64,000 nucleotides of DNA, from positions 2,662,868 through 2,726,867 of the forward strand of contig NZ_KB235914.1 of assembly GCF_000332175.1 (NCBI RefSeq), read 5' to 3'. Of the stretch, positions 1-64,000 are shown piece after piece. Numbering within the stretch: the stretch's first letter is position 1; every line of letters begins with the position of its first letter. A program made the translations under genes and the position numbers. Under the pieces are notes generated by a model that saw only the letters and a program-made list of their open reading frames with translations, did no database searches and was not told where the DNA came from. Origin of the DNA: Pseudanabaena sp. PCC 6802 (lineage in GTDB: Bacteria > Cyanobacteriota > Cyanobacteriia > Pseudanabaenales > Pseudanabaenaceae).

Positions 1-115
1 GGCAATCTAATTAGCCTTAACGTCATTGCCACTAAATAACACAAATCTATCCCAGCTATTACAATTTTTGTCTATTTCACAATTTTGGAACTAAACTTGC
101 ATAAGGATTACAAGA

Positions 116-838
116 TTAGTAGGATAGATCCATATTACCAATCTCGTCTAACCTGCACGCAGGAATATTTAGCTCTGCTGCCGCGCTTACCGTACTATTA
201 TCTTCATGTTCTAATTCTATTCGAGCTTTAACTCTCGGAAGTAAATGCTGCCATTGTAATGGACTGAGATCGGTAATTATTGAGATTTGGGGTTCTCGCT
301 CAAATTCTAGATCTGGCTGCATAACTAAATTCATTACTACTTCCGCGATCGCCTCATCAGCAATTTCAGGGTCAGTATTAGTAGCATCTACTAACAAAGT
401 AATGCGATCGCAGTTAGGAGATGTAAGAATTGCACTAAAGACTTCTCTCAATTCTTTAATAAGCCCCTCTGTCTTCGACCAAGCCGGGAAGATAATATAG
501 TTGATTTCTCTTAAACCTAAACGGTCTAGCGATTCCACGGTAGAAGGCGATGGTTGATGTCTGGGATTAATAATCTCTGATGCCTGGCTTTTAATATCTA
601 GCTCGTCAGCAATTACATCCCAAATCTTATCAAAAATATTTTCCCAATTATGTTCTTTAATAATATGCTCTCTTACTAACTGACTTCTGTGCAAAAGTTC
701 AGATTCAGGTAAATTTAAAGCCCTCTCGATAATCTGTCGATTTTTATCGGGGTCATGAGTCAAGTAGATTGCATGGGGGCAATCAAAGCCACTTTCAGGA
801 GTGACCAACGGTATTAACCCTCTGGCGCTATTTTCTAA
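116..838 (-). pseudogene. Glycosyltransferase, 3' fragment (split by IS element)
   Basis: This is the C-terminal part of a glycosyltransferase whose N-terminal part lies at 1714-2532. Upstream of the first in-frame start (GTG at 808) the frame stays open and encodes LENSARGLIPLVTPESGF, a typical acceptor/donor-loop segment of GT-B enzymes. After it comes a second region (roughly the last 120 residues, beginning INYIIFPAW) that resembles the C-terminal extension of cyanobacterial TPR/glycosyltransferase proteins. Removing the IS and one TAA target copy restores an in-frame DAQATVILENSARGL. A shortened product from the internal GTG is possible but would lack the catalytic core. The role before disruption was probably surface glycan or protein glycosylation (inference). 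Confidence 0.8.
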
Positions 839-855
839 GAAGCCATTTAGGAAGT
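839..855 (+). repeat. Left terminal inverted repeat of the IS5-family element
   Basis: It pairs with 1697-1713 with 16 of 17 positions matching. The target duplication TAA lies immediately outside at 836-838. Confidence 0.85.
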
Positions 856-913
856 AAAAGGCGCACCAAAAGCAGGTATAAATACTGATGAAGTCTAGTA
901 TAAACCTGAAGAG

Positions 914-1705
914 ATGCGCCGATCCTATAATACCGATTTATCCAACCAAGAATGGGAAATTATCGCACCCATGCTACCCAAACCATCAAAATGGGGTAGG
1001 CCACCCAAAACAAATATGCGAGAGTTACTGAATGCCATTTTCTATATACTCAAAAATGGTTGTACATGGCAGAATCTACCCCATGACTTTCCGCCTTACT
1101 CAACGGTCTATTTCTACTGGCAAAGGTGGGAAAGAACTGGGCTACTGGAGGAGATTAATCGCAAATTGAGCCAACAATTTAGGGAAAAGGTTAGTAAAGA
1201 GGCGACCCCAAGCTTGGTGAGTATCGATAGCCAGAGTGTGAAGACAACAGAAAGTGCGGGCAGTCGAGGTTTTGATGGCGGTAAGCAAATCAAGGGCAGA
1301 AAACGCTTCGCTATGGTTGACACCTTGGGCTTAGTTGTAAAGGTGTTGGTGTGTGCAGCTAACATCGGTGAAAGAGCAGGAGCTAAGCAGTTGTTACAGA
1401 ATCTCACATCTCCATTACCACGATTAGAGAAAATTCTGGTTGATGCTGGATTCTCTGGTGATGAAATCACACAATGGGTCAACGACAACTTCGGATGGCT
1501 TTGGGAAGTTAGCAAACGGGCAGACAATCAGAAAGGTTTTGTAGTGGAGTCAAAGCGTTGGGTGGTAGAGCGAACCTTTGCTTGGTTAGGTAATTGTCGT
1601 AGACTAAGCAAGGATTATGAATTTTATGAGCAAATGTCTGAATCGTTTATTTACTTGGCTTTAATCCGCAAAATGCTAAGAAATCTGGCAACTGCGACTT
1701 CCTAA
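914..1705 (+). CDS. IS5-family DDE transposase
   Basis: A 263-residue transposase. The N-terminal DUF4096-like region (about 1-80) contains DLSNQEWEIIAPMLP and GCTWQNLPHDFPP. The catalytic DDE domain shows VSIDSQSVK, then LVDAGFSGDE, then the terminal ERTFAWLGNCRRLSKDYE block that carries the catalytic Glu and the Y/R/E signature. It is a single uninterrupted frame, without the frameshift seen in many IS5 relatives. The TAA stop (1703-1705) lies inside the right terminal inverted repeat. It catalyses cut-and-paste movement of its own element. Confidence 0.95.
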   Translation: MRRSYNTDLSNQEWEIIAPMLPKPSKWGRPPKTNMRELLNAIFYILKNGCTWQNLPHDFPPYSTVYFYWQRWERTGLLEEINRKLSQQFREKVSKEATPSLVSIDSQSVKTTESAGSRGFDGGKQIKGRKRFAMVDTLGLVVKVLVCAANIGERAGAKQLLQNLTSPLPRLEKILVDAGFSGDEITQWVNDNFGWLWEVSKRADNQKGFVVESKRWVVERTFAWLGNCRRLSKDYEFYEQMSESFIYLALIRKMLRNLATATS

Positions 1706-1713
1706 ATGGGTTC
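1697..1713 (-). repeat. Right terminal inverted repeat of the IS5-family element
   Basis: Its complement matches 839-855 with one mismatch. It contains the transposase stop codon and is followed by the TAA target copy at 1714-1716. Confidence 0.85.
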
Positions 1714-2532
1714 TAAGATGACTGTGGCTTGTGCATCCATTGTCGCTGTATGAATATAGAAGTCACAGGTGTCAACTATCCATTGGTTAAATTCCAGATC
1801 GGCATTATTTACACTACCTAAAAAGTTAAAAGTATATTTTTTGCCATTTATAGTGGCATCGATTAAACCTGTAGGTGCCTGTAAAGATTTGCTGGCTACA
1901 TTTAAGCGAGCGTCCAAGCCTTTCAAGCTTTCGCAGGTATTCTCAAACCCCTTATAGGAGCCGAGAGTGCTGATGTGTAGAAGCTGGCGCTGTCCAACTG
2001 GGTTAAATCTTTGCTTAACTATTGGTAGATTTTGGGTAGCAATCCCAATATTTGTTTGGATGAGTTTATGACTAACTTGACTTTGAATCGTATCATCTGC
2101 TTTAGCTAAGGTGCGTTCGATCCAAAGCGGGCTGCACAAAGCAAAAATCTTACGAGCAGCCAGAAGCTGACTATTTAAATGCACTAGGTTGGGCATCCAC
2201 TCAATGGGAAACTCTGGCACCCAGGGCATAATTATGTATGTATTGGGGTGGCAGGCATCATTGTGTGTTAAGGCATTATCTTTTACCCAATCCCGTTTGA
2301 ATTTACCTAATCCAGTAGCTACTGCTTGCTCGGAGCTATCCCATGTTGGATGTCCTAATAAAATATCGTTGGGGTTCTCAGTCACCCTACCCGTACACCA
2401 ATGGGCCTGATGTACGGCAACTTTTTGCCCCAGATAGTATTCTGCCCATTTAGCTAGTTCATAGTTATAGTATTCGTAGGTTGTATAGCTGTGTTCGCGT
2501 AAAAAATAGTCTGTTAGGAATAAGTGCAGCAT
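1714..2532 (-). pseudogene. Glycosyltransferase, 5' fragment (split by IS element)
   Basis: This N-terminal portion of about 270 residues begins MLHLFLTDYFL. The reading frame runs into the IS and stops within it at 1702 (ending ILEPI). Features include an N-terminal Rossmann-like half and YKGFENTCESLKG, then the CDFYIHTATMDAQATVILE block that normally precedes the nucleotide-sugar loop in GT4-like enzymes. The missing C-terminal half is at 116-838. The gene lies 48 bp downstream of the FkbM methyltransferase gene on the same strand, so both were probably co-transcribed for glycan or glycoprotein assembly. The truncated product is predicted inactive. Confidence 0.8.
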
Positions 2533-2580
2533 TGTCTATATACTCTATCTATAGCCCATCTATTAGTTTGGGTAATCGCG

Positions 2581-4167
2581 CTAAACTATCTGCGATGGCA
2601 TAGCAACTACATTAAGCATACCCAAGAGATCGGCTTCTGCATTCAAGGGAATCAGTTTTTGCAAGTAAGGTTGATATTTGAAGAGCTTGTAGCCAATGTT
2701 CGTTAAAAATTTTGCTGCAGGTAAGTTACTGCTTGTAGCATCTACAATATTCTCATACAAAATAATAGGAGAGAATTCCTTTAAAAGGCGATCGCTTCCC
2801 TGCAAAACCTTTATTTCATGACCCTCAGCATCTATCTTCAGAAGATCCACGCGCTGTACATTCTCCCTTGCAATGAGACTATCTAATGTAAAACACTCTA
2901 CTTCCTCAAAATTCCCTAACACGTTACTCTCTGCCTCCCCAGATACAAGCTTGTTTAACTCGCTAGCTGGGCTTAGAGATAGCTTGGCAGTGCCATTGCG
3001 ATCGCTCGCCGCTCCCGGACAAATTTTTACCCAATCCAACCTATTTATGCTACGGGTTTCGTTGAGATATCGAACGCACTTAGAAAAAGGTTCGATAGCA
3101 AAAACTCGACCAGTCGATCCCACTGCCCGAGCAGCGCTGAACGTATAAACCCCAGCGTTTGCCCCAACATCAATAATTGTCATGCCTGGCTGAATCCACT
3201 TACGCCAAAATTCCATTTCATACTCGAACCAGTCCCCTTCAGACACCAGTACGCTAGTAACAATACTATTAAAACTTGGCTCCACCGCCATGACCAAGTT
3301 TTGCTCGAAGCCTACATACGTAATTTCGCTATCTACTGGTTGTCTAGTCCATTGCCACATAGGATTAAGGGCATTGTCGGGAAATGATGGCAGATTGCGC
3401 GCGCGTTCTAGCCAATAACTTGAAGCTTCTAAATTCCCTATAGTTCGATAACCCAAATAAAGAGCATGAAGAGTCATAATGCATTCTGGTGCCATGCGTC
3501 CAGCATTTTGCAAACTTAAAACTCCTTCGACAAACTGCCCTGCCATCAAATGCCCTATTCCAAGTCTTAACTGGATATCGGTACTGTTTGGGGTAATTTG
3601 GTTTGCTAATTGCAAAAAACGAACTCCCATCTGGCTATAGAATACAAGCTGGGAGCGCCATAAAGCCTCGCTGAGAGATATTAAAGACTGGGTATAATAA
3701 TTTTGCGATTTTAGCAGTAGCTCACATGTGTGCGAACCAAATTTAGAAGGTGGAAGATATATTAATCCTGGCTCTATCTGTGCCGAGGAGGTATATGCTG
3801 TCTGAATTGCATTTAGTAAAGTTGCATAGCTGAGATTAATTGCATTCCCTCCACTATTTGTCATGATTTGAATGAGGGCATAGTGGGCAGCACACAGAGG
3901 ATTTCGATCGATCTGAAACCCTTTTTCCAAACTTTGTATTGCTACCTGAACGTGCTGTGCTTTTATCTCCAAATTTTCAGACTGCTCAGCCTCTATTAGC
4001 TCTAGGATTGCGAGATTATTCCAGTCTAAAGACGATGCGGGATTGTCCCAATTTGTACTCTCGACGATCGCCTCGACATGTTGAAGTACTCCCGCGTCTA
4101 TATCGGGGTAATTATTGAGGAGATAGTCGCAGTAGCGATCGCCATGAGAGGAATACGATACTTGCAT
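2581..4167 (-). CDS. FkbM-family methyltransferase with N-terminal TPR-like region
   Basis: A 528-residue protein. The first ~300 residues form a helical TPR-like region (for example ANQITPNSTDIQLRLGIGHL). A class I SAM-dependent methyltransferase domain of the FkbM type follows from about residue 315: the SAM loop is TIIDVGANAGVYTFSA, then the acidic residue in VFAIEPF, and DLLKIDAEGHEIKVLQG near the C-terminus. FkbM enzymes methylate hydroxyls of sugars or secondary metabolites. The adjacent interrupted glycosyltransferase on the same strand suggests glycan O-methylation in an exopolysaccharide or glycoprotein pathway (inference). The ATG at 4167 is the natural start and no membrane segment is seen. 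Confidence 0.88.
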   Translation of the reverse strand: MQVSYSSHGDRYCDYLLNNYPDIDAGVLQHVEAIVESTNWDNPASSLDWNNLAILELIEAEQSENLEIKAQHVQVAIQSLEKGFQIDRNPLCAAHYALIQIMTNSGGNAINLSYATLLNAIQTAYTSSAQIEPGLIYLPPSKFGSHTCELLLKSQNYYTQSLISLSEALWRSQLVFYSQMGVRFLQLANQITPNSTDIQLRLGIGHLMAGQFVEGVLSLQNAGRMAPECIMTLHALYLGYRTIGNLEASSYWLERARNLPSFPDNALNPMWQWTRQPVDSEITYVGFEQNLVMAVEPSFNSIVTSVLVSEGDWFEYEMEFWRKWIQPGMTIIDVGANAGVYTFSAARAVGSTGRVFAIEPFSKCVRYLNETRSINRLDWVKICPGAASDRNGTAKLSLSPASELNKLVSGEAESNVLGNFEEVECFTLDSLIARENVQRVDLLKIDAEGHEIKVLQGSDRLLKEFSPIILYENIVDATSSNLPAAKFLTNIGYKLFKYQPYLQKLIPLNAEADLLGMLNVVAMPSQIV

Positions 4168-4226
4168 AAAGCTTAAATATATTATTGTTTGGCAAGATTT
4201 AGGAATAATTTACCCTAGCAGATTGC

Positions 4227-5063
4227 TCAGGAGATCAAACCAATTTCGCGCAATCTTTCTTTTAAATAGCTGCTTGCCGTTACGCCTTCTGCCAAAACTG
4301 TTTCTGGGCGCGGGTGCAAAAATAAAGGCATGGAGTAGCGCGATCGCCTTGCCAAATTTCCTACCGGATTGACCACGCGATGGGTGGTCGAGCGATAGTA
4401 GCCCCCACTGGCGAGTTGGAGCATATCCCCTACATTAACTACTAAGTCACCCATGCTACATGGTACTTCATGCCATTTACCCTGGCGATCGCAAATTTCT
4501 AAACCCGTCGCCGTCGCTGCTGGCAATAGGGTGATCAGGTTAATGTCCTCATGGGCAGCGGCACGAATGGCACCATCGGCAACTCGATCTGGCAAAGGGG
4601 GATAGTGCAGGATGCGTAGAACTGTGGCGGGGCTATCGGCAATTGCCTGACTTAATTGCAACCCTCGCAGACAAGCGGGCGATCGCTCCGATGCCTCGAT
4701 CCAACCCAATATTTCTGCGGCTAGTTGAGTTAATTGGTGAAATAGCTGCCTGGTGCGATCTCCCATACCTATTGGCAATTCACTCCAGGTATAGAGATGG
4801 AAAAATTCTTTGAGATCTGGCTGGCTGCTGTCCTTGGCTCGTTCGGACTTAAAGGGAAAATAGCCAGACTGAGCCTCGGGGTCGAAAGTGTAATTGTGTT
4901 TGGCGGGCGAACTAAAAAATTCTTGCCACTCCTGGTAAGTGTCTGCAATTAGCTTGAAAGCGATCGGGTGCTCCGTCACTACAGCAAAGCCTGTTTGATG
5001 CAACGACTCAATTAAAATTGCTGGTGCGTTGGGATCGTCGTAGGGAGCTTTACGCAAGTCCAT
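4227..5063 (-). CDS. 2-oxoglutarate/Fe(II)-dependent oxygenase, isopenicillin N synthase-like
   Basis: A 278-residue protein starting at [14 protein letters not shown]. The frame stays open upstream into gap2, but that extension is implausible because it crosses the divergent gap2 start. The jelly-roll domain shows the iron facial triad: His and Asp in [11 protein letters not shown], and the distal His in STTHRVVNP. The 2-oxoglutarate-binding Arg/Ser pair is in [10 protein letters not shown]. The N-terminal [10 protein letters not shown] and AGEAS-like segments match the DIOX_N region of isopenicillin-N-synthase-like oxygenases. The substrate is unknown; cyanobacterial homologues are conserved but poorly characterised. 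It diverges from gap2 across an 82-bp gap that must hold both promoters. Confidence 0.88.
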
Positions 5064-5145
5064 GTTAAAAAAACATAAAATGTTGTCTTTTTTCGGTATC
5101 ATAAACTTCATAGTAAATTTAACAATTCTTACAGGGCAACAAGAA

Positions 5146-6159
5146 GTGATTAGGGTAGCAATTAACGGATTCGGACGAATTGGGCGCAATTTCCTCAGGT
5201 GTTGGGCAGGGCGCAAGGATAGCCAGATAGAGGTTGTTGCCATTAATGACACCTCTGACCCTCATACCAATGCTCATCTGCTGCGCTATGACTCCATGCT
5301 GGGCATTTTTAATGCTGATATTAGTGCTGACGATGACTCTATCACCGTAAACGGACACAAAATTAAAACCACATCGGATCGCAATCCTGAAAATTTACCC
5401 TGGGCGCATTTAGGCATTGACCTGATTATTGAGTCTACAGGCGTGTTTATCGATCGCCCTGGTGCCACAAAGCATATGAATGCTGGGGCGAAAAAAGTAT
5501 TGATTACTGCCCCCGGCAAAAATGAAGATGGCACCTTTGTTATGGGTGTAAACGATAGTCAATACGAACACGACAAACACCACATTATAAGTAATGCTAG
5601 TTGCACGACTAACTGCTTAGCTCCGGTTGCCAAAGTATTACAAGAAAATTTTGGCATCGTTAAGGGCGTGATGACTACTACCCACAGTTACACGGGCGAC
5701 CAGCGCCTGCTCGATGCCAGCCACAGAGATCTGCGCCGCGCTAGAGCAGCAGCTTTAAGCATTGTCCCAACTTCAACTGGTGCGGCCAAGGCTGTAGCGT
5801 TAGTATTGCCAGAGCTTAAAGGTAAGCTCAACGGGATTGCGCTGCGCGTACCCACGCCCAACGTGTCTGTCGTAGACTTTGTCTGCGAAACTGAGAAGTC
5901 AACTATTGCTGAAGAAGTGAATGAAGCAATGAAAGCTGCTGCCGAAGGGCCTATGAAAGGTATCCTGAAGTATGGCGATCTGCCTCTAGTTTCAATTGAC
6001 TATCGCGGTACCGATGAGTCGTCAATTCTTGACTCCTCGCTCACGATGGTGATGGCAGGTAATATGGTCAAGGTTGTGGCCTGGTATGACAACGAATGGG
6101 GCTACAGCCAACGCGTTGTCGATCTAGCCGAGCTTGTTGCCAGGAAATGGGTCAGATAA
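5146..6159 (+). CDS. gap2: NAD(P)-dependent glyceraldehyde-3-phosphate dehydrogenase
   Basis: A 337-residue GAPDH that interconverts 1,3-bisphosphoglycerate and glyceraldehyde 3-phosphate in the Calvin cycle and gluconeogenesis. The Rossmann start is [18 protein letters not shown], the catalytic Cys lies in [13 protein letters not shown], and the C-terminus has [15 protein letters not shown]. The [12 protein letters not shown] segment and the overall sequence match the cyanobacterial/chloroplast Gap2 type rather than glycolytic Gap1. I chose the GTG at 5146 because the encoded protein then begins exactly at the conserved N-terminus and has the usual length. The frame is open to an ATG at 5062, but the extra 28 residues are not GAPDH-like and would overlap the divergent oxygenase start. 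Confidence 0.95.
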
Positions 6160-6236
6160 GAACCTGCTCTAACACAGCGATCGGGCTATTTCTAGCTCAA
6201 CAGAAACTGTAATACTTCTAAAGGGTATAATTAGCG

Positions 6237-6262
6237 GGACAAGGAGCAATTGCTGCTTGTCC
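6237..6262 (+). terminator. Possible terminator downstream of gap2
   Basis: A near-perfect palindrome: GGACAAG and AGCAA pair with TTGCT and CTTGTCC, with one G:G mismatch in the stem. It is followed by TAATCTGTTTT. It lies 78 bp after the gap2 stop and would form a stable hairpin; the trailing T-run is weak, so the call is tentative. The rest of 6160-6457 shows no gene. Confidence 0.45.
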
Positions 6263-6457
6263 TAATCTGTTTTAGTGACATTCAACCTAGGTCGGTTGTC
6301 TGCGACTATGCGTTGCACTAAATCTGGATGGAGTAATAGACAGAGGGAGACAAAAAACAGCCAAAAATGGGAAAAATTATATTTGCGTGCTAGGTAGTTC
6401 TGTCCAGATTGTATATATCCAAATTCAAGCGCCTAATTCGTTGACGCAGTAAGTCGA

Positions 6458-8686
6458 ATGCTATTACAGTTTTTGTTAGATAAGGTCTCTACCAAAAAGG
6501 ATACTATCGATACCGAGACTATCGATCGAAAAATGACTGAGGTTCGTGACAATCGAGCAGCTAAGCCTTCTGGCAAAGTGTCGCTTGGTATCGTTCTTGT
6601 GGTGCCATTCGTAATTCAGATATTTGCGGCGGTGGGGCTGGTTGGCTATCTGTCGTGGCAGAGCGGCAGAAAAGCAGTTAACGAGCTATCAACCCAGTTG
6701 CGCGACGAAATTAGCAACCGGATTGAGACGCATACTCTCACATACCTCAATAAGGTGCAGGCGATCGCTCAGGTAGCAGTTGCGGCGATGGATAGTAACA
6801 ACGTCAATCCCGATGATTTTCACGCTTTAGAACGCTTTTTTTGGCAAATTGTCAGTCATAGAGAATTAGAGAATTATATCTACTATGCCAACACTAAGGG
6901 TCATTTCCTCGGTGTAGAACTAAGAGAAGACGGCAATTTCTATCTGGCAATTAAGAATGAGTCCACAGGACTAAATCGCAGAATTTATCAGCTCGACTCC
7001 CAAAACCGCAGAGTTAAAGTAGTTCGCACTCACAAGTTAGATCCGCGCGTCAGGCCCTGGTTCAAAAACGCGGTGGAAGCAGGTAAACCCACCTGGAGTC
7101 CCATCTATGGTTTTGCTTCCCGCAACCCTCCGCTCCTTGGGATCAGTCCAGTTATACCCGTTTACAATAAATCTAACGTTCTGCGCGGTGTCCTGAGTAT
7201 GGACATCAGACTGTCAGAGATTAGTGAGTTCCTGAGAACATTAGTTACCAGTCCCTCTGGGCAAAGCTTTATTATCGAGCGATCGGGGGATCTAGTTGCG
7301 AGTTCCAAAATCGAGCAGCCCTTTACAATCAAGGGAAATGGCAAAGATCGAACTGTCGAGCGGATCAAAGCAGTAAATAGCAACGAATCTATTGTGGCGG
7401 CTACGACCGATTACTTGCTGAAGACCTATGGCGATCTCAACAATATTTCAGATAGCATCAAGCTAGAGTTCAAGGACAGCGATAATAATCTGCAATTCGT
7501 GCACGTCAACCCTCTGCGCGACGGTCGGGGTATTGATTGGCTGATTGTGGTTGTCATCCCCGAGCGCGACTTTATGGAGCAGATCAATGCCAATACTCGC
7601 AACACCATACTGTTGTGTCTGGCAGCTCTGGCGATCGCGATCGCGCTCGGCGTGCTTACAGCTCGTTGGATCGTAAAACCAATTTTACGCCTGCGCGATG
7701 CCAGCCAGGCGATCGCCGCTGGCGAACTCGATCGCAAGGTAGAAGAGGTCAAGAGTATTGAAGAATTGGATGTTCTAGCGCGATCTTTCAATCAAATGGC
7801 CGGGCAACTGCAAGAGTCGTTCGATACTTTAGAAAAAGCAAACGCAGAGCTAGAAAATCGCGTTGCCGAACGCACCTCCGAACTTAGTAGAGCGAATCAG
7901 GAAATCACCATCCTCAACGAGCGCCTTAAAACTGAAAATTCGCGCATGAGCTCTGAATTGGAGGTAACTCGCCAACTGCAACAAATGATTTTGCCTAAGG
8001 ATGAGGAGTTACGACAGATTGAGGGTCTGGATATTGCCGGATTTATGGAACCCGCAGCCGAAGTAGGCGGCGACTACTACGACGTACTACAACATGATGG
8101 CAGGGTCAAGATTGGCATCGGCGACGTGACCGGTCACGGTCTGGAAAGCGGCGTAGTAATGATCATGGCTCAGACAGCCGTGCGAACTTTGCTCGCAGTC
8201 AACGAAAAAGATCCAGTTAAATTTATGAGCGCGCTCAACTACGCAATTTACGGCAACACGCGCCGCATGGAGTCATATAAGAACATGACCATTGCCCTGT
8301 TGGACTATGAGGCAGGTGTCCTGCGTCTTAGCGGCCAACACGAAGAATTGATTGTCGTACGCAATAATGGGGTTATAGAACAATTTGATACGATGAATTT
8401 GGGCTTCCCATTGGGCATCGAATCCGACATCTCGCAATTTATTGCAGAAACCAAGGTAGAACTCGATCCTGGCGAAATTGCCGTGCTATATACAGATGGT
8501 ATTACCGAAGCTGTAAATGGTAAGAACGAGCAATATGGGTTAGAGCGCATGTATGAGATTCTTAAGCAAAATCGCCACAAATCCGCCAACGAGATCCGGC
8601 AAGCCGTAATTGATGGCGTGATGGCGCATATTGGCACTCAAAAGGTTTTCGACGACATTACGTTACTTGTATTGAAGCAAAAGTAA
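6458..8686 (+). CDS. Membrane sensor serine phosphatase: Cache-HAMP-coiled coil-SpoIIE/PP2C
   Basis: A 742-residue sensor phosphatase. Residues about 45-67 form the first membrane helix (LGIVLVVPFVIQIFAAVGLV). A ~300-residue extracytoplasmic dCache-like domain follows, with VRPWFKNAVEAGKPTWSPIY. The second helix is at about 383-405 (TILLCLAALAIAIALGVLTA), then HAMP (ITARWIVKPILRLRDASQAI region) and a coiled coil ending near TRQLQQMILP. The SpoIIE-type PP2C domain has metal-binding EVGGDYYDVL, IGDVTGHGLESG and VLYTDGITEA. It should dephosphorylate a phosphorylated STAS protein in response to an external signal; a STAS protein is encoded 0.7 kb downstream. Alternative start: ATG at 6533 (MTEVRD), 25 codons in. 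Confidence 0.9.
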   Translation: MLLQFLLDKVSTKKDTIDTETIDRKMTEVRDNRAAKPSGKVSLGIVLVVPFVIQIFAAVGLVGYLSWQSGRKAVNELSTQLRDEISNRIETHTLTYLNKVQAIAQVAVAAMDSNNVNPDDFHALERFFWQIVSHRELENYIYYANTKGHFLGVELREDGNFYLAIKNESTGLNRRIYQLDSQNRRVKVVRTHKLDPRVRPWFKNAVEAGKPTWSPIYGFASRNPPLLGISPVIPVYNKSNVLRGVLSMDIRLSEISEFLRTLVTSPSGQSFIIERSGDLVASSKIEQPFTIKGNGKDRTVERIKAVNSNESIVAATTDYLLKTYGDLNNISDSIKLEFKDSDNNLQFVHVNPLRDGRGIDWLIVVVIPERDFMEQINANTRNTILLCLAALAIAIALGVLTARWIVKPILRLRDASQAIAAGELDRKVEEVKSIEELDVLARSFNQMAGQLQESFDTLEKANAELENRVAERTSELSRANQEITILNERLKTENSRMSSELEVTRQLQQMILPKDEELRQIEGLDIAGFMEPAAEVGGDYYDVLQHDGRVKIGIGDVTGHGLESGVVMIMAQTAVRTLLAVNEKDPVKFMSALNYAIYGNTRRMESYKNMTIALLDYEAGVLRLSGQHEELIVVRNNGVIEQFDTMNLGFPLGIESDISQFIAETKVELDPGEIAVLYTDGITEAVNGKNEQYGLERMYEILKQNRHKSANEIRQAVIDGVMAHIGTQKVFDDITLLVLKQK

Positions 8687-8717
8687 ATTAACAAGATCGT
8701 TCAACACATTCAAAATT

Positions 8718-9293
8718 ATGATGCAAATATTTGGCGAATTTATTGACGAACTACCAGTAAGCGAGGAGTACTTAACCATCCACTTTTCACCTGGCTCCAC
8801 TCCCCGTAAGAAGCGTTGGAGCAACTACGGGCTGTCGGCAGATTTCTTAGGTGACTACTTTGCTAATTTTTTCCCCGGCGACGATCTCCCCAATGGCAAC
8901 ATTGATAAAAGGGCAAACGTCAAAGGTGCAGTGAGCTATATAGCTAACGAGTTGCTAGAAAATACGATGAAATATAGCGACGAAAAAGCAAATCTTGCAG
9001 TCAGTATATCTTTGTATTTATATGACGAAAAACTCGTTTTTCGGGTGATCAATCCAGCCGAAGTGCATGTCGCTGAGGGATATAAAACCTTTGTGCAAGA
9101 ATTAATTAGCTCGGATGTTGATGAGATGTACTCTAAACAACTGGAACAAACAGCTTTAGGAATGGGAGGATCTCACATGGGAATCTTAACCATGATCAAC
9201 GACTATGATGCCAAAATGGGATGGAAATTCGATCCGCTACCTCAGCAGCCTGACGTAGTACAAGTTACGGTTATGGCTTACTTAAATCTATAG
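8718..9293 (+). CDS. GHKL-ATPase-fold protein (DUF6272-like), possible anti-sigma/switch kinase
   Basis: A 191-residue soluble protein. YIANELLENTMKYSDE resembles the N-box of GHKL/Bergerat ATPases (Glu and Asn for Mg-ATP binding), and LGMGGSHMGILTMINDY resembles a glycine-rich lid. The Walker-type N-terminal half is unlike classic RsbW, so it belongs to a divergent group seen next to PP2C and STAS genes in cyanobacteria. It lies between the PP2C phosphatase (31 bp upstream) and the STAS gene, so it is likely the kinase or binding partner of the switch. Kinase activity is inferred from fold and context, not shown. Confidence 0.7.
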   Translation: MMQIFGEFIDELPVSEEYLTIHFSPGSTPRKKRWSNYGLSADFLGDYFANFFPGDDLPNGNIDKRANVKGAVSYIANELLENTMKYSDEKANLAVSISLYLYDEKLVFRVINPAEVHVAEGYKTFVQELISSDVDEMYSKQLEQTALGMGGSHMGILTMINDYDAKMGWKFDPLPQQPDVVQVTVMAYLNL

Positions 9294-9410
9294 AAGACTG
9301 TAGTTACTTATTAATGGGAAACTGGGTATTGTATAGATCGAGTCCAGCGTTCGATCGTCGATCGGCAAGCTGTTTATATTATTCTCAAAATTTAAGGAGT
9401 CATTGTTAGC

Positions 9411-9752
9411 GTGGAAATTACAAATAAAGATTACAAAGTATGGTACGACGGAGAAAATGCCACGGTTTTCTTAAAGGGGTTCCTCAGACTTGATGGTATA
9501 GAAGAATATAAACCAATTATGAATTTGTTGATCGATGCCATAACTCAAGCATCAGATCTAACGATCGATCTCAAAGAGCTAGAGTTCCTCAACAGTTCTG
9601 GTATCAGCATGCTGTCTATGTTTGTGGTGGAGGTGCGTAACAGAGGTAGTGTTGAGATTACGTTACAAGGCTCTAATAAGGTATTGTGGCAAACTAAGTC
9701 ATTGCGAAATCTCCAACGTTTAATGCCAAATATGAAATTAGAATTTGTCTAA
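9411..9752 (+). CDS. STAS-domain protein (anti-anti-sigma-like)
   Basis: A 113-residue single STAS domain. LTIDLKELEFLNSSGISML is the phosphorylation loop, with serines at the position modified in SpoIIAA and RsbV. The start is GTG at 9411, preceded by AAGGAG with a 12-base gap. The gene stands 15 bp before the GGDEF gene, which suggests co-translation. In partner-switching systems the unphosphorylated STAS protein releases a target from its kinase; here the upstream PP2C protein would activate it. No sigma-factor gene is adjacent, so the output may instead be the neighbouring diguanylate cyclase (inference). Confidence 0.85.
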   Translation: MEITNKDYKVWYDGENATVFLKGFLRLDGIEEYKPIMNLLIDAITQASDLTIDLKELEFLNSSGISMLSMFVVEVRNRGSVEITLQGSNKVLWQTKSLRNLQRLMPNMKLEFV

Positions 9753-9767
9753 GATTAAGGAACGATC

Positions 9768-10784
9768 GTGGGAACTGAAACCTCAATCGATAATTATGAT
9801 AACGATCGGGCAGCTTCGACAAGCTGGCTGTGCGAGCAGGTTGAGAGATTGCAACGGGCTAATCGCGATCTACAAATTGCCCTGGAAACAACTGCCCTGC
9901 ATGGTGATGTGATTGAGGCTCAATTACAAGAGGTAAATCAGCAACTTCAGGCCGAAATTTTGCAGCGTCAACAGAAAGAGGCAATTCTACAGTCGATTTT
10001 AGAAATTGTCTCTCGGCAAAAGGCCGATTTAGAGGTAATTTTACAAACTACTGTCGAGCACAGCGACACTATTGAGGCTCAACTCTACGTACTTAACCAA
10101 CAACTCCAACATGAAGTTGGAGAGCGCAAACAGTCCGAGACCGCTCTACAATCTCTGCTGAAAATTCTTTCCAAGGAAAAAGATGACCTGGAAGCCATCA
10201 TGCGAACGATTATCGAGCATGGCGATGCAGTAGAAACGCACTGGTTTAATAAAGCCTTGGAAGCTAATCTCCTGGCAACGGTGGATGGTCTCACCCAGAT
10301 CGCTAATCGCCGTAAGTTTGATGAGTATTGCAACCGTCAGTGGCAACAGATGCTGGGCGATCGCACGCCACTCGCCCTAGTCATGTGCGATGTGGACTTC
10401 TTTAAAGACTACAACGATGCCTTCGGCCATTTAGCGGGGGATGATTGTCTGAGGCAGGTAGCTCTATCGATCGATCGCGTTCTCAACCGCCCTATGGATA
10501 TGGTAGCTCGGTTTGGCGGTGAAGAATTTGTCGTGGTCTTGCCACAAACTAGCGCGGCGGGGGCAATGAAAGTAGCCGAACTGATTCAAACCGAAATTGC
10601 CAATGCGAGGATAATACACCCGCGATCGCTGGTAAGCGACTACGTAACTTTAAGTATCGGCATTGTCAGTGTCGTACCAACTGAGAATCGCTCCCCTAAG
10701 GATCTAATTGACGAGGCAGATCAAGCACTTTACATTGCCAAGCAGCAAGGAAGAAACCGCATAATTTATCTATCCATGACCTGA
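9768..10784 (+). CDS. Diguanylate cyclase: coiled coil plus GGDEF
   Basis: A 338-residue cytoplasmic protein with GTG start at 9768. The N-terminal ~150 residues form a coiled coil made of internally similar stretches (ETTALHGDVIEAQLQEVNQQL, QTTVEHSDTIEAQLYVLNQQL and RTIIEHGDAVETHWFNKALE in part), about 70 residues apart. The GGDEF domain begins at DGLTQIANRRKFDEY; the active-site GGEEF is at residues 250-254. RPMD at 241-244 is exactly five residues upstream and matches the inhibitory c-di-GMP-binding I-site (RxxD). It should make c-di-GMP from GTP with product inhibition. It lacks its own sensor domain, consistent with control by the upstream switch proteins. Confidence 0.9.
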   Translation: MGTETSIDNYDNDRAASTSWLCEQVERLQRANRDLQIALETTALHGDVIEAQLQEVNQQLQAEILQRQQKEAILQSILEIVSRQKADLEVILQTTVEHSDTIEAQLYVLNQQLQHEVGERKQSETALQSLLKILSKEKDDLEAIMRTIIEHGDAVETHWFNKALEANLLATVDGLTQIANRRKFDEYCNRQWQQMLGDRTPLALVMCDVDFFKDYNDAFGHLAGDDCLRQVALSIDRVLNRPMDMVARFGGEEFVVVLPQTSAAGAMKVAELIQTEIANARIIHPRSLVSDYVTLSIGIVSVVPTENRSPKDLIDEADQALYIAKQQGRNRIIYLSMT

Positions 10785-10858
10785 AGCTTTCAGCGGTCAG
10801 CTTTTAGTGAAGAAATTTTACAATTTGGAGTAGGATGGCTATAGAGATCTCATGGGTA

Positions 10859-10875
10859 GGGTGGGCAGTGCCCAC
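10859..10875. repeat. 17-bp palindrome, GGTGGGCA-N-TGCCCACC
   Basis: A perfect 8-bp stem around a single base, between the GGDEF gene and tldD. The same 17-mer with a different central base occurs at 15500-15516, also just downstream of a gene. It is likely a dispersed palindrome and may act in termination. Confidence 0.6.
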
Positions 10876-10910
10876 CTTACTGGTCAAAAGATTAACTTTA
10901 TATAGCTGTC

Positions 10911-12305
10911 ATGGATATTACTCAGACTCAAGATCGGCTCCAGGATTTGGTTAGTAAATATCGATCGCAGGTAGATTTTTTCACGATCCGCCTGGAACAA
11001 TCGGAGGGGACTGACATTTTTTTGCGCGGCGGCAAAGTTGAAACTCTCAGCACGGGCATTTCCACTGGGGGACAGGTACGCGCCTGCCACAAGGGTGGCT
11101 GGGGATTTGCCAGCTTTGATAGCTGGGAGAAACTGGAGCAAAAGTTACTCGAAGCGATCGCTGCTGCCAAGTGGGTGGGTAATGAAGAAACCATTCTGGC
11201 TGAGGTCGATCCGATTCAGGTAGAGCGATCGATGATTCAAGTCGATCCGCGCCAGATTCCCTTAGCGCAAAAAAAGGCGCTATGCAATCACTATACGGAT
11301 ATTTTGCAGGCGGTGTCGGATAAAATCGTTACTACTTCCGTGCGCTATGGCGATAGCACGCAGAACATCGCGATCGCTACATCTGAAGGCAGCACGATCT
11401 ACCAGTCGTGGGCGGATTGGGAAATGCGCTTTGCGGCGACGGCGCGCGATGGCAATACCGTCCAAACTGGTCGCGAAACCGTTGGTTCCAGGCGCGCCTA
11501 TAGCGACTTAGAGGGACTGGAGCGTCAGGTTAAATCGGCAGCCGAGCGAGCTGTGACCGCGCTCAATTTACCTGTAGTGCAGGGCAATACCTATACGGTG
11601 GCGATCGATCCGATCCTGGCGGGACTATTCGTACACGAGGCATTTGGACATCTTTCCGAAGCGGATGCAATCTACGAAAACCCCGATCTGTTAGAGGTAA
11701 TGAGCTTGGGCAGGCAGTTTGGTACGTCGGACTTGCAAATTTTTGACGGAGCCGCACCGTTTGACGATTATGGCTTCCATCGCGGCAGTTATTTCTACGA
11801 TGATGAGGGCGTACCGGCTACAACCACGCAGCTAATTAAAGATGGTATGTTGGTGGGGCGCTTGCATTCTCGCGAAACGGCTGGCAAACTGGGTGAGGCA
11901 ACGACAGGTAATGCCCGCTGTTTGAACTATCATTACCCTCCCATTGTCAGAATGACCAATACCTGGATTGGGCGTGGCAAAACTCCCGTATCGGACTTGT
12001 TTGAAGATATTCCCATTGGTGTCTATGCCAAAAACTGGCAGGGCGGCATGACTAATGGCGAGATGTTTACCTTCACTGCCGGAGAAGCTTGGATGATTCG
12101 CAATGGCAAAATTGCGGAGCCAGTCAGAGATGTAACCCTGTCAGGCAACGTATTTCAAACTTTGGCGGATATCGAAGCGATCGCCGATGATTTCTATTGG
12201 GATGAGTCAGGTGGCTGCGGTAAAGGCGGTCAGAATGGACTGGCAGTCGGCTGCGGTTCCCCCAGCCTGCGAATTCGCAATGTTGTAGTCGGCGGCGAAG
12301 CCTGA
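10911..12305 (+). CDS. tldD: TldD-family metalloprotease
   Basis: A 464-residue cytoplasmic protein of the TldD/PmbA family, zinc proteases that with PmbA (TldE) degrade unfolded or modified peptides. The zinc motif HEAFGH (HExxxH) sits near residue 243, followed by the expected GNARCLNYHYPPIVRMTNTWI and the C-terminal GGCGKGGQNGLAVGCGSP. Because the HExxxH motif is intact, this is the catalytic TldD partner and not PmbA; a pmbA gene is not in this window. It stands alone between the signalling cluster and a convergent exoribonuclease gene. Confidence 0.93.
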   Translation: MDITQTQDRLQDLVSKYRSQVDFFTIRLEQSEGTDIFLRGGKVETLSTGISTGGQVRACHKGGWGFASFDSWEKLEQKLLEAIAAAKWVGNEETILAEVDPIQVERSMIQVDPRQIPLAQKKALCNHYTDILQAVSDKIVTTSVRYGDSTQNIAIATSEGSTIYQSWADWEMRFAATARDGNTVQTGRETVGSRRAYSDLEGLERQVKSAAERAVTALNLPVVQGNTYTVAIDPILAGLFVHEAFGHLSEADAIYENPDLLEVMSLGRQFGTSDLQIFDGAAPFDDYGFHRGSYFYDDEGVPATTTQLIKDGMLVGRLHSRETAGKLGEATTGNARCLNYHYPPIVRMTNTWIGRGKTPVSDLFEDIPIGVYAKNWQGGMTNGEMFTFTAGEAWMIRNGKIAEPVRDVTLSGNVFQTLADIEAIADDFYWDESGGCGKGGQNGLAVGCGSPSLRIRNVVVGGEA

Positions 12306-12407
12306 ACGATCCCATGCCTAGCGACCAGGAGTCGCAGCTATACAAACACAGTCTGCGCAGGCAGACTGTGAGAAAAGGGTTAACAGATCGGGATTTGGTA
12401 TGAGACT

Positions 12408-14444
12408 TTAAGTAGCCTGGAGAACTGCTGCTTGTATTTCCTGAAACTGAATGATGTCCTTGCGCGGGTCAACATCGGATACCTTGAGGCTAAGACTTTC
12501 GCCGATATTAATGTTTCTGGTCATTCGCATTGGCAGCTTTAGACCCAAGTCCTCCAGTAAAATTAGCCCCAGCCTTTCGTTTTCGCGTAACCAATCTAAC
12601 AACAGCGCCCGCCACACAGTATCTCGATGGCGGCGCAGATATTCCAAACTCCAGTAGCGAGTGGTTTGGCGTTCGATCTGAACTGCTTCAAAAATAGCGG
12701 GATCGATCGCGTGTAGCAGGTCGCTCAAAGATTCCACCGTAAACGGTAAAGGTTGACCGCTGAGATGGGCTTTAATCTGCCAGTGTGCCAGGAGATCGCT
12801 GTAGCGGCGAATGGGTGACGTGACTTGAGCGTAGGCATCTAAGCCCAAGCCAGCATGACGCAAAGGATAGACTCCTGCTTCTCCCTTGGTCATGCAGCGA
12901 CAGATGGCAAATTCACGTACTGGGCCTGGCGGTAACTGCAAAATCTCCTCTTCAGATGGGAGGTCTGGCTGTTCCTGATAGCGGTAGGGAATTGGAATAT
13001 TATTAGCCTGCGCGAATTTAGCTGCTACCTCGCCCGTGAGAATCATCATCTCCGCTACCAATTGTCGAGAGAAGGAGTCATCCAAAATCTCTAAAGTCAG
13101 GCTTTCAGGATCGTCGAGATCGACTTTAATGGTAGTTTCCGGCAAGTCGATATTAATCGCTCCCTGCAATCGCCGCCAATTAGTTCTAAGGCGAGCATAC
13201 CTGGCGATCGCTTCGAGATCTGCTTCCACCCCCAGCTCTAACATCTCCGTGACATCTTCATAGGTGAGACGATAGCTCGGCTTGATCGAACTGGCGCAGA
13301 CATCGTAGTTCACCACCATACCATCATCATCTAACTCGATCGCAAAGGACAGGGCATGGCAAATCTGCCCTTGGACTAAGCTCATCACCCCCGTGGCAAA
13401 CTCAAGCGGGAACATCGGGATCGTACCAGTAGGCAGATAAACGCTAGTACCGCGCTTGCGGGCTTCGCGATCGAAAATGTCATTGGGCTGCACCCAGCGC
13501 GACGGATCGGCAATGTGGATCCAGAGACGCTGCTTGCCATTGGCAATGGTTTCAACACTCAAACCATCGTCGATTTCTCTAGTACTTTCATCGTCGATCG
13601 TGTAGACGTGCAAATGGGTTAGATCGAGGCGCGCGATCGAATCTGGAGTTGGCGAGTCGATAAATTCCCGCACCTTAGATAGCAGTTCCGCAGAGAAACG
13701 AATGGGAATCTGACTGCGCCTGAGGAATAGATTCTCATGAACGTTCCAAAGTCCCAAGTCCACCAGGAGTTGAAATGCTCCTGTATCGCTTTTAGGGCGA
13801 TGCAGCGCTGTCAACAGTTCGATCGCGATGGATTTATCGGACGATTCCTCCCCATGAATGGCATAGCGCTCTAAGCTTTCTAATCGATGGCGATCGCTAC
13901 TCGTCCACTCCACCTGCTCGCCTACCAGTTTGTCTTTGAGTTTTTGCAAAAATGTGTTGGCTTCCTGTGCCCGTGCCGCTGCTACTTCCGCCTGATGTTT
14001 TAATTCGGTGACTTGGGCTGTAGAGCGTGGCTCGTAGCCATTACCCTTTTGCTTAAAGTAGAGTTTGTCTTCGCTGAGCAAGCAGTAGGCGGCATAGGTC
14101 GTAGCGGCGCTAACCTCAGAAAACAGTAGCTGAGCCAGCCCTTCTGGGGTAACGGGCTGATGCTCCTCTACTAAAATCTCCCATGCTACCGCCAAACTAT
14201 CGGGATCGAGGTATGGCTTGACCTGCTGGTGGAAAGTAGGGATCTGCTTGACTGTAAACTTTTCAGGTTCAGCATTAGTTTTACCCTGAATTACGTAGTC
14301 AATTTCACGCGGGTGCAGAGTATGAGGCGTGCCGTTTTCATCAATTACTTGCAGATGCTTTTTCCCTTCTGGGCGATCGACGACCGCCAAGCGGCGATCG
14401 CCATGCAGACGAAACTCAACCAGAGTACCTTTTTCCACAAGCAA
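12408..14444 (-). CDS. rnb: RNase II/RNase R family 3'-5' exoribonuclease
   Basis: A 678-residue single-strand-specific exoribonuclease. An N-terminal OB-like region starts MLVEKGTLVEFRLHGDRRLA. The RNB catalytic domain has the acidic cluster in IDDESTREIDDGLSVE (about residue 290) and HIADPSRWV, then YAQVTSPIRRYSDLLAHWQ. A short S1-like C-terminus ends the protein. Length and N-terminus fit the RNase II-type protein of cyanobacteria rather than long enterobacterial RNase R. It converges with tldD and diverges from the aldolase gene across about 147 bp. Confidence 0.92.
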   Translation of the reverse strand: MLVEKGTLVEFRLHGDRRLAVVDRPEGKKHLQVIDENGTPHTLHPREIDYVIQGKTNAEPEKFTVKQIPTFHQQVKPYLDPDSLAVAWEILVEEHQPVTPEGLAQLLFSEVSAATTYAAYCLLSEDKLYFKQKGNGYEPRSTAQVTELKHQAEVAAARAQEANTFLQKLKDKLVGEQVEWTSSDRHRLESLERYAIHGEESSDKSIAIELLTALHRPKSDTGAFQLLVDLGLWNVHENLFLRRSQIPIRFSAELLSKVREFIDSPTPDSIARLDLTHLHVYTIDDESTREIDDGLSVETIANGKQRLWIHIADPSRWVQPNDIFDREARKRGTSVYLPTGTIPMFPLEFATGVMSLVQGQICHALSFAIELDDDGMVVNYDVCASSIKPSYRLTYEDVTEMLELGVEADLEAIARYARLRTNWRRLQGAINIDLPETTIKVDLDDPESLTLEILDDSFSRQLVAEMMILTGEVAAKFAQANNIPIPYRYQEQPDLPSEEEILQLPPGPVREFAICRCMTKGEAGVYPLRHAGLGLDAYAQVTSPIRRYSDLLAHWQIKAHLSGQPLPFTVESLSDLLHAIDPAIFEAVQIERQTTRYWSLEYLRRHRDTVWRALLLDWLRENERLGLILLEDLGLKLPMRMTRNINIGESLSLKVSDVDPRKDIIQFQEIQAAVLQAT

Positions 14445-14591
14445 TATTTCCCAATACTTCCCACAATTACCCAGAACTATTTAGACCGAGTTTATAGCCT
14501 AGGTGCCTCTAGTGAATTTTACTCTAAAGGCAACAAGAAATTTATAATGGGCTTTAGCATCAACACTTCTTTAACTCTCCAATAGCCTTAT

Positions 14592-15485
14592 ATGCTCTGT
14601 TCCACTAGGGAATTACTCGAAACCTCGCGGCGCAATGTCTATGCGATCGGCGCATTTAATATCTACAACCTGGAGGGAGTGCGAGCAGTCGTAGACTCAG
14701 CGGAGGCAAACTTCAGTCCCGTCATGTTACAAATTCATCCCAGCGCCCTGTCCTATGGCGGTACGGGTTTAGTTGCCCTGTGCCTGGAAGCGGCAAGAGC
14801 GTCAACCGTACCCATCAGCGTCCATCTCGATCACAGTACCTCGGAAAAGGCAATTCGAGCTGCTCTGGATGCTGGCATGAAATCGATTATGGCGGATGGC
14901 TCGCATTTACCATATGCAGAAAATCTGGCTTTTACAAAAGCAATGACACAACTAGCCCACGCTCGTGGAGCCGCGATCGAAGCGGAAATTGGCAGAATCA
15001 GCGGCACCGAGGATGGTCTCACTGTCGCCGAGAAAGAGGCCAAAATGACCGATCCCGTTCAAGCTGTGGAGTTTGTTAAAGCTACGGGTGTGGATGCGCT
15101 AGCCGTAACCATCGGTAACGTGCATGGCGAATATAAGAGCGAACCACGCCTGGATTTTAAGCGTCTGGCGGCAATTCGGGCGGCGGTTGACGTGCCCCTG
15201 GTACTGCATGGGGCATCTGGCTTACCACCCGCCACGATCGCCCAATCCATTCAGCTTGGGGTCTGCAAGTTTAATGTCAATACCGAAGTGAGACAGGCGT
15301 ATGTCAGCAACCTGGCGCAAAGTTTGCAAAACTCCCCGCTTAAGGATTTGCTAGACGTAATGCAAAGCGGGATCGATGCCATGCAAGCAGTCATCACCGA
15401 TAAACTGGAGCTATTCGGCTCTACCCACAAGCAACACCTCCACCAGTCACCCTATGCCGACATGCTGGCAGCTAGTGCGGTGTAG
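14592..15485 (+). CDS. Class II ketose-bisphosphate aldolase (GatY/KbaY/FbaA-like)
   Basis: A 297-residue zinc-dependent aldolase. Visible family signatures are VYAIGAFNIYNLEGVRAVV at the N-terminus, VPISVHLDHS with the zinc-binding His and catalytic Asp, EAEIGRISGTEDG, AVTIGNVHGEY, LVLHGASGLP and FNVNTEVRQAY. It is shorter than the main cyanobacterial fructose-bisphosphate aldolase (about 360 residues) and closer to the tagatose/fructose-bisphosphate aldolase subgroup, so the physiological substrate is uncertain. It occurs within 12 kb of gap2 and tpiA, which act on the triose phosphates it would release. Confidence 0.85.
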   Translation: MLCSTRELLETSRRNVYAIGAFNIYNLEGVRAVVDSAEANFSPVMLQIHPSALSYGGTGLVALCLEAARASTVPISVHLDHSTSEKAIRAALDAGMKSIMADGSHLPYAENLAFTKAMTQLAHARGAAIEAEIGRISGTEDGLTVAEKEAKMTDPVQAVEFVKATGVDALAVTIGNVHGEYKSEPRLDFKRLAAIRAAVDVPLVLHGASGLPPATIAQSIQLGVCKFNVNTEVRQAYVSNLAQSLQNSPLKDLLDVMQSGIDAMQAVITDKLELFGSTHKQHLHQSPYADMLAASAV

Positions 15486-15499
15486 GAAGCTCCTCGAAA

Positions 15500-15516
15500 G
15501 GTGGGCAATGCCCACC
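15500..15516. repeat. 17-bp palindrome, GGTGGGCA-N-TGCCCACC (second copy)
   Basis: It differs from the copy at 10859-10875 only in the central base. It lies 15 bp after the aldolase stop codon, a position that fits a terminator-like hairpin, but no T-run follows. Confidence 0.6.
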
Positions 15517-15643
15517 ACCCTACCAATTGAGATCTTCAATAAAATGCTTATAGGGGCAATCCGCTTCTGGCAGTACGCATCCCGCAGGGGATCGCCCTGA
15601 TGGTAAATGTGGAATACTAGACCCAAGTAGGAGAAAAAATTTC

Positions 15644-16018
15644 ATGTCTCACTTTACAACTATCAGGGTTCAGATCGAGGATGGCGAGATCTTGCTGGAA
15701 GCGCTCAAAGATCTGGGGTATAGCGTAGAACAAAATGCTATGGTACGGGGCTATCAGGGGAATAAGACGAAAGCGGACTACGTCATTCGGCAAAATAATG
15801 GCTACGACCTTGGTTTTAGGAAAGTAGCTGCAAGTTATGAATTAGTGGCGGATTTCTGGGGAGCGCGGATCGATCCGCAGGCGTTTATCGGTACCGTCAC
15901 GCAAAAATACGCCCATAAAGCGCTGCTCGTAAAAGCACAGGCACAGGGCTTTGCGATCGAACAGTCCGAGATCTTACCCGATGGTACTGTGCGCGTAGTC
16001 GTGGGGCGTTGGGTATGA
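15644..16018 (+). CDS. ycf35: Ycf35 (DUF1257) protein
   Basis: A 124-residue protein matching the DUF1257/Ycf35 family of cyanobacteria and red-algal plastids. It starts MSHFTTIRVQIEDGEILLE and contains the diagnostic NNGYDLGFRK and YELVADFWG segments. An AGGAG Shine-Dalgarno sequence precedes the ATG. The family has no settled function. Its last codons overlap the next start in an ATGA arrangement, so the zinc-ribbon protein downstream is probably translationally coupled. Confidence 0.93.
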   Translation: MSHFTTIRVQIEDGEILLEALKDLGYSVEQNAMVRGYQGNKTKADYVIRQNNGYDLGFRKVAASYELVADFWGARIDPQAFIGTVTQKYAHKALLVKAQAQGFAIEQSEILPDGTVRVVVGRWV

Positions 16019-16212
16019 AGGTATCTTTAGAATTTCTGTATCATTTTTGTTGCGATCGCTGCAAAAGTTGGTGGAGCAGAGCTGATATCGAGCCACAGAT
16101 CGATGAAAAGGTTTACTGCCCCAACTGCGGACACGTCAATATTATTGAGGGCATCCAGACCTTTCGCAATGCAGCTAAATATACCTGCACGCAAAGAATT
16201 CCAGATTATTGA
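16015..16212 (+). CDS. Small zinc-ribbon protein
   Basis: A 65-residue protein starting at the ATG that overlaps the ycf35 stop (ATGA). Two CxxC knuckles, CDRC and CPNC, form a zinc ribbon (residues about 11-44). The C-terminus ends CTQRIPDY. The last 22 codons lie in the first copy of a 64-bp tandem duplication; the second copy follows the stop. Without the duplication the gene would end RIPD, so the duplication adds a single Tyr. I do not recognise a named family. Confidence 0.7.
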   Translation: MKVSLEFLYHFCCDRCKSWWSRADIEPQIDEKVYCPNCGHVNIIEGIQTFRNAAKYTCTQRIPDY

Positions 16213-16268
16213 GGGCATCCAGACCTTTCGCAATGCAGCTAAATATACCTGCACGCAAAGAATTCCAG
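16141..16268 (+). repeat. 64-bp tandem direct duplication
   Basis: Positions 16141-16204 and 16205-16268 are identical on reading, beginning ATTATTGAGGGCATCC and ending AGAATTCCAG. The first copy encodes the end of the zinc-ribbon gene; the second is untranslated. Exact identity suggests a very recent slippage or unequal exchange event, or an assembly artefact. Confidence 0.92.
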
Positions 16269-16575
16269 ACTAATTCGCAATACCTGAAATCTATAGCAGG
16301 GCAAAGCCACAAAATATTGCTTTGCAAAATTTAAGCAAGTCTTTATAGAAGAGTCAGGTTTAAAACTAAACTAGTTAAGAACTTATGTTACACAGACCTG
16401 TAATCTCCTGTAACTCGTAACGTGTTTTCGTACATAAGGGTCGCAGGGGTGCAACCCCCCGTTCCGGTTCTTTTCCCTTCTCCCTGAGGGTGAGGGGTGA
16501 GAGGTGAGGGGTTCACAAGTTTTTGCGTAAGGTGAGTTAAGCACTAAAAACGGACTCTTTTAAGGAATATTAAAT
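16269..16575. other. Non-coding gap before tpiA
   Basis: No gene is seen. Around 16440-16515 there is a G/C-biased tract with short repeats (GTGAGGGGTGAGAGGTGAGGGG) that resembles decayed intergenic repeat DNA. The tpiA leader, with AAGGAAT at 16562, follows. Confidence 0.5.
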
Positions 16576-17325
16576 TTGCGTAAGATTGTAATTGCTGGCA
16601 ACTGGAAAATGTATAAGACCCAGACGGAGGCTAAAGCATTTCTGGTTGATTTTTTACCTCAACTCACTGCCCAAGCGAGCGAATTTGGCGCAGCCGCACA
16701 AATTATTTTATGTGCCCCATTTACTACTCTGCCCACACTGTTGGGGCTGGCTGCGAACGCTCCAACCAACCTCAGTATTGGAGCGCAGAACGTTCATTGG
16801 GCTGATAACGGGGCTTTTACAGGCGAGATCGCTGCTCCTATGCTGGTGGAGTTGGGAATTAAATATGTAATTGTGGGTCATAGCGAACGACGACAGTATT
16901 TTGGCGAAACCGATGCAACAGTTAACCAACGCCTCAAAGCTGCTCAAAAACACGGCATGACTCCGATTTTGTGCGTAGGTGAGAGCAAGCAGCATCGCGC
17001 TGCCGGTGAAACAGAAACATGGATTGCTTCCCAACTGCAAAATGGCCTGCAAGATGTAGATCTCACAAACTTAATAATTGCCTACGAGCCGATCTGGGCG
17101 ATCGGTACCGGCGATACCTGCGAAGCCAAAGAAGCAAATCGCGTCATTGGTAAAATCCGCAGCCAACTGAACGATCGGGATCTCACCATTCAATACGGGG
17201 GGTCGGTAAAATCCGATAATATCGACGAAATTATGGCACAGCCTGAAATCGACGGCGTTCTGGTTGGTGGAGCCAGCTTAGATCCTGAGGGGTTTGCGCG
17301 CATAGTCAATTATCGCTCGCTATAA
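16576..17325 (+). CDS. tpiA: Triosephosphate isomerase
   Basis: A 249-residue TIM-barrel enzyme interconverting dihydroxyacetone phosphate and glyceraldehyde 3-phosphate. It uses a TTG start at 16576, supported by AAGGAAT upstream and by the canonical N-terminus [14 protein letters not shown]. The electrophilic His is in [10 protein letters not shown], the catalytic Glu in [13 protein letters not shown], and the phosphate loop in [11 protein letters not shown] and [10 protein letters not shown]. All catalytic residues are present. It serves the Calvin cycle and glycolysis with gap2 and the aldolase in this window. Confidence 0.97.
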
Positions 17326-17670
17326 TCAAGGCAAGGTGTGGAGTTAGTGTTGTCTCCTAAGCTTTCGACTATTTCATTAAGGTTAATGCTAGGATGTCAA
17401 CGATCTAGAAGCTTATGGTTTAAACTTATTGCGATGGCTTCAGTTCTCCTTTTAATACAAGGAAATTAACAGGGGGTTCATCTTCCTTCGCTATGTTAAA
17501 AGTAGTTAAGATTTTATGACTTACAGCATAGATTCGGTTTGAGCTTGTCCTGTTAATTTGGCAAAAGGTTTTGCAAAAGTTTTCCTATGATTTCCCAGCT
17601 TTGACTTTGGTAATTTCCAAAGTTCGTAAGCTTTTCCCCAAGTGAGTCATGGTATGTTCCGGAGGTTCAA
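17326..17670. other. Non-coding leader region upstream of the 17671 gene
   Basis: About 345 bp with no plausible gene. It contains a small inverted repeat GCAAAA-GG-TTTTGC at 17561-17574 and ends with a strong Shine-Dalgarno sequence, CCGGAGG, before the ATG at 17671. A long 5' leader or regulatory RNA is possible, but nothing specific is recognised. Confidence 0.4.
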
Positions 17671-18747
17671 ATGAGCAAATTAAATAAGTCCAGTAAGTCT
17701 CCTAAGCCACCTGTTAGTTCTGCATCAGATTTGGTAGCGCCCAAACCTCCTGCTAAGGAATCTCAAAAACTAGAGCTAGTCAAATTGATTAGTCCTCCAG
17801 TCAAGCCAGAACCTGCGGACAAAACGACGGACAAAGCAGAGGCATCAACTGTTACGTCTAAGGTTGAAGTACCAGTTGAGTCGGCAGTGACAACTGCAGA
17901 GGCTATAGAGCAATCGCCTGACACATCGTCCGATATGCCACCATCGGTCGAGCATTTGGAGCGTAACCTCCCAATTCCGCCTGCCACTGAGCCGATGCAA
18001 TATAGGGCTATTGGCCTGATTCAAGGTCGCTATACGCCTGAAGCAGATCAGTTCAGCAAAGGTAATCTGGTTACACCCGATGGAACAGAGATCGATGCCG
18101 TGTTATTGGGTAAGGTTATTTCAATTGTGAAAAAACGGCTCGATCTCGAAAAAGACTATTACTGGGTAGTATATCCCCGCACTCGCGATAAAACGGGAGA
18201 TTTGCACGTTCAGATCGCTGGCGTGTGGGCACCATTGGAAATGGGGAAACCCGATCAGCCCACCGAACCTAATATCGACGATGGTTATTTCTCCGTGCGC
18301 GGCGAAGTGACAGCTCAGTCACTAGAACAAAATCAAGTATTTATTAAAGTGCGCCGTAGCGATCCGCAAGGCTCAAAACAACCTGCACCGCAAAAGTCCG
18401 ACCAGAAGAAGGGCGCTGCGAAATCTACAACAAAGTTTAAAATTGCCCTAGCGGGTATTCTGCCTGCTAACGCAGTCGGCCAATTTTGGGACATTAACGC
18501 GCAGCGCCAGGGCAACGTACTGAATATCCTTGATGCGAAATTTATTGCAACCATCCCTTCTAAAGGATCGCGCAAGCCTTTCCGCAAGCAAGATAATCGC
18601 TCGGGATCGGGATTTAAGCCCAAACCTAAGAAATATGGAGATCGGGAGGGCAGCTTTAGCGATGGGGGATCGAGCAAGCCTATTCCCAGATCGTCTTCCG
18701 AACGTCCAAGCCGTCCGATCCTCAAGAAAAATACCCCCAACCCCTAA
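17671..18747 (+). CDS. Conserved cyanobacterial protein with disordered ends
   Basis: A 358-residue protein, start supported by CCGGAGG. The first ~105 residues are Pro/Ser/Lys/Glu-rich and look disordered. A conserved core (about 110-280) begins MQYRAIGLIQGRYTPEADQF and includes GTEIDAVLLGKVISIVKKRLDLEK and DYYWVVYPRTRDKTGDLHVQ. The tail (about 290-358) is Arg/Lys/Ser/Gly-rich with KPFRKQDNRSGSG, typical of nucleic-acid-binding tails. The core resembles uncharacterised cyanobacterial proteins; an RNA-related role is only a guess. A repeat array begins 12 bp after its stop codon. Confidence 0.7.
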   Translation: MSKLNKSSKSPKPPVSSASDLVAPKPPAKESQKLELVKLISPPVKPEPADKTTDKAEASTVTSKVEVPVESAVTTAEAIEQSPDTSSDMPPSVEHLERNLPIPPATEPMQYRAIGLIQGRYTPEADQFSKGNLVTPDGTEIDAVLLGKVISIVKKRLDLEKDYYWVVYPRTRDKTGDLHVQIAGVWAPLEMGKPDQPTEPNIDDGYFSVRGEVTAQSLEQNQVFIKVRRSDPQGSKQPAPQKSDQKKGAAKSTTKFKIALAGILPANAVGQFWDINAQRQGNVLNILDAKFIATIPSKGSRKPFRKQDNRSGSGFKPKPKKYGDREGSFSDGGSSKPIPRSSSERPSRPILKKNTPNP

Positions 18748-18758
18748 TCCCCAACCTA

Positions 18759-18938
18759 GGTAAGGGTTTAGCATTCGTCCGATTGTCTTGGCATCAAACG
18801 CAAGAATTCATGACAAACGCTAAACTCCTGTGGCAACCCCCAAACCCCGGTACGGGTTTAGCATTTGTCCGATTGTCTTGGCATCAAACCAAAGAATTCA
18901 TAACAAATGCTAAACCCCTGCGGCAACTCCCAAACCCT
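18759..18938. repeat. Two tandem copies of a 90-bp hairpin repeat
   Basis: Units start at 18759 and 18849. Each has outer arms GGGTTTAGCATTYGTC and its complement (18764-18779 with 18812-18827; 18854-18869 with 18902-18917) around a shared interior beginning CGATTGTCTTGGCATCAAA. A third copy, inverted, lies at 24196-24259. The array fills the gap between two convergent genes, ending at the dxr stop codon. Confidence 0.85.
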
Positions 18939-20100
18939 ACTTCACAGCATAAAGCTGCTCTACTACGGTCTGCCTTGCCCATGCGTCTACGGCGACAATA
19001 TCGTCCAGACTGGGTTGGGCGATGCAGTCGTGGCGATCGCAGGTTATTTCGATGAGTTGAGGGATCTGCACGAAGGAGATCTTTTCATTTAAGAAGAGTT
19101 CTACTGCTTGTTCGTTGGCAGCGTTGAGGACGGCAGGCATGGTGCCACCACTTCTGCCTGCAGCATAGGCAAGTTGCATGCAAGGATACTTGCGATGATC
19201 TGGTTCGCGGAAAGTCAGGTCGCCGCACTTGAACAGATCGAGTCGTTGCCAATCGGTATAGATGCGCTCCGGATACGAGAGGGCATAGAGCAGTGGCAGG
19301 CGCATATCCGGTAGCCCCAGTTGTGCCAGTACCGAACTATCTTGCAACTCGATCAGCGAATGAATGATGCTTTGTGGGTGAATGACTATTTCGATTTGTT
19401 CGTAGTCGAGGCCAAATAAATAATGTGCCTCGATTACCTCCAGCCCCTTATTCATAAGGGTGGCGGAGTCAATCGTAATTTTGCGTCCCATCGACCAGTT
19501 GGGGTGCTTGAGCGCATCGGCAACTGTGACGCTGCTTAATTTTTCCACAGGTAAATCTCGGAACGAGCCGCCGGAGGCAGTCAGCAGAATCCGCCGCAGC
19601 CCGCCCTCAGGCACGCCTTGCAAGCACTGAAAAATAGCTGAATGCTCGGAGTCGGCAGGGAGAAGCTTCACGCCGTGTTGCTTAATTAAGGGTATAACCA
19701 CGGAGCCAGCCGCAATCAGGGTTTCCTTATTAGCCAAGGCAATATCTTTACCCGCCTCGATCGCCGCCACAGTTGGCAGTAACCCAGCACAACCAACAAT
19801 ACCAGTAACTACAGTCTGAGCGTCACCATAGGCAGCAACAGTTTGGATGCCTTCACTGCCCGCGAGCAGCATGGGTTGTGTCGTTAAGCCCGCGATCGCT
19901 TCCTTGAGATCGTTTAACTTGCTTGGATCGGCGATCGCCACGATTTCGGGCTGAAACTTACGGATCTGCTCGGCGAGGAGCGCGACATTTCCCCCTGCGG
20001 CAAGACCTACTACTCTAAATCGATCGGGATATTGCGCCACAATATCGAGGGTCTGGGTACCGATCGAACCAGTAGAGCCAAGCAGGGTAATGGGTTTCAT
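18937..20100 (-). CDS. dxr: 1-deoxy-D-xylulose 5-phosphate reductoisomerase
   Basis: A 387-residue enzyme of the MEP isoprenoid pathway that rearranges and reduces DXP to 2-C-methyl-D-erythritol 4-phosphate with NADPH. The NADPH-binding loop [16 protein letters not shown] is at the N-terminus. Metal and substrate residues lie in [17 protein letters not shown], and the flexible loop is [23 protein letters not shown]-pathway isoprenoid synthesis is standard in cyanobacteria. It converges with the 17671 gene, the hairpin repeats lying between them. Confidence 0.97.
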
Positions 20101-20204
20101 ATTTTTATTCTTAAAAGAAATGTTATTAATATTTGTTTAATATTTAGCAACCACCTTGTTTTAGTTTAAAGAAATTTGGTCACAAAACCGCGATAGTTTC
20201 AGAG

Positions 20205-21743
20205 TTAGCGATCGCGATGCCGAACGTCAACGCTCAGACGGATTTTGCCATTCGTGGATATCGGTGGTTGCCAATTCAGGAGCGATCGCTCGATCTGGCT
20301 CATGACCGCTTTGTCTTTTAGTGTAGATGCGTCTAGATCGAATTGAATTTGCACGACTTTGCCGCGTTCTATAGAGATATCAAATACTACCGCTCCGCTG
20401 CGATTGGCGGACAGGCCGATCGCTTGTAAATGCTTAGTTAGAGAATCTTTGACATCCTGACTCAAATTCGTTTCGATATTTCCAACCTGGATAGTGGCAC
20501 TACGATTAGGAGGAGCAGTAACAGCAGCAGGCGTGGTGACTGGCACTGGAGCAGGGACAGGCAGAGATTGCGATCGCTGTCCGTATTTAGTTGTAAACCC
20601 TTCTGTCTCAGGGCGTTTGACTATTGATGGAGAACGATCTGGCGTTGGTTGAGACATTGGCGCAGGAGGAAGTGGTGCGGGCTTATACGCAGGCTGGGTT
20701 GGCGGACTGGCAGGCAGATTATGCCGATCGCTATTTTCCGCAGCGATGGTACCCGATCCGAGAGTCTGGCGATCGCGACGGAGATTCTCATCTTTGTTCT
20801 CTGTAGTTTGCGGTTTGATTGGAGGAGTTATTGTCCTTGGCAGACTGCTCGATGGGCTTGGACTTTCAAGTTGACCTCCTTCTATCTTGGATGCGGGTGG
20901 GGATTGGGAGGATACAACTTTATCTATTTTATCTGGGTTATCTGGCAGTGGAGGTGGGGAACTAGTTGGAGATGGTTCTACTGGTGAGGGAGATAGCGCA
21001 ATAATTGGATCGGGAGGAGATTCTCGTTTGGGCGATCGGGATGTAGATGGTGCTGATGCAGGTGTTTGTTTGGTTGTCTGGTGCGGAAGAGATTGTTCCC
21101 GATCGGGCGCGGACTTGGGAGACGGACTAACTGGAGCGGATTCTTTCGGTCGAGCAGAAGAGATCGCATCTGGTTCGCGCTGAGAATCAGCAGACTTCTC
21201 TGCAACTTCTCGATCGCGATTGGAACTGGTGACGAGTTCTGGGGTGGGCGATCGAAAGATTAAGGTCACGGCGCTGGTGCTGATGCCCACTGTAGCAATT
21301 ACAATCGCGGCAATTTTTAGCCATGCAGGGGTGATGCGCTTAACCTCTAGTTCTACGGTAGGCAAGATCGTCACGTCGATCGCAAATTGCTCCAAATTAG
21401 AAACTAGATCGAAAAGTTGTAACGTACTGAGATTTAATCTGGATAGACCAGGTACCGATAGCTTGTGGGTCAAATTCGTAACTAGATCGTCGGACAGGAA
21501 GCGATCGACATAATCGGCCACGGCAACGATTAACTTGCCAAGCTGAGTGCGATCGCCTTGAATAACTCTCTGCTTCTTCGAGAACCAGGATTGACTCGAT
21601 TCAAGCGTGAGGCGAAACTGGAGATTTTGCGCGATCGGGCGATCTGACCACTCCGACAGCGGCGATCGCTGTGACTGCACCTCCAGTACGCAGGTGGGTA
21701 GCTCGTAGAGATGCTTTTGTACTAAGGCTTGAGGGCTGGACAT
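20205..21743 (-). CDS. DUF4335-domain protein with Pro/Ser-rich linker and TonB-C-like end
   Basis: A 512-residue protein. The N-terminal ~130 residues match DUF4335 (MSSPQALVQKHLYELPTC, VADYVDRFLSDDLV). A membrane helix follows at about 143-165 (WLKIAAIVIATVGISTSAVTL). Then a long Pro/Ser/Thr-rich, probably periplasmic linker (about 175-410) leads to a folded ~90-residue C-terminal domain with GAVVFDISIERGKVVQIQFD and SLLNWQPP. That last domain is similar to the end of the VIT/VWA protein at 26756-29401. It is the partner of DUF3038, encoded 18 bp upstream on the same strand; the two families are commonly adjacent in cyanobacteria. Function unknown. Confidence 0.8.
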   Translation of the reverse strand: MSSPQALVQKHLYELPTCVLEVQSQRSPLSEWSDRPIAQNLQFRLTLESSQSWFSKKQRVIQGDRTQLGKLIVAVADYVDRFLSDDLVTNLTHKLSVPGLSRLNLSTLQLFDLVSNLEQFAIDVTILPTVELEVKRITPAWLKIAAIVIATVGISTSAVTLIFRSPTPELVTSSNRDREVAEKSADSQREPDAISSARPKESAPVSPSPKSAPDREQSLPHQTTKQTPASAPSTSRSPKRESPPDPIIALSPSPVEPSPTSSPPPLPDNPDKIDKVVSSQSPPASKIEGGQLESPSPSSSLPRTITPPIKPQTTENKDENLRRDRQTLGSGTIAAENSDRHNLPASPPTQPAYKPAPLPPAPMSQPTPDRSPSIVKRPETEGFTTKYGQRSQSLPVPAPVPVTTPAAVTAPPNRSATIQVGNIETNLSQDVKDSLTKHLQAIGLSANRSGAVVFDISIERGKVVQIQFDLDASTLKDKAVMSQIERSLLNWQPPISTNGKIRLSVDVRHRDR

Positions 21744-21761
21744 ATCTGGTAAGAGCGGGGG

Positions 21762-22316
21762 TTAGGAACGGCTGCGCTCCAGGAGGGCAACCCAGAGACG
21801 GCGCGAGCCTGTGGGCGCGCTATAGAACAAAAGATCGATTAATAATTTCAATGCTAACCTTTGCAAGCTACTACTGACAATTTGCCCTTCCTCCGCCATG
21901 CGTTCCTGGTAGAAATCGTTGAAGCGATCTAGATAATCGCCCAAGGTGCCATCCTGGTAGGGCGGGCGTTTTTGTGCCGTGCATTTTTCTAGATGCGCCA
22001 CGGCATCGCGAATTTTTGTATGGCTTTTGGCTGCCAGGTGGCAACCGATTAGCGCCATTGCCCTCGCTTCGTCTACATCCAGTTTTTTCCTGCCACCCTT
22101 GCCCTTGCGCAATGGGCTAGCCTGTCGCAGTCGCCAGAGGGTAATGCGATCGCTGAGTACCTCCTGTAAATTTAATTCTTCCGCCGCTTGCAGCATGGCT
22201 TCTGAGCCGATACCTGTCAGAGCTTCCAACGCTAGCAGGATCAAATCTAGATGCGCTTTGATCTGGTGTAACTGCGGTGTTTCTATATCTTCGGAAAATG
22301 GCTCGGAGGACTGCAT
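21762..22316 (-). CDS. DUF3038-domain protein
   Basis: A 184-residue helical soluble protein matching the cyanobacterial DUF3038 family: QIKAHLDLILLALEALTGIGSEAML, RITLWRLRQASPLRKG and DEARAMALIGCHLA. It is followed 18 bp later by the DUF4335 gene on the same strand, an arrangement conserved among cyanobacteria, so the products probably act together. No catalytic motif is visible. Confidence 0.85.
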   Translation of the reverse strand: MQSSEPFSEDIETPQLHQIKAHLDLILLALEALTGIGSEAMLQAAEELNLQEVLSDRITLWRLRQASPLRKGKGGRKKLDVDEARAMALIGCHLAAKSHTKIRDAVAHLEKCTAQKRPPYQDGTLGDYLDRFNDFYQERMAEEGQIVSSSLQRLALKLLIDLLFYSAPTGSRRLWVALLERSRS

Positions 22317-22377
22317 GACTGGTCAAATGCAAAAGACGTAGAGGCAATCCCTCTTCGGTTGCCCCAATTTGTTCGGA

Positions 22378-22416
22378 GCAGGCACGGGGTTGGGGGCAGG
22401 CACGGGGCACAGCCCC
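22378..22416. repeat. Short GC-rich intergenic repeat
   Basis: The 12-mer GCAGGCACGGGG occurs twice (22378-22389 and 22396-22407), followed by a small hairpin GGGGC-ACA-GCCCC at 22404-22416. It resembles the GC-rich dispersed palindromes common between cyanobacterial genes. Confidence 0.5.
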
Positions 22417-22446
22417 TACAATTATCGGTGCATTTTTGTGTGAGAA

Positions 22447-23340
22447 TCACCTTACCTCATTATGGGGGATGGGGCGAGGATAGAGTTGCATGAGAGCCTG
22501 TACCTGCTCGGCATGGTAGGAACTGCGCGTTAATGGCGAAGCAACTACTTGCAAGAAGCCCATTGCCTCGCCCGCCAGCCGCCACTGCTCGAATTGCTCG
22601 GGACGGACGAACTCCTGCACGTTCAAGTGCTTTTGCGAGGGTTGCAGGTACTGCCCAATGGTGATGATATCGCAATCAACCGCCCGTAAATCTTGCATGA
22701 CTGACACCACCTCGCTTGGTTCCTCTCCCAGTCCTACCATCATCCCAGATTTGGTATATACCCACGGCGCGATCGCCCTAGTACGCTGCAATAGCTCCAG
22801 CGTACGACTGTATTCGCCCTGCGGGCGGGTGCGCTTGTATAACCTCGGGACGGTTTCGGTATTGTGGTTGAGGACGTGGGGCTGTGCCGAGAGAATTTCC
22901 GCCAGCGCATCCCAGTTGCCGCACAGATCTGGAATCAGTACTTCGATCGTGGTTTGCGGCATGACCGCTTTGATGCGATCGATGCAGCGCCCGAACTGCG
23001 AGGCACCCCCATCGGGCAGATCGTCGCGATTGACGGAGGTAACCACCACGTGTTTCAGCCCCATGCGGCGCACTGCTTCAGCTAAGCGATCGGGTTCGGT
23101 GGGATCTAAGGATTTCGGCTTCTTTTCAAAGTCGATATCGCAGTAGGGGCAAGCGCGGGTGCAGGCAGGCCCCATAATCAGGAATGTAGCAGTACCCTGG
23201 TTGAAACATTCGCCAATATTAGGGCAGGAGGCTTCTTCGCATACGGTGTTAAGCCCCAGATCGCGCAGGGTGTCCTTGACATTACCAACGCGCTCCCACT
23301 GGGGCGCTTTCACTCTTAACCAATCGGGTTTGACTGCCAT
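22447..23340 (-). CDS. lipA: Lipoyl synthase
   Basis: A 297-residue radical-SAM enzyme that inserts two sulfurs into protein-bound octanoyl groups. Start chosen at [18 protein letters not shown], which is where family proteins begin; a TTG 11 codons upstream is possible. The auxiliary 4Fe-4S cluster ligands are in [12 protein letters not shown], and the radical-SAM CxxxCxxC in [23 protein letters not shown] and [13 protein letters not shown] are also LipA signatures. All cluster cysteines are present. Confidence 0.96.
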
Positions 23341-23377
23341 TTTGACTTTGATTAGGAAATTATTTAACTGCAAGTCC

Positions 23378-24151
23378 CTAACTGAAAACAGTTACTGATA
23401 GGGAGCTAGGTAGACTGGATGCGGTCAACTGCAAACTCGATCCGCCTAGCTTTTGGATCTTGGCTCCAGACATAAGGGTCAGGAATTCATCCACCGGGCT
23501 TAATTCACAGTTGCTGGAGGCTTTAGCAGTGCGGTAATGGGAAGGAATTACGATCCTGGGATTGAGCGCGCTAACCACTGCCTGGGCTTCGGCTGCCGTA
23601 TAGCCCTTCGGCCCGCCGCCTACGGGTATGATGACCACGTCGGGGCGACCGATCAAAATGCGTTGATCGGCTGAGATCGGGGCTGCGGCACCACCGAGAT
23701 GCAGGATGCGGATGCCTGCCTGCTGCCATCGCCACGCTACGTTAGTTCCAAAGCGCCGCCCGCCAATGCGATCGTGATCCATGCGAATGCCTTGAATATT
23801 AAGACCTTGCACGCTGTAGGCACCGGGCTGGTATAAAACGCGGTTTGTTTTTTCTAGCCCCCCGATGTAGCCTTCATCCAGCAGGCGCGAACTAATCAGG
23901 ATGAGATCGGCGGAAGCCTTGGGTTGGGGTTTATTTGCCGTACAACCAGCGGGCTTAAAGGGATGCGTCAAAATTGTTTTCCCGCCACCGCTAATCAAAA
24001 AGCTCATGTGCCCCAACCATTGAATCGATAGCGATCCGCCGCCTTGCGAGTAGGCAGGTGAAAGGTTGCGGTCTAGCGCGATCGCTCCGGCGGCAGAAAC
24101 AGCACTAATAAGTCCACCTTTAGCTAATTGAATGAATTGTCTGCGTTGCAT
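23378..24151 (-). CDS. Tat-exported metallo-beta-lactamase-fold hydrolase (UlaG-like)
   Basis: A 257-residue protein with an N-terminal twin-arginine signal, [21 protein letters not shown], cleaved probably near AYSQGG. The mature part has an UlaG/YcgJ-like MBL fold: [22 protein letters not shown] at the start, [22 protein letters not shown] and [10 protein letters not shown] near the end. The usual THxHxDH motif is not clear, so catalytic metal binding may be altered. It probably acts in the periplasm or thylakoid lumen; substrate unknown. Confidence 0.75.
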
Positions 24152-24195
24152 GTTTGTTATTAGAGGTTAGGGGTTAGGGGTTGGGGATACCGCAG

Positions 24196-24259
24196 GGGTT
24201 TAGCATTTGTCAATAACGCTCGCATTTGATGGCAAGACTGTCGCACAAATGCTAAACCC
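24196..24259. repeat. Inverted third copy of the GGGTTTAGCATTTGTC hairpin repeat
   Basis: Arms GGGTTTAGCATTTGTC (24196-24211) and CACAAATGCTAAACCC (about 24244-24259). The interior read on the minus strand (GTCTTGCCATCAAATGC) matches the interior of the 18759-18938 copies, so this copy is in opposite orientation. The arm CTA at 24252-24254 is the TAG stop of the trpG/pabA gene. Confidence 0.8.
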
Positions 24260-24872
24260 TTACCGATGGTTGGGGTTGGGGATTGGTAATTCCATTCAGG
24301 AAGTTGCGGAGTAAATCTTTGCCAGCATTGGTTAGTATACTCTCTGGATGGAACTGTACGCCCTGGACGTGGTGATAGTCACGGTGTCGAACCGCCATGA
24401 TAATGTCATCGTCTGTCCAGGCAGTGATTTCCAGGACATCGGGGCAGTGGTTGCGGTCTATGACCAGGCTGTGGTAGCGGGTAGCGGTGAAGGGATTGCT
24501 CAGACCAGCCAGGACACCAACACCCGTATGATAAATCTCGGATGTCTTACCGTGCATGAGGTAGGGGGCAGAGACAACCTGACCTCCATAAATTAGACCC
24601 ATGCTCTGATGCCCCAGACACACGCCTAAAATTGGTACCGATGCCCCCAGGTCGCGAATGATATCCAATGAAACGCCTGCTTCTTCGGGGCGACCGGGAC
24701 CGGGTGAAATTACCACGCCTTTAGGGGCAAGTTGTTTGACTTCGGCGATCGCGATTTCATCGTTACGCCGCACCATTACCTCACCCAGGTGGGGATATTC
24801 TGGCAGCAGTTCGCCCAGGTATTGCACCAGGTTGTAGGTAAAACTGTCGTAGTTATCGATAACTAAAATCAA
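24252..24872 (-). CDS. trpG: Anthranilate/aminodeoxychorismate synthase glutamine amidotransferase
   Basis: A 206-residue class I glutamine amidotransferase that supplies ammonia for anthranilate (tryptophan) or 4-amino-4-deoxychorismate (folate) synthesis. MILVIDNYDSFTYNLVQYLGE starts the protein. The nucleophile Cys is in ILGVCLGHQ, the oxyanion loop in ISPGPGRPEEAG, and the His/Glu pair in VQFHPESILT. TrpG and PabA cannot be told apart here. The last ~10 residues (NPQPQPSVRV) and the stop codon come from a dispersed repeat, so the natural C-terminus has probably been altered slightly. Confidence 0.93.
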   Translation of the reverse strand: MILVIDNYDSFTYNLVQYLGELLPEYPHLGEVMVRRNDEIAIAEVKQLAPKGVVISPGPGRPEEAGVSLDIIRDLGASVPILGVCLGHQSMGLIYGGQVVSAPYLMHGKTSEIYHTGVGVLAGLSNPFTATRYHSLVIDRNHCPDVLEITAWTDDDIIMAVRHRDYHHVQGVQFHPESILTNAGKDLLRNFLNGITNPQPQPSVRV

Positions 24873-25166
24873 GGTTTAATCGCTGACTATTCTAGATTTC
24901 AGTTATTAGTTTACCGTCTGCGATCGCAACTGTAAAAATCATCTTGCTGTTGTCAAGTTCCAACCAGACTTCCAGCAAGCAGCCACAATAACCTGCCTGC
25001 CAACTGAACTCTTGTCTTTTCTCGTCGAGCGCCAATATTTAAGGGGGTGGCTTTAACTGGAGAGGTGGAGGCGATCGCTCTCCTCATCTAATCTCAAGTC
25101 AAAGCGATCGCGGGGTACCTGTCAAACAAACATTTTGCAATACAAAGTCAAATCAAACGTAATTTA
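24873..25166. other. Intergenic region upstream of trpG/pabA
   Basis: No gene is seen in 294 bp. It contains three HIP1 octamers (GCGATCGC) and a weak hairpin, GGAGAG with CTCTCC around 25059-25084, which could terminate nothing obvious on the plus strand. Confidence 0.35.
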
Positions 25167-25514
25167 TTAGCGACGGTAACGACTTTCAAGCCAGTAACGC
25201 ATTTCTAATTCTGAAGCGATGCTAACTGTATCGCCCGTCCAGGGATCGTAGGCCTGCCAATAGGTATTTCCGTGGCGGTCTTGCTTTTGCCATACCTTTA
25301 TTTCTGGTTCCTTAGTTAGCACGTCTATCAAGCCTTCCCATAGATTTTGTATGGCACCAAGAATGCCATGAGGTTTGCTAATTAAACGACTATGGCGATC
25401 GCTGGCTTCAGTCGAAATTAATTCTAAATCGCAATAATTTTTCCATTGTTCCGATCTCAGAGGATCTAAGGATTCGGAATTAGATGTTTGAGATGAGCGC
25501 GTAAAGAGTTTCAT
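25167..25514 (-). CDS. Conserved small cyanobacterial protein
   Basis: A 115-residue soluble protein with a good AGAGGT Shine-Dalgarno sequence before the ATG. The C-terminal ~55 residues contain EIKVWQKQDRHGNTYWQAYD and SIASELEMRYWLESRYRR, a compact aromatic-rich motif that I have seen in short uncharacterised cyanobacterial proteins. The N-terminus is Ser-rich. No function is assigned. The gene is single, upstream of a divergent LysR gene with a 331-bp gap. Confidence 0.6.
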   Translation of the reverse strand: MKLFTRSSQTSNSESLDPLRSEQWKNYCDLELISTEASDRHSRLISKPHGILGAIQNLWEGLIDVLTKEPEIKVWQKQDRHGNTYWQAYDPWTGDTVSIASELEMRYWLESRYRR

Positions 25515-25845
25515 AATATACCTCTCAAGAATACTTCGGTCGATTTGGAGGTTCTATAATCAGCATGCCCCAATGAGATGGGCTTCGCATCATGCTTTAG
25601 ATTCACCTCTTAGAATGATGTTTGAAATGAATTCGACGGATCTAGAACAGATCTTGTAATGGATATATGGATATTAAGTTGCGGTGCTCGGTGGTAGCTA
25701 TTGTAAACAGCCCGACCTTAAAGAATCGAGCTAATACTTGCATTGGTTTCATGAATAAAATTCATCGATTCAGGTGATGCTAGATCCTGAGACTGGTGGC
25801 ACAATGCCTATAGCATGAGCAATTTTGATACGAAATTTATCTGGC
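25515..25845. other. Divergent intergenic region (331 bp) before the LysR gene
   Basis: No gene is seen. It separates the divergent small gene at 25167-25514 from the LysR-type regulator and should hold both promoters. The clear feature is the palindrome at 25751-25765. Confidence 0.45.
25751..25765. promoter_or_regulatory. Candidate LysR operator, ATGAAT-AAA-ATTCAT
   Basis: A perfect 6-bp inverted repeat with a 3-bp spacer, 81 bp upstream of the LysR start. LysR-type regulators usually bind a T-N11-A inverted repeat upstream of their own gene or a divergent one, so an autoregulatory site is plausible. Assignment is by position and symmetry only. Confidence 0.4.
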
Positions 25846-26739
25846 ATGAATAGCAGTGTCCTGAATCAAATTAAACTGTCACAGCTACGTGCTTTTGTGG
25901 CAGTAGCGGACAGCGGTAATTTTGGTGAGGCGGCTTTGCATCTAGAGGTATCGCAGTCAGCCGTCAGCCACGCGATCGCAGCTTTAGAAGAAGAATTAGG
26001 CATCGTACTTCTCTCACGCGGTCGCCACGGCGCGCACCTTACGCCCGTGGGCGAGCAGGTAGTCGGTCACGCGCGACAGATTTTACTGGAATTGGAACAT
26101 CTAGTTAAAGATGCTAATTTATCCAAAGGACTACAGGGCGGACAGGTACGGATTGCCACGTTACGCAGCGTTGCTACCCATATTCTGCCCGACGCGATCG
26201 CTAAGTTTCGGCATCGCTTTAGCGCGATCGCAGTTAGCATTACTGAATATCCCGACTATCACGGTGTTGATAAGGCTTTGAGAGAGGGGTACGCCGACAT
26301 TGGTTTTACCTATCTGCCCAACAGCGAAGAGTTTGAAGCATGGGAACTACTGCGAGATGAATATATTGCCATTTTCCCTCCATCATTCCAACTTAAAGGG
26401 ACACAGCTAGATTGGGAGCAATTATGCAGCTATCCCCACATCGCTACACCCGATAGTTACAGTTGCAATTACTTAGTACAGGCTCACTGTGCCAAGTTTG
26501 GCTACAATTTGCAAGTAGCATATACGGTAAGAGAAGATTCGACGATTATTAGCATGGTGGCGAGGGGATTGGGAGCGACCATTTTACCGCGCCTGGCAGC
26601 AGAACCAATCCCCGATGACTTGCACGTCTATAGTTTGCCAACTCGTCTCGAACGCATCATTGGCGTTTCAGTGCTCGCTAACGGACTGCACGTGCCTGCG
26701 GTCTATGCTTTCCTCGATACGCTCAAGCAATTTAGGTAA
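25846..26739 (+). CDS. LysR-type transcriptional regulator
   Basis: A 297-residue regulator; ATG at 25846 (MNSSVLNQIKLSQLRAFVAV) preferred over an in-frame TTG seven codons upstream. The N-terminal winged helix-turn-helix (about 8-66) has GNFGEAALHLEVSQSAVSHAI. The rest forms the periplasmic-binding-protein-like effector domain (about 95-290). It resembles the general LTTR group and not the well-known CmpR/NdhR CO2 regulators. The gene is convergent with the VIT/VWA gene; both stops sit in one palindrome. The target may be the divergent 25167 gene (inference). Confidence 0.9.
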   Translation: MNSSVLNQIKLSQLRAFVAVADSGNFGEAALHLEVSQSAVSHAIAALEEELGIVLLSRGRHGAHLTPVGEQVVGHARQILLELEHLVKDANLSKGLQGGQVRIATLRSVATHILPDAIAKFRHRFSAIAVSITEYPDYHGVDKALREGYADIGFTYLPNSEEFEAWELLRDEYIAIFPPSFQLKGTQLDWEQLCSYPHIATPDSYSCNYLVQAHCAKFGYNLQVAYTVREDSTIISMVARGLGATILPRLAAEPIPDDLHVYSLPTRLERIIGVSVLANGLHVPAVYAFLDTLKQFR

Positions 26740-26762
26740 TCTATAACGTTATAGATTACCTA
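26733..26762. terminator. 30-bp perfect palindrome at convergent gene ends
   Basis: TAGGTAATCTATAAC is followed immediately by its exact reverse complement. The TAA stop of the LysR gene (26737-26739) and the TAA stop of the opposing VIT/VWA gene (26756-26758) occupy mirror positions in it. It could work as a bidirectional terminator or simply pair the two 3' ends, though it is AT-rich and lacks a T-run. Confidence 0.55.
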
Positions 26763-29401
26763 GCTGCAATCCGCAGAACCAAACGTGCTTTGCCATTGGC
26801 AGAGCGAGGTGCTGCCCAACTCAGGAGCGATCGCCGCAATCGATCGATCGAAGCCCGATCTTGTAGCGAAGAAGCTCGATCGTCAAGGATGATGCTACTA
26901 ATGCGACCGTTGTTAACTGAGAACTCCAGCACTATATCGCCGCTGAGATTGGTCGGTACGTTCAGGTTTTGCAGGTGGCGCATCAGCGGCTCGATGAGAT
27001 ATACGCGCACCTGTTCTTGCTGTGGCATCTTCCCAGTAATGCCAGTATTCTCAGCTACCGTTACACCAGTTAAACTCACGACTTGAATGCGCGATCGCAC
27101 TGTTGTTTGGTCAGGCGTTTGGTTAGGAGATGGTTTATCGGTTGTAATTGAGGGTTCCGCAGCAGTTGGTTTCGCTTGAGATAATTGAGGACTTGGTTGA
27201 AATCTGGGTGCGGGTGGAGGGGCAACTGGAGCTGCGACTATGCGCTGCTTTGCAATGTAACTACTGGTACCGACATTAGCAGTAGCAGCATCCTTAGCAT
27301 CGTTTCCATAAATCCCTTCAAACTTAACTCCTTGTGGTAGTTCTACGGGCACTTGCACGCGTTCTGTTTTACCATTGGGCTGCACTCGAACCTCTTCGCT
27401 GACCGCGACAAAAGCCGTGTATTGCGATAGCAAACGATAGGACAGTGCCGTGTTAGTAACCGCTTCCACGAGCGACTTAATTTCATTGCCAAACATCTGA
27501 TTCATTAAATCCTTAATGCGAGCGCGTCCCCATAACTGGTCGATGCCAGTATTATTGGCTGGGCGATCGAAATTGACATCTAGAGTTTTCTCATAGCGCT
27601 TGCCGCCAGCAGCAATGCCCGTAATTCGCAGCTTACCGCTAGAGCGATCTTGCTTGCGACCAAAGAGAACTAAGGGCTGATTCGCAAATAGATCGGGGGC
27701 TGCCTGGGGATAGATTTCGGGAGCCGGCCCCGTGCCCTCCCACTGCACCTGAATATTAGTCAGGACGGGGTTGTTAATCTGTCGGAAGAATTTCTCTGCT
27801 ACTGCTTCAGTTGCTTCATCTTGCCGTACCACTTGCGCCGTACCCCGTCCCACTTCGGCGAGGCGATCGAGCAGGAATCGATTGACAGAACTGCCCACGC
27901 CAAATGCATAGAGACGATTCCCTGGTTGGAGGCGCTTTTGCACTTCCGCAATTACCTCATTATCGTTGCCGATGTAACCGTCGGTGAGCAGGACGATACT
28001 GCGGACGCGCCCTTCGTTAGGACTGGGGAATTTCATCACCGCATCGATGCCATTCAACAACTCCGTGCCGCCGTTGGCATCAAGCTGGTTTATATAATTT
28101 AGTGCTTTTTGGCGATTGCTCGCAGAATTCTGTAGAGGTGTAGATGAGAGTTGGCGAGTCGTATTGGCAAAGTCAATAATCGTAAAAGTGTCGTTGGGAT
28201 TGAGACCATGAATAAAGCGACGCATCAGTTCCTGGGATTTCAATAACGGATCGCCGGACTGCGAGCCGGAAGTATCCATCAGAAACACCACATCCTTCGG
28301 CACGATTTCCTCAGTACGATATTCCAAAGCGGGAATTAGATACGTGGCAAAGTGACTGCCGCGATCGCTAGTATTAGTGAGCACGGTTGACTGCAACTGC
28401 TCTCCCGCCACGCGATAGCGCAGAATTAGATCTTTGTTAGGAATCGTATCGGTGGGTGCCAGTTTGACAGCGATCCTGGAGTCGGCATCAGATTGCAGGA
28501 TGACCTGATGGGAGATAGAACGCACGTCCGCAATCGGAGCGCCAGCATCGATTTCAACTTTGACATTAATGTCATGACCGGAGCGCGTTCCTGGTTTGAG
28601 AACTGGTGGCGTAATCCGAGAGGCATCGGGTACGAGATCGGTGTCGGGCGCAGGGTTGGTAGTATTGGGATTGGGCGATCGCGTCTCTGGCTCCTGGCTA
28701 ATTGGTTGGCCAGGGATATAGCGCGGCCCTACCACCATCGGAAAGACAAATTCATAGTCCCCCTTCTCAAATTTGAGACTATCGGTGTAGCGGATCGTGA
28801 CGTTAATTTGCTCCCCTGGTTTGATATTAGCTAGGGATTGCGTGAAAATATTATCGCGTTCTTGGTCCAGCAGTCCTGCGGTCTGTCCTCGCTGTCTTGC
28901 TTGTTCGTAGATGGCTTTGGCCTCGTCGCGTTTTTTGATATCGCCTTTGATAATGCGATCGCCGATCTTAATCTCCATATCGTCAATGGCGGCCTCATCG
29001 GGCAAGGGGAAGACATAGATCGCTTCTAGAGGGCGATCGAAGGGGTTTTGGAATGTCTGCGTGACTTCCACTCGCGATATGTTCCCAGCCACCTTTGCCT
29101 TCACATCGGTATGCTTGAGTGGGAATACCTGCTGTCGTCCTTCTTTATCCAGGACGAATAGACCATTGGCATGACTTTGCTTGGAGTTTTGCGCGTCCGA
29201 GCGATCGCTCTGGTTACCAGATACCTGCTCTGGACCTGGTTGAATAATTGTGGGGTTGGTGGGGATTCGATTGGGCATCTTTCTACCAGATTGAGCGAAG
29301 GTGTAATGTGCTACTGCCACTCCGGTCAGTAGTAAAGCGGTTGGTAATGCGTAACCTAGTTTCATAGAGAGTCCATTCCAGTTCAGCCTGGGATTTTTCA
29401 T
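26756..29401 (-). CDS. VIT and von Willebrand A domain protein, membrane-anchored
   Basis: An 881-residue protein, probably exported. The N-terminal hydrophobic helix (YALPTALLLTGVAVAHYTFA, about 16-36) is a signal or anchor. The VIT domain (about 75-220) has PFDRPLEAIYVFPLPDEAAI. The VWA domain (about 368-545) has the MIDAS motif DTSGSQSG and LLTDGYIGND. After a Pro-rich linker, the last ~90 residues form a domain with SGDIVLEFSVNNGRISSI that resembles the end of the DUF4335 protein at 20205-21743. VIT/VWA proteins of bacteria resemble inter-alpha-trypsin inhibitor heavy chains; a role in adhesion or envelope assembly is inferred. Confidence 0.9.
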   Translation of the reverse strand: MKNPRLNWNGLSMKLGYALPTALLLTGVAVAHYTFAQSGRKMPNRIPTNPTIIQPGPEQVSGNQSDRSDAQNSKQSHANGLFVLDKEGRQQVFPLKHTDVKAKVAGNISRVEVTQTFQNPFDRPLEAIYVFPLPDEAAIDDMEIKIGDRIIKGDIKKRDEAKAIYEQARQRGQTAGLLDQERDNIFTQSLANIKPGEQINVTIRYTDSLKFEKGDYEFVFPMVVGPRYIPGQPISQEPETRSPNPNTTNPAPDTDLVPDASRITPPVLKPGTRSGHDINVKVEIDAGAPIADVRSISHQVILQSDADSRIAVKLAPTDTIPNKDLILRYRVAGEQLQSTVLTNTSDRGSHFATYLIPALEYRTEEIVPKDVVFLMDTSGSQSGDPLLKSQELMRRFIHGLNPNDTFTIIDFANTTRQLSSTPLQNSASNRQKALNYINQLDANGGTELLNGIDAVMKFPSPNEGRVRSIVLLTDGYIGNDNEVIAEVQKRLQPGNRLYAFGVGSSVNRFLLDRLAEVGRGTAQVVRQDEATEAVAEKFFRQINNPVLTNIQVQWEGTGPAPEIYPQAAPDLFANQPLVLFGRKQDRSSGKLRITGIAAGGKRYEKTLDVNFDRPANNTGIDQLWGRARIKDLMNQMFGNEIKSLVEAVTNTALSYRLLSQYTAFVAVSEEVRVQPNGKTERVQVPVELPQGVKFEGIYGNDAKDAATANVGTSSYIAKQRIVAAPVAPPPAPRFQPSPQLSQAKPTAAEPSITTDKPSPNQTPDQTTVRSRIQVVSLTGVTVAENTGITGKMPQQEQVRVYLIEPLMRHLQNLNVPTNLSGDIVLEFSVNNGRISSIILDDRASSLQDRASIDRLRRSLLSWAAPRSANGKARLVLRIAAR

Positions 29402-29529
29402 CCTAGAATGGCATGGCTGTAAACTTCGGCGCGGTCAGTTGCAGTTTTTGTAACGCATTACTCAAGTACGCGACTCCAGACATGCGAATATTTTGTATGA
29501 TTAAGATCTGAGCTATTAGTTTTGTTGTC

Positions 29530-30252
29530 GTGGCAGTTACTTTGAGATCCAAACCCCGATCGCCGATCGTTGGCATCACCATGTACGGTCGGAATGACGC
29601 TAGTGAATTTGCCTTGCAGGCTGTCTACGTGGATGCCGTCCGCAATGCGGGGGGCATTCCCATTTTGTTACCGCCGGGCGAGCCTCACCCAGATCGAATT
29701 TTGCAGCAGGTTGACGGACTGATTTTGGCGGGTGGCGGTGATATCGATCCGGCTATTTATGGTGGCTACTCGCATCCCACCATTTATTCGGTTGATGCGG
29801 AACGCGATCGCACGGAGCTAGCCCTGGCTGAGATGGTGATGGCAGAGGGCGTACCTATTCTGGGCATTTGTCGGGGGATGCAGGTACTGGGTGTGGTTAG
29901 TGGCGGCAATCTTGTTGCACACGTTCCAGACCATTTTGGCGAAAATGTTTTGCATAGATTGGACAATCCGCGCCGCCCCACATCGCATACGGTGGAGGTG
30001 ACCACCCAAAGCCGTCTGGCGGAAGTTCTGAAAGTTACCAATACGGAAGTCACATCCTGGCACCATCAGGCCATCCAATCGGTTTCGGGTGGCTGGCATG
30101 CGGTTGCCCATGCTCCTGACGGCGTGATCGAAGCGATCGAGCACCGCGACCATCCCTGGGCAGTGGCAGTACAATGGCACCCCGAGCTATCAGCACATTG
30201 TCCCGCCCAAAAGGCTTTATTTCACGCCCTGGTAGAGGCAGCATCGAGTTAG
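29530..30252 (+). CDS. Gamma-glutamyl-GABA hydrolase-like class I amidotransferase (peptidase C26)
   Basis: A 240-residue protein with GTG start at 29530. It belongs to the peptidase C26/PuuD family: IVGITMYGRNDASEFALQAVY at the N-terminus, DGLILAGGGDIDPAIYGG, the nucleophile Cys in ILGICRGMQVLGV, and the catalytic His/Glu in VQWHPELSA. PuuD-type enzymes hydrolyse gamma-glutamyl-GABA or related gamma-glutamyl amides. The substrate here is unknown, since no other putrescine pathway gene is near. Confidence 0.9.
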   Translation: MAVTLRSKPRSPIVGITMYGRNDASEFALQAVYVDAVRNAGGIPILLPPGEPHPDRILQQVDGLILAGGGDIDPAIYGGYSHPTIYSVDAERDRTELALAEMVMAEGVPILGICRGMQVLGVVSGGNLVAHVPDHFGENVLHRLDNPRRPTSHTVEVTTQSRLAEVLKVTNTEVTSWHHQAIQSVSGGWHAVAHAPDGVIEAIEHRDHPWAVAVQWHPELSAHCPAQKALFHALVEAASS

Positions 30253-30325
30253 AAAGATAATTCGATCGACCATCCACTTAACCTACAATGGTCAATAGGA
30301 GAGCTGTTTTACCAGGAGACATATC

Positions 30326-30892
30326 ATGGTTTACGTATGCGAGTTAGGCTCGGGTCACAGCATCTATCTTGATAATCAAGGCACCCAAACCATCATTACA
30401 ACAGTTAGCAGCAGTCCGGGACAGCAGCAACAAGCTAGCAGTAGCGTTAGCACTGGCGTTTGGACTGCCCCACCGGAACTGTTCCGCACTCCAAATGGTG
30501 CAGTAATCAAGGTTTTTACCGCGCAAGGAGAAGTTCTGATTAGCGTTCAAGGCAACACTGCCAGCGTTACAAGCGCTGCATCCTTCGTTGGCGGCGCTCA
30601 ACAAATCCAGATGCAGCAGGTTGCTAGCGCTCCCTCTTTCTCCATGCCACCAATGGAACCCATGAAACCGATGCAGCCCATGCAGCCATTAAAAATGGGG
30701 AACATGGAGATAAATATGAATCCGATGGAAATGCGGATGGGAAATATGGAAATGCGCATGGGAAGCGCAGCAGCGGCTTCAACCTCCACTTCCACCTCAA
30801 GTGCCAGTACTCGTCGATTTTGCAGTCAATGCGGTACGGCAGTCGAGCCGAGCGATCGCTTCTGCTCTAGCTGCGGCCATAAATTAGCTTAG
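30326..30892 (+). CDS. Met/Ser/Gln-rich protein with C-terminal zinc ribbon
   Basis: A 188-residue protein, start supported by CCAGGAG. The N-terminal ~95 residues are predicted beta-rich with Ser/Gln-rich stretches. A short methionine-rich, semi-repetitive segment (about 108-153) has MPPMEPMKPMQPMQP and MEMRMGNMEMRMGS. A Ser/Thr/Ala linker leads to a double CxxC zinc ribbon (about 163-187): FCSQCG, then FCSSCGHKL. The Met-rich stretch resembles copper-binding Met motifs, but this is only a compositional likeness. Function unknown. Confidence 0.65.
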   Translation: MVYVCELGSGHSIYLDNQGTQTIITTVSSSPGQQQQASSSVSTGVWTAPPELFRTPNGAVIKVFTAQGEVLISVQGNTASVTSAASFVGGAQQIQMQQVASAPSFSMPPMEPMKPMQPMQPLKMGNMEINMNPMEMRMGNMEMRMGSAAAASTSTSTSSASTRRFCSQCGTAVEPSDRFCSSCGHKLA

Positions 30893-30985
30893 TTGGCAAG
30901 CTAATGTTAGATAGAAATAACCAAAGCAAGCAGCACTCATAAAATAGACAGGCTGTAAAATAGGGACACTGCACTATACGCTAAT

Positions 30986-32494
30986 ATGCCATTCAATCCC
31001 AATGATGCCACTACCTATTACAATCTCGGTAATGCAAAGTATGCTTTAGGTAACTATGAAGGAGCGATCGCCGACTATAGTGAAGCGATTCGCCTCAATC
31101 CCAATGATGCCAATGCCTACTCCAATCGTGGTAGTACGAAGTCTGACTTAGGTGATCGTGAAGGAGCGATCGCAGACTATAGTGAAGCGATTCGCCTCGA
31201 TCCCAATTATGCTCCTGCCTACTACAATCGCGGTAATGCGAAGTCTGACTTAGGCGACAAGGGAGGAGCAATTGCCGACTATAACAAAGCGATTCTCCTT
31301 AATCTCAATTATGCCTATGCCTACTACAATCGCGGTAATGTGAGGTATTACTTAGGGGACAAGGAAGGGGCGATCGCAGACTATAGTGAAGCGATTCGCC
31401 TCGATCCCAATTATGCTCCTGCCTACTACAATCGCGGCAATGCGAAGTCTGACTTAGACAACTATGAAGGAGCGATCGCAGACTTTAACGAAGCGATTCG
31501 ACTCGATCCCAATTATGCCAATACCTACTACAATCGCGGCAATGCGAAGTCTAACTTAGGCAACTATGAAGGAGCGATCACAGACTATAGTGAAGCGATT
31601 CGACTCGATCTCAATGATGCCACTGCCTACTACACTCGCGGGATTGCGAAGTTTATCTTAGAGGATAAAGAAGGAGCGATCGCAGACTTTAACGAAGCGA
31701 TTCGACTCGATCCCAATGATGCCACTGCCTACTACACTCGCGGGGTTGCGAGGTCTAACTTGGGTGACAATGAAGGAGCGATCGCAGACTATAGTGAAGC
31801 GGTTCGCCTCGATCCCAATGATGCCATTGCCTACTCCAATTGCGGGATTGCGAAGTATGAATTAGGTGACAATGAAGGAGCAATCGCAGACTGTAATGAA
31901 GCAATTCATCTCAATCCCAATCTTTTATATCCTTATTGGCTATTGGCAGTTATCTGGGATAAACGTTTCGCTGATAGCCAGAATCCTGCGGATTTAGAGC
32001 AGGCAATTTCTGCCTACGGACGTGCTGTGGCATTGTCGAGCGAGCATCAAGCTGACATTCGAGAAGCACTTGCTGACGCGCAGTATCGTCTTGGTATTTA
32101 CTACGTTCAGCAAGGACGTTGGTATGATGGGTTGGCGCAGTTACAAGCCAACCTTGACTATTATCGCCAAACTGACAATTTAGAGCGGCGAGCAGATGTG
32201 CTAGCCCAGATTGCCCGCGTACAATTACTACTTGGCGATTGGGAAAAGGCTAGACTGCTTTATCGCGATGCCCTGCGCATCTATTGCCATATAAACCACA
32301 AACCAGGTATCGCTAACTGTAGACTGGCTCTGGGTCGTATGATGCTGCACCTCGGCTATTTAGAAGATGCCCAACGCGAACTAGAAATGGCTTCCACTCT
32401 CTATGCCGAACTTGAAAGCCCTCGCAAAGCGGAAGCAGATGAAGTATTGCAGTTAGTCCACCAATTTCAAGCCAAAGGAGTCAAGGTTGCATGA
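30986..32494 (+). CDS. TPR-repeat protein
   Basis: A 502-residue protein made largely of TPRs. Nine 34-residue repeats run from residue 4 to about 309, each of the form NPNDATAYYNRGNAKSDLGD then EGAIADYSEAIRLD, with highly similar DNA of 102 bp per unit. A second, less regular helical TPR-like region (about 310-495) has QADIREALADAQYRLGIYYV and ARLLYRDALRIY. It forms a protein-binding scaffold. Its stop overlaps the ATG of the AAA ATPase gene (ATGA), so the two are translationally coupled and probably work as one complex. Confidence 0.9.
   Translation: MPFNPNDATTYYNLGNAKYALGNYEGAIADYSEAIRLNPNDANAYSNRGSTKSDLGDREGAIADYSEAIRLDPNYAPAYYNRGNAKSDLGDKGGAIADYNKAILLNLNYAYAYYNRGNVRYYLGDKEGAIADYSEAIRLDPNYAPAYYNRGNAKSDLDNYEGAIADFNEAIRLDPNYANTYYNRGNAKSNLGNYEGAITDYSEAIRLDLNDATAYYTRGIAKFILEDKEGAIADFNEAIRLDPNDATAYYTRGVARSNLGDNEGAIADYSEAVRLDPNDAIAYSNCGIAKYELGDNEGAIADCNEAIHLNPNLLYPYWLLAVIWDKRFADSQNPADLEQAISAYGRAVALSSEHQADIREALADAQYRLGIYYVQQGRWYDGLAQLQANLDYYRQTDNLERRADVLAQIARVQLLLGDWEKARLLYRDALRIYCHINHKPGIANCRLALGRMMLHLGYLEDAQRELEMASTLYAELESPRKAEADEVLQLVHQFQAKGVKVA
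30995..31912 (+). repeat. Nine tandem 102-bp coding repeats (TPR units)
   Basis: Each unit begins near AATCCCAATGATGCC and contains GAAGGAGCGATCGC, with HIP1-like GCGATCGC in most copies at the same place. Identity between units is high enough to favour unequal recombination, so copy number may vary between strains. Confidence 0.8.
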
Positions 32495-33720
32495 GCGATA
32501 TCGATCGCCTGTTCCAGCAAAATGACAAAATATTCGAGCGCTGGAATTTACGCGAAATTCCGTTCACGGAAAGTGCTTCCAGCCTGCGCTCCCAAACCCT
32601 CGATCGCGTCTTTACGGGTCGCGTGGAAGAATTGAAACAGGTTGTACCCTTACTGCGAGGTCGCGAACGTAAACGCGTTCTGGTTTATGGTTGGACGGGG
32701 ATCGGCAAATCTGCATTTATCCTCGAAGTATTGCAAGGATTGCAACGTAACGACTCTCAAGCAAAGGTTGCCTACATCACCTTGCAACCAAACATGGATC
32801 TTGGTACGGCAGCCCTGATTGCGCTTGCCCGCGAGATGCCAGAAGATGAGTGGGCGCAACGACAACTCAATGAGATGGGATTAGGTAATCTGATTCGCCA
32901 AAGAGACAGTGAAATTGGCGGTCAATTGGGAATAAGTGCCAAATTCACCGAGAAAATTCTCGATGTAGAGCCAACTAAATATCCTGCCCTTGCCTTTGAA
33001 GGACTGCTGGAAAGGGCTTTAAAAACAAGCGATCGCGTTGCGATCGGCATCGACGATCTTGACAAACAAGATCCGGCGAGAGTCAGACAACTGCTCGAAG
33101 ACGCTCAGGGAATGCTAAAAGGCGATGCCTGGTTTTTCTTGAGCGGACATCCTGGTGGACTCACCCGCGATCTGGTCAACCGCGAACGAGGATTATTCGA
33201 CCTCAGTCTGGAACTAAATCCTTTCGATGTAGATACCACCTACACCATGCTGAAGAAATACCTTGCCAGTGCCAGGATTAAAGATATTTCTGACAACGAC
33301 GAAGTTGCCGCCCTCCATCCCTTCACCCCCGAAACCGCTCGCATTCTCTGTGAAAAGTCTTCTGGCATTCCTCGCTGGTTCAATCGCAGCGCCAGTTACA
33401 TATTGCTCCGCGCCGCCAACCTCGAAGCCGACAAAATCACCCTTGATATTTTGGAAGCAGGACTCGAATATGCCAAAGTGCAACTGCGCGGTCAGACAGG
33501 ATTCACTGCTGAAGAAGCCTATCTCCTCCAACTTATTCTCGGTAAAGGCATTCTTTCTGATGAGAACATTACGCTCGGAGAGCTAGAACGCATGGGTGTA
33601 AAAGAATTTAACGAAATCTTGCCCATGATTAATGCCCTCGTCCAGCAAGACCTCGTGCGCCTCCTGCCAGACGATCGCGCGATCGCGATCGCGCCCAATC
33701 CCATCTTGCAAGCAGAGTAG
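32491..33720 (+). CDS. AAA/STAND-type P-loop ATPase coupled to the TPR protein
   Basis: A 409-residue ATPase. Walker A is GWTGIGKSA (about residues 73-81) and Walker B is VAIGIDDLDK (about 186-195). Upstream FTGRVEELKQVVPLLR resembles the conserved start of Orc1/STAND ATPase domains, and ARILCEKSSGIPRWFNRSA is sensor-2-like. The C-terminal ~100 residues (GFTAEEAYLLQLILG, LGELERMGVKEFNEI) look like winged helix. It has no sensor of its own, so the ATGA-coupled TPR protein may be the partner. The family is typical of regulated signalling ATPases; the actual role is unknown. Confidence 0.8.
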   Translation: MSDIDRLFQQNDKIFERWNLREIPFTESASSLRSQTLDRVFTGRVEELKQVVPLLRGRERKRVLVYGWTGIGKSAFILEVLQGLQRNDSQAKVAYITLQPNMDLGTAALIALAREMPEDEWAQRQLNEMGLGNLIRQRDSEIGGQLGISAKFTEKILDVEPTKYPALAFEGLLERALKTSDRVAIGIDDLDKQDPARVRQLLEDAQGMLKGDAWFFLSGHPGGLTRDLVNRERGLFDLSLELNPFDVDTTYTMLKKYLASARIKDISDNDEVAALHPFTPETARILCEKSSGIPRWFNRSASYILLRAANLEADKITLDILEAGLEYAKVQLRGQTGFTAEEAYLLQLILGKGILSDENITLGELERMGVKEFNEILPMINALVQQDLVRLLPDDRAIAIAPNPILQAE

Positions 33721-33765
33721 CTTTATTTTCGCCACCCCATCCGCACTTTGCGCAACGAAAGATTA

Positions 33766-33860
33766 TATAGCGGTTTTCAGGTGAAAACGAGAAGGGGGTT
33801 TGGGGGCGTTGCCCCCAAGAAAGGGTTTCACCCCTTCACCCCGTCCATAAAACCCGTAAT
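33766..33860. repeat. GC-core palindromic element, copy 1
   Basis: It begins TATAGCGGTTTTCAGGTGAAAACG and contains the core GGGGGCGTTGCCCCC and CACCCCTTCACCCC. The 3' arm is degraded. It belongs to the family described for 41267-41379 and 49362-49517 and lies between convergent genes. Confidence 0.75.
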
Positions 33861-33928
33861 CCAACGAATTCAGTAACGATTTGACTGGGTTTAAGCCTAT
33901 ATTTTGCTTATTTCAGTACATTCTGCAA

Positions 33929-36652
33929 TTATTTCCCTACCGTCTTCTTAACCGCCTCCATTTCTGCATTCGCACCGGCGGCTATCTCTGCCGTGATGTC
34001 GCTCATCGCCTGGATAATGCGAGCTACACAACCAGTCCAACCCGTCTGGTGACTTGCTCCAATGCCAGCCCCATTGTCGCCGTGGAAATATTCGTAGAAT
34101 AGAATTAAGTCCTTCCAATGGGGGTCGGTTTGGAATTTTTCAGCAGCTCCATAGACTGGGCGGCGACCGTTGGCATCGCGCATGAAGATATGAGCTAATC
34201 GCTCGCCTAACTCCTGTGATACTTCATACAAGTTCATGTACCGTCCCGATCCAGTCGGACACTCGATCTTAAACGAGTCACCATAGAAAGAATAGAGCCG
34301 CATGAGCGCCGCATAAATCAGTAGATTTACGGGCATCCAAACTGGGCCGCGCCAATTAGAATTACCGCCAAACATCCCCGTATTGGAATCACCTGGCAGG
34401 TATTCTACGCGAAATTCCTGGCCGTTATGTTGGAAAATAAACGGATGTTCGCGGTGATAGCGCGAGAGCGATCGAATCCCATAGGGGCTGAAGAATTCAT
34501 TTTCGTCCAACAGTCTGGCGAGAACGCGGCGCAACTTCTGTTCGTTGAATACCGACAGCATATACTTCCCTCCCGATCCGCGTTGGGTAGGCAGGTGCAA
34601 ATTGGCTATGAGTTCGGGGTGCCGTTGATAAAATGACAGGGAGCGCTTCTGGAAATTTGGCAATTTCTCGATATCCTCTGCCTCAAAAATCGCTACAGCA
34701 GCTAGAGGTAACAGCCCTACCATCGATCGCACCTTCAAGCGCATTGCATTACCATCGGGCAGTCGCAAAACATCGTAGAAGAAGCCATCTGCTTCGTCCC
34801 ACATCTCGTCATGGAGGTCTCCCACGCGATCCATTGCCCCTGCAATCCGAATCGTGTGTTCGAAAAACTTGCTGACAAATTCTTCATAGAGGGGGTCGTG
34901 AATCGCCAGTTCGACTGCAATCCGCAGCATTTGCTGGCTGAAAAAGACCATCCAGGCAGTGCCGTCTGCCTGTTCCAGGTATCCTCCGGTGGGTAGCGGT
35001 GCGCTGCGATCGAACACGCCGATGTTATCCAGTCCTAAGAAGCCTCCCTCAAAGGCATTGTTGCCCGAGCGATCTTTGCGGTTGACCCACCAAGTGAAGT
35101 TGACCAGTAGTTTTGCAAAGGCATACTTGAGAAACTCGAGATCTCCTTTGCCGTTATTGCGCGCCTTGTCCGCCAAATAGGTCTGCATGGTGGCGTAGGC
35201 GTGTACGGGTGGGTTGACATCGCCGAAGTTCCATTCATAGGCGGGGATTTGACCGTTGGGGTGCAGGTAGTCGTTGCGCAACATCAAATCTAACTGGATT
35301 TTGGCAAAGTCCGAGTCCACAATCGACAGCGGCAACATGTGGAATGCTAAATCCCAAGCTGCATACCAGGGGTATTCCCACTTGTCTGGCATGGAGATGA
35401 TGTCATCGTTGAACATATGAGACCATTGACCGTTGCGGAAGCTCTTGCGCTGCTCGGAGTCAACGTTATGTTCGTCCAGCCACTTATCCACGTCGTAGTA
35501 GAAATATTGCTTCGTCCACAGCATTCCAGCAAGAGCCTGGCGCATCACGCTGACGCGATCGCCATCGGGTTTGATTTTTGCTGGTGTAATCGCGTCGTAG
35601 AAAGCATCAGCTTCCTGCAAGCGCGTTTTAACCACGCTATCGAAATCGACAAAGGGACTGCCAATTTGGGCGGGCACAGTGGGAGTCAGGCGCAGGCGCA
35701 CCACTTGCGTTGCCCCAGCACCAATGGTTAATTGATAGTGAGGAGATGCTTTGGTTCCGATCTGAGCGGGATTGACGGCACCATGCTCTCCATGCACGAT
35801 GTAATTGTTGATACCGTCTTTGACATAAGAACTGGTATTTGGCGAACCAAAGAGGCGAGCGGTATTGGTTTCATTCTCTGTAAACAACAGAGGCACGTTC
35901 CCCTCACAGTAGAGATAGTAGTCCTTAATCCACTCTTGAAATACTTCATCGGTGTGATGGGCGTGGATGATGGTATTTCCACCATCCTTCGCCCTTTGCA
36001 GAATTGGCTTAGAACCACCATCTGCCCAGGACCAGGTATTGCGGAACCAGATGGTTGGCAAGAGATGTAGCGTGGCGGTTTCGGGGCCGCGATTGGCAAC
36101 GCTAATTTTAATCAGGATATCTTCGCAATCTGCTTTAGCATACTCGACAAAGACATCAAAATAGCGGTCTTCATCGAAAACGCCCGTATCGAGGAGTTCG
36201 TATTCCAACTCATCGCGACTGCGCTGTTTGTTAGTTTTGACTAAATCTTCATAGGGGAAAACAGCTTGCGGATACTTGTACAGGTACTTCATGTAAGAGT
36301 GCGTGGGCGTGCTGTCTAGGTAGAAGTAGTATTCCTTTACATCTTCGCCGTGGTTGCCTTCACTGTTGTTGAGACCAAACAGACGTTCTTTGATGATGGG
36401 ATCGTTGCCATTCCACAGTGCTAGGGCAAAACAAAGAACCTGGTGGTCATCGGAAATCCCCCCCAAGCCATCTTCTCCCCAGCGATAGGCACGCGATCGC
36501 GCCTGGTCGTGTGAAAAATAATTCCAAGCATCACCGTTATCGCTGTAGTCTTCGCGCACGGTGCCCCATTGCCGTTCGCTCAAGTAGGGACCCCACTTTT
36601 TCCAGGGGATGTTGCGATGTGTTTCTTGCAGTCTGGTTTGTTCGGCTGTCAT
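33929..36652 (-). CDS. GH63-type glucosidase (MGH1-like glycoside hydrolase)
   Basis: A 907-residue protein if started at MTAEQTRLQETHRNIPWKKW; the frame is open 36 codons further upstream but those residues are not family-like. WGPYLSERQWGTVREDYS opens the domain and matches bacterial GH63/MGH1-type glucosidases. Other blocks are WAYRWGEDGLGG-like SRAYRWGEDG, then PDKWEYPWYAAWDLAFHMLP, QIPAYEWNFGDVNPPVH and NWRGPVWMPVNLL. The (alpha/alpha)6 catalytic acid/base residues are likely in the EDG and W..E segments. It has no signal peptide, so it should act on an intracellular oligosaccharide; glucosylglycerate or related solutes are possible substrates for this family (inference). Confidence 0.88.
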   Translation of the reverse strand: MTAEQTRLQETHRNIPWKKWGPYLSERQWGTVREDYSDNGDAWNYFSHDQARSRAYRWGEDGLGGISDDHQVLCFALALWNGNDPIIKERLFGLNNSEGNHGEDVKEYYFYLDSTPTHSYMKYLYKYPQAVFPYEDLVKTNKQRSRDELEYELLDTGVFDEDRYFDVFVEYAKADCEDILIKISVANRGPETATLHLLPTIWFRNTWSWADGGSKPILQRAKDGGNTIIHAHHTDEVFQEWIKDYYLYCEGNVPLLFTENETNTARLFGSPNTSSYVKDGINNYIVHGEHGAVNPAQIGTKASPHYQLTIGAGATQVVRLRLTPTVPAQIGSPFVDFDSVVKTRLQEADAFYDAITPAKIKPDGDRVSVMRQALAGMLWTKQYFYYDVDKWLDEHNVDSEQRKSFRNGQWSHMFNDDIISMPDKWEYPWYAAWDLAFHMLPLSIVDSDFAKIQLDLMLRNDYLHPNGQIPAYEWNFGDVNPPVHAYATMQTYLADKARNNGKGDLEFLKYAFAKLLVNFTWWVNRKDRSGNNAFEGGFLGLDNIGVFDRSAPLPTGGYLEQADGTAWMVFFSQQMLRIAVELAIHDPLYEEFVSKFFEHTIRIAGAMDRVGDLHDEMWDEADGFFYDVLRLPDGNAMRLKVRSMVGLLPLAAVAIFEAEDIEKLPNFQKRSLSFYQRHPELIANLHLPTQRGSGGKYMLSVFNEQKLRRVLARLLDENEFFSPYGIRSLSRYHREHPFIFQHNGQEFRVEYLPGDSNTGMFGGNSNWRGPVWMPVNLLIYAALMRLYSFYGDSFKIECPTGSGRYMNLYEVSQELGERLAHIFMRDANGRRPVYGAAEKFQTDPHWKDLILFYEYFHGDNGAGIGASHQTGWTGCVARIIQAMSDITAEIAAGANAEMEAVKKTVGK

Positions 36653-37208
36653 AAATGGTTCTTGTGTTGATTTCAAGATAACTAAAGATTTAGATAGCAA
36701 GCTGAAATTTAAGGCATTGGTGACAAGGTAATTGCTCGGTCGCATTACCCTCTCAAACATTATGTCGCTTTACAAGAAAATTTTGTAGATTTATTTGTCA
36801 AAGTGAGGCACAATAATAAAATTGTAGAGATATCTGCTATCTCAAAGCCAAAAATTAAATAAAAATTAAATAAGTATTAAATGCAAATTAATAGTAGCCA
36901 GTCTCTAAGAGGTGATTGCAGCTAATGCCATCTGTTGTTGAATCAGTTGAATCAGTTGCTCAATCTCTAGATCGCTCTAGATCGAGTAGCAAAAGAGTCA
37001 AATCACAACAGAACTAGAGCAGGAACCTCACCATACGATCCACGCTAGGTCGCCAGGTCGAGTTTGCCTATGCTGACTCAGATCTTGCCTCCCTGAAGTC
37101 AGGATCGGCCCATGACTGGTAGGTAGTAAGTATGAAAAAAAAGATTGACAAACTGCGTTTGTCTCCTGTGGAATGGATTCCCATTTTATTAACTCTAGAA
37201 GAAACATC
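36653..37208. other. Long gene-free region (556 bp)
   Basis: No gene is recognised. An AT-rich tract (about 36780-36895) has overlapping AAAAATTAAATA repeats, followed by a short repeat TTGAATCAGTTGAATCAGTTG near 36937 and a repeated CTCTAGATCG near 36962. The region borders two deletion-damaged genes, so it may be decayed gene DNA or the glucosidase promoter. Confidence 0.45.
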
Positions 37209-37493
37209 ATGACAAAGAAACAACCTCTATTTGGTCTTTGCTCCTGCTGCAATCCCGCGATCGCCAGGCTGGCGCAAACCTTTCTATCGCGACGGCAATT
37301 CATGCTGTTGGGGGCGGGGGCATTTGCTGCATACCAACATTTTGAAGAAGATCGGAAAGGTTCGGTTGAGGTGGGGAAACTGGCAGATTTTGCGATCCTG
37401 TCTGACAATCCCCTCACCGTCGATCCGATGGCGATTAAAGACATTACGGTGCTGGCAACAATCAAAGAGGGAAAGACGATTTACAAAGCCTAA
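37209..37493 (+). pseudogene. Amidohydrolase (YtcJ-type) with large internal deletion
   Basis: The open frame is 94 codons from the ATG at 37209. Residues 1-41 (GLCSCCNPAIARLAQTFLSRRQFMLLGAGAFAAY) form the leader and Tat-like signal found at the start of cyanobacterial YtcJ-type amidohydrolases. From about residue 42 onward FEEDRKGSVEVGKLADFAIL and VLATIKEGKTIYKA match the extreme C-terminus of the same family. The whole metal-binding barrel of some 450-500 residues is absent. AAYQHF fits both family ends, so the deletion may have used short homology there. A stable product is unlikely to be an enzyme. Confidence 0.8.
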
Positions 37494-37529
37494 AACGGGA
37501 AAGTGCCGACAGAATATAGCGATCCTATA

Positions 37530-37566
37530 TTGTGAAACAAGTTCCCTGCGGGAACTTGTTTCACAA
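37530..37566. repeat. Perfect 17-bp-stem hairpin
   Basis: TTGTGAAACAAGTTCCC at 37530-37546, a TGC loop, and the exact complement at 37550-37566. It lies between two deletion relics. No T-run follows on either strand, so it is not a standard terminator. Confidence 0.8.
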
Positions 37567-37691
37567 AGCCCAAAAACTCACAAACGATCTAGGACTGCTG
37601 ACGATCCGCTGCCAGATCGCCAGGTCAAGCTTATTGAAACCATAAATGAGGCGCGATCGTAGAATTACTGGGATGTGTGGAGAGGAGATTT

Positions 37692-38034
37692 ATGCAAATA
37701 TCTAAGAAATTCTCGCCGTGGCAAATTCTATCAGGTACTGCGGGTTATCTGTCGATGGCGATCGCTCTTTCTGCTTTTCCTGCTTGGGCAAACGAGCAAT
37801 TGCCTGTCTCTACTGTCTCAGAAGGTATCAGTTTTGATATTGAAGAATTACAACAGGAACTACAAGAGCTTTCCAATTCTGACCCTGGGCGACGAGCAAG
37901 GATTAGAAATTTATTACAAGGCAGCTATAACACCCTGGCTCAACTTTACTACTGACTTCCAGATCGTCAACCCTGCCATCAAGAGTTTTGACACGGCTTA
38001 TATCCTGGGATTCCGTTTAGGGATGACTTTTTAG
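37692..38034 (+). pseudogene. OprB-type porin with internal deletion and frameshift
   Basis: The 5' end has a good GAGGAG Shine-Dalgarno sequence, an ATG at 37692, and a signal peptide (about 1-28, MAIALSAFPAWANEQ) followed by a coiled-coil stretch. That frame stops at 37955. In the +1 shifted frame from about 37889 to 38034 the DNA encodes DEQGLEIYYKAAITPWLNFT and AYILGFRLGMTF, the last strands of an OprB-like outer-membrane porin. The central barrel is missing. The gene is therefore a deletion derivative with a frameshift at the junction near 37885-37890. Confidence 0.75.
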
Positions 38035-38066
38035 TTAAGCAATTCATTACATGAGGAGATAAATCT

Positions 38067-39449
38067 ATGCGATTTCGTTACGGATTGATATTAGGGGCTT
38101 TATTGCTAGCGGTCATTGGGTTCGCAACCCAAATCGGCCTAGTTCGCAGCCAACCAGCCCAAACTTCCCAACCCACCAGCACCTTGTTTGAAAACGTGCG
38201 GATTTTCAACGGCACTTCTGCCCAACTGTCTGCCCCTTCCAGTGTGTTAGTGGTCAATAACAAAATCGAAAAGATTTCGACAGGGTCTATTGCTGCTCCA
38301 TCGGATACTGGTTTAACCCGCATTAATGGCGGCGGTCGCACGTTGATGCCAGGGTTGATAGACAACCATACCCATATCATGATGACGATCGTCTCGCAGG
38401 CAGAACTACTCTCTCCCAACACCACGCTTGAGGTAATCGATCGGAAAGCGGAAACCGCAGCAAAAGAAATGCTACTGCGCGGATTTACCAGTATTCGTGA
38501 CATGGCAGGCCCAGCTTTTGGACTTAAACGGAACATCGACAAGGGGGCTGAGATCGGGCCGCGCATCTGGCCTTCAGGGGCAATGATCTCACAAACCAGC
38601 GGACATGGCGACTTCCGTACGCTCAAGGAACTTCCAAGATCGGCTACTACACCTCTCAGTCGCGGGGAATTGTTGGGAGCGGGTGCGATCGCCGATGGGG
38701 TAGATGAAGTCCTCCGCAGAACTCGCGAACAACTCATGCAAGGTGCCACTCAGATTAAGCTGGCAGCAGGTGGCGGTGTGGCATCGGACTACGACCCCCT
38801 GGATGTCAGCCAGTACACGGAATCAGAATTTCGGGCTGCCGTTGAAGCTGCTGATAATTGGAATACCTACGTGACAGTTCATGCTTACACGCCAAAGGCT
38901 ATTCAGACGGCGATTCGTGCGGGGGTTAAGTGCATCGAACACGGGCAATTGATGGACGAACTGACAGCGAAAATTATGGCTGAGAAAGGAATCTGGCTCA
39001 GTATGCAACCATTTCTCGACGATGAGGATGCCATTCCATTCCCAGAAGGGTCACCCAATCGCGCTAAACAATTACAGATGACTCAGGGCACTGACACTGC
39101 CTATAAACTTGCCAAGAAATACAATCTCAAGACTGCCTGGGGTACCGATACGTTATTTGATGCCAAATTGGCTACCCGTCAAGGTGTGCAACTTGCAAAA
39201 CTGGCACGCTGGTATACCCCCTTTGAAGTGCTGAAAATGGCAACGAGTACGAATGCTGAATTGCTTGCTTTATCTGGCCCCCGCAATCCCTATCCCGGCA
39301 AGTTGGGCGTTGTCGAAGAAGGCGCGCTTGCCGACCTGCTGTTGGTAGATGGCAATCCCATAGAAGACATCAAGCTAATCGAGAATCCGGCGCACAACTT
39401 CAAAGTGATTATGAAGGATGGCAAGATTTACAAGAACTCGCTCGCATAG
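38067..39449 (+). CDS. Exported metal-dependent amidohydrolase (imidazolonepropionase-like)
   Basis: A 460-residue protein with an N-terminal signal or anchor (LILGALLLAVIGFATQIGL, about 6-25). The amidohydrolase barrel has DNHTHI (metal His pair), TQIKLAAGGGV with the bridging Lys, VTVHAYTPKA and CIEHGQL with metal His residues, and AWGTDTL with the catalytic Asp. It belongs to the HutI/prolidase-like group that hydrolyses cyclic amides or dipeptides. It is intact, unlike the amidohydrolase remnant 0.6 kb upstream. The substrate is unknown. Confidence 0.9.
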   Translation: MRFRYGLILGALLLAVIGFATQIGLVRSQPAQTSQPTSTLFENVRIFNGTSAQLSAPSSVLVVNNKIEKISTGSIAAPSDTGLTRINGGGRTLMPGLIDNHTHIMMTIVSQAELLSPNTTLEVIDRKAETAAKEMLLRGFTSIRDMAGPAFGLKRNIDKGAEIGPRIWPSGAMISQTSGHGDFRTLKELPRSATTPLSRGELLGAGAIADGVDEVLRRTREQLMQGATQIKLAAGGGVASDYDPLDVSQYTESEFRAAVEAADNWNTYVTVHAYTPKAIQTAIRAGVKCIEHGQLMDELTAKIMAEKGIWLSMQPFLDDEDAIPFPEGSPNRAKQLQMTQGTDTAYKLAKKYNLKTAWGTDTLFDAKLATRQGVQLAKLARWYTPFEVLKMATSTNAELLALSGPRNPYPGKLGVVEEGALADLLLVDGNPIEDIKLIENPAHNFKVIMKDGKIYKNSLA

Positions 39450-39460
39450 CCATTTTTAGC

Positions 39461-39606
39461 TATAGCAGTTTTCAGATGAGAACGAGAAGGGGGTTTGGGG
39501 GCGCTGCCCCCAAGAAGGGGAGGCAGGGCGGTCTTGGGGGTTCCCCGCTAGAGCCACTGCCGTGTGGAACCCCTTCACCCCGTCAATAAAACCTGTTCTC
39601 AATCGA
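39461..39606. repeat. GC-core palindromic element, copy 2 (with inner module)
   Basis: It begins TATAGCAGTTTTCAGATGAG with core GGGGGCGCTGCCCCC, and carries the ~47-bp inner module starting AGGCAGGGCGGTCTTGGGGG that is also in the 49362-49517 copy. It ends near CTCAATCG. It follows 11 bp after the amidohydrolase stop codon. Confidence 0.8.
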
Positions 39607-39795
39607 CTTACAGATTTGCTGGGAGCTGAAAGCTACGATCGCCTTGGGAAAAACCTGCTTGCGACTGGACTCTATCTAAATCTGCCAGGATAGGGATATC
39701 ATGTATGTTGAATTGCCCCCCGCGATCGGGAATGTCATCTGAATCTGTAATGGCAAACGGCGGTTTGCCCCTATTTAACTCATACAGGAAAAACA

Positions 39796-40206
39796 ATGGT
39801 CACCCCAAAATTAGCTCGTGTCGGATTGCTCCTCCTTTCGGTATTATCCTTGACAGGAGCGATCGCTCCTACCGCTTTTGCTCAAAGAGTTCAACTCCTC
39901 GGTCAGGCCAGACTCTCGTTTAGAGAAAACGACCTGGATGTTTTGAAGTTACCCAGATGTCAAGTGCCTCCTGTCCGAGATATCAGGCTAAGAGCGCTGA
40001 GGGGTTCAGCCGAAATACAACTCCTGGTCGTGCAATATGGGAACAATCAATTAGATCGATTGCCAGTCAGATCCAGGCTCCGCCAAGGCAGTGAAACTAA
40101 TTGGATTCCTTTAAGGGGTACTCTTCGCTGTATCAGGGGAATTGCGATTGTGGGCAGTTCTGCGGGTACTACAAATCGCGCGATTATTCAATTTTATGCG
40201 CGCTAA
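39796..40206 (+). CDS. Secreted DUF2541-like protein
   Basis: A 136-residue protein with a clear signal peptide (about 1-29, VGLLLLSVLSLTGAIAPTAFA with AXA cleavage). The mature part shows IRLRALRGSAEIQLLVVQYG, LPVRSRLRQGSETNWIPLRG and CIRGIAIVGSS, a pattern seen in small periplasmic DUF2541-like beta proteins. Two Cys residues could form a disulfide. Function unknown. It lies 43 bp upstream of the transglutaminase gene and may share its transcript. Confidence 0.65.
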   Translation: MVTPKLARVGLLLLSVLSLTGAIAPTAFAQRVQLLGQARLSFRENDLDVLKLPRCQVPPVRDIRLRALRGSAEIQLLVVQYGNNQLDRLPVRSRLRQGSETNWIPLRGTLRCIRGIAIVGSSAGTTNRAIIQFYAR

Positions 40207-40249
40207 GTATTTCCAACTTTAGATAATCGCACACATCAACACATTAGCA

Positions 40250-41155
40250 ATGGCTGTCATTTACGATCTCGAACACGTCACGACTTACAGTTATCGCAAT
40301 CCCGTCGGGTTTGGCGAACATCGCGCTATCTTTTTACCTGGCGCAGGCTTTGTCGGTCGCATCTTGAGCTACACGCTAGAAACCAATATTCCGTCAAAAG
40401 TCCGCTGGATGATGGATACCCTTTCCAACAATGTAGCCCTGATCGAATTCAGCGAACCCGCCAAAGAACTGAGCGTTACTTATCGACTGCGGGGCGAGCA
40501 TTTTGGCATCAAGGCGATCGCCGATTTTCCCCTAGAAGCGCGAGCCATAGAAATTCCAGTACAGTACACGCCGGATGAGTGGACCGATCTGGCTGTCTTT
40601 ATGCGTCCCCACGCCGAAGATCCCGACGGTAGCCTCGCGTCCTGGACAAAAAGCTTTGTAGCTGGAGATCGAGACGATACCCTTGATGTCCTGCAACGGA
40701 TGATGGATGCGATCTGGAACGATCTGACCTATCAGGCCCGAGAGGTAGAGGGAACTCAGTCCCCGTCAGAAACGTTGCGCCTCGGGTCTGGCACCTGCCG
40801 GGATTATGCCTGGTTGATGATTGAGGCATTGCGACGTTTGGGTCTAGCCTGTCGCTTTGTCAGCGGCTATCTCTACGATTCGTCCCTGGATGGCGGTGAC
40901 GTTGGCATGACGGGGGCAGGGGCAACCCATGCCTGGTTGCAGGTCTACCTGCCGGGAGCGGGCTGGCGAGCCTACGACCCAACGAACCGAATTACCGCTG
41001 GCTTCGATCTGATCCGCGTAGCGATCGCCCGCCATCCGGGGCAAGTCATTCCCCTCTCGGGTTCGTGGTTTGGCAATGCCGAGGATTATCTGGGGATGGA
41101 CGTGCAGGTGAAGATTCGCAAGCTGGCCAAGCTACCTGAGTTTGAGGAGGAGTAG
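40250..41155 (+). CDS. Transglutaminase-like protein
   Basis: A 301-residue cytoplasmic protein. The N-terminal beta domain (about 1-100) begins with YDLEHVTTYSYRNPVGFGEH, the usual opening of bacterial transglutaminase-like proteins. The catalytic domain has the nucleophile Cys183 in GSGTCRDYAWLMIEAL, His in ATHAWLQVYLPG and Asp in AYDPTNRI, a full papain-like triad. These proteins act as proteases or amidases; no signal peptide is seen. Function in this gene neighbourhood is not known. Confidence 0.9.
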   Translation: MAVIYDLEHVTTYSYRNPVGFGEHRAIFLPGAGFVGRILSYTLETNIPSKVRWMMDTLSNNVALIEFSEPAKELSVTYRLRGEHFGIKAIADFPLEARAIEIPVQYTPDEWTDLAVFMRPHAEDPDGSLASWTKSFVAGDRDDTLDVLQRMMDAIWNDLTYQAREVEGTQSPSETLRLGSGTCRDYAWLMIEALRRLGLACRFVSGYLYDSSLDGGDVGMTGAGATHAWLQVYLPGAGWRAYDPTNRITAGFDLIRVAIARHPGQVIPLSGSWFGNAEDYLGMDVQVKIRKLAKLPEFEEE

Positions 41156-41266
41156 GCGAGATCGCAGTCCCGATCGCTACGATGCAGGTTGGCGAATTGA
41201 CTTTCAAAGTACTCGCTCTACCGCAAAGCTCTGCCTTCCAGCCTTTGACACTTCGAACAAAGGTAA

Positions 41267-41379
41267 TATAGTGGTTTTCAGATGAAAACGAGAAGGGGGT
41301 TTGGGGGCGTTGCCCCCAAGAAGGGGTTCCACCCCTTCACCCCAAAAATAAAACTCGTTCTCAATTGAAAAGCGCTATA
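41267..41379. repeat. GC-core palindromic element, copy 3 (short form)
   Basis: It starts TATAGTGGTTTTCAGATGAAAAC and ends TTGAAAAGCGCTATA, giving imperfect terminal inverted repeats. The core is GGGGGCGTTGCCCCCAAG and GGGGTTCCACCCC, without the inner module. Its last bases CTA (41375-41377) are the TAG stop of the convergent BrkB-family gene. Confidence 0.85.
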
Positions 41380-42277
41380 AGTTCCGACGGCTACCAAACA
41401 AATGCGCGTAGGTGTAGGAAAATTCGCAACCGAATAGAAAAATTTGACAGGTTAGATAAAGCCACAGCAGCAAAATCATCGCGCCTCCAATCACGCCATA
41501 GGACAGATAGTGACCGCCAATCGAAATGATGCTGTCCCCTGCCAAGCGCAGTAAGCCAACCAACAGACCGGCGGATAGCAACGCCCCCAGCCACGTATCT
41601 TGCCAGGCAGCTCGGGTAGAGGGCAGAATTTTGAACAGGATGCAACAGGCGATCGCCAGGATCGATAGCGACGAGCCAACCTGAAGCCCCCTGGTCACCT
41701 CAAGTTCGTCTACGTGGACAAAGGCAAAAGTCTCTCGAAAAGTTGCAACCAGCTTCAGGACGCACTGAATAGCAATGTCAGAAATGAGGGAGGCAAAAAG
41801 CAGCGATGTCGTTCCAAAGACCAGTAGAAAGGAGAGAAGCTGGTTGAGCGCGAATGAAATAACCGTTCCTCGAATGGAATCCTGTCCGCTGACTCGCCAA
41901 ATCTTTTGGACAAAATTATTGAGTGCCGCAAAGACAGTACTGGCAGAATACAACAATAGCCCAAACCCAATGATGCCTGCCCCAGTCCTGCTTTCGCGCA
42001 GCGCTGCGATCGTTCCCTCGATTGTTTTATAGACTTCTGCGGGCAACGAACTCTCAACGTTTTTCCGTATTAGCTCAAATGTGGCCGATCCAGGCTCGAT
42101 CCATTGACCAAGGATGCTGAGCAGCACGAGCAGAATTGGGAATAGCGAAAACAAGGCGTAGTACGATAAGGCTGCTGCCATGCTGGAACAGTCGTCTTGA
42201 TGCCATTTCAATCCCGTTTGAATCAGCAACTGAACGGGTTTAGTAGGCAGAATGCGATCGCGAAAGTATTGAAACAT
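41375..42277 (-). CDS. YihY/BrkB-family inner-membrane protein
   Basis: A 300-residue protein with about six membrane helices: LSYYALFSLFPILLVLLSILG, AGIIGFGLLLYSASTVFAALN, ISFALNQLLSFLLVFGTTSLLF, SSLSILAIACCILFKILPS, LGALLSAGLLVGLLRL and GGAMILLLWLYLTCQIFLFG. DDCSSMAAALSYYALFSLFP and YGVIGGAMILLLWLYL are diagnostic of the YihY/BrkB family (once thought to be RNase BN). Transport activity is suspected but not established. Its stop codon lies in the end of a dispersed repeat. Confidence 0.93.
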   Translation of the reverse strand: MFQYFRDRILPTKPVQLLIQTGLKWHQDDCSSMAAALSYYALFSLFPILLVLLSILGQWIEPGSATFELIRKNVESSLPAEVYKTIEGTIAALRESRTGAGIIGFGLLLYSASTVFAALNNFVQKIWRVSGQDSIRGTVISFALNQLLSFLLVFGTTSLLFASLISDIAIQCVLKLVATFRETFAFVHVDELEVTRGLQVGSSLSILAIACCILFKILPSTRAAWQDTWLGALLSAGLLVGLLRLAGDSIISIGGHYLSYGVIGGAMILLLWLYLTCQIFLFGCEFSYTYAHLFGSRRNL

Positions 42278-42326
42278 GAACGAGTAATGAATCTGTTCGA
42301 GAACTATGGGACGGAATTGTATGTAC

Positions 42327-42346
42327 GGGCGAACGGCCGTTCGCCC
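42327..42346. repeat. 20-bp perfect palindrome GGGCGAACGG/CCGTTCGCCC
   Basis: It is embedded in TGTAC...CCTCC context. A related element at 61411-61476 has the same TGTACGGGC start and GCCCCCTAC end around a longer loop. This is a common type of cyanobacterial intergenic palindrome. Confidence 0.75.
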
Positions 42347-42472
42347 CTCCAGTAATCTGTAATTTTAGTTTAGGAAATTGGTATTAATACACATCCATTG
42401 TAGGGCGGCTTTGTATTGCTCTATTGGGTTGGGCAACATTACAATCTAATGGATTAACCCAAAGATCTGAAA

Positions 42473-45400
42473 ATGAACGAACAATTGCTCGATCGCCTTA
42501 GCGATTTGATTGCTGGAGCGTTTTCTCTGAGTCAGTCATCATTCCAAAAGATCGTTCATCTTCCAGAGGGACAAACCATTGCGCTTCTGGTGGTGCTGGC
42601 AGCCGGGCTCTCTTTAGCAGTGGGGCAGAGCGTTATTCTGGTCGTCAATCGCGTCAAACCCTTGCGCTTTGTTTTCAGCCTGTTGTTGAGTGCGATTTTA
42701 TATGCGTGCGGATTTCTATTTCTGGTATTTAGCACCTGGCTCATCGGTTGGTTACCAGGATTTGTGCAAATATCCTGGAGCGATCTGGTTAAGGATTTAG
42801 GGCTGAGCTATGCACCATTACTGTTTGGATTTCTGGCTGCCTTGCCCTATGCAGGCGTACCCATCCTGAACGTTTTATCAGCCTGGCACTTGTTGGCGAT
42901 GGTTGCGGGGATTAGCGCGATCGCCGAGGTAAGTGGCGCTCAAGCTTTTGTCCGCGTGGTATTCGGCTGGGGCGCGCTGCAACTGCTACAGGGCAGCCTC
43001 GGGCAGCCCATCGCCAAATTGGGACGGCAACTGGCCGAGCGGGTTGCGGGCGTTAATTTGGCAAGTACGCCTGCAGAATTAAAAGAGATCGTCCTATCCG
43101 ATCTAGAAACTCGACTGACGGCGATCGGTGCCGATCGCTTGCTCAAAAAGACAACGCGCGATCGCCAGGTTCCATCCACGCCTCGCTCGCCCTCTACCCA
43201 GACAACGGACGCTACGACTAAAGCTACCGCCGATCTTGCTGCCCTCGAACTGCCATCGGTAAAGGTGAATGGATTGGGAATGTGGCTAGCCCATCGATGG
43301 CAAGGTATCCACCAGATGATGCAATTGGGAAGTATCTTGCTGGGAATGCTCCTACTATTTCTAATCGTCGCGATCTTGCTACGGCCAATTTATCAAAGTA
43401 TGTTTGGCTGGCATGAAAGCCTCCCCAGGTTAGTACAGCGAACGATTGACTTAACCTGGATTGGCGTGCTGGCGATCGTCTTTGCTGGATTCTTAGCTCC
43501 TCTGGAGGCCTTGGGGTGGTGGTCGGGCTGGTACGACGATGATGTCGATATTCACAGCGCTGACTCTGCATCGCGCCCTGTAGATCGAAGCGTTGCGGAA
43601 CGATTCTCCTCCAGAAGCGATCGCCCCTCCCGATACATTGTCTACCTGGATGGTGTAGGTCAGTCGGGTCAAGCATATACGCCCGATGTGGCCGAGTTTA
43701 TCGAGGCACTCCAGGCCGTCCTGCCGAAAGATGTGGTGTTTGTCCGGGGGCTGATGATGTATTCCGTATTCAATAAGCCCCTGAACCAGGATCGTCCTCT
43801 GGCATGGATCTGGCGGTTGGCAGACAAGGTGCGCTGGCAAAATCCCACCGCACTGTTGGGCATGGTTCTGAACCTGCGGAATGTCTTAATTGTCGGCGTA
43901 TCTGCCGATAAGCGCTATGGCCCCATCTACAATCAGGGGATTGCCCAGGTACTCTACAACGGTCTGGTGCGGCATGGCTATCAACCCCAAGAGTGCGTGC
44001 CAATTACCCTGATCGGGTACAGCGGTGGCGGTCAGATGGCGGTGGCGGCAGCTCCTTACCTGCGGCGGGTATTGGGAAGCCAGATCGAGGCGATCTCCCT
44101 CGGCGGCGTGATGAGCGCCAACAATAATTTGTTAAAACTGGAACATCTTTACCATCTGGTGGGCGATCTCGATGGCGTTGCTCGATTGGGGCCGATTTTA
44201 TTCCCAGGACGGTGGAAGCTGTTTCCGCTCTCCTACTGGAATCGAGCCATGCGCAAGGGCAAAATTAGCGAGATTTCCCTGGGGCCAATGGGACACCAAG
44301 TTCCAGGCGGCATGATGGATCCCGATGCCCTGTTGCCGAACGGGCAGAGCCATCTCCAACACACGATCGCCGCGATCTCATCGATCCTGGGAGGTCGGCT
44401 CCTGGTTGCCAACCCCTACCGTTCCAGACAAGTTAGCAATTACGAACTCTACAAGCAGGCAGACTTCAATCACTACACCTACTATCCGCTCGCCCAAACT
44501 GTCGATGCGCGATGGTATCGCCCGATCGCACCCTGGATGGGGCGGTTGATTTTGCCTCTGCCCGAAGAACGCCACCAGGTGCGCGGAGTCTGGTTTGAAG
44601 TGCATCACGCCGATCGCGGCCATGAGGATTTAGTGGGGCAAAGGGTGATGTTGCGCTGGGCGGATCTACCCAGGGTAAAAGACCTGGTGCGAGCCGTCAC
44701 TCGCGACGTTCATTTTAGCGTCGATGCCGAATATTCCAGTCAGTATGGCAACAGCATTCACCCGCAACGGCTCAATCATTGGCAACGGGTGGGGCCACTG
44801 GAATCCCTAGCAGGCTCCCATCCCACCGACGACGCGATTGTAATGCTAACGGGAACAGTAGATGTCGAGCGATCGAGCGCTAGCGATCGGGAATCCGAAG
44901 GTGGAGCATCTTCTCATCCCCTCACAGCTTTGTACGTTCGCGATCAACCCGTTGAAATTACCGGACGCTATTACGCTTTAGTGCGGTTTGAAGCTCCCAT
45001 CGCGGGCACGGATCGCTTTCAGGTCAGGCATTTTAGCCCTAGCTCGCGCCAATTCAACGGCTGGGAAGAAGTGGTGCGCTTGCCTCCTGTAATCCTGGCA
45101 AAGGCGTATGGCAGCTATCCTTCCACCACGCACAACCTGGAGCAAAACCCGCTGAATGAAGCGGGGTGGTACGTCTATGGAGCGAAGGATGCCGCTGGGA
45201 TATTTGTGGTGCAGTCGCTGGCTCCGCGATCGCTGTTTCGCCTCCAGCCCGATCGGGTGGTGTTTGGCAGCAAATCCTCCTACCGTTACATCCGACGAGA
45301 AGCCTGGGCAAATACAGCGGCACAGAAGGGGAAAATCTCTTCGGTACTCTGTGTGGGAAATCGGCATGCAGAGGATATTCAATCTGCTATTGATGAGTGG

Positions 45401-46246
45401 AAGGTGGGCGATCGCGCGCTTCTGCTACACGTCTATGGTGGCATTGGCGGGACGCGCAAAGAACCTGCCGCTGCCGCGCCGATCTTCTTCGGTCATTTTG
45501 CCTATGGGCTAGCCACCGTCATTCGCGATCCGATCGGCGACGAACTGCGGTTTGAGATTCAGTATTATCAAGTGTACGCTCACAACCTCGATGGTTTGAC
45601 GGCGGGAACGCTGCACTGGTCGCGCTACATGGGCGATCGCCAGTTTGGCTGGTTGGGAAATCGCCCCACCTGTGACATTTTGATCGAGTTCGAACCGTTT
45701 ACAGGTTTTTTTGATACCAATGACGGACGGCGATCGGCGCTGAGCAACATGTTGAGCCACCTCGAAGCCATGACTGCCCGGTATCGGATTGGAGACGGCA
45801 CAGGAGCCACCTACGTTGGCCCTGCCAATAACTGCGCTCAAGATTCTAACCAGGCATTGTTCGCCAGTATTCGCTCCCTGTTTGCATCGATCGCCACGAA
45901 TCAGTCCCCGCTGCAAACCTGGCTGGCAAACAACCCGGAACAGTCAAGGCGGTACCAGCAACTCCTGGAGGTTCAAACCAAGCTAAATCAACAATTGCAT
46001 CCCCTGGGAGTTCCCCGGACAGATTGGCAGAACAATGAGTTTAATCTGGGCACTAGCCTGGAAGACGAACCGCTCCGCAACTTGTGGACTGGCTTGGGCA
46101 GTTGGCGAACCCTGTTGCCGCGCAAGGCAAGCGATACGATCGTTCGAGTATTTCTCGAGCAGGGAGCTTCGGTTTGGGTTCTGCGTACCAACCAGATCGG
46201 AGGGCACGATCCGGATATCGAGCCCATCGCTCCGATGACATTTTAA
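42473..46246 (+). CDS. Large membrane protein with alpha/beta-hydrolase-like core
   Basis: A 1257-residue protein that I do not recognise as a named family. The first ~360 residues hold several membrane helices (ALLVVLAAGLSLAVGQSVIL, LLLSAILYACGFLFLVFSTW, LLGMLLLFLIVAILLRP, LTWIGVLAIVFAGFLAPL). From about 390 a soluble domain begins YIVYLDGVGQSG and carries GYSGGGQMA with Ser517 in a nucleophile-elbow GxSxG pattern; LVGDLDGV and GPMGHQVPGG follow and could supply Asp and His. The ~560-residue C-terminal part has beta-rich blocks with no motif I know. It suggests a membrane-tethered hydrolase acting on lipid or polymer; this is inference. Confidence 0.7.
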   Translation: MNEQLLDRLSDLIAGAFSLSQSSFQKIVHLPEGQTIALLVVLAAGLSLAVGQSVILVVNRVKPLRFVFSLLLSAILYACGFLFLVFSTWLIGWLPGFVQISWSDLVKDLGLSYAPLLFGFLAALPYAGVPILNVLSAWHLLAMVAGISAIAEVSGAQAFVRVVFGWGALQLLQGSLGQPIAKLGRQLAERVAGVNLASTPAELKEIVLSDLETRLTAIGADRLLKKTTRDRQVPSTPRSPSTQTTDATTKATADLAALELPSVKVNGLGMWLAHRWQGIHQMMQLGSILLGMLLLFLIVAILLRPIYQSMFGWHESLPRLVQRTIDLTWIGVLAIVFAGFLAPLEALGWWSGWYDDDVDIHSADSASRPVDRSVAERFSSRSDRPSRYIVYLDGVGQSGQAYTPDVAEFIEALQAVLPKDVVFVRGLMMYSVFNKPLNQDRPLAWIWRLADKVRWQNPTALLGMVLNLRNVLIVGVSADKRYGPIYNQGIAQVLYNGLVRHGYQPQECVPITLIGYSGGGQMAVAAAPYLRRVLGSQIEAISLGGVMSANNNLLKLEHLYHLVGDLDGVARLGPILFPGRWKLFPLSYWNRAMRKGKISEISLGPMGHQVPGGMMDPDALLPNGQSHLQHTIAAISSILGGRLLVANPYRSRQVSNYELYKQADFNHYTYYPLAQTVDARWYRPIAPWMGRLILPLPEERHQVRGVWFEVHHADRGHEDLVGQRVMLRWADLPRVKDLVRAVTRDVHFSVDAEYSSQYGNSIHPQRLNHWQRVGPLESLAGSHPTDDAIVMLTGTVDVERSSASDRESEGGASSHPLTALYVRDQPVEITGRYYALVRFEAPIAGTDRFQVRHFSPSSRQFNGWEEVVRLPPVILAKAYGSYPSTTHNLEQNPLNEAGWYVYGAKDAAGIFVVQSLAPRSLFRLQPDRVVFGSKSSYRYIRREAWANTAAQKGKISSVLCVGNRHAEDIQSAIDEWKVGDRALLLHVYGGIGGTRKEPAAAAPIFFGHFAYGLATVIRDPIGDELRFEIQYYQVYAHNLDGLTAGTLHWSRYMGDRQFGWLGNRPTCDILIEFEPFTGFFDTNDGRRSALSNMLSHLEAMTARYRIGDGTGATYVGPANNCAQDSNQALFASIRSLFASIATNQSPLQTWLANNPEQSRRYQQLLEVQTKLNQQLHPLGVPRTDWQNNEFNLGTSLEDEPLRNLWTGLGSWRTLLPRKASDTIVRVFLEQGASVWVLRTNQIGGHDPDIEPIAPMTF

Positions 46247-46325
46247 GCCATTGTTTAGAAAATCGGTGTTTCGAGAAATCTGGTTCTCTGAGATACTCAA
46301 CTTTATCCACACCTCACGATTTACT

Positions 46326-47399
46326 ATGCGCCAGTCTCCATCTTCCCGATCGTCATCCCAACCGTGGCAAGCCCTTAAGAACTCAGCCATGCTGCGTTTT
46401 CTGTTGCTGTTTGGCTGCAGTTGGGCCACTGTACTGTTGATTAACTATTTCTACGGTACGATCGCTCTCTTTGCCGCTGCCGGTATCTTTGCCGCGCTGC
46501 TAAATTATCCGGTGGTCTGGCTGTCGCGTTATATGCCCAGGCAACTGGCGATCGCCATCACCTTTATTGTGACTCTAGGTTTGCTGATCGGGGCGATTAC
46601 GTTGCTCGGATTGGAAGTATTGAATCAGGGACAGAGTTTGGTAACCCAGCTTAAAGAGTCGTTGGATAGCCACAACTTTCCGCCCTTTCGGGATTTACCG
46701 AACAAGCTGGACATTGAAAAGGTAATTGCCACACTACAAACAGGTTTGACTACTGGTTTAGGCATCGTACAAGGCATCTTTTCCAGCGTCTTTATAGGGA
46801 TTTTTGGGGCAGTAATCAGTTTGTATATGCTGATTGATGGTGACAAACTGTGGCGGTCATTTCTCAAACTTTTGCCAGCCGCATGCCGCGATCGCTTCGC
46901 TCAAACCTTCCAGCAAAGTTTTCTAGGATTTTTACGCGGACAACTGTTGTTGATGCTATTTTTATCGATCGCCACTTTCATTGTCTTCTCACTCCTGGGA
47001 GTTCGCTATTCCCTGATCCTGGCTGCGATCGTCGGTGTGCTCGATGCTATTCCTGGGGTTGGCGCTACTCTGGGAGTTCTGGTTGTCACTCTGCTAGTCT
47101 TCGCTTCTCAAGGCGGCGATATCGCCATCAAAGTTGTGATTGCCTGCATTTTGCTCCAGCAAATCCAGGATAATTTTGTGCATCCCAAAGTTATGGGGGA
47201 TGCGCTGGAATTAAATCCGGTGTTGTTGTTTCTAGCCTTGTTTATTGGCGAACGAGTGGCTGGATTGTTGGGCGTTTTTCTTGCCATTCCGATCGCTGGC
47301 ACGATCGCCGCGTGGTTGCGGGCAGCCAGAGCAGAATCAAAGCACGTTCTCGAAGAAGTCCCAGAGAGCGTTGTCGAGCCATCGGAACGTCTTGACTAA
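46326..47399 (+). CDS. AI-2E family transporter (PerM/UPF0118)
   Basis: A 357-residue protein starting at the ATG at 46326 (MRQSPSSRSSS); the 25 codons upstream in frame are unlike the family. Eight or so hydrophobic segments are arranged as in AI-2E family exporters: ATVLLINYFYGTIALFAAAGI, LAIAITFIVTLGLLIGAITL, FIVFSLLGVRYSLILAAIVGVLDAIPGVGA in part, then NFVHPKVMGDALELNPVLL and ERVAGLLGVFLAIP. The last two are the diagnostic blocks. Members export small molecules or Na+/H+; substrate here unknown. It lies 79 bp downstream of the 1257-residue protein. Confidence 0.93.
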   Translation: MRQSPSSRSSSQPWQALKNSAMLRFLLLFGCSWATVLLINYFYGTIALFAAAGIFAALLNYPVVWLSRYMPRQLAIAITFIVTLGLLIGAITLLGLEVLNQGQSLVTQLKESLDSHNFPPFRDLPNKLDIEKVIATLQTGLTTGLGIVQGIFSSVFIGIFGAVISLYMLIDGDKLWRSFLKLLPAACRDRFAQTFQQSFLGFLRGQLLLMLFLSIATFIVFSLLGVRYSLILAAIVGVLDAIPGVGATLGVLVVTLLVFASQGGDIAIKVVIACILLQQIQDNFVHPKVMGDALELNPVLLFLALFIGERVAGLLGVFLAIPIAGTIAAWLRAARAESKHVLEEVPESVVEPSERLD

Positions 47400-47736
47400 T
47401 CGGCGCGGTCATCGTTAGACTTCATCCCTATCAATCTGTAATGCGATTTGTCGGTCTCATCAGACCTAACCCTCATCTGATTTATCGAATGCTCTTTCCC
47501 TTAGCCAAATGTTGGAGGGATGTGCTACTTTAGATATTGTCGAAAGCTTGGTATTCATACCAATTTGAACAGTAACCGCGACAGATCGAACGGGGTGAAG
47601 GGGTGAAACACGGCAGTGGCTCTAGCGGGGAACCCCCAATACCGCCCTGCCTCCCCTGCGTGGGGGCGTTGCCCCACCCCCCATCCGTAACCACAACAAT
47701 TTAAATTGGTATCAGGATTGATTGTAAGGAGAAATC
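47400..47736. other. Gene-free region (337 bp) holding a repeat element
   Basis: No gene is seen before the DUF1269 gene. The region is dominated by the inverted GC-core element at 47557-47712; the first 150 bp show nothing specific. The DUF1269 Shine-Dalgarno sequence AAGGAG is at about 47727. Confidence 0.5.
47557..47712. repeat. GC-core element in inverted orientation, with ATACCAATTT ends
   Basis: Terminal inverted repeats ATACCAATTT (47557-47566) and AAATTGGTAT (47703-47712). The interior carries the reverse complement of the inner module seen at 39461 and 49362 (GGCAGTGGCTCTAGCGGGGA) and a GGGGCGTTGCCCC core. Its outer ends differ from the TATAGC ends of the other copies, suggesting mosaic structure. 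Confidence 0.75.
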
Positions 47737-48231
47737 ATGGCTACACTGACCGTTCTCAAGTTTCCTACATCGGATGGTGCTGAGAAAGCAGCGGCAAAGC
47801 TACTCAATCTACAGCAGCAACAGTTGATTAAAGTTGAAGATATGGCGGTCGTCTCATGGGAATCGGGTAAGAAGAAACCCAGGACGCGTCAGGCGGTTCC
47901 AACCACCCAACTCGGTGCCTTAGACGGTGCATTCTGGGGGTTACTGTTCGGTCTTATCTTTTTCATGCCGCTGCTTGGTGCCGCGATCGGTGCGCTTACA
48001 GGGGCGTTGGCTGGCTCCATGACGGATTTTGGGATCGACGACGATTTTATCAAGAAAGTGCGGGAACAGGTGACAGAAGGAACATCCGCCCTATTTGCGC
48101 TCACCAGCGATGCTGTTGTCGATCGCGTGGTCGATGCCTTCAAAGACGAGAAGTTTGAGATCGTGGCGACGAATTTACCGTCCGAGCAAGAAAGCAAACT
48201 ACGCGAAATTTTCGAGCACCCATCTGTTTAA
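47737..48231 (+). CDS. DUF1269 small membrane protein
   Basis: A 164-residue protein with a strong AAGGAG Shine-Dalgarno sequence. A central hydrophobic hairpin (about 64-92, GAFWGLLFGLIFFMPLLGAAI and GALTGALAGSMTDFGI) is characteristic of DUF1269. The flanking cytosolic parts have MATLTVLKFPTSDGAEKAA and ALFALTSDAVVDRVVDAF. Members are often found near stress-related genes and have no known biochemical role. Confidence 0.9.
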   Translation: MATLTVLKFPTSDGAEKAAAKLLNLQQQQLIKVEDMAVVSWESGKKKPRTRQAVPTTQLGALDGAFWGLLFGLIFFMPLLGAAIGALTGALAGSMTDFGIDDDFIKKVREQVTEGTSALFALTSDAVVDRVVDAFKDEKFEIVATNLPSEQESKLREIFEHPSV

Positions 48232-48285
48232 ATCGCGCTTGTGGGTCGATCGTTCGCCTTAAAGACACGGGGAGAAGATTTGGAT

Positions 48286-49263
48286 TCACGATGGTTCGAG
48301 TGGTTTTGATGCAAATAAATTGAGTCCCAATCGTTCGGAAAGGAACTTTGTCACCAGTTGACCTTTGACGCTATTGCCAGCAGCATCAAGCGGGGGGGCG
48401 AACGTGCCCATCCCACCTTTGCCAGGGGAGACTGTCATCAATCCACCGCTGACTCCACTTTTGCCTGGCAGCCCGGTTTCGTACAACCAATCGCCAGAAT
48501 TTTCGTAGAGTCCGGCAGTGACCATGACGGCTAACACATGTTGACAGTGGATCGGGTGAATAATCTGTTCCTGCGTGATGGGATTGACTCCTCCATTAGC
48601 CAGGGTAGCCGCCATCACTGCCAGGTCTTTCGCGGTGACGTTGAGAGAGCATTGTTTGGTGTAGACATCCGTGGCGGCGATCGGGTCAAAGAAGATGCGA
48701 TCGTATGCTTGAAGTAGTTTGGCAATCCCCATATTCCGCTGATTGGTTGCTGCCTCAGACTGATAAACTTCTTCATTTAAAGTCAGAGTTCTACCAGCAA
48801 AGCGGGACAACTCGCGGTGAATAAACTGCCACTTTTCTTCGGCTGTATCGCCCGGTGCCAGACTGGTCGCGGCGATCGCCCCCGCATTCACCATCGGATT
48901 ACTCGTCCCTTCGTCAATCCGTTCCAGGGCGATCGCCGAATTAAACGGCAGTCCCGTACTATTGACCCCCAACTTATCTCGTGCCTCGTCTTCACCGATC
49001 GCCTGACAAATCAGCGCAAACACAAACGGTTTAGACACGCTTTGAATCGAAAACTCATAGTTGGTGTCTCCAGCCAGAAAAATATCGCCATTCGCCCCCA
49101 CCACACAGATCCCAAATAAATCGCGGGGGACTCTCGCTAAGGCTGGGATATACTCGGCATTTTGCCCTTCAGCTACTGACCGGAAGCGATCGTGCGCCTC
49201 TTCCACTAATGACTGCACGAAATTGGGAGAGGGCAACTGTCCGGTGGATATGGGTGAAAGCAT
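48286..49263 (-). CDS. glsA: Glutaminase A
   Basis: A 325-residue serine-dependent glutaminase that hydrolyses L-glutamine to glutamate and ammonia. The beta-lactamase-like fold is shown by the nucleophile region FSIQSVSKPF (SxxK), SNPMVNAGAI, and GKSGVSGGL near the C-terminus. All family blocks are present, including QRNMGIAKLL. In enterobacteria the acid-resistance glutaminase YbaS belongs here and ammonia release helps raise pH; whether this applies in this organism is inference. It converges with the DUF1269 gene. Confidence 0.95.
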   Translation of the reverse strand: MLSPISTGQLPSPNFVQSLVEEAHDRFRSVAEGQNAEYIPALARVPRDLFGICVVGANGDIFLAGDTNYEFSIQSVSKPFVFALICQAIGEDEARDKLGVNSTGLPFNSAIALERIDEGTSNPMVNAGAIAATSLAPGDTAEEKWQFIHRELSRFAGRTLTLNEEVYQSEAATNQRNMGIAKLLQAYDRIFFDPIAATDVYTKQCSLNVTAKDLAVMAATLANGGVNPITQEQIIHPIHCQHVLAVMVTAGLYENSGDWLYETGLPGKSGVSGGLMTVSPGKGGMGTFAPPLDAAGNSVKGQLVTKFLSERLGLNLFASKPLEPS

Positions 49264-49361
49264 AATTCTTTTAGGGGATTGAATTTACCAAGGCTAAATG
49301 GTTGAGCGACGATAGAGCAAAGAGCTGATTTTTTGCAGTTTTTTCACTGAATGGAAGTAAT

Positions 49362-49517
49362 ATAGCGGTTTTCAGATCGGAAAGAGCAGGGGGTTTGGGG
49401 GCGTTGCCCCCAAGAAGGGGAGGCAGGGCGGTCTTGGGGGTTCCCCGCTAGAGCCACTGCCGTGTGGAACCCCTTCACCCCGTCAATAAAACCCGTTCTC
49501 AAGTGAAAACCGCTATA
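49362..49517. repeat. GC-core palindromic element, copy 4 (long form, best ends)
   Basis: The most complete copy. It begins TATAGCGGTTTTCAGAT and ends GTGAAAACCGCTATA, nearly perfect 13-15 bp inverted repeats. Inside are the GGGGGCGTTGCCCCC core and the ~47-bp inner module starting AGGCAGGGCGG, flanked by GAAGGGG and GGAACCCCTTCACCCCG. It lies between glsA and the SLC13 permease gene. No gene is present in it. Confidence 0.9.
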
Positions 49518-49541
49518 CAGTCAGCTCCCGAAAATGACAAG

Positions 49542-51380
49542 TTAGTAAAGCGGCAGCAACCAGGGCACCAGAATCACGCAAACAACCATCACAATCAGGG
49601 AGAACGGCACCCCAACGCGCACGAAGTCTTCAAAGGCGTAACGACCGGGGACGACCACCAGGGTATTAACCGGAGAAGAGATGGGGGTCATGAAGGCTGT
49701 GGAAGCCGCCAGTGCCACAATCATCGCGAACGGGTAGGGGGAGGCTTTTAACTCATCGGCGATCGCCAGTGCCACCGGAGCCATCAGTACGGCAGTGGCA
49801 GTATTGGAAATGAATAGCCCCAGCACCGCAGTAATCGCAAACAAGCTGCCAAGCACTATGTATGAACTCGCTCCCCCGATCGCACGGATCAAGGCATCGG
49901 CTGCCAGATCGACTCCGCCAGTTTTTTGGAGCGCGATCGAAAATGGCAACATGCCAACAATCAACACCAGACTAGACCAGTGAATTGAACGATAAGCACT
50001 GTTGAGATCGAGGCAGCGCAAAGCTCCCATCAGCAAACAACCGATTAAAGCAGCCTGGACGTTGGGGACGGCTCCACTAACCATCAGTGCGATCGTCAGG
50101 AGCAAGCAAAAAATGGCTTGAGGAGCGCGTTTTGCTGCTGGCAACACATCGTCGAGTTCGACAGGGAGGTTGAGCAAAATCAATTCTGTCGTATCAGAGC
50201 GCAGCTTCTCGATCGCCTTCCAAGTTCCGATTAGCAGCAGCGTGTCGCCTAATTTGAGAGGTTCTGTCAGCAGACCTCGCCGGATACAGGTTTTACCTCG
50301 ACGCAGACCCACAACCGTTAGACCATAGCGCCTGCGAAATCTCAATTCAAGGATGGTTTTGTCGATCGCATTAGAATTGGCGGGGATAAAGACCTCAGCC
50401 ATGCCAATCTCCTGAGACCGATCGCTAAAGTAGTCGCCCGTGAGAGGCAGTGCCTCCAGACCAAATTGCTGATGCAGTGCCTCCAGGTTATTACTTGGTG
50501 CAAACAGATCGACCAGCAGCACATCATCAGCTTGTAACTCTGTCCTTGCTGAGGGAGCGATCAGATCCTTAGAAAATCTGCGACTGCGTTCGATCGCGAC
50601 AATGTTGGCTCCTGCTGTACGTCGCAGATTAAGTTCCTCAATGGTTTTGCCCACGAGAGGCGATCGCTCGGTGAGGCGAACCCGGTGCTCTCGATCTCTC
50701 AGTTTGTATTCCTCAATCCATTGGCGCAGGTTTGGACGGCTGGACGATCCGTCCTTCTGATGGATTTTAGCAACAAGCCAACGACGGGCAAAGGTCATGT
50801 AGAGGATGCCCAGTACCAGAATGGGTAATCCAAAGGGGGTAAAGCTAAAGAAACGAAAGCCTGCTACACCATGCCGGGCAAGTTCGCTGTTGACAACCAG
50901 GTTAGGAGCTGTAGCAACCAGGGTTAGCATGCCGCTGATCAGTGCAGCACAACTGAGCGGCATCATCAGGCGACTGGCTGAGATACCCGTGTTTTGACAG
51001 ATGCGAAGCACAATCGGAATAAAGATGGCGACAACACCCGTCGAACTCATCACCGAGCCTAAGCCAGCCACCACGAACATCAGCAGGACGATCAGGCGCA
51101 CTTCGGCAGTGCCTGCCCTTGCGATCAACCAGTCCCCAAGTCTTTGGGCGACACCCGTACGCACCAGTCCCTCCCCCACAACAAACAGAGCTGCAATTAG
51201 CACGATGTTGGGATCGCTGAAGCCTGCCAGAGCCTCGTTTATGCTAATTACTCCAGTTAAGGGCAACACGGTCATCACGATCAAGGCGACGGCATCCATG
51301 CGGGGTTTGTTAATCGCGAACATCGCGATCGCTGCCCCTAGCAGAATCAGGACAATGGCAAGTTCAGGGTTCATTTGCAT
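49542..51380 (-). CDS. SLC13/DASS-type anion permease with two TrkA-C domains
   Basis: A 612-residue membrane protein with AAAGGA before the ATG. About eleven helices form two halves (LAIVLILLGAAIAMFAIN through LILGILYMTFARR, and AIFCLLLTIALMVSGAVPN through IVMVVCVILVPWLLPLY). Between them two RCK_C/TrkA-C domains (about 215-390) have ERSPLVGKTIEELNLRR and LTEPLKLGDTLLLIGTW. The architecture matches divalent anion:Na+ symporters of the SLC13 family that in cyanobacteria include sulfate carriers. A sulfatase and FGE lie 2-10 kb downstream, so sulfate is an attractive substrate (inference). Confidence 0.9.
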   Translation of the reverse strand: MQMNPELAIVLILLGAAIAMFAINKPRMDAVALIVMTVLPLTGVISINEALAGFSDPNIVLIAALFVVGEGLVRTGVAQRLGDWLIARAGTAEVRLIVLLMFVVAGLGSVMSSTGVVAIFIPIVLRICQNTGISASRLMMPLSCAALISGMLTLVATAPNLVVNSELARHGVAGFRFFSFTPFGLPILVLGILYMTFARRWLVAKIHQKDGSSSRPNLRQWIEEYKLRDREHRVRLTERSPLVGKTIEELNLRRTAGANIVAIERSRRFSKDLIAPSARTELQADDVLLVDLFAPSNNLEALHQQFGLEALPLTGDYFSDRSQEIGMAEVFIPANSNAIDKTILELRFRRRYGLTVVGLRRGKTCIRRGLLTEPLKLGDTLLLIGTWKAIEKLRSDTTELILLNLPVELDDVLPAAKRAPQAIFCLLLTIALMVSGAVPNVQAALIGCLLMGALRCLDLNSAYRSIHWSSLVLIVGMLPFSIALQKTGGVDLAADALIRAIGGASSYIVLGSLFAITAVLGLFISNTATAVLMAPVALAIADELKASPYPFAMIVALAASTAFMTPISSPVNTLVVVPGRYAFEDFVRVGVPFSLIVMVVCVILVPWLLPLY

Positions 51381-51481
51381 TAATTCCTTTAAGAATCTGC
51401 TTTTATGGATGCATTATGCGTGATTCACGGTAAAATTTCCAGTATTCTGCTTCAATCAAGGAGTAATCGGCTACGATCTCG

Positions 51482-51742
51482 TTGCATCGTTCGATCCGCC
51501 GACTGGGGTTAAAGCGTGGGTTGATATTTCTGGGGGCGATCGCGATCGGCTTATTTCTATTCATTGGTGTTCCCCTGATTCAACAGGCGAGCGTCCTAAC
51601 GGTCAAACCTTTTTCGGGTACGCCCGCGCCCAAGTTGCCGACTCTCGATCGCATCATCTCTCTAATAGACCAGGATCGCGATCGCCCGCTTCGATGGGAT
51701 GCCAGGCCCACTCTCACCACCAAAAGCGGTACGCCCCCGTAG
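51482..51742 (+). CDS. Small putative membrane protein, possibly a truncated gene
   Basis: An 86-codon frame from a TTG at 51482, with one hydrophobic helix (GLIFLGAIAIGLFLFIGVPL, about 13-32) and a Pro/Thr-rich polar tail. Beyond its TAG the same frame stays open for 30 more codons (GNDTGLVERLNAQLVNKS and on) into the repeat element at 51811. This suggests a gene shortened by a stop and by element insertion. No ATG or good Shine-Dalgarno sequence is present, so it is uncertain whether it is translated. Confidence 0.35.
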   Translation: MHRSIRRLGLKRGLIFLGAIAIGLFLFIGVPLIQQASVLTVKPFSGTPAPKLPTLDRIISLIDQDRDRPLRWDARPTLTTKSGTPP

Positions 51743-51810
51743 GGCAATGACACGGGCTTGGTCGAGCGTCTCAACGCTCAACTGGTCAATAAAAGCAACC
51801 TCACAGGTGA

Positions 51811-51917
51811 TATAGCGATCGTAAATCATTTATGAACGGGGTGCAGGGGTAAAACCTCTGCGTGGGAGCGCAGCCTCCACACCCCCTTTTTCCCAAATCA
51901 CTTGTGATTGCGATATA
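51811..51917. repeat. GC-core element, divergent copy with TATAGCGATCGTAAATCA ends
   Basis: The left end TATAGCGATCGTAAATCATTT and the complement of the right end TATATCGCAATCACAAGTGA are imperfect inverted repeats. The core is GGGGTGCAGGGGTAAAACCTCT with GGGAGCGCAGCCTCC. It is a further, diverged subtype of the same architecture. Confidence 0.7.
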
Positions 51918-51963
51918 ACAACTAAAGAGCCATTTATGATAACAATTAAACCACAGTAAATAT

Positions 51964-52386
51964 ATGCAACCATCCTCTGGATCCTCTGAAAACCAACCCT
52001 ATAATCTCAACAACGAACTGGCAAAAGAACGTACTCGCGCGGCTGCCGATCGCACCTTGATGGCATGGATTCGCACCTCTCTCTCTCTAATTGGCTTTGG
52101 TTTTGGTATTCCCACCATTGTCAGGACGATTGAATCAACTCGTATTGGCGAACATATCGATCCGCATCGCTTTTCTACCATCGTGGGATTGTCCTTCATC
52201 AGCGTGGGGATTTATGGCATAGCTGCCGCATTAAAAGAACACCACCGTATGATAAAGCGGCTTCGACAAGATCGCTATACCTACGAAAGTTCAAACACGG
52301 CTGAAATTGTGGCAATATCGCTACTTTTAATCGGTGCGATCAGTTTTCTTGGAGTTATTCTCAGAGCCCTAAATTTGAAAAATTAG
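51964..52386 (+). CDS. DUF202 (YidH-like) membrane protein
   Basis: A 140-residue protein with three helices: TSLSLIGFGFGIPTIVRTI, STIVGLSFISVGIYGIAAAL, and IVAISLLLIGAISFLGVIL. The signature ERTRAAADRTLMAWIRTSLSLIGFGFG at the first helix is diagnostic of DUF202. Function unknown. It lies 34 bp upstream of the DUF1622 gene and probably shares its transcript. Confidence 0.93.
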   Translation: MQPSSGSSENQPYNLNNELAKERTRAAADRTLMAWIRTSLSLIGFGFGIPTIVRTIESTRIGEHIDPHRFSTIVGLSFISVGIYGIAAALKEHHRMIKRLRQDRYTYESSNTAEIVAISLLLIGAISFLGVILRALNLKN

Positions 52387-52420
52387 CGCTGTCCGGACAA
52401 ACTTCTCCTCCAAATTCACA

Positions 52421-52813
52421 ATGGAATATCTCGAAAAGAGCCTTTACGCATTAGCAGCGTTTCTCAAACTGATTCTCGAAGGAATCTCAGTTCTATGTAT
52501 TTTACTGGGACTGCTCCAGGTCCTGCAACAGGTGTTGATGTCAACAAGGCGATCGCACAGGCTAACCTCCTCTATTGTTTTTACTGACTTTCGCATCAGG
52601 TTTGGGGCATGGCTGTTATTAGCCCTAGAATTTCAGTTGGCTGCCGATATCGTCAACACGACTGTTGCCCCGTCGTTTGAGGCGCTTGGGAAGTTGGGGA
52701 CGATCGCCGTTATTCGCACTTTCCTCAATTACTTTTTAAATAGAGAACTAGCAGAAACCCTGCAAAGCAAAAAACTACTGAATGCAGGCTCTGATGCTAG
52801 AGATCGCGAATAA
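52421..52813 (+). CDS. DUF1622 membrane protein
   Basis: A 130-residue protein with three membrane helices: FLKLILEGISVLCILLGLLQVL, IRFGAWLLLALEFQLAADIV and LGTIAVIRTFLNYFL. The pattern FRIRFGAWLLLALEFQLAADIVNT and RTFLNYFLNRE is typical of DUF1622. Function unknown. It lies directly downstream of DUF202, an association common in stress-related clusters. Confidence 0.92.
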   Translation: MEYLEKSLYALAAFLKLILEGISVLCILLGLLQVLQQVLMSTRRSHRLTSSIVFTDFRIRFGAWLLLALEFQLAADIVNTTVAPSFEALGKLGTIAVIRTFLNYFLNRELAETLQSKKLLNAGSDARDRE

Positions 52814-52912
52814 GAAATCACAACTGATGTGGGAACTACTGGACTTAACGATGGCGATCGCGGTTCTGTAACTTTTTGTTGCAGGCGATTTTGTCGCTCG
52901 CAAATTCCTCAT

Positions 52913-53008
52913 ATAGCCATAGACAGATCTATTAGGACAGGGGGTGTGGGGGCTGCGCCCCCACGCAGGGGTTCCACCCCTGCACCCCATCCTAAGCCTG
53001 TTGGCTAT
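52913..53008. repeat. GC-core element, copy with ATAGCC ends
   Basis: Ends ATAGCCATAGACAG and the complement of CTGTTGGCTAT form imperfect inverted repeats. The core has GGGGGTGTGGGGGCTGCGCCCC and GGGGTTCCACCCCTGCACCCC. It resembles copies 1-4 in the core but differs in the ends. Confidence 0.75.
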
Positions 53009-53107
53009 AGCTATCATTTCATGTCATAATTGCTTGAGGGTAATGTCTAAGTTTACTACCCACACAAGCATAAGAAATATAGTTAACCAATTACATTGGA
53101 GATATCC

Positions 53108-54610
53108 ATGCCGAACGGTCAACCAAACATTCTGATTATCTGGGGGGATGACATCGGTCAGTCTAACCTCAGTTGTTATTCCCACGGCTTGATGGGGTAT
53201 CAAACACCTAACATCGATCGCATTGCCAAAGAAGGGATACTATTCACAGATTACTACGGCGAACAAAGCTGTACGGCTGGGCGATCGGCCTTTATCACGG
53301 GTCAATGCGTTTTCCGCACTGGCTTGAGTAAGGTAGGGATGCCTGGAGCAGACTTGGGAATGCGTGCTGAGGATCCCACCATTGCCGAACTGCTGAAACC
53401 ATTGGGATATGCCACTGGCCAGTTTGGCAAGAACCACCTGGGCGACAAAGACGAAATGCTGCCCACCAACCACGGGTTTGACGAGTTTTTTGGCAATCTC
53501 TATCACCTCAATGCTGAAGAGGAGCCAGAACTGCGAGACTATCCTCCCGCAGCCGACTTCCCTAACTTCAAGAAGAACTTTGGCCCTCGGGGGGTGCTCC
53601 ATTGCCACGCCAATCTAGACGGCACCCAAACCATTGTAGATACTGGTGCGCTGACGAAAAAGCGAATGGAAACAATTGATGATGAAGTCCTTACCAAAAC
53701 CAAAGATTTCATCGATCGCCAGGTGAAAGCCGGAATCCCCTTCTTCGTTTGGGTCAACTCGACCCACATGCACTTCCGCACCCACGCGAAGCCAGAGAGT
53801 TTGGGACAGTCTGGGCGCTGGCAGTCGGAATACCACGACGTGATGATCGACCACGACAAGTTCGTGGGCGAGTTGCTGGATTATCTGGATGCCCTCGGCA
53901 TCACCAACGACACGATCGTGCAGTACTCGACCGATAACGGCCCCCACAAGAATTCCTGGCCCGATGCAGGTACGTCCCCGTTTCGGAGTGAAAAGAATAC
54001 GAACTGGGAGGGGGCATTCCGAGTGCCAGCGCTGATGCGTTGGCCGGGCGTAATTGCACCAGGTACTGTATCCAATGAAATTATCAGTCATATGGATATG
54101 TTGCCGACGCTGGTAGCAGCAGCAGGCGATCCAGACATTAAAGAAAAATTGCTTAAGGGTCACCAGGCAGGAAGCAAGACGTTCAAGGTGCATCTCGATG
54201 GTTACAACCTGGTGCCTTACCTGAAGGGCGAGGTGAAGAAAAGCCCGCGCAACGAGTTCTTTTACTTCAGCGATGACGGCGATCTAATGGCGTTGCGCTA
54301 CGATAACTGGAAGACGGTTTTCATGGAACAGCGAGAAAAAGGCACTTGTCAAATCTGGGCAGAACCCTTTGTCGTACTGCGGGTGCCGAAGTTGTTTAAC
54401 CTGCGTACCGATCCCTACGAGGTTGCTGACATCACCTCTAATACCTACTGGGATTGGATGTTCGATCACATTCCTTTGGTGTTGGCTGCCCAACCGCTGG
54501 TAGGCCAGTTCATGTCCACTTTCCAAGAGTTTCCACCTCGTCAGAAAGCAGCTAGCTTCACGGTCGATCGGGTGATGGAGAAGATCTTAGCGGGCATTGG
54601 CAGCCGATAA
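53108..54610 (+). CDS. Arylsulfatase family protein
   Basis: A 500-residue type I sulfatase. The ATG at 53108 has GGAG five bases upstream, better than one four codons earlier. The metal-binding start PNILIIWGDDIGQSN and the formylglycine motif C-T-A-G-R (Cys55; SCTAGRSAFITGQ) are intact. FGKNHLGD, STHMHFRTH, STDNGPH and PGVIAPGTVSNEIISHMD are the other conserved blocks. The Cys at motif position 1 must be converted to formylglycine by an FGE; a homologue lies 5.7 kb downstream. It has no signal peptide, so it should act in the cytosol on a sulfate ester of unknown identity. Confidence 0.93.
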   Translation: MPNGQPNILIIWGDDIGQSNLSCYSHGLMGYQTPNIDRIAKEGILFTDYYGEQSCTAGRSAFITGQCVFRTGLSKVGMPGADLGMRAEDPTIAELLKPLGYATGQFGKNHLGDKDEMLPTNHGFDEFFGNLYHLNAEEEPELRDYPPAADFPNFKKNFGPRGVLHCHANLDGTQTIVDTGALTKKRMETIDDEVLTKTKDFIDRQVKAGIPFFVWVNSTHMHFRTHAKPESLGQSGRWQSEYHDVMIDHDKFVGELLDYLDALGITNDTIVQYSTDNGPHKNSWPDAGTSPFRSEKNTNWEGAFRVPALMRWPGVIAPGTVSNEIISHMDMLPTLVAAAGDPDIKEKLLKGHQAGSKTFKVHLDGYNLVPYLKGEVKKSPRNEFFYFSDDGDLMALRYDNWKTVFMEQREKGTCQIWAEPFVVLRVPKLFNLRTDPYEVADITSNTYWDWMFDHIPLVLAAQPLVGQFMSTFQEFPPRQKAASFTVDRVMEKILAGIGSR

Positions 54611-54631
54611 GGAAGAGTTGCTAAATTCCAT

Positions 54632-55552
54632 ATGACAGACCCCTTAGCTTCCTGGAAGGATGGAGCTGCCAAGCAGGCAATTCTCAACTTTGTTGCGAAC
54701 GCGACCTTGCCGGACAGTTCCACCTTTGTCCCCCCTCCCGATCGCATTGCCACCTTCGACAATGACGGCACGCTCTGGTGCGAGCAGCCGATGTACGTGC
54801 AAGCGTTCTTTGTCTTCGATCGCATTAAGGAACTCGCCCCGCAATACCCGGAGTGGAAGGATCGAGAGCCGTTTGCGTCGGTACTGAGAGGCGATATAAA
54901 ATCCGCGCTGGCTGGCGGCGAACGCGCCCTCCTGGAAATGGTGATGGCAACCCATGCCGGCACGACCACCGAAGAGTTCGCCGCGATCGTGAGGGATTGG
55001 CTGGCCGTCGCGAAGCATCCTAAAACCCAGCGGCTCTATACCGAAATGGTGTACCAGCCGATGCTGGAACTGCTCGCCTACCTGCGGGCAAACGACTTCA
55101 AAACCTTCATCGTCTCCGGTGGTGGTGTGGAGTTCATGCGCCCCTGGACCGAGCAGATCTATGGCATTCCGCCAGAGCAGGTGATCGGCAGCAGCATCAA
55201 GACAAAGTTCGAGTGGCGCGACGGCAAGCCCGTCATCTTGCGCCTGCCGGAGTTGCATTTCTTTGACGATCGCTCTGGCAAACCGGCGGCCATCCAGCAC
55301 TACATTGGGCGACGGCCGATCGCCGCCTTTGGTAACTCCGATGGCGATCTCGAAATGCTGCAATGGACCAGTGCTGGGGCGGGACGGCGACTGGGTCTGA
55401 TCGTGCGTCACACGGATGGCGATCGCGAATTTGCCTACGATCGTTCGACTATGGGCAGTCTCGATCGGGCGCTCGCTGATGCCGATCGGGAGGGTTGGGT
55501 GGTGGTGGATATGAAGAACGACTGGAAGCGGATATTTGCCTTCGAGTCGTAA
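54632..55552 (+). CDS. HAD-family phosphatase
   Basis: A 306-residue HAD-superfamily hydrolase of the phosphoserine-phosphatase-like group. Motif I is ATFDNDGTLWCEQPM with the nucleophile Asp, motif II is FKTFIVSGGGVEFMRPW, and the later motif FGNSDGDLEMLQW supplies the metal aspartates. It starts 21 bp after the sulfatase stop codon, so the two are probably co-transcribed. A likely role is to remove phosphate from a small organic substrate; the substrate is unknown. The stop codon is 5 bp from the left end of an ISKra4-family element. Confidence 0.88.
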   Translation: MTDPLASWKDGAAKQAILNFVANATLPDSSTFVPPPDRIATFDNDGTLWCEQPMYVQAFFVFDRIKELAPQYPEWKDREPFASVLRGDIKSALAGGERALLEMVMATHAGTTTEEFAAIVRDWLAVAKHPKTQRLYTEMVYQPMLELLAYLRANDFKTFIVSGGGVEFMRPWTEQIYGIPPEQVIGSSIKTKFEWRDGKPVILRLPELHFFDDRSGKPAAIQHYIGRRPIAAFGNSDGDLEMLQWTSAGAGRRLGLIVRHTDGDREFAYDRSTMGSLDRALADADREGWVVVDMKNDWKRIFAFES

Positions 55553-55669
55553 AAAACGGGAGCATCTCAACTTTGCACTGAGTAATAATGCTTAATATAG
55601 ATGGGTAGCCAAAAGGGGGAAGAAATCAGAAGATAGGAATACGAGAAACCAACCCCAAGGAGAGCAACC

Positions 55670-55936
55670 ATGACTCCAGAGCAGGAAAAAGAAATGCAAG
55701 CGCACGTTCAAGCTATTGCCGCCATCCTTTATCAGAATACACCATCGGAACAACTAACCAGCTTGGAAGGGATCGAAATCGCTGTGCGGCAGCAAATCCT
55801 CGAACATGTCAGCCCAGAAATAGGGAGTTTTTTATCCGCACAGTTACGGGCACAGAAGCAGGACGCCGCAGGCGAGTGCAAAGCAGCATCGGACAGCTCC
55901 ACCTCACGCAAAAGCAAGCGCAGAAGCTCAAAGTAG
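55670..55936 (+). CDS. ISKra4-family transposase, first frame
   Basis: An 88-codon N-terminal frame with AAGGAG Shine-Dalgarno sequence and start MTPEQEKEMQAHVQAIAAIL. It overlaps the second frame (55876-56745) by 61 bp, which lies in the -1 frame. AAAA at 55910-55913 within the overlap (CGC AAA AGC) is the likely slippage site, so a -1 frameshift could join the frames, as is known for many ISKra4 members. Confidence 0.75.
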   Translation: MTPEQEKEMQAHVQAIAAILYQNTPSEQLTSLEGIEIAVRQQILEHVSPEIGSFLSAQLRAQKQDAAGECKAASDSSTSRKSKRRSSK

Positions 55937-56745
55937 CCCCCTATAGCCAGGTGAGCCCGTATGTGGAAAGATGTAGCCTGATCTTGAGTGCGAATGTATC
56001 CTACGAACAAGCCGCCAAAGACTTAGCCATGTTGATGGGAGTGCAAATATCGCGCAGTACACAACAGCGCCTGGTGCATCGCCATGAATTTAGCCCCCTA
56101 GAGGTAGAAGAGTCGGTCGAGGAATTAAGTGTCGATGGAGGCAGAATCAGACTGCGCACGCCACTTGGACAGCCAAGTGAGTGGAAGGACTATAAAGCTG
56201 TGAACTTGCATGGACAAGCCATATTTGCCACATTTCAAGATAACATTGCCTTAACAGACTGGGTAAATCGACAGCCTTTAGCAGATATGGTTACCTGTAT
56301 TGGGGATGGACATGATGGGATTTGGAATATTATTGCCCAGATCTCTATACCTGATAGTCGCTATGAAATCTTGGACTGGTTCCATTTGGTGGAAAACCTG
56401 CATAAAATTGAGGCTACAGCTCAACTTTTGACTGGGGTCGAAGCTTTTTTGTGGCGGGGTAATGTAACTGCAGCTATTGCTGAGCTCAATCACTTAGCTA
56501 GTCCTCAGAGCATCAATTTTATTGCTTATCTGCACAAGCATCGCCATCGTATTCCTGATTATTGGTATTTCCAAACCGAGCAGATTTGCTCTATTGGTTC
56601 TGGCGCAGTGGAATCTGCTGTTAAGCAAATCGCTAGACGCATCAAAATCTCTGGCGCTCAATGGAACCGTGATAATGTGCCACAAGTCCTCAAACACCGT
56701 TCTGCTTACCTTAATGGCTCTCTTAACCTTGCCTTGCAAAACTGA
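55876..56745 (+). CDS. ISKra4-family transposase, main frame
   Basis: A 289-codon frame carrying the conserved transposase body: SVDGGRIRLRTPLGQPSEWK, ITCIGDGHDGIWNII-like VTCIGDGHDGIWNIIAQ, YEILDWFHLVENLHKIE, HKHRHRIPDYWYFQTE and CSIGSGAVESAVKQIARRIK. These are hallmark segments of the ISKra4 family. It ends 9 bp before the right inverted repeat boundary. It is probably expressed only after frameshifting from 55670. No inactivating stop codon is visible. Confidence 0.85.
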   Translation: MQSSIGQLHLTQKQAQKLKVAPYSQVSPYVERCSLILSANVSYEQAAKDLAMLMGVQISRSTQQRLVHRHEFSPLEVEESVEELSVDGGRIRLRTPLGQPSEWKDYKAVNLHGQAIFATFQDNIALTDWVNRQPLADMVTCIGDGHDGIWNIIAQISIPDSRYEILDWFHLVENLHKIEATAQLLTGVEAFLWRGNVTAAIAELNHLASPQSINFIAYLHKHRHRIPDYWYFQTEQICSIGSGAVESAVKQIARRIKISGAQWNRDNVPQVLKHRSAYLNGSLNLALQN

Positions 56746-56845
56746 GATGCTCCCAAAAAAACACAATCAACACTCAATCGTGTTCCTTCTCCGAAGCTGA
56801 GATTTTCGACGATCCGGTGGAGATGGAGGAATAGTCGGTAAAAAT

Positions 56846-57622
56846 CTATTTCATATTTTCTAAAGTTTCTACAAGTACCTTATCGCCCCAATGAATCTTG
56901 ATCAGCCCAAGTCGAGGAAATTCTAAATCAATAATGACATATGTGATTGCAGATATAGTCACGCAAAATATGGCCATATATAATAACGGCCTCCTTTGAT
57001 TGGCGGACATACTTTCACCAACCAAAAAAGCTGAAGCCAAAGCAAGAATAAATAATAAAATGTAAACAATTATCGGTGGATGGGTACGGGTCGCTTGCAA
57101 CCGTTCATTAGCAACATCAATCATTTCATTGGTGGAGCTTAGAACTAGGGTCATGATTCCAGGGTTTTTACCTAATAGAACAGAAGCATTAGCAATTTCC
57201 CAGATTTGAGCTTGTAATTTTAGACCTTGGCGAAAGTAAGAATCAGATAGTTGCCGATTTTCATAATTCTCAAATAGATTGATGCGGGATTGAAGATACT
57301 CTTTGTAAAGCGATCGCAACTTATCTCGATCGTTCTTTGGCAGTAAGTCAAGCCTGAGGTAGGCAGTACCAATAGCGTTTGCCTCTTTTAAAACTAGCTG
57401 GGTTCGACTCTCATAGCGGGATAGCGTTCCCGTAAAAGTGAAAGCTAAAATTAAACCTAAAATACCAAAAATAGAACTCTCAACTGCTCCAATCCCTTCG
57501 GATTTACTTTCTGGATACTTTTCTAGTCTGCGCTTACCCATCCTATAGCCAGTTTCAATGCTTCCAGCCATACCTAAGCAGAGTAATGTTGTCGATATGA
57601 GTGCTACAGCTACAAATTCCAT
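56846..57622 (-). CDS. DUF4239/bestrophin-like membrane protein
   Basis: A 258-residue protein with four helices: the first (VAVALISTTLLCLGMAGSI, about 4-23), a second with IFGILGLILAFTFTGTLSR (about 51-70), then IIVYILLFILALASAFLVGE and LYMAIFCVTISAITYVIIDL. A central soluble helical part has ANAIGTAYLRLDLLP and IDVANERLQATRTHPP, both typical of DUF4239 proteins. The family resembles bestrophin-like channels. It is transcribed opposite to the DUF1254 genes. Confidence 0.88.
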   Translation of the reverse strand: MEFVAVALISTTLLCLGMAGSIETGYRMGKRRLEKYPESKSEGIGAVESSIFGILGLILAFTFTGTLSRYESRTQLVLKEANAIGTAYLRLDLLPKNDRDKLRSLYKEYLQSRINLFENYENRQLSDSYFRQGLKLQAQIWEIANASVLLGKNPGIMTLVLSSTNEMIDVANERLQATRTHPPIIVYILLFILALASAFLVGESMSANQRRPLLYMAIFCVTISAITYVIIDLEFPRLGLIKIHWGDKVLVETLENMK

Positions 57623-57760
57623 AATTTATCAAAATAAATGATACTGATTATAACTAGCTTCGGTAACTAAGATTTTGGGGTTACCGCTATAAAGTGGGAC
57701 AATCTGTGCAGACCAAAACCATCAAAACGCGATCGCCGTAAAGTTTAAAAACGAACTGCT

Positions 57761-59185
57761 ATGAATACACCAATCGAACGATCGAACCTGTTTGGCACCC
57801 AGTCGCTATCAACGCCCTATGGCCCCATGGCGATCGACAATTCCTACCCGACTGACGGCACGATCGAGTTGCTGCTCGACCAGCGCGATCGCCAGCGCGC
57901 ATCGGAAATTTATCTCTGGGCATTGCCACTAACCCAGTTTCAGGTATGGAAGAACGAGCAAGAGCGCATCTATGGGGCTAAAGGCACTGATTTCGTTATT
58001 TACGATAGTTTCAACGAAAAAAGCGGCGTGACAACTGGGAATGCCACCACACCCTACATCATTAGTCTGCTCGACCTCTCTGAAACTGGCGCGATCGTGG
58101 TCGATTTTCCGGCGGGGATGTTTGCCGGTGGCGTTCTTGACTGGTGGGAGCATCCGACCTGCGATTTGGGCATCACTGGTCCCGATTGCGGTAAGGGCGC
58201 AAAATACCTGATTATCAGCCCCCAGGACGCCCCTAAGCAGTATGAAGGCTCGGAGTATTTAGTTTTTCAGTCGCCGACGAACAAAATCTTACTTGGTACT
58301 CGCGTTCTGACACCAGGCGCAGACGCACTAGAGGTATTCAAGCAGTCGCTCAAAGTCTATCCACTGGGCAGTACCCCACAACCTGCCCGTTTCATTTCAG
58401 GACTTGACAAACCTTGGGCGCAAACTCCACCCGTTGGACTTGATTACTTCAAAATTTTGCATCAAGCAATTCAGAACGAGCCAGTTGCCGATCGCGACAA
58501 AGCATTTATGGCGTATCTAACCTATTTCGGCATTGAGGATGGTAAGCCCTTTAATCCCGACGATCGCCTGTCAACACTACTGGCTCAAGGTGCAACCATT
58601 GGCGAACTCCTCGCTCGTGCCAATATCATCGAACCAGCCTTTACCAAACCCTATTGGGAAAGCACTTTCTGGTATCGGTTGATTGATTTTCCGCTCGCAC
58701 AGGAAGATGAGACAAGACTTTATCTGGACGAGCGATCGGCCTGGTTCTACGAAGCTATCACAACGTCAAAGGGAATGAAGACGGAAACCCCCGGCGTTGG
58801 ACAGGTCTACCTGAGCACCAAGCGAGACAAGGATGGGCAGGTGTTGCGGGGTGGTGAAACCTATCGACTGACAGTGCCACCCAATGCCCCGATGGAGCAG
58901 TTCTGGGCAGTAACTGTCTATGCCGAGCACAGTCGGATCTTTGTCCGCACAAATCAAATGAACGCCAATCTGGATTCGCGCAACGCCCAACTTCAGACGA
59001 ATGCCGATGGATCGGTTGATATCTACTTCGGCCCCAACACGGCGAAGATCCCGACAGGACTGGAAAGTAACTGGATCGCAACCAATCCCGACGAGGGTTG
59101 GTTCCCCTATTTCCGCCTCTATGCTCCCAAACAGGCATTTTTCGATAAGAGTTGGGTACTGGGGAATATTGAGCGCGTGAGTTAG
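57761..59185 (+). CDS. DUF1254/DUF1214 protein A
   Basis: A 474-residue soluble protein with no signal peptide. The DUF1254 half (about 45-240) has EIYLWALPLTQFQVWKNEQE and TGAIVVDFPAGMFAGGVLDWW. The DUF1214 half (about 355-470) has TYRLTVPPNAPMEQFWAVTVY and GWFPYFRLYAPKQAFFDKSW, with the usual aromatic-rich motif PYFRLYAP. It lies in a run with two other DUF1254/DUF1214 proteins, FGE and a sulfatase. Biochemical function of the family is unknown. Confidence 0.9.
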   Translation: MNTPIERSNLFGTQSLSTPYGPMAIDNSYPTDGTIELLLDQRDRQRASEIYLWALPLTQFQVWKNEQERIYGAKGTDFVIYDSFNEKSGVTTGNATTPYIISLLDLSETGAIVVDFPAGMFAGGVLDWWEHPTCDLGITGPDCGKGAKYLIISPQDAPKQYEGSEYLVFQSPTNKILLGTRVLTPGADALEVFKQSLKVYPLGSTPQPARFISGLDKPWAQTPPVGLDYFKILHQAIQNEPVADRDKAFMAYLTYFGIEDGKPFNPDDRLSTLLAQGATIGELLARANIIEPAFTKPYWESTFWYRLIDFPLAQEDETRLYLDERSAWFYEAITTSKGMKTETPGVGQVYLSTKRDKDGQVLRGGETYRLTVPPNAPMEQFWAVTVYAEHSRIFVRTNQMNANLDSRNAQLQTNADGSVDIYFGPNTAKIPTGLESNWIATNPDEGWFPYFRLYAPKQAFFDKSWVLGNIERVS

Positions 59186-59274
59186 ATCGTCAACTTTGCA
59201 AACGCGATCGCGTTAAGCTGTGTTAGTGCGATCGCGATCGAGTCAATCTCATCGAAATAGAAGGAGTTTATATT

Positions 59275-60267
59275 ATGAGAAACCCTCAAGATACCATTGA
59301 GAATTACATCAAGGAGTATCCAAACCAAGAACAGGCGAAGATGATGAACGCCTGGCTTGCTAAAAACGAGAAGGGAACGTTTCAATTTACAGGGCTTGTC
59401 GATCCAACGGACGATACCGTCGTAACACCTCAGGCAACCGTGGATTACGGATATAACTGGTTCAGCCTCTCGGAAGGCTGTGCCATCATCCGAACGCCCA
59501 AATACGATAGGTTTTTTCCCGTTTCAATCTTCGACATGAAACACAATGTGCCTGCGGTCATTGTCAGTCCTGAAAAACCGATTTTACTCATTCGTCCCGG
59601 TCAGCCTCTTCCTAAAGGAGATTTTCACATTGTCAACCTGGAAACCGATCAGGGATTAGCATTCACCCGCATGGTCGTCGTTGACAACATTGAAGAAGTT
59701 CGACGACTGAGTAAATCGATCGCAATGGAGGGTGGTAAGGGTGATATGCATAGAGACGTGCAACGATTCTCTGCTGACATTGAGAAGGCAGCACTGGCGA
59801 TCGTCTCTGCTGCAGTTCCCCATGTAAATCCAGACATCGCCTTTGGCTATAAATCAGGTGATGTTGGTGAGATCGCTCTGGCGGCAGCCGTAATGCTCGG
59901 ACAACTAGGAACGCCATCGGATGCTGTGCGATACAGTTTGATTCTGAGCGATGCAAATGGCGAACCGTTTAATGGCAAGGACACTTACGTTTTGACTGTC
60001 CCCGCTGGCATCGTACATGACAATGGATATTCTTCGATTACAATTTACGGCTCCGACAACAAACTGCTGATCCCGAATTCTAAGCAGATCTACGATAGAA
60101 CCACCTACACGTCAAAGCAAAATGCGGATGGTACTTATACTGTCACGCTCAGTCCTGATGGCGAAGGTTTGAATGGTATTCCGACGGGAAAACCTTTTTA
60201 TGGTGTGCTTAGAGCATACTGCCCAGTTCAAGGGGCAGACATGACTGTAAAAGTTGAGAAGATATAG
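59275..60267 (+). CDS. DUF1254/DUF1214 protein B (short form)
   Basis: A 330-residue protein with AAGGAG before the ATG. The N-terminal part is a shortened DUF1254 (TPQATVDYGYNWFSLSEGCA, KYDRFFPVSIFDMKHN, PLPKGDFHIVNLETDQG). The C-terminal part is DUF1214-like (FNGKDTYVLTVPAGIVHDNG, SSITIYGSDNKLLIPNS, QNADGTYTVTLSPDG). It lies 36 bp upstream of the FGE gene. It is shorter and more divergent than copies A and C, which suggests separate specialisation. Confidence 0.85.
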   Translation: MRNPQDTIENYIKEYPNQEQAKMMNAWLAKNEKGTFQFTGLVDPTDDTVVTPQATVDYGYNWFSLSEGCAIIRTPKYDRFFPVSIFDMKHNVPAVIVSPEKPILLIRPGQPLPKGDFHIVNLETDQGLAFTRMVVVDNIEEVRRLSKSIAMEGGKGDMHRDVQRFSADIEKAALAIVSAAVPHVNPDIAFGYKSGDVGEIALAAAVMLGQLGTPSDAVRYSLILSDANGEPFNGKDTYVLTVPAGIVHDNGYSSITIYGSDNKLLIPNSKQIYDRTTYTSKQNADGTYTVTLSPDGEGLNGIPTGKPFYGVLRAYCPVQGADMTVKVEKI

Positions 60268-60303
60268 AGTTTTGACGAACTAGCCCGATAACAGAGGTTT
60301 AAT

Positions 60304-61314
60304 ATGTCGCGATCGCCAATGCAATCGAAGCCTTCACGCTCAACCAAGCCACCCGGCAGACCGCCAAAACCCGATATGGTTTGGATTTCCGGCGGTACGT
60401 TCCTGATGGGATCGAACGATTACTATCCCGAGGAAAAGCCATTGCATCGCGTCACCGTAGATGGCTTCTGGATTGACAAATACCAGGTCACGAACAGACA
60501 GTTCCAAAAGTTCGTCAAGGCGACAGGATATGTGACTGTTGCCGAACGTCCGCTGAATCCTGCCGACTATCCCGGTGCTCCGCCTGAAAATCTGGTACCG
60601 GGATCGCTGGTTTTTCGCATGACCTCCGGGCCAGTGGATCTGAAGCATATGAGCCAGTGGTGGGTTTGGGTACCAGGAGCCTGCTGGCGTCGTCCAGAAG
60701 GCTCGGGCAGTTCGATCGAACAGCGGAAGCACCTGCCAGTGGTGCACATTGCCTATGAGGATGCTGAAGCTTATGCCCAGTGGTCAGGTGCAGCCCTTCC
60801 CACGGAAGCCGAATGGGAGTTTGCTGCTAGGGGTGGCTTAGAGAATGCGGCCTTTACCTGGGGAGACGATCCCAAGCCACAGGGCAAACTCATGGCAAAT
60901 ACCTGGCAGGGCGAGTTTCCCTGGAAGTATCTCAAACCCCATCCCCCCTCTCCCGAACCTGTCGGCTCTTACCCGCCCAACGGCTACGGACTCTACGACA
61001 TGGCGGGTAATGCATGGGAGTGGACTTGCGACTGGTATAGCGATCGGCATCCCGATGAAGCTGACAAGCCTTGCTGCATTCCACTTAATCCTCGCGGTGG
61101 TTCGATGGAAGGCAGTTACGATCCAGTTCAACCGCAGTTCCCAATTCCGCGCAAAGTAGTGAAAGGAGGATCTTATCTCTGTTCGCCAGAATATTGCGAG
61201 CGTTACCGTCCCTCTGCCCGTCGTCCCCAAATGGTGGATACGGGGATGAGTCATGTAGGGTTCCGCTGTGTGGTGCGGGTAAATTCACAGCCAAAGGAAT
61301 TAGAATACAACTAA
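60304..61314 (+). CDS. Formylglycine-generating enzyme family (SUMF1-like)
   Basis: A 336-residue FGE-sulfatase family protein. WISGGTFLMGSNDYYPEEKP opens the domain. VDGFWIDKYQVTNRQFQKFV, LPTEAEWEFAARGG, GLYDMAGNAWEWTCDWY and KGGSYLCSPEYCERYRPSARR follow. Cys293 and Cys298 have the spacing of the copper-binding catalytic pair of true FGEs (human C336/C341), so it should convert a sulfatase Cys to formylglycine. No signal peptide: it can meet the cytosolic sulfatase at 53108. The pair is separated by an IS and DUF1254 genes but is likely functional together. Confidence 0.93.
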   Translation: MSRSPMQSKPSRSTKPPGRPPKPDMVWISGGTFLMGSNDYYPEEKPLHRVTVDGFWIDKYQVTNRQFQKFVKATGYVTVAERPLNPADYPGAPPENLVPGSLVFRMTSGPVDLKHMSQWWVWVPGACWRRPEGSGSSIEQRKHLPVVHIAYEDAEAYAQWSGAALPTEAEWEFAARGGLENAAFTWGDDPKPQGKLMANTWQGEFPWKYLKPHPPSPEPVGSYPPNGYGLYDMAGNAWEWTCDWYSDRHPDEADKPCCIPLNPRGGSMEGSYDPVQPQFPIPRKVVKGGSYLCSPEYCERYRPSARRPQMVDTGMSHVGFRCVVRVNSQPKELEYN

Positions 61315-61631
61315 GTAGGAAAGCATAAATAAACTAAAAATAGGAAACTAGCAGATTTCCTATTCCCAATGAAAAATTTATAGAGTGAAAAATTTTCATT
61401 GATGGACTTTATGTACGGGCAGGTTTAGCTAAAAGTTTTCGCTTATTACTGAGTTCCTGAACAAAACCTGCCCCCTACACCAATGGATTTTTTACAGCAA
61501 GAAATTTTTTTTGGGCTTTACCGCTAAAAGTCTCATCATTAATGGGGAATAAATCTAAAAATGGTAAAATTGTAGAAGCCAATCGCTCATTTACGAAATA
61601 TTCTAAAACAGAAATCAAGGGGGAGAAGACA
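61315..61631. other. Gene-free region (317 bp) with two inverted repeats
   Basis: No gene is seen. Around 61365-61402, CAATGAAAAATTT pairs with AAAATTTTCATTG across a short spacer. At 61411-61476 a TGTACGGGCAGGTTT arm pairs with AAACCTGCCC over about 37 bp of loop, related to the 42327-42346 palindrome by its TGTACGGGC start. An A/T-rich stretch leads to the next gene. Confidence 0.5.
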
Positions 61632-62969
61632 ATGACAAACATATATCTCAGCGAACAGGAAGCATACGAGATTGGTATTGAGGCATATCATTACCTATAC
61701 CCACTGATTACAATGGACGTGTCGCGTCGCGTCATGACTAATTTTGAGTCAGGCAAGAACCCCGGCATGGGTCCGATGAACGAATTCCAGCATTTGCGAG
61801 CATTTCCGACTGCGGATTTCCGCGAGGTGGTGCGTCCTAACTTCGATACCCTCTACTCTATTGCATGGCTCGATCTTACCAAAGAACCTGCGATCGTTTC
61901 TGTACCAGATACGGGCGATCGCTACTATTTGTTACCCATGCTGGATATGTGGTCTGATGTCTTTGCTGTACCTGGAAAGCGTACCAGTGGCACAAAGGCT
62001 GCAAACTTCGCTGTCGTACTGAAGGGATGGAATGGAAAACTTCCTGAAGGTGCAGAGCGTATTGAGTCACCTACCCCCTACGTTTGGATTATCGGACGTA
62101 CCCAAACTAACGGGCCAAAAGACTACGAAGCAGTCCACAAGATACAAGACGGCTATATCGTCACACCGCTATCGCAGTGGGGACAGAAGTCCGAACCGGT
62201 GAAGGCGGTCATTGACCCCAGCGTGGATATGAAAACACCGCCACTGGTGCAGGTTAACACCATGACTGCTGCCAATTACTTCAGCTACGGTGCAGAATTG
62301 ATGAAGCTCCACCCACCACATATTACTGACTGGTCAATGGTTTCGCGATTGAGTCGCATCGGTATCATTCTGGGTGAAAGTTTTAACTTTGACAATGCTT
62401 CTGCCACAGTTAAGGCGGCTCTAGATCGCGCTGTCGCAGACGGACTCCAATTAATGGAGGAGAAGTTCACAACATTGTCGCAGGTTGTGAATGGCTGGCA
62501 GATGAATACCGATACGATGGGTGTTTATGGCAACTATTACCTGAAGCGTGCGATCGTGGCTATGATCGGCCTCGGTGCCAATCAGCCCCAAGATGCAATC
62601 TATCCGTTGAATGTAGGCGATGCTGACGGGAAACCGATGGATGGAGCGAACAAGTACGTGCTGCACTTCCAGAAAGACGAACTGCCACCCGTAGAGGCAT
62701 TCTGGTCGGTCACCATGTACGATGCCGAAGGTTTCCAGGTTGCCAACCAACTCGACCGCTTTGCGATCGGCGATCGCGACGACTTGAAATACAACGCCGA
62801 CGGTTCGCTCGATATCTACATCCAGCACGAGTCTCCCGGCGCAGACAAGGAATCCAATTGGTTGCCGTCTCCCGCTCAGGATATGTTGGGCGTGACCATG
62901 CGTCTATACGCACCTAAAGCACAGGTGCTGGATGGGCGCTGGGTTCCCCCCGTAATACGGCAGTCTTAA
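61632..62969 (+). CDS. DUF1254/DUF1214 protein C
   Basis: A 445-residue protein; start chosen at the ATG at 61632 (MTNIYLSEQEAYEIGIEAYH), which has GGGGGAGA upstream, over an in-frame ATG 30 codons earlier. DUF1254 has YHYLYPLITMDVSRRVMTNF, VVRPNFDTLYSIAWLDLTKE and YYLLPMLDMWSDVFAVPG. DUF1214 has YVLHFQKDELPPVEAFWSVT, MYDAEGFQVANQ and ESNWLPSPAQDMLGVTMRLY. No signal peptide. It is the most canonical of the three copies in the window. Confidence 0.93.
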   Translation: MTNIYLSEQEAYEIGIEAYHYLYPLITMDVSRRVMTNFESGKNPGMGPMNEFQHLRAFPTADFREVVRPNFDTLYSIAWLDLTKEPAIVSVPDTGDRYYLLPMLDMWSDVFAVPGKRTSGTKAANFAVVLKGWNGKLPEGAERIESPTPYVWIIGRTQTNGPKDYEAVHKIQDGYIVTPLSQWGQKSEPVKAVIDPSVDMKTPPLVQVNTMTAANYFSYGAELMKLHPPHITDWSMVSRLSRIGIILGESFNFDNASATVKAALDRAVADGLQLMEEKFTTLSQVVNGWQMNTDTMGVYGNYYLKRAIVAMIGLGANQPQDAIYPLNVGDADGKPMDGANKYVLHFQKDELPPVEAFWSVTMYDAEGFQVANQLDRFAIGDRDDLKYNADGSLDIYIQHESPGADKESNWLPSPAQDMLGVTMRLYAPKAQVLDGRWVPPVIRQS

Positions 62970-63154
62970 CCGGGCGATCGCTCTAATGAAAAGGGGCGAT
63001 CGCATGGAACCAAGCGCCACAATACAGAGCAAATCCCATACCATTAGAAAAGAATATTCATTTTCTGAGAGGCCATGACCTACAACTTAACGTGGAAGTA
63101 TCAATTTCAGCAACGTTCTGGAAGCTGGAGGGGCTCAATTGCGGAGCATCGCAA

Positions 63155-63823
63155 ATGAACGAGAACGAACCGCCCCAAATACTTCATATTGAGCCGCGTT
63201 GGCCTGTTGCCCTTACAATCCTCGTGGTACTGGGTTTGCTGGTGGTGCTACCCGATCGCATCAGACTGTTCCCTGCCTGGTTTGTCAACTTCGCCGCGAT
63301 CGCGATACTGGTATCGATAACGGCTGTCCCGCTGACCGGCGCAACAGCACGGTGGCGAAGTATCGAGCGCACGATCATGCTGTTCTTCATCGTGGTTGTG
63401 GGGAGCGGAACGATCGTGGGTATGGCATCTCTGATCCGAGAAATGGTGATTCGATCGAAGGCAATCGACGGACTCCTACTTCTTTCTTCAAGCGTTGGTA
63501 TGTGGATCTCCAACGTCCTCACGTTCTCCCTGCTGTACTGGCAGATCGATCGCGGCGGGCCTGAAGCTCGGATGAATGACGCAGGCAAAAGACCGGATTG
63601 GCTGTTTCTCCAAACGGGCACTCCTGAGGGTGTACCGCCCGACTGGCGACCCACGTTCGTCGATTACCTATATCTGGCATTCTCAACGGCAATGGCGTTC
63701 AGCCCTACCGATGCTATGCCACTGACATCGCGCACCAAGATTATGGTTATGATTGAAAGCTCGATCTCTCTTGCGACGATCGTCGTGGTCGCGGCGCGCG
63801 CAATCAGCATTCTCGGCAATTAG
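63155..63823 (+). CDS. Putative membrane protein of unknown function
   Basis: A 222-residue protein starting at the ATG with GGAG upstream (MNENEPPQILHIEPRWPVAL); the frame is open 21 codons earlier. Five helices: ALTILVVLGLLVVLPDRI, WFVNFAAIAILVSITAVPL, IMLFFIVVVGSGTIVGMASL, LLLLSSSVGMWISNVLTFSL and IMVMIESSISLATIVVVAAR. A conserved block before the last helix, PTFVDYLYLAFSTAMAFSPTDAMPLT, resembles cyanobacterial and proteobacterial ion-channel-like proteins. No family name assigned. Confidence 0.75.
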   Translation: MNENEPPQILHIEPRWPVALTILVVLGLLVVLPDRIRLFPAWFVNFAAIAILVSITAVPLTGATARWRSIERTIMLFFIVVVGSGTIVGMASLIREMVIRSKAIDGLLLLSSSVGMWISNVLTFSLLYWQIDRGGPEARMNDAGKRPDWLFLQTGTPEGVPPDWRPTFVDYLYLAFSTAMAFSPTDAMPLTSRTKIMVMIESSISLATIVVVAARAISILGN

Positions 63824-63915
63824 GCTGAAGCATAGTGTTTATCGTGCTGAAAAACAGCAGCGTAACTAATACCAATTTAAGTTGTTATTGATAATACTTC
63901 CCCCCGGAGAAAGAC

Positions 63916-64000
63916 ATGAAGCCAGAAAAACCCTCGACCCGCGTACGCCAAAAAGCACCAAAGGCTGCTGCGATCGCCGGTATCGTGTTTTCGGTTCTGC
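63916..64000 (+). CDS. Partial CDS at the window edge
   Basis: Starts at the ATG at 63916 with GGAGAAAG upstream and reads MKPEKPSTRVRQKAPKAAAI, then AGIVFSVL, probably entering a membrane helix. It continues past the window, so it cannot be identified. The leader has the ATACCAATTT motif found in the 47557-47712 element. Confidence 0.5.
   Translation, partial: MKPEKPSTRVRQKAPKAAAIAGIVFSVL

What the first reader, a model, noticed from the sequence alone, without database searches (positions are those of the whole stretch)
6458..10784. Compact partner-switch-to-c-di-GMP cluster: Cache-HAMP-PP2C, ATPase-fold protein, STAS, GGDEF
Seen: four same-strand genes in order, with the STAS gene only 15 bp before a GGDEF gene that lacks any sensor domain but has intact GGEEF and I-site RPMD. 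Known: PP2C/SpoIIE phosphatases and GHKL kinases control STAS proteins. Inference: the STAS protein or ATPase partner controls the diguanylate cyclase through its coiled coil, linking an external ligand to c-di-GMP rather than to a sigma factor.
Basis: partly seen in the sequence, partly recalled or inferred. Interest (0 to 1): 0.58.

Follow-up and report, generated by a model that had tools for sequence, protein, structure and literature searches.

The report
Phosphatase-kinase switch docking onto signalling enzymes
Four neighbouring genes of a cyanobacterium look like a distant cousin of a Pseudomonas biofilm switch, in which a small protein, toggled by phosphorylation, clips onto repeated docking sites of an enzyme that makes the signal molecule c-di-GMP; related cyanobacteria carry the same docking sites on quite different signalling enzymes.

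Summary
In detail: four intact same-strand genes at the stated coordinates. The ATPase-like and STAS proteins belong to the cyanobacterial families slr1658 and slr1659, for which I found no assigned mechanism. Their predicted folds have SiaB and SiaC of Pseudomonas aeruginosa SiaABCD as best Foldseek matches in the PDB; curated SiaB, SiaC and SiaD sequence models are not met.

The new part is the DGC's "coiled coil": three copies of a 38-residue unit. Across cyanobacteria this unit caps diguanylate cyclases, class III nucleotide cyclases, histidine kinases and even a PP2C. It occurs in 42 of 53 genomes that have slr1659 over cut-off and in 0 of 333 others. Successive units are spaced 25, 46, 53, 60 or 67 residues, all 4 mod 7 (66 of 66).

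Best explanation: the Cache-PP2C dephosphorylates the slr1659 protein (Ser62), which then docks on the units and assembles the active DGC dimer; the slr1658 kinase reverses this. Docking, phosphorylation and c-di-GMP output are inferred, not shown. Verdict: a new variant of a known kind, with a probable portable docking code.

The parts
6458..8686 (+). Membrane sensor phosphatase: dCache-HAMP-SpoIIE/PP2C (SiaA-like architecture)
   Evidence: Pfam; NCBIfam SiaA 111 bits, below its cut-off of 700
7655..7816 (+). HAMP domain (aa 400-453)
8096..8677 (+). SpoIIE/PP2C phosphatase domain (aa 547-740)
8718..9293 (+). slr1658-family GHKL kinase, SiaB-like fold; invariant N77, E78, L79, E81, N82
   Evidence: NF052618 and NF047703 over cut-off; alignment A1 of 43 rows; model pLDDT 91.2; top Foldseek hit SiaB 6kko_A, VIA Z 13.2
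9411..9752 (+). slr1659-family STAS protein, SiaC-like fold; GTG start
   Evidence: NF047705 over cut-off; alignment A2 of 50 rows; model pLDDT 95.7; top eight Foldseek hits all SiaC chains
9486..9488 (+). Codon of Arg26, subtype-marking residue in the beta3-alpha1 loop
9594..9596 (+). Codon of Ser62, predicted phosphosite in invariant N61-S62-S63-G64
   Evidence: equivalence to SiaC T68 inferred from the shared fold and the NTS/NSS motif
9768..10784 (+). Diguanylate cyclase without sensor domain: three docking units plus GGDEF; GTG start
   Evidence: GGDEF 173 bits; GGEEF and RPMD I-site read directly
9840..9953 (+). Docking unit 1
   Evidence: (59.5 bits)
9999..10109 (+). Docking unit 2, 53 residues on
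   Evidence: (64 bits)
10158..10268 (+). Docking unit 3, 53 residues on, directly before GGDEF
   Evidence: (58.3 bits)
10275..10760 (+). GGDEF catalytic domain (aa 170-331)

Best explanation
A SiaABCD-like partner switch built from the cyanobacterial families slr1658/slr1659. An external ligand acts on the Cache domain (ligand unknown) and through HAMP sets the PP2C domain. PP2C dephosphorylates the slr1659 STAS protein at Ser62. Unphosphorylated slr1659 protein docks on the three 38-residue units of the DGC stalk, one per unit per chain (a 2:6 complex, against 2:4 in SiaC-SiaD), and holds the stalks as a parallel dimer, so that the GGDEF domains make c-di-GMP, limited by the RxxD I-site. The slr1658 kinase phosphorylates Ser62 and releases the stalk. 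The unit is a portable address tag: relatives carry it on class III cyclases, histidine kinases and a PP2C. Shown here: genes, domains, predicted folds, unit repeats, register, genome-wide linkage. Inferred: all binding, phosphorylation, polarity, stoichiometry and c-di-GMP output.
For: Folds: slr1658 model's top Foldseek hit is SiaB (6kko_A, E 1.8e-5; VIA Z 13.2, tied with UsfX at 13.4); slr1659 model's top eight are all SiaC chains (VIA Z 12.6, RsfB close at 12.3). Units: 42 of 53 genomes with slr1659 over cut-off have a unit, 0 of 333 others; in the 94 genomes that gave no seeds, 5 of 6 against 0 of 88. In 10 of the 42 a unit protein lies far from the pair. Outputs: 21 unit proteins scanned with Pfam give 8 class III cyclases, 5 histidine kinases, 3 GGDEF, 3 PAS only, 1 HAMP (just under cut-off), 1 PP2C. 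Register: 66 of 66 intervals are 4 mod 7; the two SiaC sites of SiaD (S50, S82) are 32 apart, also 4 mod 7. Partner is slr1659 rather than slr1658. Subtypes: 40 of 43 genomes with an R26-type slr1659 have a unit, 8 of 9 with only other types lack it. R26, position 74 and R103/M105 lie in the beta3-alpha1 loop, alpha2 and the end of alpha3, the elements that touch SiaD in SiaC.
Against: No binding or phosphorylation was tested. Curated SiaB, SiaC and SiaD models are not met. 40 of 113 non-redundant slr1659 loci have no unit protein within four same-strand genes and 11 of 53 genomes have none at all; three of these (G091, G174, G229) have an R26-type slr1659. Unit seeds came from genes beside slr1659, so adjacency counts are partly circular; genomes are related, so P values overstate. 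R26 was chosen after seeing overlapping data. The unit profile found no SiaD or other convincing hit in PDB sequences, so the equivalence of unit and SiaD motif is by eye.
Confidence: 0.74

Rival explanations
1. The kinase (slr1658), not the STAS protein, binds the DGC stalk, and slr1659 phosphorylation only frees or traps the kinase, as described for Moorella thermoacetica MtT and the DGC MtG.
For: The Moorella precedent is mentioned in PMC7647112 (passage). slr1658 is adjacent in 105 of 113 loci.
Against: 6 of 117 unit proteins have slr1659 but no slr1658 beside them; the 2 with slr1658 alone carry a broken slr1659. Subtype residues that track the units are on slr1659; slr1658 was not examined in the same way.
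Confidence: 0.08
2. Same partners, opposite polarity: slr1659 protein inhibits, or the phosphorylated form is the one that docks.
For: Sequence cannot fix polarity; no call speaks for it directly.
Against: N61-S62-S63 matches the SiaC N67-T68-S69 that enters the SiaD interface and whose phosphorylation blocks binding; shared fold.
Confidence: 0.13
3. The switch controls a sigma factor, and the GGDEF gene is a passenger with an ordinary dimerising coiled coil.
For: STAS and GHKL folds also match SpoIIAA/AB, RsbV/W and UsfX/RsfB.
Against: The unit is in 0 of 333 genomes without slr1659 over cut-off and caps several enzyme types; polar residues D10 and H21 are invariant in 50 aligned units; intervals keep register 66 of 66.
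Confidence: 0.05

Closest known systems
SiaABCD of Pseudomonas aeruginosa (PP2C SiaA, kinase SiaB, DUF1987 protein SiaC, DGC SiaD)
   Same: Order phosphatase-kinase-STAS-like-DGC; HAMP-PP2C membrane phosphatase; SiaB and SiaC folds; DGC with no sensor domain and a stalk bearing repeated partner motifs; site spacing 4 mod 7 in both.
   Different: Sequence families differ (no DUF1987 match, SiaB and SiaD models under cut-off); 11-15% identity in the structural alignments; three units instead of two sites; by eye the charges look swapped (acidic unit, basic partner residues, against an Arg-rich SiaD stalk and acidic SiaC residues); the output enzyme varies among relatives.
slr1658 / slr1659 families (NF052618, NF047703, NF047705)
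   Same: Both proteins are members over cut-off. Disruption of slr1658 in Synechocystis impairs recovery from iron limitation and raises pgr5 (passages of PMC7555055).
   Different: No mechanism is given in the passages seen; Zer et al. 2018 itself is not held.
HmpU-HmpV-HmpW of Nostoc punctiforme; IcfG-Slr1861-Slr1856/Slr1859 of Synechocystis
   Same: Cyanobacterial PP2C-STAS-kinase switches (Hmp: passage; the make-up of the IcfG set is recalled).
   Different: No DGC target in the passages seen. Homology to this set was not tested.
HsbA-HsbD and BgrV-BgrR (STAS-controlled DGCs)
   Same: A STAS partner controls a DGC (as cited in PMC8457831).
   Different: Not compared by sequence here.

Membership tests
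slr1658 family (NF052618/NF047703) | Score over curated cut-off | tested here: met
   259 of 200 and 212.8 of 100 bits
slr1659 superfamily (NF047705) | Score over curated cut-off | tested here: met
   151 of 100 bits
SiaABCD | SiaA architecture: HAMP-PP2C phosphatase | tested here: met
   dCache-HAMP-SpoIIE
SiaABCD | SiaA equivalog model NF038263 | tested here: not met
   111 of 700 bits
SiaABCD | SiaB family kinase model NF038262 | tested here: not met
   14.8 of 85 bits; fold match to SiaB only
SiaABCD | SiaC DUF1987 sequence family | tested here: not met
   Not among Pfam hits at E up to 1; fold match to SiaC
SiaABCD | SiaD equivalog model NF038266 | tested here: not met
   126.5 of 290 bits over aa 77-332
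SiaABCD | DGC stalk with repeated partner-binding motifs | tested here: inconclusive
   Three repeats present; that they bind the STAS protein is untested
SiaABCD | Ser/Thr phosphorylation of the STAS-like protein by the kinase, removal by PP2C | not testable with these tools
   Residues present; needs biochemistry
Diguanylate cyclase (GGDEF) | GGDEF domain with GG(D/E)EF and RxxD I-site | tested here: met
   173 bits; GGEEF and RPMD read in the ORF; activity untested
Sigma-factor partner switch (SpoIIAA/AB, RsbV/W) | A cognate sigma factor as target | tested here: inconclusive
   None among the four genes; targets elsewhere not excluded

The most novel reading that the evidence does not exclude
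The 38-residue unit is a portable docking address: in cyanobacteria one phospho-switched STAS protein assembles diguanylate cyclases, class III nucleotide cyclases, histidine kinases and other outputs by clamping the same repeated coiled-coil tag in a fixed heptad register, including enzymes coded far from the switch, so that one sensor phosphatase can set several second messengers at once.
Probability: 0.55. Interest if true: 0.78.

Novelty: new variant of a known kind. Interest (0 to 1): 0.62.

Why it matters
It gives a testable mechanism to two widespread cyanobacterial families known here only by locus name, and may explain the slr1658 mutant phenotype of Synechocystis. It turns an unremarkable coiled coil into a readable tag that predicts, from sequence alone, which cyclases and kinases a partner switch controls. 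It would show that the SiaC-type clamp is not special to c-di-GMP.

Tried and rejected
Own-genome search for further stalk proteins found only this one. The unit profile against PDB sequences gave only chance-like hits, no SiaD, so the SiaD comparison rests on the paper's residue numbers. The promoter and terminator scan found no more than shuffles (7 against a mean of 8.9; 6 against 4.5), so operon status is not shown. A weak-unit scan of 40 unit-less loci found half-units on cyclases only in L034 and L038 (14.5 and 14.8 bits). Considered and dropped: Leptolyngbya Dgc2 as the same protein (it has CHASE2 and PAS). The loci with weak slr1659 matches (fetched as L064-L070) fell under the score filter and are not in its 113. 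The 3 cyclase+kinase hybrids rest on home-made profiles and were not checked with Pfam. Paper searches for a prior description; in their listings and the passages read I saw no report of slr1659 as a DGC partner or of this unit; subscription papers are mostly not held.
Full report
OBSERVATION. Domains: dCache-HAMP-SpoIIE; slr1658 family; slr1659 family; GGDEF. The DGC has GGEEF and an RPMD I-site five residues before it. slr1658 and slr1659 occur once in this genome, and the stalk occurs only in this DGC, so the pairing is unambiguous here.

FOLDS. The slr1658 model (43-row alignment, pLDDT 91.2) has as best Foldseek match among 350,542 PDB chains SiaB in the SiaB-SiaC complex, followed by SpoIIAB and UsfX. 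The second aligner ties UsfX (Z 13.4) and SiaB (Z 13.2, 155 aligned residues). N77, E78, L79, E81 and N82 are invariant in 43 rows; that E78 equals the predicted catalytic E61 of SiaB is my inference. The slr1659 model (50 rows, pLDDT 95.7) has eight SiaC chains as its top eight; in the second look SiaC leads (Z 12.6) with RsfB close (12.3). N61-S62-S63-G64 are invariant in 50 rows. These are SiaB/SiaC-like folds in different sequence families: the curated SiaA, SiaB, SiaC and SiaD models are not met.

THE UNIT. The stalk of the DGC holds three copies of a unit of 38 residues, consensus xxxLxQEKxDLEIxLETTxEHGDxxExQL, with D10 and H21 invariant in 50 aligned rows. Neighbours of slr1659 in other genomes have the same unit in front of other domains. 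Of 21 unit proteins scanned with Pfam: 8 class III cyclases (Guanylate_cyc), 5 histidine kinases (one with CHASE2, one with a receiver), 3 GGDEF (one GGDEF-EAL-GGDEF with the unit before the last GGDEF), 3 PAS only, 1 with a HAMP just under cut-off, 1 PP2C. By home-made profiles, 93 non-redundant unit proteins are 46 GGDEF, 25 cyclase, 8 kinase, 7 PAS only, 3 cyclase+kinase, 1 GGDEF+cyclase, 1 PP2C, 2 none.

LINKAGE. In 292 Cyanobacteriota genomes the unit was found in 37, all among the 47 with slr1659 over cut-off. In the larger draw of 386 it was 42 of 53 against 0 of 333 (Fisher P 2.5e-46). In the 94 genomes added by that draw, none of which gave seeds, it was 5 of 6 against 0 of 88 (P 1.1e-7); I take the 386 to contain the 292, as the handles listed agree. 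Genomes are related, so these P values are only indicative: of the five held-out unit genomes one is of a genus not in the first draw's list. Ten of the 42 genomes have a unit protein on another contig or roughly ten kilobases or more from the pair (G002, G005, G066, G070, G080, G118, G193, G207, G298, G346); those read are DGCs and histidine kinases, so the linkage is not operon inheritance alone. The G005 unit scored 38.6 bits but not in my ORF-based rescoring. Of 117 unit proteins in the 149 neighbourhoods, 109 have both slr1658 and slr1659 near, 6 slr1659 only, 2 slr1658 only; these 2 have a broken slr1659.

REGISTER. Intervals between the invariant His residues of successive units are 25 (3), 46 (1), 53 (53), 60 (8) and 67 (1): 66 of 66 are 4 mod 7. 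Many are shared by descent, but five different lengths that differ only by sevens fit a coiled coil whose docking faces must stay in line. SiaC sites on SiaD are at S50/Q54 and S82/Q86 (PMC8457831, section read), 32 apart, also 4 mod 7.

SUBTYPES. On a tree of 114 slr1658+slr1659 pairs the output state of unit-bearing loci needs 22 changes, and a starred clade of 13 loci has no unit beside it. That clade differs from 75 unit-linked rows most at R26 (R in 74 of 75; S in 12 of 13), positions 24 and 74, M105 and R103. In the model these lie at the end of beta3 and the beta3-alpha1 loop, in alpha2 and at the end of alpha3; SiaC touches SiaD with its beta3-alpha1 loop, alpha2 and alpha3. Of 52 slr1659 genomes typed (G298 not typed; G336 and G354 by one of three copies), 40 of 43 with an R26-type copy have a unit and 8 of 9 without lack it. 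The one exception, G255, keeps a decayed second slr1659 beside its unit-DGC. R26 was chosen on overlapping data, so this is a consistency check, not a clean test. The 3 R26-type genomes without a unit count against the reading.

MECHANISM. By analogy with SiaABCD, where unphosphorylated SiaC clamps two SiaD stalks 2:4 and phosphorylation at T68 blocks it (PMC8457831, sections read), I propose PP2C-on, kinase-off docking at three units per stalk, DGC dimer assembly and I-site feedback. The unit is acidic and the partner's tracked residues basic, the reverse of the Arg-rich SiaD stalk and acidic SiaC residues named; a charge-swapped interface is my inference.

CONSERVATION. The exact order PP2C, slr1658, slr1659, unit-GGDEF is seen in the window and, for example, in L148 (Richelia sinica), L172 and L182. 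The nearest rows on the tree carry both a unit-GGDEF and a unit-cyclase around the pair. In Synechocystis salina (L175) the order is unit-GGDEF, slr1658, slr1659; that slr1657 of Synechocystis PCC 6803 is the same DGC is inferred from locus order and was not seen.

PRIOR WORK. Papers naming slr1658 or slr1659 in the library: 4, read as passages only. PMC7647112 was read as passages, PMC8457831 as outline and three sections, PMC10581220 and PMC8256260 as passages; PMC12329169 gave no passage for the terms tried. None of what I saw links slr1659 to a DGC. The SiaD paper suggests that DUF1987 proteins in general modulate adjacent proteins, so the general idea has precedent.

VERDICT. A real, coherent cluster; it works like SiaABCD; it is not a member of its sequence families; the portable unit is the part worth a bench test.

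Noticed in passing
L171, L192: The slr1658-slr1659 pair occurs in Thiotrichaceae (Candidatus Parabeggiatoa and a MAG), inside the cyanobacterial tree, without a unit nearby: probable horizontal transfer.
   Followed up: partly
L193:5813-6976: In Nostoc sp. CHAB 5836 the unit sits on a soluble HAMP-PP2C phosphatase beside the pair, so the phosphatase itself may be tethered to its substrate.
   Followed up: partly
L034:10444-15945: The pair lies near an 1834-residue Ser/Thr kinase-AAA-GAF-PP2C protein; PP2C proteins of similar length occur in several other loci.
   Followed up: no
L045:6034-7824: In a unit-less subtype the pair is followed by a mechanosensitive channel gene (Pfam); L092 has similar-looking ORFs there.
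   Followed up: no
L064, L065: In other classes of the phylum, weak slr1658/slr1659 relatives sit before GGDEF proteins of about 560 residues in which my unit search found nothing.
   Followed up: no
L216:2922-5465: A GGDEF-EAL-GGDEF protein with the unit inserted before the second GGDEF.
   Followed up: partly
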